Shown: one piece after another, positions 1 through 33,221 of the stretch
Layout: the number at the start of each line of letters is the position of its first letter
How positions within the stretch are numbered: position 1 is the stretch's first letter
IMG/VR virus record: IMGVR_UViG_3300024346_000280
Coordinates: 1-33,221 of that record
Strand: one strand, 5' to 3'
Origin: a virus
DNA length: 33,221 nucleotides
Position numbers and translations under genes: made by a program
The notes under the pieces: generated by a model
Told to the model about the DNA's origin: nothing
Database searches by the model: none
What the model saw: only the letters and a program-made list of their open reading frames with translations

Positions 1-1876
1 AGTTTTGTCGGTAGCCTACCCTTATCTCAGGCATACCCCTAAGGGTAACTTCACCAGTTAGATACTCAATTTTGTGCTGACCCCAATGATCGTGTAGAAG
101 TAACCACCTTACTATGTTCTTTAGAATTTTACCTTGCGGGGTGCCGCCTTTGTCGCTGTCACATACCGCGTCTCTTCCGTAATCCGCGAACCTGGTGGTC
201 CATTCTTTTGCACGTAAACCATTCCTAGCTATGCTGATCGGGGTAGTCACCGGCATGAATTCTTTCATTATGTGCTTGTAGTTAGTGCCCAAGGGACTTT
301 CCGAGAACATGGTGTAGAAGTTAGTCAAATCATTATCGCTGCGCCCGACCGTAGAGTTAATCACATCCGTATTCTTTATAGACACAACGTCTAGGTGCTT
401 GAGAGGAGGTCCATCGAAATTACAACCAATTGTGCCTATAGAAATAGTGCCGTCGCGCACCTCCTTCACAGTTGAGTAGTCGTACACAGACCTGTACTGA
501 CCATCGCCAGATCCAACCACCTTAGAGAATATAGGCCCAAATGGTACAAACCCTAGTGGGTCTCCATCTGCTGCTAAAGGTCCTAAGTCCACCCCCTCTA
601 CAGTGGACCAGGGGTATTCCCTGAACACAATGGCAGGCACATACGCTACCGCGTGAGTGCTGCTCGCAAAGTCCCCACCCGTCCCGCGATTAAACCCAAG
701 CTCATCTTCGTCGGTTGAGTACTCACTGCCGAAACATCTGTCTAAATAAGGATCGCTGTTTAAGGACGTTTCCTTTCTTGGCACAGCTACAGGTCTTAAG
801 TCGAATACCAACTCATTCATCATCTCATTAGAGAATTTCTTCATTATGGATATTAGGGACCCTCCCTCGTGCCAGATAGGAGCCCCTTGTATATACCCGT
901 CTACGGTGGAAGTTTCTATAAAAGATAAGTCTATCAGGTCCAGAACTGTGTACACATCGTTCTTAAGATCCGTCTTCAATACATGGTACTCACGAAGCTC
1001 CGCTATACCCGCCCGTATTCTAGCGAACACTTCAGGTGGAGTGGTACCTTTGATGGTAGTGCCTCTGACGTCGGAAGTGCCTGTAATCGTGGACGACCCA
1101 ACCACCCTGGTGATAGACTCCACCTCGTCTGGGTTTTTACCTGGAGGAACGTTATTCCTATTTACTACCGCCTCGGCCTCAGAGAAAGAGCTAAAATCTT
1201 CTAACGTGTTCCTGGTGTGGTCTAGAAGCCTGTTAAACCCTTCTAAAGCGCCGACTGGGATCCGGTCCTTAGCCCTGGCGATCCTTCTCTGCCGGTTATC
1301 TGCCACAATTTTTGACGTGTGGTCGTAACTTTCAGGGAGAACCCACTGCTTGCCGAACCCTAAGAGCATGGAAGATAGATTCTCCACCATGTCAGCAGGG
1401 GACCCATGCCCACGAACTCCAGATGTTGACAGACCTGTAGGCGCCCCGGACACCAGGTACTCTTTAACGACTAGGTCCTGCCTGTGCTGGATGTTAGGGT
1501 TTACTTGTATGGTAGTTTTCTCAAAAGCCTTTTGGAAATCTGAGCACACTATCCTAAACATGGACGAAACCGCTCCGTGCTCGTTAGTTGCCTCGGTTCG
1601 CTCAACCTTATCCACGTACCCCATGAACAGGCGTATAAACCCCCTTTTCCCGTCACCCGGGTCTACGTACAGGTTCACAGTGTCGTTAGGATAGATAAGG
1701 TTGAAATAGTTCTTCCTAGGTACAACGTCTACCGACAGCGCGCCTACACCTTTGATAGACTTAGATGACTTAAAGGATACCAGGTCCTCAGACAGCTCTA
1801 TTGGTGTCTCGGAGTGGTGCGAGTGAACTACAAGGATCACCCTAGTACGCATCCTAACTGTTGATGAAGAGGACAT
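1..1876 (-). CDS. baseplate hub-like tail protein, partial (3' end beyond left edge)
   Basis: The reading frame is open from an ATG at 1874-1876 to the left edge, giving about 625 residues with no stop. The start sits one base after the tape-measure stop (TAG-T-ATG), so translation is probably coupled. The N-terminal 120 residues read as a beta-barrel of the T4 gp27/gpD hub type: a stretch ending YPNDTVNLYVDPGDG is followed by FIRLFMGYVDKVE, a pattern seen in hub proteins where a coordinate system is defined and a field-like beta strand follows. The visible end contains VRWLLLHDHWG and repeated Tyr/Gly strands. Position directly after the tape measure is where hub and tail-tip genes lie. A hub would sit at the base of the tail tube and carry the spike. 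The assignment rests on order and general pattern; another baseplate or tip protein is possible. Confidence 0.65.
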   Translation of the reverse strand, partial: MSSSSTVRMRTRVILVVHSHHSETPIELSEDLVSFKSSKSIKGVGALSVDVVPRKNYFNLIYPNDTVNLYVDPGDGKRGFIRLFMGYVDKVERTEATNEHGAVSSMFRIVCSDFQKAFEKTTIQVNPNIQHRQDLVVKEYLVSGAPTGLSTSGVRGHGSPADMVENLSSMLLGFGKQWVLPESYDHTSKIVADNRQRRIARAKDRIPVGALEGFNRLLDHTRNTLEDFSSFSEAEAVVNRNNVPPGKNPDEVESITRVVGSSTITGTSDVRGTTIKGTTPPEVFARIRAGIAELREYHVLKTDLKNDVYTVLDLIDLSFIETSTVDGYIQGAPIWHEGGSLISIMKKFSNEMMNELVFDLRPVAVPRKETSLNSDPYLDRCFGSEYSTDEDELGFNRGTGGDFASSTHAVAYVPAIVFREYPWSTVEGVDLGPLAADGDPLGFVPFGPIFSKVVGSGDGQYRSVYDYSTVKEVRDGTISIGTIGCNFDGPPLKHLDVVSIKNTDVINSTVGRSDNDLTNFYTMFSESPLGTNYKHIMKEFMPVTTPISIARNGLRAKEWTTRFADYGRDAVCDSDKGGTPQGKILKNIVRWLLLHDHWGQHKIEYLTGEVTLRGMPEIRVGYRQN

Positions 1877-1877
1877 A

Positions 1878-3968
1878 CTACCTGGTTACTCTACCTACCG
1901 GCGTTGCTTTAAAAGAAGGAGCCTTGACTGGAGCACTGTTGGGGGGGATGGCGGAAGAAAGTTCACTTATACTGTTTTCTAGGTTAGCTATCGCAGCTAG
2001 CAGCGCCTCAGGAACCTGCCCGGACCCGGACCTGGAAGACCTCATTACCCTGGCCTCAGTGTTCCTAAGAGCAGCCAGTCGGTTCTTGTTGGTATTCATA
2101 TCCATGAAAAACTGACCACCGTCAGCACCTTTGCTGTACATCATATCTTCAGAGGTAACCCCCAGCCCCTTGGCACTATTTTGGAAGCTAACAGCAGTCT
2201 TTGCGACTTGAGCCCTAGTCAATATTCGTTCGCGCTCCTTTTCTAGCCCGGCTACTTGGTACTTGTACCCAACGTGGCCTGCGCTCTTTGCAACTATCTC
2301 TTCGCGGTACTTTTCTGCTAAGGAGACCAGCTGGGCCGCCCGCTCCGTGGGGGAAGTGAATGACTCCACATTCCTAGCTATTGCCTCCCTCTGCTGCTGG
2401 ATATCATCAACGGTTTCATTCTCACCTGTAAAGTAACTTATTGATGCGTCTTTTAGTGTAAGAAGGTCTCGCGCCACGCTAGTGGCATCCATGGCTAGCT
2501 TGATGCCCTCCTCCAACCCAGCAACCATAGGAGGCAAAAGCGTCTCAAATGCTTTCAGCTGGGCATCCTGCAGTTGTCGCATCAACTTAGCTACGTCACC
2601 ACCACCAGCAGTTGAAAACCTATTAAATATCTTTGCAAGGTGCTGGATGGCGGTAGTGTTATCCAACATGTTCTCTGCAGCCGTCTTGCTTAGACTCTTA
2701 TGCTTGTCGGCCTGCTCCTGGGCCTCTGAAATATTGAACTTTCCAGCCTTCCTACCCTCCACCATGGACTGGGCCTGTGATTTACCTATACCCATCTCAG
2801 CAGCCACAGAAGCGTATTGCGCTACGTTACCACCCTCTTCTTGGATTACCTGGTCTAGGTACTTGAGAAGGTTCTTTGGGTCGGACAAGCCCTTCTCCAT
2901 TTGCTTCTCAGCTTCCCACCAACTGGTTCTCCCACCTGGCCCGTACCCCATAGCCCTCTGCAGCCTGCCCCTGGAATGCTCGCTCTTAGGGTTAACCATG
3001 GCCTGGTTCATCTTCATAGCCATAGCCGCACCACGCTCACCTTGAAAACCGGATAGATTAGTCTTACCTAGCATGGACAAAACTGTGGAACCTCCCAGCC
3101 CTACGTCTCCAGCCATCATGGACCCACCAGCCTTCTGGAGTGCGTTTGCCCCCTTCATGAATTCGACAAAACGGGCTTGCTTTAGGCCACTGTACACAGA
3201 GGCCCCCATCATCCTGGCCATGGCTCGCCCGCCGGCAGTCTGACCGCCCTTACCTATGGTGCTGGAATCAAAACTAGTTCCAGACTGCGCAAGGGATGAC
3301 ATTAAGCTAGAAGCCTCCCCAGCATTTACTGCGCGAGAACGCATAAGCTGCTGAAGCTCCCTACCCGCGTTAACCCCTGTAGACCGCGCAGCAGAAAACT
3401 GGTGCTGCGCCGTTTCAGCGTAGTTAAACCCTAGCCCCTGCCCGAATCCCTTACCAGACAGCCTGGCCCTGCCAGCGCCTTGACCAAGCATCTGGGCACG
3501 TGCCTTCTCTACCTGTAGGTGCTTCTGGTAAGCGGACACAGCGCCACCAATAACAAAACCACCTACCATCCCCAGAGCACCACCAACAGCGCGACCAGCG
3601 CCTCGGATGCCCCCCATAGTAGGGCCAGACCTGTTAGCCCTAGCGGCCTCCCTACGGTACTTGCGGTCTTCTCGGCGCTCAGACCTTATAGCCCGCTGCT
3701 CAGCCTTACGGAAGGCCTTCTTGTTGTCCCACCCCTTCTTTTCAGCTTTCTGAAGGTCGCTTACGAACTTCTTCTGAATTTTGTGATGGTCGGCGGCTAC
3801 CCTTTTCTCTGCTGCGAGGGTCTGCTTTCTAGTTCTCTGATAACTTACGTCGTTCTTACGGCGCTCCTTGTAGTTCTTCCTAGCCTGCTTCTTTACAGCC
3901 TCTAGCTCCTTAAGAACCTTCTTAGCATCTGCTATGACGTTAATCTTTAGGTCAGTACTACTAGCCAT
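1878..3968 (-). CDS. tail tape measure protein
   Basis: This 696-residue protein sets tail length and is later released through the tube. The first 120 residues are highly charged and Lys/Arg-rich, predicted as a long helix or coiled coil. A Gly/Ala-rich hydrophobic segment follows at about residues 120-145 (GAGRAVGGALGMVGGFVIGG), then a Gly/Met/Ala/Gln-rich region typical of tape measures. Another long helical section spans roughly 400-690. It starts with ATG and follows the chaperone gene by a one-base overlap (the chaperone stop and this start share position 3968). With the usual 0.15 nm per residue, the tail would be about 100 nm. It is short for a myovirus tape measure but within range. 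No lytic or peptidase domain is evident. Position between chaperones and hub fixes the call. Confidence 0.88.
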   Translation of the reverse strand: MASSTDLKINVIADAKKVLKELEAVKKQARKNYKERRKNDVSYQRTRKQTLAAEKRVAADHHKIQKKFVSDLQKAEKKGWDNKKAFRKAEQRAIRSERREDRKYRREAARANRSGPTMGGIRGAGRAVGGALGMVGGFVIGGAVSAYQKHLQVEKARAQMLGQGAGRARLSGKGFGQGLGFNYAETAQHQFSAARSTGVNAGRELQQLMRSRAVNAGEASSLMSSLAQSGTSFDSSTIGKGGQTAGGRAMARMMGASVYSGLKQARFVEFMKGANALQKAGGSMMAGDVGLGGSTVLSMLGKTNLSGFQGERGAAMAMKMNQAMVNPKSEHSRGRLQRAMGYGPGGRTSWWEAEKQMEKGLSDPKNLLKYLDQVIQEEGGNVAQYASVAAEMGIGKSQAQSMVEGRKAGKFNISEAQEQADKHKSLSKTAAENMLDNTTAIQHLAKIFNRFSTAGGGDVAKLMRQLQDAQLKAFETLLPPMVAGLEEGIKLAMDATSVARDLLTLKDASISYFTGENETVDDIQQQREAIARNVESFTSPTERAAQLVSLAEKYREEIVAKSAGHVGYKYQVAGLEKERERILTRAQVAKTAVSFQNSAKGLGVTSEDMMYSKGADGGQFFMDMNTNKNRLAALRNTEARVMRSSRSGSGQVPEALLAAIANLENSISELSSAIPPNSAPVKAPSFKATPVGRVTR

Positions 3969-4423
3969 TATTTACCCTTACCAAGTAAGTCTAGAGGAGA
4001 TATTGACGATTTTACACCACCAAACCTGTCATCAATCCCATCAAGTTGCGCAGCCTTCTTCCTGGCAGAATCGATAAGTTTTTTGCTGGCTTCAGAGGAT
4101 GCCTTACTTTCAGGCGATCTACCCTCATCTAGGTCGGGCTCTATACCCATAGACATCTCTCTTTCCCACTTATCAATCAATGGATCTCCTGTAGACTCAA
4201 ACATAATCTCTCCGTCTTCTCCACGAGAAGCGTCATACAAGGCATCCTTGTTCTTCTCGAAGAGGTCTTCGTAAAATTCAGTTAAAAGGTCTAAGGTGGT
4301 AAAATCGCCTACGTTACTAGGCGTCCAAGGAAGCTTGTACTTGTCCGTCCACCACCTTCGGAGCATTGTCAGTAGCGACGGCCTTCGAGTGTTGTTCTTG
4401 GCTATCTCCTTCGCTGCGTCCAC
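3968..4423 (-). CDS. tail assembly chaperone, downstream (T-like) partner
   Basis: A 151-residue frame beginning with a GTG at 4421-4423 lies inside the end of the upstream chaperone gene, which it overlaps by 107 nt. The frame is open further upstream, to a TGA at 4484-4486, so it could also be entered by a ribosomal frameshift from the upstream gene. The sequence RRWWTDKYKLPW followed by an acidic helix resembles the C-terminal part of tail chaperone fusion proteins. In many phages two overlapping genes between tube and tape measure make a short form and a frameshifted long form, which bind the tape measure during tube assembly. Here the needed shift is +1 (or -2), not the common -1. Independent initiation is also possible: GGAG lies 12 nt before the GTG. 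Either way, one gene of the pair encodes the tape-measure-binding part. Confidence 0.72.
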   Translation of the reverse strand: MDAAKEIAKNNTRRPSLLTMLRRWWTDKYKLPWTPSNVGDFTTLDLLTEFYEDLFEKNKDALYDASRGEDGEIMFESTGDPLIDKWEREMSMGIEPDLDEGRSPESKASSEASKKLIDSARKKAAQLDGIDDRFGGVKSSISPLDLLGKGK

Positions 4424-4814
4424 TACCGACGTTGTCTCCAGTTTTCGACCCTCTTGGTCTACGAAAGGAGTTTTCGAACTGCATCACCTCCCCGAAGACT
4501 TTGCTTAGAAGTTCTTCGTCGGCTAGCTCTGATAGGTCCCACCACACTGGGTGGGATACAACTGCAACCTCAAGGATACCGATCATCTGGTTCAGGAACT
4601 CTGTCCCCTCATCAATACCTCTACCTGTCGGGTTACCGTCATCGTCACGTACACAGTACATACCTCCGCACAACTCAGATTTCCTTCTGGAAATCTTTGT
4701 CTGGTCGAGGATACTCAACTTTTTACTAGTGAAGGTCCCATTGTAGGACTGGCCTGAGTCCTCAGACTCGTGGTCGATGCTAAATGTGTGTAGCTTTCCC
4801 TTGTTATTCATCAT
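4317..4814 (-). CDS. tail assembly chaperone, upstream (G-like) partner
   Basis: This gene of about 165 residues lies between tail tube and tape measure, the standard place for the tail-assembly chaperone. I place the start at ATG 4812-4814, because a GGAGAG site precedes it by five bases; a GTG two codons upstream is possible. The middle (ILEVAVVSHPVWWDLSEL followed by an acidic helix) has the feel of known chaperone N-terminal domains. The last 35 codons are low-complexity, Gly/Ser/Asp/Gln-rich, as expected for a linker that overlaps a second reading frame. It ends with TAG at 4317-4319. The frame that continues into the downstream partner is +1 relative to this one. If shifted, the fusion would be about 281 residues. 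It is expected to act in the cytoplasm only and be absent from virions. Confidence 0.78.
   Translation of the reverse strand: MMNNKGKLHTFSIDHESEDSGQSYNGTFTSKKLSILDQTKISRRKSELCGGMYCVRDDDGNPTGRGIDEGTEFLNQMIGILEVAVVSHPVWWDLSELADEELLSKVFGEVMQFENSFRRPRGSKTGDNVGSGRSEGDSQEQHSKAVATDNAPKVVDGQVQASLDA
4442..4445 (-). other. candidate +1 slippage site (AAA-A) in the chaperone overlap
   Basis: In the upstream chaperone frame, codon AAA (4445-4443) is followed by A, so a tRNA-Lys could slip one base forward and still pair perfectly. The next codon, CTG, is then in the downstream frame. A second candidate is TTT-C at 4463-4466. Both lie between the downstream frame's TGA at 4484-4486 and the upstream stop at 4317. 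I see no classic -1 heptamer that would give the right frame. Inference only; the pair may simply use two starts. Confidence 0.3.
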
Positions 4815-4839
4815 AAACACTCTCCATATCAGCTATCTC

Positions 4840-5262
4840 TTATTGAGGTATGTCGAACTCGTCTTTCATTCGAATAGTTACAAACGTAACATTCTCAGAG
4901 ACGATTCCGCGAGCAGTAACATCAAACGTATGCTCTTGTGCCTTACACTGCTCAAATGTAGCCATAACATTACCTGTTAGTCTATCTTCAATCTCACAAG
5001 TAAGATCTCCTGTAGTTAGAATATTATCCTGTTGAGGAAAAATTCCTAGTCTTTTTAGAGAACTACCGATAACTCTGAAGATTTGAGCCGATAGTGTAGC
5101 TCGATACGCTACAGGTACGAACTCTTTAACCTCCAATAGGTTTAGCACGTCAACAGGCTCGTAGTCAATAGATTCTGACCCACTAACTCCTGCTGCGTAG
5201 CCTACTGCCGATTGATTAATTTTGAAACGGGCTCTCGCACCCGAAAAAACATTTGCTGCCAT
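4840..5262 (-). CDS. tail tube protein (contractile tail)
   Basis: This 140-residue protein forms the inner tube through which DNA passes. Size, beta-rich sequence and position (after the sheath module, before the chaperones) match tail tube proteins of the T4 gp19/Mu gpM type. Recognisable strands include ARARFKINQSAVGYAAGV near the start and the CEIEDRLTGNVMATFEQCKAQ hairpin around residues 88-110. It has a strong SD (AGGAGA, seven bases before ATG) preceded by an (AC)n run, and its own promoter and structured leader at 5291-5485, consistent with the high expression needed for a multi-copy tube subunit. It ends 20 nt before the chaperone start. Confidence 0.85.
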   Translation of the reverse strand: MAANVFSGARARFKINQSAVGYAAGVSGSESIDYEPVDVLNLLEVKEFVPVAYRATLSAQIFRVIGSSLKRLGIFPQQDNILTTGDLTCEIEDRLTGNVMATFEQCKAQEHTFDVTARGIVSENVTFVTIRMKDEFDIPQ

Positions 5263-5290
5263 GGTTATCTCCTGTGTGTGTGTGTGTTCG

Positions 5291-5405
5291 AAAAAAAGAA
5301 ACGCCCTCTCACTAAGACCAGGTTGGGAGACCTGTGAAGTCTGGACATCTGAAGAACGGAAGCGTCGGGGGAAACTGTCCGTCCAGGGATGTAGTGAGAG
5401 GGCGT
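5291..5405 (-). ncRNA. structured leader RNA / possible attenuator or small RNA before the tail tube gene
   Basis: A perfect 14-bp inverted repeat (5301-5314 with 5392-5405) encloses 77 nt, which hold a 5-bp hairpin (5319-5323 with 5330-5334, six-base loop) and a 6-bp helix (5341-5346 with 5381-5386). Together they suggest a multi-branched RNA. On the coding strand the closing stem is followed at once by TTTC and seven Ts (5291-5300), which looks like an intrinsic terminator. A strong promoter lies about 45 nt upstream. So this is either the 5' leader of the tail tube mRNA, with conditional termination, or a separate small RNA of about 160 nt. I do not recognise the family, and no riboswitch match is claimed. 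Confidence 0.55.
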
Positions 5406-5456
5406 ATGAGAAATCGTTGCCGGGTGCTCGCAGCGTTGGCTGACGTGCTGGTTAAT

Positions 5457-5485
5457 ATTGTATGAAATAAATTAAGAATAGTCAA
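5457..5485 (-). promoter_or_regulatory. sigma70-like promoter for the tail tube/chaperone/tape measure operon
   Basis: The -35 box TTGACT (5485-5480) starts immediately after the TAG stop of the preceding gene. A 17-nt AT-rich spacer leads to the -10 box TACAAT (5462-5457). Match is 5/6 at each box with ideal spacing. Transcription would start near 5450 and pass through the folded leader at 5405-5291 before reaching the tail tube SD. Confidence 0.72.
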
Positions 5486-6058
5486 CTATTCAATCGCTAT
5501 ATCCGTTATAAGATCAACTGTTATGAGCGTAGGGTTGACCACAGTCGTTGAGCCAGGAACTACTTTTATAGCTAACCCAACGTAGTACCCAGCCGTAAAG
5601 TTGCTAGCGTCTATATTCTGGGTCCGGTGGACAACGCGAGTAGTGCTTCCCGCATCGTCGTAAGTGTCGTCTACTATTAACGTGGTAATAGACCCATTGG
5701 ATATGTCTTGGTCACGGCCGTTAAATACGTGGTAATCAATCTGCCACCTGACGGTATTTCCGGACTGATTGGTGTCATCACCCTTCGTCCAATGGACGTG
5801 GAAAGATGGAGATCCTATGAAATCATTATCTATTTTAAAAGACCTGTAAGCCCTGTCGGTAGCTGGAGTGGAGAAACTCAGTCCTATAGCTGTACCGATA
5901 GCCACTTCCAGGGGGCCAAGACCTGGCTGGGGTGTAGCGGTAGCCGGTGTCACAATAGGCTTATGAACCACCTTGGTGGTTCTGGCGATCTCCTTAGCCA
6001 GAGCCTCCCGGTGTTCGGGAGGCAGATGGCTAAGGTATCCGTCGAAAGGACTAGACAT
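5486..6058 (-). CDS. beta-rich virion-associated protein, function unknown
   Basis: This 190-residue protein lies between sheath and tube. The N-terminal 25 residues form a polar helix (LSHLPPEHREALAKEIARTT). After a Pro/Thr-rich linker, residues 55-185 look like a beta-sandwich with alternating strands: SPSFHVHWTKGDD, then VRWQIDYHVFNGRDQ, then GYYVGLAIKVVPGSTTV. The FHVHWTK...WQIDY pattern recurs in phage virion proteins of unassigned role. It may decorate the tail or be a small fibre head. It follows the sheath gene by three bases with no clear SD, so it is probably translated by coupling. Its stop codon abuts the -35 box of the next promoter. No enzymatic motif is visible. Confidence 0.6.
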   Translation of the reverse strand: MSSPFDGYLSHLPPEHREALAKEIARTTKVVHKPIVTPATATPQPGLGPLEVAIGTAIGLSFSTPATDRAYRSFKIDNDFIGSPSFHVHWTKGDDTNQSGNTVRWQIDYHVFNGRDQDISNGSITTLIVDDTYDDAGSTTRVVHRTQNIDASNFTAGYYVGLAIKVVPGSTTVVNPTLITVDLITDIAIE

Positions 6059-6061
6059 TTA

Positions 6062-8401
6062 TTACACTACAACTGGTAGCTGAAGGAAGATCTCGTTGAG
6101 TTGGAATACGATTCCTGTTACTGGGAAGATCTCAAGCTTGATGCTTGCGGTGTTTCCAGTGACGCTCACGCGAATCCTACGGTGTCCAGGGATAGTTGCA
6201 ATCCCTGTTGGATTCTCTGGGTCATCCGACCTAACGATGATGTTGTCAGCCAAGTACAAGCTGCACTTGTTAGAGATGAACGTCTTCATAGATGCTACGG
6301 TAGCTGGAGTGGCCTTCTCTCCTGTGAAGCGGTCCTCAAGAGAGGTACGAAGGTCAAAGGCGATAAACCTCACAGCGTCCCTTGTGTGGGCGTCCATGAA
6401 TGCGATGTTATCATCTGAGACGTGAGTTGTAATGTCACGTACCCACCTAAACCCTGCGGTAGGTGATTCCTCTGCAAACATAACGCCTGCCTGAATCATA
6501 GCGTTCCTGTCGGTCTTGTCGTTCGGTGCCCAAGAAGAGTCCTGAGATGTCGCGGTAGTCTTACACTGCTTGAACGTGAGAGGCTCTCCAACTTCTGGTG
6601 CACCTGCGCGCATCCCTGCAGCCGTCACAGCCGCAGACCACTCGTCCATTTCCTTGAGACTACCGTTCACATCGGAGGTAGTAAACTTCTGTGCGTATAG
6701 CTGCACATCGGTATCGTTGAGAGCAGCTGCTTGGGCTAGAACTTCAGTCCTAGTACCACTCATGCCGATGTACCCGCCACGCTCAGATTGGCCAGTACCC
6801 CTCATTAGTTGTACGTGAGACTTTAGTTGGGCAGCTACAGATGCGAACGTTGCGGAAGACCCATTGCCTTCGTTTGCAAGGTCCTGTGAGATTAGAGCAA
6901 CTACGTGATTAGCCCTAACGTCACCGACAGCGTCAAACGCAGTCTGCCAGCTGGCGTTTGTGCTGGTAGCCCTGGCTCCTCCCTCTAGAAATAGTTTAGC
7001 AGAGGTGACTAGTGGGATCTCAGAGCCCTCCTGAGAGGCAGCTGTGTTAGCCCTGGAAGCTTCAGCTAGCTCAGAGAAATCATTAATCCAAGCTACAAGC
7101 TCGTACAAGTCACTCCTGAGGTGCCCACTGTCGTCTGGGTCCACAGCGGAGTCAAACCTGACATCTACGGCTGTAGACGTGGTGCCGAAGTCGAGGTCCT
7201 TCATCAAAACTACGTCACCATTAACTCCATCTGGAACGGATGCCTCGAAGTTAGTGGTAGCATTGATACGGTTCACAAATGCAGTCAGAGTCTCACCGAC
7301 AGCAAAGGTCAATGCTAGGTCGTCGGCAGTAGGAAGTACCGCCGTAGACAGGCCTGTAGCAACTCCTGCTGCGCCAGTAACGCTTGCTGTAGCGGTGGTT
7401 ACGTCTCGTACAGAGACCCCTGCGGTGCCAAGGGCGGCTTGCTCAGTAAGGGTTAGAGCGTGTGCAGGGATAAGAGTGTACTCTGCAGCTGCTCCGGTGG
7501 TGTTGGTAGCAACCTCTCTCTGAGTACCGTCTGCAAATTGCAAGGTCATACCAGCTGCGTCATCAACGCCTGCTGCTGTAAGGTCGGTAGTGATAACAAG
7601 ACCAGCAGCATCAATGCTAGTTACGGAACCGTTACCGTTCAGGTTAGCACCACCAACGTACTTGAGGTACAAGGTAGCGTCACCTAGAATCTCTGGGGAG
7701 GTCTCAGTGAGAACACCATCGCTAAGGGTTACTACGTACTTGTTTGCACCAGCGCCATCCTCGAACTCTATAGATACGCTGTTACCATCGACACCGTAGG
7801 CCTTCGCAACTACCGACAGCTGGTTCTCAAGAATAAGGAATACGTCTGTTGCTTGTGGAACTCCATCAAAGCCAGGGGATACTGTAACGTCGGTTGTACC
7901 GTTGTCCGTAATCCTCCTTCTCTGTACGACTCCACCTGCACCGCCGTCCCACTCAGCCCACTGGCCGATATGGTCGGACGCAGTAAGTCCTCCGGTAGTG
8001 ACGTTAACCACAGTGGTAGTGGAGCCTGCGGCGGCAGTATCTGTAACAGAGGCCTCGTCTCCGAAGAGAGTGTTAGCAGCTTGGTCCAACTCGCCAGCAC
8101 CTAAGGTGGTATTAACCTTGTAGGCAAGAACCCTCTGGGCACCTCCTGGTACTCTGATGTCGTTGGAAGGGTCGAAGGCCACTCGGATGGCATCTGCTAG
8201 TGGGCCAGAACCATACGTGGCCTTAGCTAGTGCTGGATCGTCGATGATCGTGAGGCCTGGAGCCCCCGAATCAGCCTCTCCAATAAGAGCTATTACTCCC
8301 TGAGCCGATAGGCCAATTGGGGATAATGCTTTTGCGTTGATCTTTGTGATGCCGCCCGGATCGAAGCGAGTCACGCCATTGTATGTTACATATCTTGCCA
8401 T
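6062..8401 (-). CDS. tail sheath protein (contractile)
   Basis: The 779-residue protein makes the outer contractile sheath. Conserved sheath features are visible: an N-terminal domain with ALSPIGLSAQGVIALIGEADSG, then RVAFDPSNDIRVPGGAQRVLAYKVN at about residues 70-95; and the C-terminal core with TRDAVRFIAFDLRTSLEDRFTGEKAT, and the closing beta strands GHRRIRVSVTGNTASIKLEIFPV. The C-terminal core is the part that interlocks neighbouring subunits. Between about residues 120 and 430 lies a large Ala/Thr/Asp/Gly-rich region, longer than in minimal sheath proteins, which probably forms one or two surface domains. The start has an SD followed by an ACACACAC spacer, as in the tail tube gene. Confidence 0.9.
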   Translation of the reverse strand: MARYVTYNGVTRFDPGGITKINAKALSPIGLSAQGVIALIGEADSGAPGLTIIDDPALAKATYGSGPLADAIRVAFDPSNDIRVPGGAQRVLAYKVNTTLGAGELDQAANTLFGDEASVTDTAAAGSTTTVVNVTTGGLTASDHIGQWAEWDGGAGGVVQRRRITDNGTTDVTVSPGFDGVPQATDVFLILENQLSVVAKAYGVDGNSVSIEFEDGAGANKYVVTLSDGVLTETSPEILGDATLYLKYVGGANLNGNGSVTSIDAAGLVITTDLTAAGVDDAAGMTLQFADGTQREVATNTTGAAAEYTLIPAHALTLTEQAALGTAGVSVRDVTTATASVTGAAGVATGLSTAVLPTADDLALTFAVGETLTAFVNRINATTNFEASVPDGVNGDVVLMKDLDFGTTSTAVDVRFDSAVDPDDSGHLRSDLYELVAWINDFSELAEASRANTAASQEGSEIPLVTSAKLFLEGGARATSTNASWQTAFDAVGDVRANHVVALISQDLANEGNGSSATFASVAAQLKSHVQLMRGTGQSERGGYIGMSGTRTEVLAQAAALNDTDVQLYAQKFTTSDVNGSLKEMDEWSAAVTAAGMRAGAPEVGEPLTFKQCKTTATSQDSSWAPNDKTDRNAMIQAGVMFAEESPTAGFRWVRDITTHVSDDNIAFMDAHTRDAVRFIAFDLRTSLEDRFTGEKATPATVASMKTFISNKCSLYLADNIIVRSDDPENPTGIATIPGHRRIRVSVTGNTASIKLEIFPVTGIVFQLNEIFLQLPVVV

Positions 8402-8417
8402 GTGTGTGTTCTCCTAG

Positions 8418-8678
8418 TTAGTATTTCTTGAAAAGCGAATCCCACGCTTCTTTCGTCTTCTTTCCCTTGATGCTCCCATAAGCGGCCATTCCCGCCTTAT
8501 GATGCATGGGCTTGCCTAATGCCATAAAATATCTGTCGAATGTAATCATTGGAGGTGGCGGGCTCCTGTACGGAGGTGCAGTAACCTCCTCGGCTACTTT
8601 TTCCCCAACTACAGGTGCTGAAGCTGTTAGCTCCTCTTCCAGCTCGTCAATAAAATCTTTTTCTTCTTCATCACTCAT
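8418..8678 (-). CDS. small acidic-N/basic-C protein, function unknown
   Basis: The 86-residue protein has an acidic first third (DEEEKDFIDELEEEL), a Pro-rich middle (PPYRSPPPP), and a basic C-terminal helix-like region with FDRYFMALGKPMHHKAGMAAYG and KTKEAWDSLFKKY. The end resembles short helical modules in small phage proteins next to sheath and terminator genes, but I cannot name the family. It lies three bases after the preceding gene and 16 bases before the sheath gene. It could be a small assembly factor for sheath or neck. Confidence 0.6.
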   Translation of the reverse strand: MSDEEEKDFIDELEEELTASAPVVGEKVAEEVTAPPYRSPPPPMITFDRYFMALGKPMHHKAGMAAYGSIKGKKTKEAWDSLFKKY

Positions 8679-8681
8679 AAA

Positions 8682-9722
8682 TTAAGGTCCTGTTATAATT
8701 GGGTCCTGTACGCTAATGTCTACAGGGTCTTCACTGATCTCTGCGTTGGTTCCTTCAATACCCTCTACTAGACATAGGGTGAACTCATCAATGAGAGTGT
8801 CCGCAGGAGTAAATATGTCAAACGGGGTAGCAAAGTCTAAAGTTAGCATCCGCATGTAAGCCATGTCGGGTACGTACTCTGGACGGTTTACAAAATCTGT
8901 GCCGCTCATCTTCAAATCGATTATCCCCTGCCCTTCCAAAAACGTTCTAGACAGTGTGAATATAGACTTTAGTATAGCATAAAGATAGATTAGTTGCTCC
9001 TGATTAGCAGTAACTACCTGTATTTGGTACTTATTAGCATACAGACCACCCTTACGCTCGATTATTTCTTTAGAGTTCCTGCGGTCGTACAGAGGCGAAG
9101 GCTCTCCAAGTACCTCGTCCGCAGGCTCCCTAATCTCGAAAACAGAGGTAGCGTCTGGGACCGTGGACCAATCAGACCCCACCATCAAGTTACTAGCAGA
9201 GTTGGCTATAATCTCCCTCTGCTGCCCCTCGCCAGTTCCGGCTACTATATGGACCACTAACCTCTCAGCTCCGTCTGTAAATTGGCCTATGTAAAATGTC
9301 CTGTTGGTAACATTTATAGTATTTAAGGTAGCTGAGAGGACATAATGTGGGCCAAACACAACTGCCCCCAGTCCAGACATACCAGACACGGAGGCAGCCC
9401 CGCCTAGAATTTCACCATCAAGTCCGCCGTCGTAGGAGAACTCGTCTGGGTATCCAATCTCCTTGAAATCGCCTAGATAGGCACCTTGTGAGTGCTCGTC
9501 GTCGGACCTTAGCAGGATAACCAGCGCAGGAACGGACAGGTTACCTCGTGGGTAGTTTATGGCCAAGTCTATCTGGTTTGACTTGATGAAATCCCGCATC
9601 TGCTGCTGGTCCCCACGGGAGATAGTTCGAAAAAGCTGGTCGATGTACCTTGAGTCATTCCTAAGGGTTCTAATGCCTCGGGAGATGACAGTCTGTAAGA
9701 TAAGCTCAGGTACCAACGACAT
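8682..9722 (-). CDS. neck/tail-terminator region structural protein, function unknown
   Basis: The 346-residue protein opens with SLVPELILQTVISRGIRTLRNDSRYIDQLF, a helix of the type at the start of tail-completion proteins. The middle is beta-rich (residues 60-200). The C-terminal half contains KYQIQVVTANQEQLIYLYAILKSIF and a final strand-rich part with FATPFDIFTPADTLIDEF. Position just before the sheath and after an HK97-gp10-like gene suggests a role in the head-tail joint or tail terminator ring. I do not recognise a named family. Its ATG overlaps the preceding TAA by one base (TAATG). Confidence 0.6.
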   Translation of the reverse strand: MSLVPELILQTVISRGIRTLRNDSRYIDQLFRTISRGDQQQMRDFIKSNQIDLAINYPRGNLSVPALVILLRSDDEHSQGAYLGDFKEIGYPDEFSYDGGLDGEILGGAASVSGMSGLGAVVFGPHYVLSATLNTINVTNRTFYIGQFTDGAERLVVHIVAGTGEGQQREIIANSASNLMVGSDWSTVPDATSVFEIREPADEVLGEPSPLYDRRNSKEIIERKGGLYANKYQIQVVTANQEQLIYLYAILKSIFTLSRTFLEGQGIIDLKMSGTDFVNRPEYVPDMAYMRMLTLDFATPFDIFTPADTLIDEFTLCLVEGIEGTNAEISEDPVDISVQDPIITGP

Positions 9723-10213
9723 TATATGGAACTCCTAGCCATGACTCTACTGAACACTTCATCAATGATATTGTTCTCAAGCTCAGCCTTCACCTCGTCA
9801 ATGATGTTCCTAGGGTGTATCCCAGGGTGTATCCAAGGCTCCGACTTCTGGGATATCATCCTGAATTTCACCGGACGACCTTGCTCAACCAATGGTATAA
9901 CCCTATGGGTCCTACCTTTAAGGAACCCTGGTTTCAAGTCATAAGGATCGGACCCACTCTCAACCTGGTTTGCTAGGTCATTTGTAAGAGACATGACGAT
10001 TTCATCCCCCTCGCGCTCAACCTTTATAGCATCAAGGTAGATATCCTTAGTGGTGTTTAGCTTATTGCTGCCGGCTGCGATCTTGCGCCACACCCACTCA
10101 ACCTCGTCAGTAAGCTCCTCTAGGGCAGTGTCAATCCGTAAATGGACATGGTCTACTAACTCAGCCATTGCTTTATCGTCAATGTCAAATGATATGTGTA
10201 CGCCACTTGACAT
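9722..10213 (-). CDS. HK97-gp10-like/tail completion protein
   Basis: The 163-residue protein has a helical N-terminus (AMAELVDHVHLRIDTALEELTDEVEWVWRKIA), then a beta region with TKDIYLDAIKVEREGDEIVMSLTN, and a C-terminal helix. This order of an alpha-helical start, a self-pairing beta sheet, and a Gly/Pro-rich loop (KPGFLKGRTHRVIPL) is typical of HK97 gp10-like neck proteins that join connector and tail. Overlaps by a single base on both sides show it belongs to the neck operon. Confidence is moderate because the family is highly divergent. Confidence 0.58.
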   Translation of the reverse strand: MSSGVHISFDIDDKAMAELVDHVHLRIDTALEELTDEVEWVWRKIAAGSNKLNTTKDIYLDAIKVEREGDEIVMSLTNDLANQVESGSDPYDLKPGFLKGRTHRVIPLVEQGRPVKFRMISQKSEPWIHPGIHPRNIIDEVKAELENNIIDEVFSRVMARSSI

Positions 10214-11022
10214 TAGCAGGACACCCTAGCTTGAAGTGATCTCTTGTCCTCCGACGTAGCAAAAGGGCTTGTGTTGATCAGTTGTACGTGCCTCTTACGA
10301 AGATTGACTAACTCTCCAAGATTTCTACCATCCCGATCACGCCTCTCGGTTGGTGGCTGGAAGGCGATCCACTCAAAATATGCATTGTATTTGATAGAGA
10401 ACCTAACTCCTACGTCTGGCTGGCCGCCGACCCACTTTATAATCTTACCAGGTCCTAGCTCAAAATCCGTACCTTCTTGGTACACGACACCGAACTCATC
10501 CTCACACCAGATGGAGGATGCGGGCTCGTACCACAGCCTATCCTCATCGTCATCAAGCATAGTGATTATGCCTTCGGCGGCAGCCTTGGACCCCGACCCA
10601 CGAATCAGTACGTGGCCTTCGTCAATAGGCTCTGGCCAGGTAGCTGTCAGCTTATCAGCGGTCCCTATGTGCCTACCATCCCCGTCGCACGTGGGGTAGT
10701 TAGGGGTAGGGCTAAAAATTGCGTCTCCAGGCAAATAGATACCCGAGTCAAGAACATTTCTCTGGTGTCTAGCACCGGTAAAGATACCCGTTATAAGGGC
10801 AGGGGACCGGAACAGGTACCCATCTCGCCCGCACCTGGTGCAGAAGGGCTCCCTCCTTGCCTCTTCTCCGTCATCCCTAGTACTGGCGTACACGTCCTCG
10901 ACCCTACACGTACAGGCTAAACCTATCTCATGTATCATTTGAACGCCCCTGTTATTTACTAGCCCGTCCTGAAAACCGGTCTGAAAATCTACAGCAGTGC
11001 CCAGATTCAAGTTCTGTGCCAT
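10213..11022 (-). CDS. neck protein with CxC/CxxC putative zinc knuckle
   Basis: The 269-residue protein carries C37-x-C39 and C61-x2-C64, a spacing suited to a structural zinc site, within the first 70 residues. The remainder is beta-rich, with GIFTGARHQRNVLDSGIYL at about 80-98, then RLWYEPASSIWCEDEFGVVYQEG at about 162-184, and NAYFEWIAFQPPTERR near 215-230. Position among neck genes suggests a connector or tail-attachment protein. The start ATG (11020-11022) has no SD, and a TTGACT-17-TAAACT promoter places the transcription start at the ATG itself, so it may be translated from a leaderless mRNA. Confidence 0.62.
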   Translation of the reverse strand: MAQNLNLGTAVDFQTGFQDGLVNNRGVQMIHEIGLACTCRVEDVYASTRDDGEEARREPFCTRCGRDGYLFRSPALITGIFTGARHQRNVLDSGIYLPGDAIFSPTPNYPTCDGDGRHIGTADKLTATWPEPIDEGHVLIRGSGSKAAAEGIITMLDDDEDRLWYEPASSIWCEDEFGVVYQEGTDFELGPGKIIKWVGGQPDVGVRFSIKYNAYFEWIAFQPPTERRDRDGRNLGELVNLRKRHVQLINTSPFATSEDKRSLQARVSC

Positions 11023-11028
11023 TATTGG

Positions 11029-11057
11029 AGTTTATTATCTTAGAAGCTTAAAGTCAA
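11029..11057 (-). promoter_or_regulatory. sigma70-like promoter predicted to give a leaderless mRNA
   Basis: The -35 box TTGACT (11057-11052), a 17-nt spacer and the -10 box TAAACT (11034-11029) lie just before the ATG at 11022-11020. The start site, about seven bases after the -10 box, would fall on the ATG. No SD is present in front of this gene. The -35 box is 5/6 and the -10 box 4/6 relative to consensus. The 83-nt gap holds nothing else I can identify. Confidence 0.45.
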
Positions 11058-11105
11058 GGTAATTGTAAGTCCGCATTTTACTCATCAAGTGACACGTAAA
11101 GCAAG

Positions 11106-11477
11106 TTAAAATTGCACACGCTCGTACTTAATTCTAGGTTTCAGAGGTTTGCCCTTAAGGTACTCAGGTACAGACACTTCCTGGATCTCTACCACACCTA
11201 ATTGCAGCATTTTTATACTGGAGTACGGGATGGTAGCCCTGACAATCTTATCTGGACCTTGTTGGTTGACAACGCCGATCCTCAAAACCCCCGATTCTGG
11301 GTCGTTGTCGATTACGCCACCAGTCAGAACACCGCTGCTCCAAATCCTGTCACGCTTCTCTTTGTCACCTACCACAAGCTCGTAAGTTCCTGCGCAAACG
11401 TGCTTGTATATAAGGGGTTGACGTGGGGACATCCTGATGCGGACAAAATCTCCACTCGTTATCCTTGTGATGTGCAT
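11106..11477 (-). CDS. neck-region beta protein, paralogue of the upstream gene
   Basis: The 123-residue protein shares its layout with the preceding 175-residue protein. Both have a strand resembling SGDFVRIRM or PGMQLRIVL, a GVLTGGVIDNDPESGVLRI or GVLIGAVTTNNPTSGQLSM hairpin, a YSSIKMLQLGVVEIQE or YASMAIVQRVVQITEL strand, and an ending LKPRIKYERV or LNPRVKLVRV. This looks like tandem duplication and divergence. It lies two bases after its paralogue with no SD, so translation is likely coupled. It precedes the leaderless promoter. The function is unknown; a small beta-barrel neck or decoration protein is likely. Confidence 0.6.
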   Translation of the reverse strand: MHITRITSGDFVRIRMSPRQPLIYKHVCAGTYELVVGDKEKRDRIWSSGVLTGGVIDNDPESGVLRIGVVNQQGPDKIVRATIPYSSIKMLQLGVVEIQEVSVPEYLKGKPLKPRIKYERVQF

Positions 11478-11479
11478 AA

Positions 11480-12007
11480 TTAGGATTTTACACGCACAAG
11501 CTTCACCCTGGGATTGAGAAGTTGTCCGCCCACAAGCTTAGTACCAAGGGCGGCAGCCCCTGGAGTTGTGGCAGTCTCTATAAGCTCTGTAATCTGCACC
11601 ACACGCTGTACTATGGCCATGGATGCGTACTGTACGTCGGCGCGGTAAGACTTCCTAGTAACCTCGTCTGAGACAGTCATAGACAACTGCCCAGAAGTAG
11701 GGTTATTAGTAGTCACAGCACCTATGAGGACACCCTTCTCGTACCCTCTTCGGGATCTCCTTTTGTCGTTGGGTACTAAGAAATTTCCTCTTTTTGTAAC
11801 CCTGGGAACCATCTGGTGCCCCCCTCGAAGCACGATCCTAAGCTGCATCCCAGGCTGTATCTGTGACAGATGCAGGGGGATGGAAGGGTCTTCTATGTCA
11901 ACTGAAGGTACGTCTGCAAGCGGTATGCAAATCCACCCGTCTGTTACCATACCAATAGTAGAGTTGCTGTCGCAAACCCACCCGTCCGTGAACATTGACA
12001 AGCTCAT
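11480..12007 (-). CDS. neck-region beta protein (larger paralogue)
   Basis: The 175-residue protein carries the paralogous beta domain from about residue 50 to the end, with a basic loop (VTKRGNFLVPNDKRRSRRGYEKG). In front of it lies a short extra N-terminal segment with repeated 'TDGW[VI]C' (residues 7-12 and 22-27), absent from the smaller copy. The ATG overlaps the TAA of the preceding fibre gene by one base. Like its paralogue it sits between the fibre block and neck genes. Two Trp/Cys repeats at the N-terminus suggest an additional binding element. Function unknown. Confidence 0.6.
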   Translation of the reverse strand: MSLSMFTDGWVCDSNSTIGMVTDGWICIPLADVPSVDIEDPSIPLHLSQIQPGMQLRIVLRGGHQMVPRVTKRGNFLVPNDKRRSRRGYEKGVLIGAVTTNNPTSGQLSMTVSDEVTRKSYRADVQYASMAIVQRVVQITELIETATTPGAAALGTKLVGGQLLNPRVKLVRVKS

Positions 12008-12702
12008 TAGGTATCTCTTACCTTGTCAAACGTCTTAGGTCTAGTAGGAGTTGTGTCAGGTGAAGCGGAGATGGTGAACGTATCTGTTTCTCCTTCTCCA
12101 GTTCCGCCCTCGGTAGCCGCATCCGCAGCTGCTTTGCTAGGGAACCAGCGCTCGCGCCCAGAGATGAGCAAGCCCTCTGTGCTGTAGACCATGTTGTCTC
12201 TCTTAGAGTACCTATCTCTAGCGTGTACAGCCTCTGCAGTGTCAGGCACGACGGATGCGTTGATCACTGCCACGTTGACGAGTCCTGTAGCGTCCACAAT
12301 AGCGTTCGGCCCTGAGTCGTCGTCGTTGAGTACACCTATACCACGAATCTGGATGTCGCCCTCCGTGACGCTCGCCTCCAGCCCTACCTTACCGCTAGAT
12401 ATGTCGATGCTGATGGCCGAAGCTGGGTTGTTCACGTCGCGGATGTTGAGACCCCCATGCCAATTGCGGATTTGCAGGTTAGTTGCCGAGTTGCTGAGCG
12501 AGAAGGATGGCCGCCCAGAGCCTGGCACGAACGACGCGCAGTTACCGAGGAAGTTTTGGTTGCCGGCACTCGCAGGGATAACTGCGTTATCCCCGGAGAA
12601 AACGCAGTCGATGAACGACGCAGACAGATTTGTGACGTTTGATACGTTGCACCTCTTGAAGATGCAGCCAGTCGACCCCCCTCCGTCCCCCGTCACAGCC
12701 AT
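12007..12702 (-). CDS. beta-helix fibre-like protein, C-terminal part (frameshifted from the upstream part)
   Basis: This 231-residue open frame reads as the C-terminal part of the gene starting at 13349. The same frame continues upstream without stop through the overlap (LIDVTLRGAGQPAYISLEGF just before this ATG), so the true protein is probably a single chain of about 447 residues spanning 12007-13349. Short repeats of the beta-helix kind are visible, such as CIFKRCNVSNVTNLSASFIDC, followed by alternating strands to about residue 140. The last 60 residues are Thr/Pro/Asp-rich. An independent start is unlikely because GAGG lies only two bases before the ATG. Its likely role is a head, neck or tail fibre. 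See the frameshift finding. Confidence 0.62.
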   Translation of the reverse strand: MAVTGDGGGSTGCIFKRCNVSNVTNLSASFIDCVFSGDNAVIPASAGNQNFLGNCASFVPGSGRPSFSLSNSATNLQIRNWHGGLNIRDVNNPASAISIDISSGKVGLEASVTEGDIQIRGIGVLNDDDSGPNAIVDATGLVNVAVINASVVPDTAEAVHARDRYSKRDNMVYSTEGLLISGRERWFPSKAAADAATEGGTGEGETDTFTISASPDTTPTRPKTFDKVRDT

Positions 12703-12770
12703 GTCCTCAAAGATGGTGTCCGTGAAGTCGAAGCCTTCCAGCGAGATGTACGCAGGCTGACCCGCGCCTC

Positions 12771-13349
12771 TCAGGGTGACGTCGATGAGTCCCGATCTGC
12801 GATGTACAGGCCGCGCCCATGGAACTCATCGATGCCTAGTCTCGCAGCTAGGGTGAACGCGTCGTCAAGGTTGTTGACAGGGCTCCCATCCGTTCCCGCT
12901 GGAAACGTGGTGCCGGGTATGCCCGTCAGGAGGTCGATGTTGATGACGCCGTTGTACGCGGTGTCCTGCTGTAGAGATAAGATCTGCTCCACGGATTGCG
13001 TGATCGGTTGCAGCCCGACTAGGAACGTGGTGAACATGCCGAGGGTCGGGATCGCAATGGCCTTGGAAGGCTCTTGCGGCGCTAGGTTGCCCGTGAAGTA
13101 GATCGTGATGTCTTCCTCCGGGGGGCGGATGCGCCAGCCGGAACCGTTCTGGATGAAGAAGTACGCGCCTTGGTCGATGCCTGGCGTAAGAGGGTTGCCG
13201 CCATCCGACGCGAATGCAGGCGGGTACTTCGCGTTGTCACTAAGCTTTACCCACTCCTTCCACTCGCTGTACAAGTCGGTCTTCACGTCAACCTCGGTTA
13301 TGCCCGAGTCGAGAGTGATAATGAGGTTCGGTCCGTCGAATGTAGGCAT
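12771..13349 (-). CDS. beta-helix fibre-like protein, N-terminal part (frameshifted)
   Basis: The 192-residue frame opens with a domain of the type TFDGPNLIITLDSGITEVDVK with a helix-like YSEWKEWVKLSDNAKYPPAF, which I recognise as common at the N-terminus of phage fibre-like virion proteins. It continues with GSGWRIRPPEED and a VNNLDDAFTLAARLGIDEFHGRG segment that normally leads straight into a parallel beta-helix. Here the frame breaks after GLYIADRD and stops after six more codons, while the -1 frame continues with the expected beta-helix. The domain order therefore supports one gene with a -1 frameshift, not two. The ATG is preceded by no clear SD and lies five bases after the upstream stop. 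Confidence 0.65.
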   Translation of the reverse strand: MPTFDGPNLIITLDSGITEVDVKTDLYSEWKEWVKLSDNAKYPPAFASDGGNPLTPGIDQGAYFFIQNGSGWRIRPPEEDITIYFTGNLAPQEPSKAIAIPTLGMFTTFLVGLQPITQSVEQILSLQQDTAYNGVINIDLLTGIPGTTFPAGTDGSPVNNLDDAFTLAARLGIDEFHGRGLYIADRDSSTSP

Positions 13350-13354
13350 TATAA

Positions 13355-15007
13355 TTATGGGTTCGTGTAGGTACGGTCGAAGACTTGAGACACTGGGAGC
13401 GATGTGTCGGTGGTTGGCATCGTGAAGTTTAGGATGTCGGCTGGAAGGTAAGACTTCGAGAAGACGCGAATGTCCACCGCGACGCCAGCGCCGAGCGTGA
13501 TGGCGTAGGACCCTGTGGTCACATCCTCCTGCCCTGTTAGCTCAGTAGTGGTGCCGAAAGCGTAGACACGGACCTCGGTCGGGTTTTGCAGGCCCGTGAG
13601 TGTCACAGAGACATTGTTGTTGACTGTCGTCGATGGAGTGCCTGTGTTGTTGTAGACGCTAGGCGTATCGCCTCCACCAGTGACGTTGATGATCGTCGCG
13701 CTGCCATTGTCGTTCTCGATGGCGGCATCCGTGCTTCCCGATGGACCTGCTGTGAGATTGCTACCTGCGGTACCAGCGTAGCCTGAGAACTTGTTGCCTT
13801 TGCTAGTCTGTGTTGTCGGCCCCCCAGACAGGAGTCCCACTGCGTGACCGTCACTGAACTGAAAGGTGGAGCCAACGATGTCTGTGAGGTCGTCTGTGAA
13901 GCAGAACGGAACGCCGTCTGCTGTGTTGGCATTGATGACCGTGCAGGCCAAGAAGTCGCCAATGTTGCTCAGCTGTGCCGACGTGCAATCAATGAAAAGC
14001 GTAGAGATAGCACTCACAGTCGCGCCGTCCAACTGGAAGTCACCGCCGTGAATGAACGAACAACCATAAAGGTTGGCTGCGTCTACGTTCGCGTCGTCGC
14101 AGTCGAAGTACCAACGCTGCCCAGCAGATGCCGCCTGTACAACGCAGCCTTGTGCGCCTGATGCGTCATCCCCTGTGCCGGTCTTGATCCCCAACTCAAA
14201 GCTCTGCACACCCGACCCACCGACTACCTCTAGCCCGTAGAACGACGTAGCAACGTCCCAGTCTTCCCACAGGATGGTTTTGTTCGTGTCGCTGAAGCCG
14301 TGAGTCACAGCATCATTTGCACCGAATCGAATCGGTGTGTTGATGTCTACAGACCCACCTGTTCCACTCTTAGCAGTGCCCCAAGCTCCTGCCTCTGCCG
14401 TAGCTACGATGTCGTCCCAAGTCCAGTCTACTGATCCTGTGTTTTGACCCTCAACTTGGATCCCTGGTGTTGCCGAAGGTAGGCGCCACATCGCGTCTAC
14501 CCAGGTGTTGTCAGCCATTCGGGGCATCGTCGGCGTCTGTGTAGTCACTCCGACATATCGGACTGCTGATGCCGCTGGTGCCGTCCCGTTGGTGTTGTCT
14601 GGACTTGCCGACGCTTTGTCGATGTCCACCACGAGCATCACCCAGCCGCCGTTCACTGCTTTTGGATAGTCGTCTGATCCTGCGACGTAGACCTCAAACC
14701 AGTCGCTTACTGTTGCTCCACAGAAGCGAACGGTCATACCGCCCGCTGCTTTCGTGTTGAGCAAGCCCGCGATACCGCAGTTCACCCAGAGATAGAACGT
14801 GTTCCCGCTCCAGTTCTGAGCAGTGCCAGCGTCGTAGAGGAGCCCGTCGCGTGATGAACCCGAGTAGTAGCCGAAGGAGCGTGAGCCCTGGATGAAAATC
14901 TCAGTATCCGCCGTGCCGCCGGCGGATCCCGAGAGGTCATCCGGTGTCGTTACTGTGTCCACTGTCTCGAATCCAGATAGGAGCGTTCTGTTGTCTGTGA
15001 TTGCCAT
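13355..15007 (-). CDS. large beta-rich fibre/adhesin-like virion protein
   Basis: The 550-residue protein is Gly/Thr/Ser/Asp/Asn-rich with few Lys, as in extracellular or fibre-like phage proteins. Residues 1-230 look like a jelly-roll or concanavalin-like domain (SRSFGYYSGSSRDGLLYD, then FYLWVNCGIAGLLN, then WVMLVVDIDKAS and VDAMWRLPSATPGIQVEG). Residues 240-440 carry short CTxI/NC-type turns of a beta-helix (WYFDCDDANVDAANLYGCSF; TLFIDCTSAQLSNIGDFLAC). The C-terminal 90 residues form an Ig-like or carboxypeptidase-regulatory-like domain and end with FDRTYTNP, similar to the ending of the 805-residue protein. A strong SD (AAGGAGG) precedes the ATG. It probably binds the host surface or decorates the capsid or neck. 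Confidence 0.62.
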   Translation of the reverse strand: MAITDNRTLLSGFETVDTVTTPDDLSGSAGGTADTEIFIQGSRSFGYYSGSSRDGLLYDAGTAQNWSGNTFYLWVNCGIAGLLNTKAAGGMTVRFCGATVSDWFEVYVAGSDDYPKAVNGGWVMLVVDIDKASASPDNTNGTAPAASAVRYVGVTTQTPTMPRMADNTWVDAMWRLPSATPGIQVEGQNTGSVDWTWDDIVATAEAGAWGTAKSGTGGSVDINTPIRFGANDAVTHGFSDTNKTILWEDWDVATSFYGLEVVGGSGVQSFELGIKTGTGDDASGAQGCVVQAASAGQRWYFDCDDANVDAANLYGCSFIHGGDFQLDGATVSAISTLFIDCTSAQLSNIGDFLACTVINANTADGVPFCFTDDLTDIVGSTFQFSDGHAVGLLSGGPTTQTSKGNKFSGYAGTAGSNLTAGPSGSTDAAIENDNGSATIINVTGGGDTPSVYNNTGTPSTTVNNNVSVTLTGLQNPTEVRVYAFGTTTELTGQEDVTTGSYAITLGAGVAVDIRVFSKSYLPADILNFTMPTTDTSLPVSQVFDRTYTNP

Positions 15008-15424
15008 CTACGCCTCCTTGCATCTTCGATCCCACGCAACTACAGCCCAGGCCGAGTCTGCATACATTTGGTCAACCGAGTCAGTCGGTATGAACACCTT
15101 GGAGTCGGGGGCGCGGTTTGCGAAGACCTCATCATCTATGTGATTCGCATCGCTACCGAACCAGTACACAGCATTCGCTGGATGCACGAAGTCTACGAGG
15201 CTGGTGTCCCCTTGGATGTTTGCGCCGTTCGTAGGTGCTAGCAGAACGATGCTGTAGTCGGACGGTAGGTCATCTGGACAAGTGATTGGTGTCGCGTCGT
15301 GAAGTACGCTGCTAGTGATGAGCGCGGGGTCGCCATGGACGTAGATTACGTCTGGGCGAAAGTTGCACAAGATAAAATCCCAGTGAGCCTGCGACCCTTG
15401 CGCTGTGATGACGACTCCGACCAT
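15008..15424 (-). CDS. SPOUT/TrmH-like fold protein (RNA methyltransferase-like, possibly inactive)
   Basis: The 138-residue protein ends with motifs of the SpoU/TrmH class of 2'-O-methyltransferases. VHPANAVYWFGSDANHIDDEV (residues 80-100) resembles motif 2, and VFIPTDSVDQMYADSAWAVVAWDRR (110-134) resembles motif 3, which in enzymes contains IP...SLN and closes the knotted AdoMet pocket. Motif 1, with its catalytic Arg (NxGxxxRT), is not visible; the N-terminal half instead has AQGSQAHWDFILCNFRPDVIYVHGD. The Asn of motif 3 also appears to be missing. So the fold is likely but catalysis is doubtful. Its place between two fibre-like genes is unusual. It has an SD (GGAAG) and begins three bases after the coiled-coil gene. 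Confidence 0.5.
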   Translation of the reverse strand: MVGVVITAQGSQAHWDFILCNFRPDVIYVHGDPALITSSVLHDATPITCPDDLPSDYSIVLLAPTNGANIQGDTSLVDFVHPANAVYWFGSDANHIDDEVFANRAPDSKVFIPTDSVDQMYADSAWAVVAWDRRCKEA

Positions 15425-15427
15425 AAA

Positions 15428-15760
15428 TCACTTCCATTTCTCAAGGACAGCTACACACTCGTCCTTGAGTTTGTCGTTGCCCTGCTTACCTGCTTCGTTG
15501 CGTAGGTCTTTGATGAAGTCCCTAAGCTCAATGACAGACATGGACTTGTGCCCAAGGTTATTGTTGATTGCGTTTAGCTCTTTGAACGCGTCGTTGACCT
15601 GCTGCTTCTGGGCAGTGATCTTGGCGTAGGCTTCGTCGACCTGCTTCCGGACATGCACCAGCTCCTCAGAGCGCTCGACGAGCCGGGCCTGTTCGTCCCG
15701 AAGCTCGTCTTCTGCGTTCTTAAGCTGTCTACAGGCTTTACATCGTATGCTTGTTGTCAT
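15428..15760 (-). CDS. small coiled-coil protein with N-terminal CxxC
   Basis: From the chosen ATG (15758-15760) this is a 110-residue, charged, helical protein. Heptad-like Glu/Lys/Arg/Gln/Leu spacing runs from about residues 15 to 65 (ELRDEQARLVERSEELVHV, then VDEAYAKITAQKQQVNDAF). IRCKACRQLK near the start gives a CxxC pair and may be a half zinc-ribbon or disulphide. A start 13 codons earlier at 15799 is possible but would add a segment of odd composition that covers the GTATAC dyad, and no strong SD supports either. It lies between two fibre genes and may be a fibre chaperone or an internal scaffold. I do not recognise it. Confidence 0.55.
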   Translation of the reverse strand: MTTSIRCKACRQLKNAEDELRDEQARLVERSEELVHVRKQVDEAYAKITAQKQQVNDAFKELNAINNNLGHKSMSVIELRDFIKDLRNEAGKQGNDKLKDECVAVLEKWK

Positions 15761-15776
15761 TGCCTTGATGTTACCA

Positions 15777-15790
15777 TGTATACTGGTATA
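15777..15790. promoter_or_regulatory. GTATAC-TG-GTATAC dyad in the fibre-gene gap
   Basis: Two copies of the palindrome GTATAC separated by two bases form a 14-bp symmetric site between the stop of the 805-residue gene and the chosen start of the coiled-coil gene. It could be an operator, a methylation target, or chance. I see no strong promoter around it (a weak TTGCAG-17-TAACAT runs through it on the minus strand). Confidence 0.2.
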
Positions 15791-15824
15791 CTGCAACATT
15801 TTACAGTGCCCCAGCTAGTACGTA

Positions 15825-18242
15825 CTATGGGTTGGAGTAGTTACGTTCCAGGCCTGCAACGAGCGAGAAACTCAATCCAGTGTTTCTCGTAATCGTACCC
15901 GTGGTTTCGACGTACTGACCAGTCTCTAATCCAATAGCGCGGAGCGTGATGGCTGCGTCTGTAGCAGCGGTTCGCCCCCCCTGGGTATTCCCATCGTAAT
16001 CGAAATCGAAGCCGACCGAGGCTGCGCCGATGGTACCGGAGATGTCCGTCCCCGCGTTGTTGTCTACGAGGATAGCGTCGGGGCTGTTGATTGGATTCTC
16101 ATCGAGATTACCCGCCACAGCAGCCTCGTCAACCACGGTATCACCGCTCATCTTGCGAGCGTCGAACTGCGACGTTGATGGCGCAGCGTCGGTGATAATC
16201 CAGACCCCATTGTTCTCTTCGTTGACGAATCCAGACAGTGTTACGTGGTCGTTCTGTGCGAGACCAGCAGGGAAGTTAGATCCTGCCGAGTCGATGGATG
16301 CGTCGTCACCTACCGCAGACGAGATAGCCAAGTCGGCTACAGCAGTTCGAGTGGTATAGGTAAAGAACATCCAGTAGCTCCCCGCAGAATCGTTGACGAG
16401 GTTTGGGTTGAACGAGATCGTACCAGCGGCAACGAACGGAAAGTTGCGGAGAGTTGCTGCGTTGTCGGTGAATCCAAGACGGTTGGTGTCGTTGGAGTCG
16501 AAGCCTTCGATGAAGACACCAGAGCCACCGCCATTGGGGTTACTCGGCGTAGAGACGCCTGTGTTGAGCGTATCGCCGACAAAGGTGAGCAGGGAGTCGG
16601 CAACACGGCCAATGACGACGCCAGAGGTCTGGTCGATGTCGGTGGTCTGCCTTAGCTCACGTTGCACCTTCTCGTAGATTTCCTCGGCAGTAGCGACCAC
16701 TGGAGTGGCCCGCTGCATGGTGAAGGAGAGGTTAGATTCCGTCGCGGTCAATGCGACGGTGAGTGTTATCTCCAGCGTGCCCGCGTTATCAACAGGTGTA
16801 CCTGAGATCGTGTGCGAACCTTGGTCGGTGCCTTCATGAATGAAGAGCGTACCCCCTACGTAGTCGGCTAAAGCTTCGCCTGTGCCTAGGGAGAGCGAGG
16901 CAGAAGTGAACAGCGTTGAGCTTGCACTTGCGCCCTGTGACTGTGAATACGTTCCAACATCGACGATGATTCCGAAATCTCGCTTCGTCGTCGTATCGAC
17001 CTCTCGGTTGTATGCGGCAGCGAGGTACCGGAGACGAATCTCTGTGTACGGACTGATAGTGTCGATGTTCGCATCGGTCTCACTGATTTTGAGATCGGTT
17101 GCGTTCGAGAGCGGGAAGCGTTCAGCTTTGTTCGTAAGGGTCGAAAGACCGATAGCAGTAAGGTTTGAAGCATCGTAGCTCTTGCCGTTAGGGTCGCCGT
17201 CGCGAACGCGAAGGCGGGGGGCAAATGCGTTGCGGTTGTCCACGGACACCTGCACGAGAGGATCAGCTTCGCCCGTGTTAAACGACCCTGTGGCGAACGT
17301 CAATGTGAGTGCGGCAACGCCCGTGATGGTGTACGTCCCATCATTGAGTGCGGTAGTAGAGTCCCGAGTCGTCATCTGCCCACCGACTTTGAAGCCGTCG
17401 TCGATGAATGAGCCGGATGCGCGGGTAACAGTATCTGCACCCCCTCCTCCGTCTACATAGGTGAAGGTGGCAGGGTTTCCGATATCTTCGTATGTGAGAA
17501 CAGCCTCGTTTACAGGTCCAGGGAACTCAAAGTTGACCGTGTTATCGACAGTCGGGTCGTTACCGAATTCGTAGTACGCGTTGTCTGTCGCGTCATCCTC
17601 GAACGAGCCCAGCGAGATGCAGCCGAACCACTGACGAGACAGGTTGCCAAGCTCGTCAATCTCCGACCAACCTCCGGTACGCAAAAGCTTCTCGGTGATA
17701 GCAGTTGCACCAGCAACCGAGGAAGGAGTCCAACCAGACACGAATTCAAACTGCTCGGGCGTAACCGCCACGAAGGGGAAGTCGAAAGGGATTAGCGCAG
17801 GGTCATCCTTCCACTCCTCCTTGGCAAAGGAGTAGAGAGCCTGGATGGTGGCTCCGTCCGTAGATAGTAGACCTTGCTCTAGCAGGTAGATGTCGCTAGA
17901 GAGCGTGTCAAAGAAGACGCTCTTCTCGGTAGCAGTGGAAGCGTCGGTGTGCAGCGTGGTAGCTGCCTCGCCGACCGCGTTGGCGACGGGGTTCACACCA
18001 GTCTGTTTGCTGGCGGTGATGGAGCCTGTTGTGGGTGCCCCTCCGTCTTCCAAATAGAGCCCGTTGTTCTCTGGATCTGAATGGTCCCGGATTTCAAAGT
18101 AGTCGCCGGCAGTAATGCTCGGCAGCCCCGTCCCTGCGCTGGTGATGGTTACTTGTGCACCTGTCGGTGTACCAAACACGATGTCGGTAACGGCGGTGGA
18201 AGCGCCTTGAGAGAGGTTGTCTGGATCGGTGATTAGTGCCAT
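15825..18242 (-). CDS. large fibre/adhesin-like virion protein with repeated beta-modules
   Basis: The 805-residue protein is Asp/Thr/Ser/Gly-rich and Cys-poor. At least three copies of a small beta-module are visible: one at about residues 30-95 (GDYFEIRDHSDPENNGLYL), one near 285-330 (GGQMTTRDSTTALNDGTYTI) and one near 660-715 (DHVTLSGFVNEENNGVWII). Between them is a conserved segment with KEEWKDDPALIPFDFPFVAVTPEQFEF and LRTGGWSEIDELG that I recognise as recurrent in phage fibre-like proteins. The final domain ends AGLERNYSNP, resembling the C-terminus of the 550-residue gene. The gene follows promoter 18337-18366, with an AGGAAAG SD and ACACAC spacer. Probable location is head or neck surface, or tail fibre. 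Confidence 0.65.
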   Translation of the reverse strand: MALITDPDNLSQGASTAVTDIVFGTPTGAQVTITSAGTGLPSITAGDYFEIRDHSDPENNGLYLEDGGAPTTGSITASKQTGVNPVANAVGEAATTLHTDASTATEKSVFFDTLSSDIYLLEQGLLSTDGATIQALYSFAKEEWKDDPALIPFDFPFVAVTPEQFEFVSGWTPSSVAGATAITEKLLRTGGWSEIDELGNLSRQWFGCISLGSFEDDATDNAYYEFGNDPTVDNTVNFEFPGPVNEAVLTYEDIGNPATFTYVDGGGGADTVTRASGSFIDDGFKVGGQMTTRDSTTALNDGTYTITGVAALTLTFATGSFNTGEADPLVQVSVDNRNAFAPRLRVRDGDPNGKSYDASNLTAIGLSTLTNKAERFPLSNATDLKISETDANIDTISPYTEIRLRYLAAAYNREVDTTTKRDFGIIVDVGTYSQSQGASASSTLFTSASLSLGTGEALADYVGGTLFIHEGTDQGSHTISGTPVDNAGTLEITLTVALTATESNLSFTMQRATPVVATAEEIYEKVQRELRQTTDIDQTSGVVIGRVADSLLTFVGDTLNTGVSTPSNPNGGGSGVFIEGFDSNDTNRLGFTDNAATLRNFPFVAAGTISFNPNLVNDSAGSYWMFFTYTTRTAVADLAISSAVGDDASIDSAGSNFPAGLAQNDHVTLSGFVNEENNGVWIITDAAPSTSQFDARKMSGDTVVDEAAVAGNLDENPINSPDAILVDNNAGTDISGTIGAASVGFDFDYDGNTQGGRTAATDAAITLRAIGLETGQYVETTGTITRNTGLSFSLVAGLERNYSNP

Positions 18243-18336
18243 GTGTGTTCTTTCCTATCGAGCAGGCTTAACCTGCGGTTGTATAGATGTGTGGTGTGCC
18301 CTAGGAGGTGGGATGATAGTCGATGTGGTGAAGTGT

Positions 18337-18366
18337 ATTCTACCAGGTTAAGTATGCGTAAGTAAA
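18337..18366 (-). promoter_or_regulatory. sigma70-like promoter for the fibre-gene block
   Basis: The -35 box TTTACT (18366-18361), an 18-nt spacer and the -10 box TAGAAT (18342-18337) follow a few bases after the TAG stop of the TM-protein gene. The transcript would have a leader of about 90 nt containing a small hairpin (GCAGG/CCTGC with a TTAAG loop, about 18263-18277) and no terminator. It reads into the 805-residue gene. Confidence 0.5.
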
Positions 18367-18369
18367 TAA

Positions 18370-18711
18370 CTATTTTTTCAGAGCTTCATCCAATTTTCCG
18401 CTAATTGTTTCCAAAGCCTCTTTTATCTGCTCTAGTACCACGGTCTGCCTAATGTCGTTCTTCTCGACAAGCTCTACCCGGTCTTCTACTTTGTCAAGAT
18501 CTTCGTCTGAGGCCATACCTGCAAACATGAATGCAGTACCCCACACGAGGCCACCAAGAAGTGCTAACGTAGCTATTATCCCCCCAACACCCCTTAAAAT
18601 CTTCCATATATCCGCACCTTGGTTTTGGGGTGGCGACGTACCTTTCCTGTCGGCGTACAGAACTGCAGTGCTTGCTATGTCGCTGTTGTTGTTCGAAAAT
18701 CCTAATCCCAT
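18370..18711 (-). CDS. small membrane protein with C-terminal coiled coil
   Basis: The 113-residue protein has one convincing transmembrane segment at residues 41-66 (GVGGIIATLALLGGLVWGTA and beyond), followed by a highly charged helix with heptad spacing to the end (DEDLDKVEDRVELVEKND and EQIKEALETISGKLDEALKK). The N-terminal 40 residues are polar. It could be a holin-like or spanin-like protein, or a membrane-anchored virion or assembly factor. Its TM-then-coil order is the reverse of XhlA. Its start overlaps the stop of the connector-like gene by one base, placing it in a structural operon, not a lysis cassette. Function uncertain. Confidence 0.6.
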   Translation of the reverse strand: MGLGFSNNNSDIASTAVLYADRKGTSPPQNQGADIWKILRGVGGIIATLALLGGLVWGTAFMFAGMASDEDLDKVEDRVELVEKNDIRQTVVLEQIKEALETISGKLDEALKK

Positions 18712-20144
18712 TATAGTACCACCATTCTTGCGCCAGAAAATGCGCCCTTCAACTTAACTAAGTTCTCGTCAATCCACTTGCGGTAATCCTCAATCGTAGC
18801 TGAGTAGATGCCGTAAGTAGCGGATGCTGTGTAAGACACAGACTCACTTATTCCGTCCCTAGACACTGATTGTGAGGAGTAACCACCCCTGAATGCCTGG
18901 CCAGCTATAGTTAGTATGTCAATTGAAACCTTCTTAGCTACAAGCTCTAGTAGGATTGGAGGTGTTTTCCGGTACCCTACTATGGCATCGAAGTTCCAGA
19001 AGTTGGGAAGTGGTACTGGACCTCTTAAAGCTTCTACCCATATCAGGCCTATGAAGTTGAACGCAACCTCCTGGTTGAAGGGTACTAGCTCCACAAATCC
19101 ACCTTTCTCGTGAGCCTCTACCCATTCTAGGGCGATATCCACAATACGAGTGTTTGCTATCTGACCATATAGGTCATTGAACCTAATCAGAGGGTAGTAA
19201 GGAAGCTTGAAGTTTATCCACCTACCTGCTGCAGCCCTCCTGAAGGTCACAGCGTCCACTACGCAGTCCCAATCAGCGTTGACTAGCACTGGTATGTCTG
19301 TACCTTCCGGGTACGTTATGGACCCGGAATCAGGCTCTGTGACCACGTTAGTGGGCTCTATATAGACACTCAATGCAACGTCCTCAACCCAACTGATTGC
19401 CTGGTCGATCATCTGACGCATTCTGGCGTCGTCGAAAGGCTTCCTGTCCACAAGTAGCTCCTCAGTGACGTCCACGACTGGCAGGTTATTTACGTTGGCT
19501 ACCTTGACCCTGATGTAGTCGGAGGAGGAGCCTCTCCTGAGCAGATAAGATTTTCTAGTAGACACTATAGTTACTGGAGGTCCGTTGCACCAAGACAATG
19601 TCCTTGTGATGTCCGTACCATTATCAAAGTATTTGTATATTAGAGGTATCCAGGTTGAAGGGGTACCCTTAGACACCTCAGTAACCTCTACACCAGTGAT
19701 AAGTATCGGCTGCTCTACTACTGTCAGAAGCTCCGACGCCTTCTGGTCGGTACCGTGCAGGTAGTCTGATTTAAGACGTCCAACCGTGATAAGAGACACT
19801 ATGAAGTCCTCAGAGTCGTACTCAATGTTTGGGTCTGTGACAGACGTGGCCCTCATTAGGTAGTCTCCTCTACGGACCTTAGGAACACCTTCTGAGTCGG
19901 TTATCTCCGACAGGTCGAACTGAAGGTCATAGTCTGCCGTGTCCTCTGAGGTGAGTGTGAGGGTCTTGAGAGCTACGGAGATATCTTTGTTTCTCCTCGA
20001 CTTAACGAGACGCACCTCTACCTCTTCGTCAAGCATGTTAGCGCCAGCAGCGGTAACAATTACAGACACGACGCTACGGTCTGCCTCAAACCTTGAGTAC
20101 TCAGTGTCGTCTACTGTTACGAATAATGATGTTGGTGCTACCAT
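18711..20144 (-). CDS. connector/neck-like virion protein with N-terminal Ig-like domain
   Basis: The 477-residue protein starts with an Ig-like beta domain (residues 1-120; VTAAGANMLDEEVEVRLVK and the SEGVPKVRRGDYLMRATS strand). A middle domain contains RMRQMIDQAISWVEDVALSVY, a helix typical of head-tail adaptors. The C-terminal third has a conserved helical hairpin: NTRIVDIALEWVEAHEKGG, LPNFWNFDAIVGYRKTPP, and SSQSVSRDGISESVSYTASA with YGIYSATIEDYRKWIDE. I recognise that last segment from phage neck/adaptor proteins without a firm family name. A strong SD (AGGAAGGA) precedes the ATG. It is probably a multi-copy ring between portal and tail, or a head-fibre base. Confidence 0.62.
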   Translation of the reverse strand: MVAPTSLFVTVDDTEYSRFEADRSVVSVIVTAAGANMLDEEVEVRLVKSRRNKDISVALKTLTLTSEDTADYDLQFDLSEITDSEGVPKVRRGDYLMRATSVTDPNIEYDSEDFIVSLITVGRLKSDYLHGTDQKASELLTVVEQPILITGVEVTEVSKGTPSTWIPLIYKYFDNGTDITRTLSWCNGPPVTIVSTRKSYLLRRGSSSDYIRVKVANVNNLPVVDVTEELLVDRKPFDDARMRQMIDQAISWVEDVALSVYIEPTNVVTEPDSGSITYPEGTDIPVLVNADWDCVVDAVTFRRAAAGRWINFKLPYYPLIRFNDLYGQIANTRIVDIALEWVEAHEKGGFVELVPFNQEVAFNFIGLIWVEALRGPVPLPNFWNFDAIVGYRKTPPILLELVAKKVSIDILTIAGQAFRGGYSSQSVSRDGISESVSYTASATYGIYSATIEDYRKWIDENLVKLKGAFSGARMVVL

Positions 20145-20165
20145 TTAATGGTTCCTTCCTAAATA

Positions 20166-23100
20166 CTACGCTGGTGGTGGGACTAGTGGAGGCTTGCGCC
20201 AGCCAACCGTGAGTTTGATGTCCTCCCAACCGGATCCGGTGTCTCGGATAGTCAAGAAGTAACGACCGGGCTTAGGATTGCTTTCAAATGCGTAGAAGTT
20301 CGCTGTGTCTTTTCTGTCGTGGTTGTATAGGTTGTACGGTGTATCCCCATTTTGAGGGAATAGGTGCCTACGCACGTACAGGGAGAACCTATCGCCGTTC
20401 GACGGGTCGCCAACGTGGTATCCGTTTACTGAGCTGATATACAAGTCAACCGCTCCTTCGGGCACGTCGAAGTAGTGGTACGTTATATTCTCAGCAGACC
20501 CTGCGTTGACTGTCGTAATGAATGTCAGACCGTTGGTCAACTCCCAATATGGAACAGCCTTGTCTTGGTCGTAGAACGTCATCCTAGAAGTTTCGTAGTA
20601 CCTAGGACTGTGCCGTACGTAACACCTGCCTTCGACCCCAGCGTCGTCAATGAGTGTTGCGTACATGTAGTCGTATCCAGACGGATTGGCTACGATGATG
20701 TCCTGGTCTAAGCCGACGTACGGTACGTTGTTGATAAGCCAGTCACACGACACCAGAGTTCTACCTGCTGCTAGCTGCAGGGTTTCTGAGCCCCGAAGGT
20801 GGACTGCCAGTTGCGTAGTGTTGGTCAGGGCTAGGTCTGGATTTATCCTGAGCGACTCAACTAAGTCTATTGTGGGAGCGTCCAGATCGACCCTGAAGTC
20901 GTCTGCGGTCCATGCCCCCCATTCGTACCCAACACAGAACCACCACCGTCCAGGTCTTGGGTCTCGTATGAGCGTCCTAGCTACGTTGGTCCACTCGTAC
21001 CCCACACTGCCATCCACTACGTCCTCCTCTACAGAGGGAGGTTGTCTGTACATTAGGATAGCCTCTATGTTACTGCCTGCTGATTCGGCCATGACCGCAA
21101 TGCTTCTCGTCCCTGGCGGTACATCAATGTAGTAGTCGGCATCGAACCCCGTGCCCGACGCTGGTCCGTTGTTCACGCCATCAACGATAACAGTGCCACT
21201 TGTGTAGTTTAGTTCGATTTTTGTGAAGCTCTCCTGTACCAGAGTAACCGACTCGCCGTAGGTGTCGGTGACTGTAAGTGATACATCCATATTCCCGGCT
21301 GTTGTGTACACGTGGAGCGGGTGCTGCTCCGTACTAACAGCAGAGCCATCACCGAAATCCCACTCCCACGAAACGACCTCGCTCATGGGAGCGAAGGTGT
21401 AGTCCGTGAACTGGACTGTCACAGAGGTCAAGTCCCACGCCTCCCATGATAGGTGCATGTCGGGTACGGGCAAATCCACAACGGATACTCGGACGGTGGA
21501 GTCCGAGTAGGTGAACTCAACGCCCTCACTGTCGGTGACGGTCAGGGCTACGGTGTACGTGCCTGCTGCTTCGTAGACGTGAGCAGGGCTCAGCAACGAG
21601 CTTGTCGCGCCATCCCCAAAGTCCCATTCTTGCGATACAATCGTGTTGCGCTGACCGTCTGCGGAGGTGTTGTTGAACTGGGCTGTGAGTCCGTTGGGCG
21701 TGTAAGTGAACGAAGGGGCCACCGCCAGTGGTCCAACTTTTATGTAAGTCAGTTGCCGAGTTATAGGGTCCGGCCCGTCCATGTAGAAATACATGAACAT
21801 TATCCCTTCGTGGTCGTAGGTGTTGCCTCCACCTAGGCCGATGGCCGACTGGTCTATGTACCCCGTGCTTGAGTACTGCGCTTCTGTGGCAGACGTATTG
21901 TCTGCATCCCACATATAGCAGTTCAAGTCCTGCGGAGTACCAATATCCCCTGCCCTGAGTTCGAAGTATTGATTGTTCGGGTTCGTTGGGTTTAGCGTCG
22001 GAAGGTCAACCCAGAAGAACGCAACCGTCTCGTTATACGTGAGGTTAACGGAGCCTTCCCAGAGGATTCCAGACTCAAGTTTTATGGCACCAGCTACGGT
22101 CGATTTGCTAACTGTTGCGGTGTGGCCCGCTGAGTCAACCACGGTCAACGTGACTGTATGTACGATTGGTGAATCGCCGGTAAGGAAAGACCCGTATTCC
22201 GTGTATTCGTGCCGTGGTGATTCTTCGTTTGATGCGTTGCCATCTCCAAAGCTCCAGACGTAGCTGGTAATTCCATGTTGGTCGTTAGACACTATAGGGG
22301 TGAAGTTGGTGAACCACCTATCGTCTTGGTCAACTAGGTAGGTGAAATCAACTGCGAGTGGGCCAACATCTCCAGTATCCACATAACTGAACAGGTCTAA
22401 CGTAGCTAGGTTAGGAACACTAAGCTGTGTTCTAAACTGTATGTCTGGGACTGTTATGTCTACCAGTGCCATCCTAACTAGGTCAAAAGAGAAGTACCCG
22501 TTAGAAGCAGTCCTAGCGTTTACAAGACTGTCTGAGAATGCTACTGGGCTCTGAGCGTAAGGAGTGTCTATAATCCTAGCTGAGACGTTAACATTGCTTA
22601 GGGGGTCGCCGTTAAGGTCGTACACGAACCCAGACACTGCACAAGTCTCTACACTTGCTGTAGGCTCCACAGTGACGTCTGCGGTCACTTCAGCCAGGTC
22701 TACAAACTGCTCGGACCTTACCGACGTCACCTTGTAGACAAAGTTACCAATGGTATCAAGCTCTGTAGAAGTGAAAGTAATCTCGTATACCCCAGAACCT
22801 AGCTCGGTCCAAAAGGTGGTTCCGGTTACTGCCGTAGTTGAGAATCCTAGAGCAGTGTTAGCCGTACCTCCGGTAACCTCAATAGAAGAGGTACCTCCGG
22901 TAGTGGCGGATGTAATGACAATGGAGCCTCCAACGTCTGCGGCGGTGGCTCCTGTAATATCGGTAGTAATGACTGCTGCTACCTCTGCTGTGGTAGCATT
23001 AGCTATGTCTAAAAAGTCCACTGTGTTGAACGTAGCGGTTAGTACTCCACCACCGTCAACTGCAACTGTTAGAGTTTGCCCGTCAACCAGTGCATAAGTC

Positions 23101-23285
23101 CCTGCATTACCAGATGTGATAACAGCAGCAATAGGTGCGATAGCCTTAGTCTGAAAGGCTGCACCATCTTTACTGTACTGAACTAGTACGTCTGTGTAGG
23201 TAAGACCTGCAACGGGATTAGTTACGTAATCAGTGATAGTTGCTAGTAGGTCTGCCGTTTGGTTTTGAGGGACAGTCCTCGCCAT
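20166..23285 (-). CDS. 1039-aa PKD-domain virion protein (adhesin-like)
   Basis: Three PKD domains are clear from their FGDG signatures: SYVWSFGDGNASNEESPRHEY near residue 340, QEWDFGDGATSSLLSPAHVYE near 553, and WEWDFGDGSAVSTEQHPLHVY near 641. All carry the typical following VTLTVVD or VALTVTD strand. Before them, residues 70-150 hold a domain with DGQTLTVAVDGGGVLTATF and GGTANTALGFST that recurs in phage structural proteins, and residues 210-290 look like a carboxypeptidase-regulatory-like domain. After the PKDs, two PPC-like beta domains (about 690-790 and 920-1039) end with KPGRYFLTIRD. The signal peptide is absent, as expected for a virion part. PKD and PPC domains bind surface glycans or proteins in other systems; a capsid- or neck-attached fibre is likely. 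Confidence 0.7.
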   Translation of the reverse strand: MARTVPQNQTADLLATITDYVTNPVAGLTYTDVLVQYSKDGAAFQTKAIAPIAAVITSGNAGTYALVDGQTLTVAVDGGGVLTATFNTVDFLDIANATTAEVAAVITTDITGATAADVGGSIVITSATTGGTSSIEVTGGTANTALGFSTTAVTGTTFWTELGSGVYEITFTSTELDTIGNFVYKVTSVRSEQFVDLAEVTADVTVEPTASVETCAVSGFVYDLNGDPLSNVNVSARIIDTPYAQSPVAFSDSLVNARTASNGYFSFDLVRMALVDITVPDIQFRTQLSVPNLATLDLFSYVDTGDVGPLAVDFTYLVDQDDRWFTNFTPIVSNDQHGITSYVWSFGDGNASNEESPRHEYTEYGSFLTGDSPIVHTVTLTVVDSAGHTATVSKSTVAGAIKLESGILWEGSVNLTYNETVAFFWVDLPTLNPTNPNNQYFELRAGDIGTPQDLNCYMWDADNTSATEAQYSSTGYIDQSAIGLGGGNTYDHEGIMFMYFYMDGPDPITRQLTYIKVGPLAVAPSFTYTPNGLTAQFNNTSADGQRNTIVSQEWDFGDGATSSLLSPAHVYEAAGTYTVALTVTDSEGVEFTYSDSTVRVSVVDLPVPDMHLSWEAWDLTSVTVQFTDYTFAPMSEVVSWEWDFGDGSAVSTEQHPLHVYTTAGNMDVSLTVTDTYGESVTLVQESFTKIELNYTSGTVIVDGVNNGPASGTGFDADYYIDVPPGTRSIAVMAESAGSNIEAILMYRQPPSVEEDVVDGSVGYEWTNVARTLIRDPRPGRWWFCVGYEWGAWTADDFRVDLDAPTIDLVESLRINPDLALTNTTQLAVHLRGSETLQLAAGRTLVSCDWLINNVPYVGLDQDIIVANPSGYDYMYATLIDDAGVEGRCYVRHSPRYYETSRMTFYDQDKAVPYWELTNGLTFITTVNAGSAENITYHYFDVPEGAVDLYISSVNGYHVGDPSNGDRFSLYVRRHLFPQNGDTPYNLYNHDRKDTANFYAFESNPKPGRYFLTIRDTGSGWEDIKLTVGWRKPPLVPPPA

Positions 23286-23286
23286 A

Positions 23287-23556
23287 CTAGCCTTCTCCTA
23301 TTATAATAGAGTAGTCTGCCCCCGCAGCCGATTTTACGAAAAGGTAGTGGAACAGTGCGTTCACCTCCAGAGAGATATCTGTGGCGTTGATCGTGAAGTA
23401 GTTAGTTCCTCCGTCGAAACTTACCTCTAACGAGTTAACTGCGTCTAGGTTGGCGATCTTAGCGTACTGCCCTATGCCGCGCTTTACTGCGATCTTCGTG
23501 TACGCTGCTGTGGCAGTGCCGTTGGCATGCCGGAGTCTCATTGGTCTAGTAGGCAT
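23287..23556 (-). CDS. small beta-rich virion protein, function unknown
   Basis: The 89-residue protein looks like a compact beta-barrel: ATAAYTKIAVKRGIGQYAKIA, then NSLEVSFDGGTNYFTINATD, then ALFHYLFVKSAAGADYSIII. The LEVSFDGGTNYFTI pattern is common in small phage head or tail decoration proteins. A strong SD (AGGAGG) sits before its ATG, and a hairpin lies in its leader (23578-23600). Its GAAGGC-TAG end carries the SD for the next gene, so the two are coupled. Head decoration is the likeliest role. Confidence 0.6.
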   Translation of the reverse strand: MPTRPMRLRHANGTATAAYTKIAVKRGIGQYAKIANLDAVNSLEVSFDGGTNYFTINATDISLEVNALFHYLFVKSAAGADYSIIIGEG

Positions 23557-23577
23557 AACGCCCTCCTATGTAAGTAG

Positions 23578-23600
23578 CTCGCCCCCATACCGAGGGCGAG
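23578..23600 (-). other. stable GC-rich hairpin in an intergenic leader
   Basis: The stem is CTCGCCC (23578-23584) paired with GGGCGAG (23594-23600), with a nine-base loop. It sits in the 64-nt gap between the 76-aa and 89-aa genes. On the coding strand there is no T-run after it, so it is probably not a terminator; it may protect the 5' end or control translation of the 89-aa gene. Confidence 0.4.
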
Positions 23601-23620
23601 AAAGTTAAGCTAAGTTTAAC

Positions 23621-23851
23621 CTAGCTGCCGTCATCCAGCCGTTTGGCTGGAGGTGGAGTACGTACTAGTACGATGCTCTCCATAGAGTCTTGGTTCGTTA
23701 GAGCGGCTACCGCTGCGTAGAATGTAGCGGCATCAACTGTCGCTGCTGCCTGGATAGCCTCTACAAAAGCCGTAAGCCTGTTAAGTTGGAGACGCATCTC
23801 CTCTACTTGTCGGCTTCCGAGATCTCCTGGTACTTTCTTTTCTGTTGCCAT
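23621..23851 (-). CDS. 76-aa helical protein, function unknown
   Basis: The short protein has a mostly helical, amphipathic middle (RQVEEMRLQLNRLTAFVEAIQ and DAATFYAAVAAL) and a Pro-rich C-terminus (RTPPPAKRLDDGS). SD AAGGAC precedes the ATG, and an extended -10 promoter (23876-23884) lies 25 bases upstream. It heads a transcript that includes the 89-aa and 1039-aa genes. I do not recognise it; small head-fibre or linker proteins have similar composition. Confidence 0.55.
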   Translation of the reverse strand: MATEKKVPGDLGSRQVEEMRLQLNRLTAFVEAIQAAATVDAATFYAAVAALTNQDSMESIVLVRTPPPAKRLDDGS

Positions 23852-23875
23852 GATAAGTGTCCTTTATTATTAAAG

Positions 23876-23884
23876 ATTATAGCA
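23876..23884 (-). promoter_or_regulatory. extended -10 promoter (TGCTATAAT)
   Basis: A perfect TGn-TATAAT extended -10 element (TGC at 23884-23882, TATAAT at 23881-23876) overlaps the gap just after the stop of the acidic-tailed gene. No convincing -35 box is present, which is acceptable for extended -10 promoters. Transcription would start near 23869, leaving a leader of about 20 nt in front of the 76-aa gene. Confidence 0.55.
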
Positions 23885-23888
23885 CAGA

Positions 23889-24383
23889 TTAGTCGTCGGA
23901 ATCTTCAGATTCTTCTACTTCTTCAAGTGCTTCCTCTTCGTCAAGAAGATCCTCTTCAGGTTCTTCCTCTTCATCGTCTAGCTCTTCCTCTTCTTCAGGG
24001 GCAGCTAGCAATTCTTCGTCAATACCTTCCCTCGTATCAGCCTCTCTAGGGACCCCAGATACTTCTTCTAGGTCTTCCTCTACAACGCAAGATACGTGGT
24101 TCTTAGTCAATAGAGACTGAAAGTCTATACTAGTGTTGCCAACGTTCGCTACGGAACAGTAGCCGTCCTCGTCAAAACTAAATGACGTGTTTCCCACTAG
24201 GATTGCCCTTCCTCTATATTTTTTACTGAATGCTTTTAGCATTGGAAATTCCCTCTCTACAGCAGAAACACCACCCCTAACAGGAGTGGCGTCAAGTACG
24301 TCGTAGACACTCTTAGGATTAATCGCGCCTATTGCCCCACTTTTACTCATCTGCTTGTAATGTGTAGCGTTCAATAAGCCCAA
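23889..24383 (-). CDS. capsid-downstream protein with long acidic tail, function unknown
   Basis: About 110 residues of mixed alpha/beta sequence (YDVLDATPVRGGVSAVEREF; YRGRAILVGNTSFSFDEDGY) are followed by about 50 residues that are mostly Asp and Glu. The only candidate starts are TTG 24381-24383 or ATG 24348-24350, the latter twelve codons in (MSKSGAIGAINPKSVYDVL); neither has a strong SD, and an in-frame stop lies at 24399-24401. A weak hairpin, AGCCC/GGGCT, lies across 24377-24399 just before it. An acidic tail next to the capsid gene fits a head-joining or DNA-mimic/internal protein, or a capsid-maturation partner. It is the last gene before promoter 23876. Confidence 0.55.
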   Translation of the reverse strand: MGLLNATHYKQMSKSGAIGAINPKSVYDVLDATPVRGGVSAVEREFPMLKAFSKKYRGRAILVGNTSFSFDEDGYCSVANVGNTSIDFQSLLTKNHVSCVVEEDLEEVSGVPREADTREGIDEELLAAPEEEEELDDEEEEPEEDLLDEEEALEEVEESEDSDD

Positions 24384-24416
24384 ACACGTTGTAAGGGCTC
24401 ATTAAGCGTTACTGTA

Positions 24417-25856
24417 CTAGACTAGACGTCCAATGTTGATGAGACGGAGCCATTTCTTAGGAGCGAACAAGATTGGAGTACCATAAAGGAGAATCATCCA
24501 CCTGTAAGCTGGTGCCAAGATGGCAAGGTCCATGCGAAGCATAGGAAGGAGTTGACGGAAAGTGAGAACACTTTGAGTCATCTCGCCCATGTAAGCAATC
24601 TCGGTGAAAGGAAGCAAGAAGTTCAAATCATCGAAGTTGGTTACTCCAGAGTTTCCCTGACTTGCGACAGGCATCTGAGCAACAAGGCTGAAGTCAGCTG
24701 GTGAGGTAGAAACAGCCGCACCACTTGCAAGAGCACGTGTTCGGTAGATTCGGACGTATTCCGTTGGGAAACTTCCGACTGCCACAGCGTTTACGATAGC
24801 AAGGTCAACGTGGTTGCCTCCGTCCTTCTCCGCCTCAAGCATAGCCTGGTTAGCTGCGATGAAAACTGGAGCCGACTCACCAAAGCGGTTACAAGCAGTA
24901 ATTGCGTAACCAAACTCCGTGGTACCTGCTGGGATGCCCTTGTTGAAGTCACCGTCTGTGCCAGAGAGCGCAGAAGTAACCGCAGAAGGGGAAGCAGGAG
25001 CACTAGCCGAGGTCGCAGCCGCTGGAGGGCTTGGGAGCCTCTTCAGGAATACGTTCGGGTTCATCTCCATGACGCCAGCTTGGGTCATGATGGAGTTGAC
25101 ACTCATACCAACCATGCCGTTTTGAGGGGCAGGAAGGTTGATGCGCTCACGTGGGTAGAACGTCTTCACAAGGTCACTCGCTACGCGGGTACCAAGCCAG
25201 ATGTCCGTTGGGAAAGCAAATTGCTCAACCAGAAGGTTAGCTGCTTCCTCGATGTCAGCCTCTTGAAGGCTGTTACCCTCAAGGTCAATGAAGCTGGATG
25301 GATCAATAAGTGCGTCCATACCGTCCCATTGCTCAGACTCGCCATCAAACGCAAGAGACGAATCTCCTTTGAAGAGGGAAGCCTCGATCTTCTCAAGCAT
25401 CCAAAGGATACCGCTCTGATTCTCAAGAGCAATAACGTCACCATGTGCGGGGTGCACAACGGTCATTGGGTGCGTGACTTCACGAGTTGTACCAACGTAC
25501 TTGACCAAGCTGGTCTGACGTGTGTACGTGCTGTCCTGTGCTTGAGGGAGTTCACCCTCTTGCACGAAGGCGAACGAGTCCGAACCGTAGCTCGAAAGCT
25601 GGTTGTACTCTTCCACAGTGCTGTACGCAGGGCTCTTAGGAATCTTCTTCCAGAACTTAATGTGGTGCGCAGTATGCGTGACCACCTTGAGGGAACCCTC
25701 AAGTGACTCAACACGTAGCGAACTACCGCCAGTTTGAGAAGAAGTTTGGTACCCAGCTTCAAGAGCTTTTTGAAGGTCGCCAACTTCGGAATTGCTGCCA
25801 GTTCCAAAGCCGTTAACCGGCTGCTGGGAGTTGTAGTGATTTAAGCTTACGCTCAT
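24417..25856 (-). CDS. major capsid protein (HK97 fold) with inserted Ig/FN3-like domain
   Basis: The 479-residue capsid protein has a very strong start (AAGGAGATATATC-ATG). HK97-type landmarks include the N-terminal helix and arm (residues 1-60), VTHPMTVVHPAHGDVIALENQSG, the A-domain or P-domain segment with LFKGDSSLAFDGESEQWDGMDAL and IEEAANLLVEQFAFPTDIWLG, and the closing helix with LLPMLRMDLAILAPAYRWMIL. Residues about 280-420 are an insertion: an Ala/Pro/Ser linker, then GTTEFGYAITACNRFGESAP and TEYVRIYRTRALASG, with FN3/Ig-like strands. Such insertions are usually displayed on the outside of capsids. The protease gene upstream suggests that the N-terminal arm is cleaved. It is followed by the acidic-tailed gene. 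Confidence 0.88.
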   Translation of the reverse strand: MSVSLNHYNSQQPVNGFGTGSNSEVGDLQKALEAGYQTSSQTGGSSLRVESLEGSLKVVTHTAHHIKFWKKIPKSPAYSTVEEYNQLSSYGSDSFAFVQEGELPQAQDSTYTRQTSLVKYVGTTREVTHPMTVVHPAHGDVIALENQSGILWMLEKIEASLFKGDSSLAFDGESEQWDGMDALIDPSSFIDLEGNSLQEADIEEAANLLVEQFAFPTDIWLGTRVASDLVKTFYPRERINLPAPQNGMVGMSVNSIMTQAGVMEMNPNVFLKRLPSPPAAATSASAPASPSAVTSALSGTDGDFNKGIPAGTTEFGYAITACNRFGESAPVFIAANQAMLEAEKDGGNHVDLAIVNAVAVGSFPTEYVRIYRTRALASGAAVSTSPADFSLVAQMPVASQGNSGVTNFDDLNFLLPFTEIAYMGEMTQSVLTFRQLLPMLRMDLAILAPAYRWMILLYGTPILFAPKKWLRLINIGRLV

Positions 25857-25875
25857 GATATATCTCCTTTATCCT

Positions 25876-26430
25876 TTAGTTTCCACCGCGTACGAGGGCT
25901 TCCACTTTTGCGCGAGTCGCAGGGGCCAGGTCGTTGGTGCTTTCGAAGCGAATTACCTCAATAGGGGTCACTTCATTGCTTTTAGAAAGTTCCACGAGTG
26001 CGTCACTAATGACGGATTTTGACATGTTCATGTCGAGTCCACCTGGACCTGTGTAAGACTTACTAACTACGTTAATGCCATTGTTTCCACCAGCTTGGCC
26101 CCTCATCTGAGATTTAGGTGCCCCTACTGGGAGCTGTGATTGGTACGCTACTGCGTCTGCAGAAGCTCCAACAGACTCTCCGATGCCTACTACTGCGGAT
26201 GCTAGAGACTTGTTGAATTCGTCCTGCGCGCCAGCTGCGTCTCGTTGTGACTTCTCGATAGACTCAATTCGGCGAACTAGGCCTCCTAGAGTGCTCTCAA
26301 GAGACTTAGAGATACGTCCCTCGGAACCCGACAATGCGGAACCGATTGAGTTCGTAAGCTCGTAAAGGACTGTAGAAAGCTCAAGACCTTTAGAAACCTC
26401 CAGGAAACCATCAACGGCACCGCTGACAGA
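25876..26430 (-). CDS. capsid-associated protein, part downstream of the in-frame TAG
   Basis: This stretch is in the same frame as the 166-aa gene and follows its TAG directly. The first 33 codons (VSGAVDGFLEVSKGLELSTV and YELTNSIGSAL) are open and look protein-like, but contain no ATG or GTG. The only conventional alternative start is a TTG at 26332-26334 with no SD. Then come helical and Gln/Lys/Asp-rich parts (STLGGLVRRIESIEKSQRDA; AAGAQDEFNKSLASAVVGIG) and a basic C-terminus ending KVEALVRGGN. The segment is most simply the C-terminal half of one 352-codon protein, possibly a scaffold or minor head protein, made by TAG readthrough, or separated by a point mutation. Confidence 0.6.
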   Translation of the reverse strand, partial: SVSGAVDGFLEVSKGLELSTVLYELTNSIGSALSGSEGRISKSLESTLGGLVRRIESIEKSQRDAAGAQDEFNKSLASAVVGIGESVGASADAVAYQSQLPVGAPKSQMRGQAGGNNGINVVSKSYTGPGGLDMNMSKSVISDALVELSKSNEVTPIEVIRFESTNDLAPATRAKVEALVRGGN

Positions 26431-26931
26431 CTACTTAGCATCTTGCTCTACTTCAGACTCTTTACCGCCTGCGTTGGTTTCAGGTACGCTACCAGCGTCG
26501 TCATCTTCACCAGACTTTGGAGCGCCGTCTACTGGCTTAGTGCTCGCCTTGGATAGATACTTACCTGTAGAAGAGTTGTAGCCACCCTTTAGTGCCCATG
26601 CCTCTTCTGGAGTTAGCCTGATACCCTTTGCAAGTTGCGATTGAATTGCTGGAAGTGGATTCACTCCATCTGCAATTGCAACCTCTGCACTGGTCAGTGC
26701 TACCGACTTACGAATCTTGTTAGCAAGTGACTTGCGAACTCCATTATAGTCGGTACCGTTTTCGTCGATGTGAACATCTCCACCATTAAGCTCATCTAAA
26801 TCTTCCTGCGCTCCGCCTCCCCAGGTACCTGGGTTGGAGTCACTGCCGGTGTGATGTAGTTGAGAGCCTTTGGCCATGTCCTGTAGGCGGGCCAGAGACT
26901 TCTGGAAGTCGCCATTCTTTACAGTTGCCAT
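26431..26931 (-). CDS. capsid-associated protein, part upstream of the in-frame TAG
   Basis: The 166-residue protein begins MATVKNGDFQKSLARLQDMA, continues with DSNPGTWGGGAQEDLDEL, IDENGTDYNGVRKSLANKI, and SVALTSAEVAIADGVNPLP with TPEEAWALKGGYN, a set I recognise as a family located next to phage capsid genes. It ends with a hydrophilic acidic linker (SVPETNAGGKESEVEQDAK), then TAG. SD GGAGAG precedes the ATG and overlaps the end of the tiny upstream frame. In related proteins the chain normally continues past this linker into a helical domain, so the TAG at 26431-26433 probably interrupts, or conditionally terminates, a longer gene. Likely role: scaffold or minor head protein. Confidence 0.68.
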   Translation of the reverse strand: MATVKNGDFQKSLARLQDMAKGSQLHHTGSDSNPGTWGGGAQEDLDELNGGDVHIDENGTDYNGVRKSLANKIRKSVALTSAEVAIADGVNPLPAIQSQLAKGIRLTPEEAWALKGGYNSSTGKYLSKASTKPVDGAPKSGEDDDAGSVPETNAGGKESEVEQDAK

Positions 26932-26933
26932 AA

Positions 26934-27032
26934 TTATTTCTCTCCTATGTTGTTACTAGCTGCCGACAGAACAGAATTGTTTGTGGCTTTTAATTTTCTT
27001 ACCTTATTAGTGGCTTTTGCCACTATAGACAT
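26934..27032 (-). CDS. putative 32-aa basic peptide, small ORF between protease and capsid-associated gene
   Basis: A short frame reads MSIVAKATNKVRKLKATNNS and ends with IGEK before TAA, two bases before the ATG of the capsid-associated gene. Its end supplies the SD (GGAG) of that gene, so translation of the two would be coupled. It is basic and Asn/Ala/Ser-rich. The region also has a perfect hairpin (27009-27024). SD support for its own start is weak, so it may be untranslated leader. Confidence 0.3.
   Translation of the reverse strand: MSIVAKATNKVRKLKATNNSVLSAASNNIGEK
27009..27024 (-). other. AGTGGC hairpin in the protease/capsid-associated gap
   Basis: AGTGGC and GCCACT form a 6-bp stem with a four-base loop (AAAA on the coding strand). 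A second GCCAC copy lies about 30 bases downstream on the coding strand (near 26976-26986), so the 5' arm could pair with either, as in alternative leader structures. No T-run follows, so it is not an intrinsic terminator for the minus strand. Confidence 0.35.
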
Positions 27033-27039
27033 ATTTACT

Positions 27040-27795
27040 TTAGACACTTTCGATACCCTTGGAGATGAAGATAGCGTCCACAACTGCTGCAGCAGTGGCC
27101 CTACTCCACCCCTTCTCTAGTTGGAGTACGGTGACGTACTCGTCGTGCGAAAGAGACATCTCTGGTGGAACATCCGCCAGTGACTTGTATGTCGTAACTT
27201 TTTCGGAACCCTCTAGGGATTCAGGTTGAAGCGCCAATCCTCCTGCGCTCCCAGCGGATAGTGCCTTTTCCTCGTCTTCCTCATCTTCACCCTCAATTAA
27301 AAGAGACCCGGAGAGAGACTTTGCGATCTCCGCCCAGGTGTTGGTGTTGACAGGGTTTGCAGTGATAGCGACGTTCTTGATCCAACAAGAGACAATCTTC
27401 GTACCACTCTTCTTTTTAACTTTGCCTTCGATAGAAAAGCCCACTTTTCTATCAGAGCCAGACTGTGCTAGGGAGTTGATGTGCTCCCACCAATAGTCTG
27501 CACACTCTTTTCCTTTATAAATGAACCCTTTAATCCAAAAGCCGTCCTTAGTTAGTTTGGCCTCTGTGGGCTCCCCTACTAGATTCTCAGGCCCCTGCTG
27601 GTGGTCATTATTAAAGTGGCCGTGCTTTAGAAAATACGAGAAATCTAGGCCTGCCTGCTTTACGGACTCGTTCTGCAGGTCCATATGGTCGGTGCTGGCA
27701 ATTCCTTGGATCCAGCGCTTACCATCCTTGTCTTTCCCGGCCTTCACCATGGTAGCAGGAAGGAAAAATTTGAATGTTTCTTCGATTTTAGACAT
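27040..27795 (-). CDS. prohead maturation protease (HK97/S78-like serine protease)
   Basis: The 251-residue protein contains the usual prohead protease core. Residues 27-45 form the beta strand and loop GKRWIQGIASTDHMDLQNE, residues 56-67 (LKHGHFNNDHQQ) hold the His expected at position 65, and residues 118-123 (VGFSIE) the nucleophile Ser at about 121, followed by KIVSCWIKNVAITANPVN, the strand normally after the active site. An acidic linker (IEGEDEEDEEKA) precedes a C-terminal extension, which may be the self-cleaved tail. It lies upstream of the capsid-associated and major capsid genes and would cleave their N-terminal or scaffold parts in the procapsid. A strong terminator-like hairpin lies 25 bases before its ATG, so expression may depend on readthrough. 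Confidence 0.85.
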   Translation of the reverse strand: MSKIEETFKFFLPATMVKAGKDKDGKRWIQGIASTDHMDLQNESVKQAGLDFSYFLKHGHFNNDHQQGPENLVGEPTEAKLTKDGFWIKGFIYKGKECADYWWEHINSLAQSGSDRKVGFSIEGKVKKKSGTKIVSCWIKNVAITANPVNTNTWAEIAKSLSGSLLIEGEDEEDEEKALSAGSAGGLALQPESLEGSEKVTTYKSLADVPPEMSLSHDEYVTVLQLEKGWSRATAAAVVDAIFISKGIESV

Positions 27796-27819
27796 TAATT
27801 GACAGGTCTACACTTGCCG

Positions 27820-27860
27820 AAAAAAAGTAAAGGAGGAACTTCGTTGATACGAAGTCCTCC
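27820..27860 (-). terminator. intrinsic terminator (or attenuator) before the protease gene
   Basis: The stem is 27832-27844 paired with 27849-27860 (12 bp, one bulged base, four-base loop) and is followed on the coding strand by TTTAC and seven Ts. It is the clearest intrinsic terminator in the window. It lies between a strong promoter (27889-27918) and the protease ATG at 27795, so RNA from that promoter would be about 55-65 nt if it ends here. Confidence 0.78.
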
Positions 27861-27888
27861 CTCTATTGGAGCGACAATGTGTATAGAC

Positions 27889-27918
27889 TTTGTATCAATA
27901 AAAGTAGGGGTCTGTCAA
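27889..27918 (-). promoter_or_regulatory. sigma70-like promoter for protease/capsid operon, inside a 20-bp dyad
   Basis: A consensus -35 box TTGACA (27918-27913) with an 18-nt spacer leads to the -10 box TACAAA (27894-27889), a 4/6 match. The -35 box lies within the loop of a perfect 7-bp dyad, TAGGGGT and ACCCCTA (27905-27924), whose outer arm contains the TAG stop of the zinc-ribbon gene. The dyad may be an operator or a terminator stem for the upstream transcript (CTTTTATT follows it). Confidence 0.62.
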
Positions 27919-27921
27919 CCC

Positions 27922-28131
27922 CTATTTGTAATCTTTAATAAAAAGTGGTGGGTTAGCTACATCTCTGTCTAACTGCAGTGGTACCTGTACCTCTTTATTA
28001 CAGCCCTTACACACGGCAAACACTTCATCACCCTTAATTACTAGTATTTTAGACCTTATTTTGCTCTCGTTGTCTCCTACAGACTTTAGAACAATCTCTG
28101 AGCAGGAGCACTTTATTTGGGATAATCTCAC
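27922..28131 (-). CDS. 69-aa zinc-ribbon protein (CxC...CxxC)
   Basis: The protein carries Cys8-x-Cys10 and Cys41-x2-Cys44, separated by about 30 residues rich in Lys/Val/Ile (KILVIKGDEVFAVCKGC), as in small zinc ribbons that bind nucleic acid or stabilise a fold, for instance the Com-like and late-transcription zinc ribbons of phages. Its ATG overlaps the TGA of the 999-residue gene (ATGA), so it is translationally coupled. The TAG stop forms part of the dyad overlapping the next promoter. It could be a regulator of late transcription or a head-assembly helper; the sequence alone does not decide. Confidence 0.65.
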   Translation of the reverse strand: MRLSQIKCSCSEIVLKSVGDNESKIRSKILVIKGDEVFAVCKGCNKEVQVPLQLDRDVANPPLFIKDYK

Positions 28132-31127
28132 GCTGCCGCCTTTGCCTGGAAGTTATGCACTGGTACAGTCCTTAGCCATCTGCTGAATTCTTCTTCATCT
28201 TCATTGCGACCTGTCAACACCATTGACACCTGAGGTACTGAGTCGTGTACAAATCTGGAAAGGGACGTGTCTCCACCGGTACCTATGCCCATCTTTTCAC
28301 ATGACTGCTTAATGGACTGTACTACGATTGGGTCTACGGCTGCACTCTCGATAGCGTAGATAGCGCTCTCAAAATCTTCCACCCTCCCCAAGTCGTGCCC
28401 CATCTCGGACGCCACCTCTAGGAGGGCGAAGTGGTGCGCAGCATCGTAGTTAGCGTTGTGAGAACCAAATACCCTCTGTATCTCTACGGAGTACGTCTGA
28501 CTTGCGTGGTAGGTCTGCAAGGACTCTGCACTGACTCCTACCTCTTCGAGTAGGTTAACTATAAAGTGAGGCCCTATCCTTCGCATATTTGAATAGTCCA
28601 TGTCTCCATCCATACTAACTGGGGCCACCATGAACAGAGGCTCACCCGGATCCCTATTGGAGATCATTGCCCCTAACTGCTGCACTAGGTTAGGGCCCCC
28701 GTATACTTTCCTTTTACCAATAGTAAGTATCTCTCTGGTAAGTTTAACGTCTCCAACCTTTAGAGCCATTAGCTCACGAACCCTAAACCTGCCTTGGTCT
28801 AGCAGTGCGAGAGCCACAGCCACAATCTTATCTTTCTGGTGGTTGGACTTGAACAAAGCAGCTACGTACTGCCGGAAGTGCGGCAGTCTGTTGTCTGTTA
28901 AAGAATTCTGCCGGTTTATCTGGAACTGTGGGTTTCCTCGAAGGTCTGAGTCGATATATGAGTACTCGTGGTCTCCAGTGACAGGGTTAACCCACCTAGC
29001 GGCCCATAGGTTCTCCGGGTCGTTGCGATGGTAGTTCCGGTTCCACTGGACGTCTGCCCCGGTGTACGGGGCCCTAGACAGCTTCCTACCATCCTGTGAG
29101 TAGAACTGTGGAGCATTCTCAGGAGACATGGCATCGTCTGCTGCGTCTCCGAACGCGCTGTTGTAGTCTGCGTGTCCTTGAGGGGCGTTGCCCCTGGTGG
29201 ACACATTCCCTGCTTCATCCTTGTACACGTACCTAGGGTACATGTCGTTACCCTCTTTGTGGGAGTAGGTGAAGTTGGCTTTCTCGAAGTATTCTTCTTC
29301 TGACATAGCTAGTATAGCCTTTTCCAGTGCTACTACAGACCTAAATGACTTCTCTACTGGCCAAAGATGCTCGTTTAACGTAACGATATCAGCACCACGC
29401 CCCTGACTATTTAGCACCCTGTTAGCCCAATCTCTGACGTCGTCCACAGTTTGAGTTATGACTCTTCCGTCACCTCCTTCAGCGACTTCTGAACCTGCTC
29501 CACTGAGAGCCTGCTTAAACTGATTAGCTATAGCTTTTAGGTCCTCGTCCTTTGCACTTTGAATAAACGAGTCTGCCCTATCCGTTAAATCACTAATCCT
29601 GAGAGCGCCTCTTTCTTGAGGGCTTAGCTTGAACTCCTCTTTCTCTTCCGCAGTAGCAACCTCTACTTCAGGAGGAGGTGCATTCGCCGCAACGTCCGCA
29701 CGGGCTTCTGCGTCTAGTCTCTGTAGCTCTGCGAAGCCTTCATTCCCGGCCTGTACATTAAAAGCCTTAGTTGCGACACGAGATTGTACTCTCCTCTTTA
29801 GCTCGTACTCCATGGTATGGCCAGGTCTCTTAGTATCTGGGTGCCAGGTGTCTACAATATCGCCGATAGCTCCTACTATTGGGGCGTCGGCTGGGTCCGC
29901 AGCCATGTTGGACAGTTCTCCAGGGTCTATCTTCGGGTTATTTATGGCCGTAATTGAGGGTCCGTACTCACGTGCGATGTCCCTCATAGCGTTCAATCGA
30001 TTCTCGTCGGAACCCCAGTCATTCATGTACGCCCGCCTACGAAGACCGTGCCCAGGGCCAGTTCTTCCGGCCTTAATGGGAAGAGCGCCTGAAGCCAGAA
30101 TATGACCGGTATCCATACCCCTACTCTTCATGGAGTCTGCGGTATAATCATCCATATTAGTGGAGATTCCCAGGTCGGTAAGCCTTTTAAGAAGCGATGA
30201 AATCCTGTTTACAGCGTTGTTTAGGTGGTTTGCAAACTCTTCAATTCTAGCCTCATTAGGCGCATAAATAGTGGTTTTACCTGAAAACTTGTTGTAAAGG
30301 AAGCTACCCTTATCAAGTACAATCTTCCAACCTCTAGAGATCTCTTTTATCTTCTTGCCTTTTGGATCAATAAATCGATTAGTTTTTTTGTCATACGGCT
30401 GAGCTACCTTGACTACCCTCCCATGCACACGGCCAGTGATATTATCCTTTATTTCAGGAGTCTTGATCCTACCACTGGCTACGGCGGAGTCTACTGCCAG
30501 CTGAAGCCGCATGAACGTATTGAACTCGTCCCATGCCTCTTCGGGAGTCGCCTTACTTGTGTGGGTTGCCCAAGGTCCGGTAATATAGTCCTCATTAATC
30601 ATAGGGCCTACTGGTTTAAGCTTAATCTCCCAATTGTGCTTCGCCGATGGAGGAGCCTTGCGCAGCTCAACCGTAAAATTCTGCCCTGTGGCGGGCATCG
30701 TAATCTCACCCTTTTTCCCAGGCTCATTTTGTGGACCTTGCTGCCTAGCTAACCTGTAGGCTTCCTCTGCGTTTGCGTTGTCTTCGCTAGGGTTGTGGTG
30801 CTGAGGTAGAGCGTCTACGCTGTGCGTATCCCTGAAAGCATCTGCAAAGCCGTGTGCGCCTTCGCTTGGGTCATCCTGGTAGGTGTACTTCCAGGAGCCG
30901 TTAACCCACTCCCTCTTGATGTACTTTCCTCCACGCTTCCGACCCTCTGCTCCAGCAGCGGGGGCTCCCGCAGACGAGTTCCCTGCAGCCGAAGCACCTC
31001 CCCCGCCCCCTACCGGAGCTGCACTGGTGGGTGAGGTTGGGGAATCGGCACGGGCAGACGCTAGCGGGTCGGCTGCCTTCATTAGGTCAAGAATTCCGTC
31101 TGATTTTTTCAACACTACCTGTCCCAC
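28128..31127 (-). CDS. 999-aa head-operon protein with C-terminal topoisomerase IB/tyrosine recombinase-like domain
   Basis: The first 60 residues are Ala/Gly/Pro-rich and disordered, then comes KYIKREWVNGSWKYTYQD, a motif recurrent in phage internal proteins. Residues about 100-640 are mixed and unrecognised, with long helical stretches. Residues about 720-960 look like a topoisomerase IB catalytic core: IVAVALALLDQGRFRVRELM with Arg782 in the Arg-I position, LTIGKRKVYG with Lys805, and LQTYHASQTYS around Gln871. In active enzymes the last motif is FRTYNAS, with catalytic Arg where this protein has Gln. The tail ESAAVDPIVV replaces the NYLDP signature, giving Ala930 for the Tyr. The start is GTG at 31125-31127, overlapping the endonuclease end by 13 nt. 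It is probably virion-located, an inactive fold reused structurally or for DNA binding. The alignment is from memory. Confidence 0.58.
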   Translation of the reverse strand: MGQVVLKKSDGILDLMKAADPLASARADSPTSPTSAAPVGGGGGASAAGNSSAGAPAAGAEGRKRGGKYIKREWVNGSWKYTYQDDPSEGAHGFADAFRDTHSVDALPQHHNPSEDNANAEEAYRLARQQGPQNEPGKKGEITMPATGQNFTVELRKAPPSAKHNWEIKLKPVGPMINEDYITGPWATHTSKATPEEAWDEFNTFMRLQLAVDSAVASGRIKTPEIKDNITGRVHGRVVKVAQPYDKKTNRFIDPKGKKIKEISRGWKIVLDKGSFLYNKFSGKTTIYAPNEARIEEFANHLNNAVNRISSLLKRLTDLGISTNMDDYTADSMKSRGMDTGHILASGALPIKAGRTGPGHGLRRRAYMNDWGSDENRLNAMRDIAREYGPSITAINNPKIDPGELSNMAADPADAPIVGAIGDIVDTWHPDTKRPGHTMEYELKRRVQSRVATKAFNVQAGNEGFAELQRLDAEARADVAANAPPPEVEVATAEEKEEFKLSPQERGALRISDLTDRADSFIQSAKDEDLKAIANQFKQALSGAGSEVAEGGDGRVITQTVDDVRDWANRVLNSQGRGADIVTLNEHLWPVEKSFRSVVALEKAILAMSEEEYFEKANFTYSHKEGNDMYPRYVYKDEAGNVSTRGNAPQGHADYNSAFGDAADDAMSPENAPQFYSQDGRKLSRAPYTGADVQWNRNYHRNDPENLWAARWVNPVTGDHEYSYIDSDLRGNPQFQINRQNSLTDNRLPHFRQYVAALFKSNHQKDKIVAVALALLDQGRFRVRELMALKVGDVKLTREILTIGKRKVYGGPNLVQQLGAMISNRDPGEPLFMVAPVSMDGDMDYSNMRRIGPHFIVNLLEEVGVSAESLQTYHASQTYSVEIQRVFGSHNANYDAAHHFALLEVASEMGHDLGRVEDFESAIYAIESAAVDPIVVQSIKQSCEKMGIGTGGDTSLSRFVHDSVPQVSMVLTGRNEDEEEFSRWLRTVPVHNFQAKAAA

Positions 31128-31984
31128 GTCTTTCTAGTTAGGATACCCCTAACTATCATCCTAGTGAGGCCATACTTTTTAGCTAAGGCAGCAGCCCCAT
31201 TCTTCCTTGGTACGTACTCTTCTCGTATTTTATTAGCAAGATCTAATGTTATGTTGTGTGGGTTTGCCCTAGGAACATAATGTTCTGCGTTTCTTCTGGC
31301 GTCCCTTGTCGAAATTCTAGAAGCCTTTAAACTGGATTTATGTGCTTCAGACAATTTCTTCCCCATTTTTGCCTTAGACATATTGCGTCTTGATTTCTCA
31401 GTGTGTTTCTTCCCCCTTTTTGCCTTAGACATTTTTTCTATAGATTCTTCGGAATGCTTTCTCCCCTTGTGCACCTTAGACATCTTCTTCCTAGTCTCTA
31501 GGGAATGCTTCTTTCCAGTATTAGCCGCACGAAGCGTGGCCGCATGTGCTTCAGATAATTTCTTCCCCCTGTGCGCCTTAGACATCTTCTTCCTAGTCTC
31601 TAGGGAATGCTTCTTCCCCTTGTGCGCCTTAGACATCTTCTTCCTAGTGGCTTCTGTAGGTATTCCACCTTCTCCCCCCTCAGTACTATTAGTAAGATTG
31701 AATCCTATAGACCTATACAGCGCTATAAGCTCTATTTCTTTGTAATCAAGGGATTCATCATCACAACAGTAAGCCAGAATAGACCACTCTGGTTTGCGCC
31801 CTGCATTCACACACTTAGCAATCCATTTCTCCTTGTGAGTAGACTTCTTAAACCACGAAGAAAGCACTAAGTGTTGCGGAGGTCTCTTCGATCCTCGCGC
31901 AGTCTTCCCTACATACCTTACTTCGCCAGTCCATGGACAGTGTAGGGCGTATACAAATCTGTTATTCTCCTCAGCTATTAACAT
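31115..31984 (-). CDS. GIY-YIG homing endonuclease with NUMOD3-like repeats
   Basis: The 289-residue protein has a GIY-YIG catalytic module at residues 10-105 (FVYALHCPWTGEVRYVGKT, with the YVG triplet and following HLVLSSWFKKSTHKEKW). The middle is made of repeated, basic KKMSKAHKGKKHSLETR-type units (about 110-215), typical of NUMOD3 DNA-binding modules, followed by a HTH-like end, ITLDLANKIREEYVPRKNGAA and LAKKYGLTRMIVRGILTR. Free-standing enzymes of this type cut phage DNA lacking the element and spread by recombination. It sits between two head genes. It starts right after the stop of the nested 87-aa gene and overlaps the start of the 999-aa gene by 13 nt. Insertion may thus have reshaped that gene's start. 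Confidence 0.9.
   Translation of the reverse strand: MLIAEENNRFVYALHCPWTGEVRYVGKTARGSKRPPQHLVLSSWFKKSTHKEKWIAKCVNAGRKPEWSILAYCCDDESLDYKEIELIALYRSIGFNLTNSTEGGEGGIPTEATRKKMSKAHKGKKHSLETRKKMSKAHRGKKLSEAHAATLRAANTGKKHSLETRKKMSKVHKGRKHSEESIEKMSKAKRGKKHTEKSRRNMSKAKMGKKLSEAHKSSLKASRISTRDARRNAEHYVPRANPHNITLDLANKIREEYVPRKNGAAALAKKYGLTRMIVRGILTRKTWDR
31370..31660 (-). repeat. tandem NUMOD3-coding repeats in the endonuclease gene
   Basis: About six imperfect units encode K-K-M-S-K-A/V-H/K-x-G-K/R-K-H followed by S/T-L/E-E-T/S-R. Near-identical nucleotide blocks, such as that starting TTAGACATCTTCTTCCTAGT (plus strand), occur at about 31478-31510 and again at 31579-31611, with a partial third at 31629-31650. 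The nucleotide identity, not just protein identity, suggests recent unit duplication. Confidence 0.7.
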
Positions 31985-31991
31985 ATATGCA

Positions 31992-32255
31992 TTACTTCCT
32001 CAGCGCTTCAACGAGGTCGTCATTGATTAAATATCCATTTCCAGAGGCTTTTAAAACCCCGAGTTTTTCGAGCCGATCTGTCTCTCGTTTTGAGATACCA
32101 CGCCGTCCAAATTCTGCTCGTTTAATAGGTCGCTTGAGTCTTCTCCCCCAGGACCATACATCGGAGATGAATCTGAGGAGTGCGGCATCTTTTGCGGTGT
32201 CGCTACGTACCCCATCTCCGGGAGCATCTGTGCCATTGGGTTCATTCTTAGCCAT
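31992..32255 (-). CDS. 87-aa basic protein nested out of frame in the preceding gene
   Basis: The 87-residue protein starts inside the 222-aa gene and overlaps it by 205 nt in the -1 frame. An AGGA SD lies nine bases before its ATG. The sequence is convincingly protein-like: a helix around ALLRFISDVWSWGRRLKRPI, followed by a winged-helix-like part, KRAEFGRRGISKRETDRLEK, LGVLKASGNGYLINDDLVEA. It ends seven bases before the endonuclease start, and that gene's SD overlaps its end. Both facts suggest it is real. It may bind DNA, or assist the portal or packaging complex. I do not recognise a family. Confidence 0.55.
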   Translation of the reverse strand: MAKNEPNGTDAPGDGVRSDTAKDAALLRFISDVWSWGRRLKRPIKRAEFGRRGISKRETDRLEKLGVLKASGNGYLINDDLVEALRK

Positions 32256-32719
32256 TCGACTTGGTCCTGTAGGAAGCCTCTAAGCTCCGCTCTAACTTGA
32301 TTGGGGCTGATTGGGCGGTACTTATAACCGTCACCCCATACTGCTTGCGCCAATTTTAGCAGATCCTTGTCATTCATGCTACCGATACTATTGTATTGTT
32401 GCTGAACTGACTGTAGGGCATTCATGTCGTAAGGGTCGAGCATAGGCTGCATAATTTGTTCCTCTTGCCCTTCTTGATGTGCCGGCGGTTGAGACACCTC
32501 TTGGGCAGGCTCATCATAAGACTTATCCATCTTCCCAAGCTTCTCGTAGTAGTCCTCATCGTCCTCAAGATGGTCCATGGCTATCTCACGAGCCAGAGGC
32601 TTGTTGGTGGTGTGTTCAAGCTCATGATCCCGCCCCTCCTTAAGAGAAGCAGGATCAAAGTCCTTAGGAGTTTTGCCGTCTGCAGCGCCACCAGGTATAA
32701 GGTCCTCTATCTTAGACAT
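32051..32719 (-). CDS. 222-aa acidic protein of the portal/head region, function unknown
   Basis: The protein begins MSKIEDLIPGGAADGKTPKD and is rich in Asp/Glu/Gln/Pro/Met. A central helical part holds YDMNALQSVQQQYNSIGSMN and KDLLKLAQAVWGDGYKYRPI, followed by VRAELRGFLQDQVEWLRMNP. The last 68 codons overlap the nested 87-aa gene and are low in recognisable structure. Its ATG lies inside the end of the preceding Met/Pro-rich gene (8-bp overlap). Its place ahead of the head genes fits a portal-associated or packaging accessory protein. I cannot assign a family. Confidence 0.6.
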   Translation of the reverse strand: MSKIEDLIPGGAADGKTPKDFDPASLKEGRDHELEHTTNKPLAREIAMDHLEDDEDYYEKLGKMDKSYDEPAQEVSQPPAHQEGQEEQIMQPMLDPYDMNALQSVQQQYNSIGSMNDKDLLKLAQAVWGDGYKYRPISPNQVRAELRGFLQDQVEWLRMNPMAQMLPEMGYVATPQKMPHSSDSSPMYGPGGEDSSDLLNEQNLDGVVSQNERQIGSKNSGF

Positions 32720-33221
32720 ACCTCGATAGAGCCCTTAGAGCCTTAAATGTGGCTTTGTCCTCGTCTACAGGCTCTTCCTCTTCGTTGTATCCTGCGTCTG
32801 GGCCAGGGAATCCTGCGTTCGACTCTGGGACATCAACGTCCTCCTCGCCAGCACCCATATCAGGATTAGCACCCATATCAGGCTCAGCACCCATACCATG
32901 TGCTTCGTCCATAAGCTCAGACATGTCGAATGATGCGTAGTCTTCCTCACCAGCGCCTGATACGTCTGTCTGCTCTCCGATAGGACCTCCAGTAGCAGAA
33001 TCAATCATACCTGGCTTTGGTCCAGGCTCCATAGGATCTGGTGCCAAGGGCTTATTCTGATCCATGCTAGGCTCCATAGAGTCCTGCCCCAGGAATGATG
33101 ACAGAGGGTCAGGCTGGGGTGGAGCACCACCGGCCATAGGGTCTTGGGCCATAGGGTCTTGGGCCATAGGGTCTTGGCCAGCCATAGGGTCTTGGGCCAT
33201 GGGGTCCCTAGCCATAGGGCC
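32712..33221 (-). CDS. Met/Asp/Pro repeat-rich acidic protein, 5' end beyond the right edge
   Basis: The frame is open to the right edge. The first Met visible is at 33213-33215, but the repeat (about D-P-M-A-Q) continues in frame upstream (GGC CCT), so the gene almost certainly begins outside the window. The visible 169 codons contain five repeats of about DPMAQ or DPMAG, then P/M/Q-rich segments (DSMEPSMDQNKPLAPDPMEP), an acidic middle (GAGEEDYASFDMSELMDEA), short PDMGA repeats, and a C-terminal helix (DEDKATFKALRALSRYV). Such disordered tails occur at the C-terminus of large head proteins including portal proteins, so it may be the end of a portal gene. That is inference. Confidence 0.6.
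   Translation of the reverse strand, partial: GPMARDPMAQDPMAGQDPMAQDPMAQDPMAGGAPPQPDPLSSFLGQDSMEPSMDQNKPLAPDPMEPGPKPGMIDSATGGPIGEQTDVSGAGEEDYASFDMSELMDEAHGMGAEPDMGANPDMGAGEEDVDVPESNAGFPGPDAGYNEEEEPVDEDKATFKALRALSRYV
32850..32898 (-). repeat. 18-bp tandem repeat coding PDMGA-type units
   Basis: The unit AGCACCCATATCAGGNNN (plus strand) recurs at 32850, 32868 and, degenerate, at 32886. It encodes acidic PDMGAN or PDMGAG units in the Met/Pro-rich protein. The repeat is in frame, so copy number can vary without a frameshift. Confidence 0.6.
33139..33221 (-). repeat. 15-bp in-frame tandem repeat (D-P-M-A-Q units)
   Basis: The unit GGGTCTTGGGCCATA (plus strand) is repeated twice exactly, then as an 18-bp variant, then with two further degenerate copies to the edge, and continues beyond. 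Each unit codes five residues, so repeat expansion keeps the frame. The block covers the last 83 bases of the window. Confidence 0.75.

Follow-up and report, generated by a model that had tools for sequence, protein, structure and literature searches.

An in-frame TAG in a putative SPO1-like head scaffold gene of a viral contig most likely reflects local sequence error

Background

In phage SPO1 (Herelleviridae), the head scaffolding gene gp3.3, whose product falls into phrog_15087, occupies the middle position in a protease-scaffold-major capsid gene order. In-frame stop codons in virion genes are represented by the coat gene of the RNA phage Qbeta, in which the stop is functional and its readthrough yields the A1 protein. 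A different kind of precedent comes from metagenome assemblies, for which local errors that produce incorrect protein-coding sequences have been documented (PMC7111523); these are short wrong stretches that damage genes while the rest of the contig is correct.

The stretch of DNA analysed here, a 33,221-nucleotide viral contig that we refer to as the window, contains a locus to which each of these systems is relevant. A putative SPO1 gp3.3-like head scaffold gene is located on the minus strand at 25876–26931 and resembles the Qbeta coat gene: both are virion genes whose frame contains a stop and remains open past it. The initial annotation had proposed programmed readthrough of this stop, with a point mutation or a sequencing error as the alternative. 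We compared the locus with near-identical contigs and with more distant homologues to see how these proposals fare.

The interrupted frame

The minus-strand frame that begins with an ATG at 26931 and ends at 25876 translates into 166 amino acids, a TAG (26433–26431), 184 sense codons and a terminal stop. It had been stated that the same frame stays open beyond the TAG and that the first alternative start there is a TTG; both statements hold, as the open part continues down to 25876 and the first mechanical start past the TAG is the TTG at 26334. The view that TAG is a normal terminator elsewhere, making global recoding unlikely, was likewise correct: TAG terminates 11 of the 31 listed ORFs (the 166-aa ORF among them), which rules out global TAG recoding. 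Two features speak for programmed readthrough, by which the scaffold would be made in two lengths: the frame is open before and after the TAG, and TAG serves as a terminator in other genes. Against it, the window, which is only part of the genome, contains no tRNA gene and hence no suppressor tRNA.

Identity of the gene and its neighbours

The interrupted frame has the prohead (head maturation) protease gene as its upstream neighbour (27040–27795, minus strand; phrog_1028, E=1.6e-57) and the major capsid protein gene as its downstream neighbour (24417–25856, minus strand; phrog_752, E=6.9e-97), the same position that gp3.3 occupies in SPO1. The protein of the intact close relative matches phrog_15087, the head scaffolding protein family, with E=4e-6 over residues 132–244, a segment that spans the TAG site. 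Two other homologues match this family with E=9e-8 and 3e-7, and the C-terminal part encoded in the window gives E=0.00055 when searched by itself. A protein search of annotated phages with the intact scaffold returned no match, so the placement in the scaffold family rests on the PHROG profile and on gene order. Relatives of the capsid protein in annotated phages belong mostly to Herelleviridae-type phages of Firmicutes; the best among the matches listed were Exiguobacterium phage vB_EalM-132 and an SPO1-type Bacillus phage, at about 43–44% identity to the capsid protein. From family membership and gene order, we infer that 25876–26931 is the head-scaffold gene of an SPO1-like phage.

Several other genes of the window deserve mention. 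The 999-aa ORF upstream of the protease (28128–31127, minus strand) stands where SPO1 has its portal gene; its C-terminal part is weakly similar to type IB topoisomerases (Pfam PF01028, E=0.012, below the cutoff; PDB 6z01, E=0.061). A homing endonuclease gene with NUMOD3 (31115–31984, minus strand) adjoins the head genes. At 3968–4820 of the minus strand, two ORFs (4317–4820 and 3968–4423) overlap in the manner of programmed-frameshift chaperone genes, and the former weakly matches a tail assembly chaperone family.

Homologues and family profile

Relatives of the capsid gene were sought in viral contigs, which yielded 28 loci, including a few nearly identical pairs and the near-identical contig 3300027320_000054. 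All 28 loci have one unbroken frame of 311–393 codons between the protease and capsid genes; among the loci compared, the gene is broken in the window contig alone. This single frame in all relatives rules out that there are two genes here, the second having its own start codon. All 25 distinct homologues have a lysine in the alignment column that corresponds to the TAG, with serine as the next residue in 24 of them, and this lysine (K167) is invariant in a 24-sequence alignment. Readthrough would call for a stop conserved at this position among relatives, and the alignment shows a sense codon there instead: none of the relatives found, near or far, has the stop.

A family profile was built from 23 homologues, leaving out the close relative. 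It scored the N-terminal part at 110 bits, the C-terminal part at 166 bits and the whole frame at 286 bits. Because both parts are scored by the same profile, they represent the N- and C-terminal halves of one protein family. The suggestion that the two frames together encode a single head protein is thus borne out by the profile scores as well as by the 28 whole loci. The acidic linker before the TAG and the helical domain after it are both parts of the intact protein in its predicted structure, which has a disordered region at residues 126–163, helices from residue 164 and a long helix at 187–266, with a mean pLDDT of only 64.5 (low confidence).

Comparison with near-identical contigs

IMGVR contig 3300027320_000054, which comes from another dataset, is 99.94% identical to the window, aligning over its entire 23,635 bases with 14 differences, and is the only one of the near-identical contigs to span the TAG site. 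Its codon at this site is AAG. Nine of the 14 differences lie within 85 bases on the minus strand (26349–26433), the first of them being the base that creates the TAG. The remaining five are three substitutions in 20498–20503, one base lacking in the window at 12789 and a lone difference at 28752, where 3300027159_000446, a third contig, sides with 3300027320_000054 against the window. These two contigs, which are from different datasets, share 5,243 bases without a single difference; 3300027159_000446 ends at window position 26882, short of the TAG. The variant stretch of the window was absent from all other viral contigs searched. With an AAG in a near-identical contig, a lysine in all distinct homologues and eight other damaging-looking changes accompanying the TAG, programmed readthrough is very unlikely.

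The nine-substitution cluster

All nine substitutions are nonsynonymous, each changing an amino acid or making the stop; seven are at first codon positions, two at second and none at third. Transversions account for six of the nine, the share expected of random substitution. Taken together, these features differ from natural divergence and from control pairs of near-identical contigs within the family, which showed 0–4 differences in 3.8–9.4 kb (10 in total, 8 of them transitions); one such pair had three differences inside 17 bases. Measured with the profile that omits the close relative, the nine changes lose 15.7 bits. When nine substitutions were placed at random in these 85 bases (1,500 sets), the mean loss was 11.4 bits (sd 4.4), and 17% of the sets lost at least as much as the window, so that the damage is of the size that chance substitution would produce. 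Since a stop arose in 23% of these random sets, the TAG calls for no cause of its own. If errors fell uniformly at random, the probability of no synonymous change is ~0.07 and that of no third-position change is ~0.02. Random error therefore fits the cluster, imperfectly, and the lack of third-position changes is a mild oddity that is left unexplained.

The edges of the tract are sharp and its flanks identical, as could result if the sample contained a diverged relative whose sequence entered by gene conversion or through a chimeric assembly. Such an origin is nevertheless very improbable: synonymous changes should predominate in a tract from a functional relative, whereas none of the nine is synonymous; the window codon is present in any homologue at just one of the nine changed columns; and no donor was found, the tract being missing from the other viral contigs searched. 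Neither the contig comparison nor a repeat search of the neighbourhood revealed a second copy of the tract. A diversity-generating retroelement target was also considered and is ruled out, as just three of the nine changes are at a coding-strand A, with C, T and G altered too.

A real cluster of mutations in the phage lineage, arising for example through error-prone repair, would leave a phage that is scaffold-defective or reliant on intact co-infecting copies. The variant bases are part of the contig as deposited, so tight a cluster could stem from a mutation event that affects several bases, and the missing third-position changes are slightly odd for pure sequencing noise. However, a stop at an invariant lysine combined with changes of other conserved residues should be lethal or very harmful, the gene is whole in every relative, and in the rest of its sequence the contig scarcely differs from one in which this gene is intact; the further local defects of the window contig described below also point to sequence quality. 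We consider this explanation unlikely. The more specific version, in which localized mutagenesis in the phage population produced an amino-acid-changing tract and the stop is tolerated via suppression or complementation, is very improbable.

Other local defects in the window contig

The one-base deletion at 12789 splits a gene that has 447 codons in the near-identical contig (12007–13349, minus strand) into ORFs of 192 and 231 aa; among the loci compared, relatives of this gene were not found outside the near-identical contig. A second small cluster comprises the three substitutions within six bases at 20498–20503 (minus strand), which make residues 928 and 930 of a 1039-aa ORF differ between the two contigs and include a swap of two adjacent bases. 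No relatives covering this part of the ORF were found. The occurrence of several local differences of such kind within one contig favours a cause in sequence quality.

Origin of the TAG and comparison with known systems

The TAG most likely belongs to an 85-base stretch of wrong bases that arose through a local sequencing or assembly error. We infer from the contig comparison that the cause lies in sequencing or assembly rather than in the phage. Two observations favour an artefact over a real damaging cluster: apart from these differences, the phage hardly departs from one whose gene is intact, and the same contig has further local defects. As an example, a thinly covered stretch assembled from an error-rich read could have introduced the nine wrong bases, the TAG being a by-product. 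The alternative offered by the initial annotation, a point mutation or sequencing error, agrees with the cluster of nine substitutions that starts at the TAG. The real gene would then be uninterrupted, its product running from an N-terminal part through a disordered, acidic linker and a long helix to a helical C-terminal part. This intact scaffold protein would help the capsid protein to assemble into the prohead. On sequence evidence, the internal TAG is most likely no real biological feature. This result removes a false readthrough candidate and carries little biological weight; its practical lesson is that a near-identical contig should be checked at the site, along with neighbouring substitutions, before recoding is proposed.

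In contrast to the stop of the Qbeta coat gene, that of the window is missing from every relative and sits inside a cluster of random-looking changes. The closer parallel appears to be the local assembly errors described for metagenomes (PMC7111523), although those were defined by read-level proof and the case of the window is known from contig comparison. The underlying gene resembles SPO1 gp3.3 in the protease-scaffold-major capsid order, in the profile match across the TAG site and in a similar Lys-Ser stretch ahead of the helical region; such a stretch was seen by eye, in separate alignments, before the related segment in SPO1 gp3.3 and in the Exiguobacterium phage protein. Lys-Ser dipeptides are repeated along both the scaffold protein and gp3.3, and could conceivably be maturation cleavage sites. 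The scaffold of the window differs from gp3.3 in being longer (351 vs 244 aa), with an extra N-terminal part, and in the TAG interruption, which is confined to the window contig.
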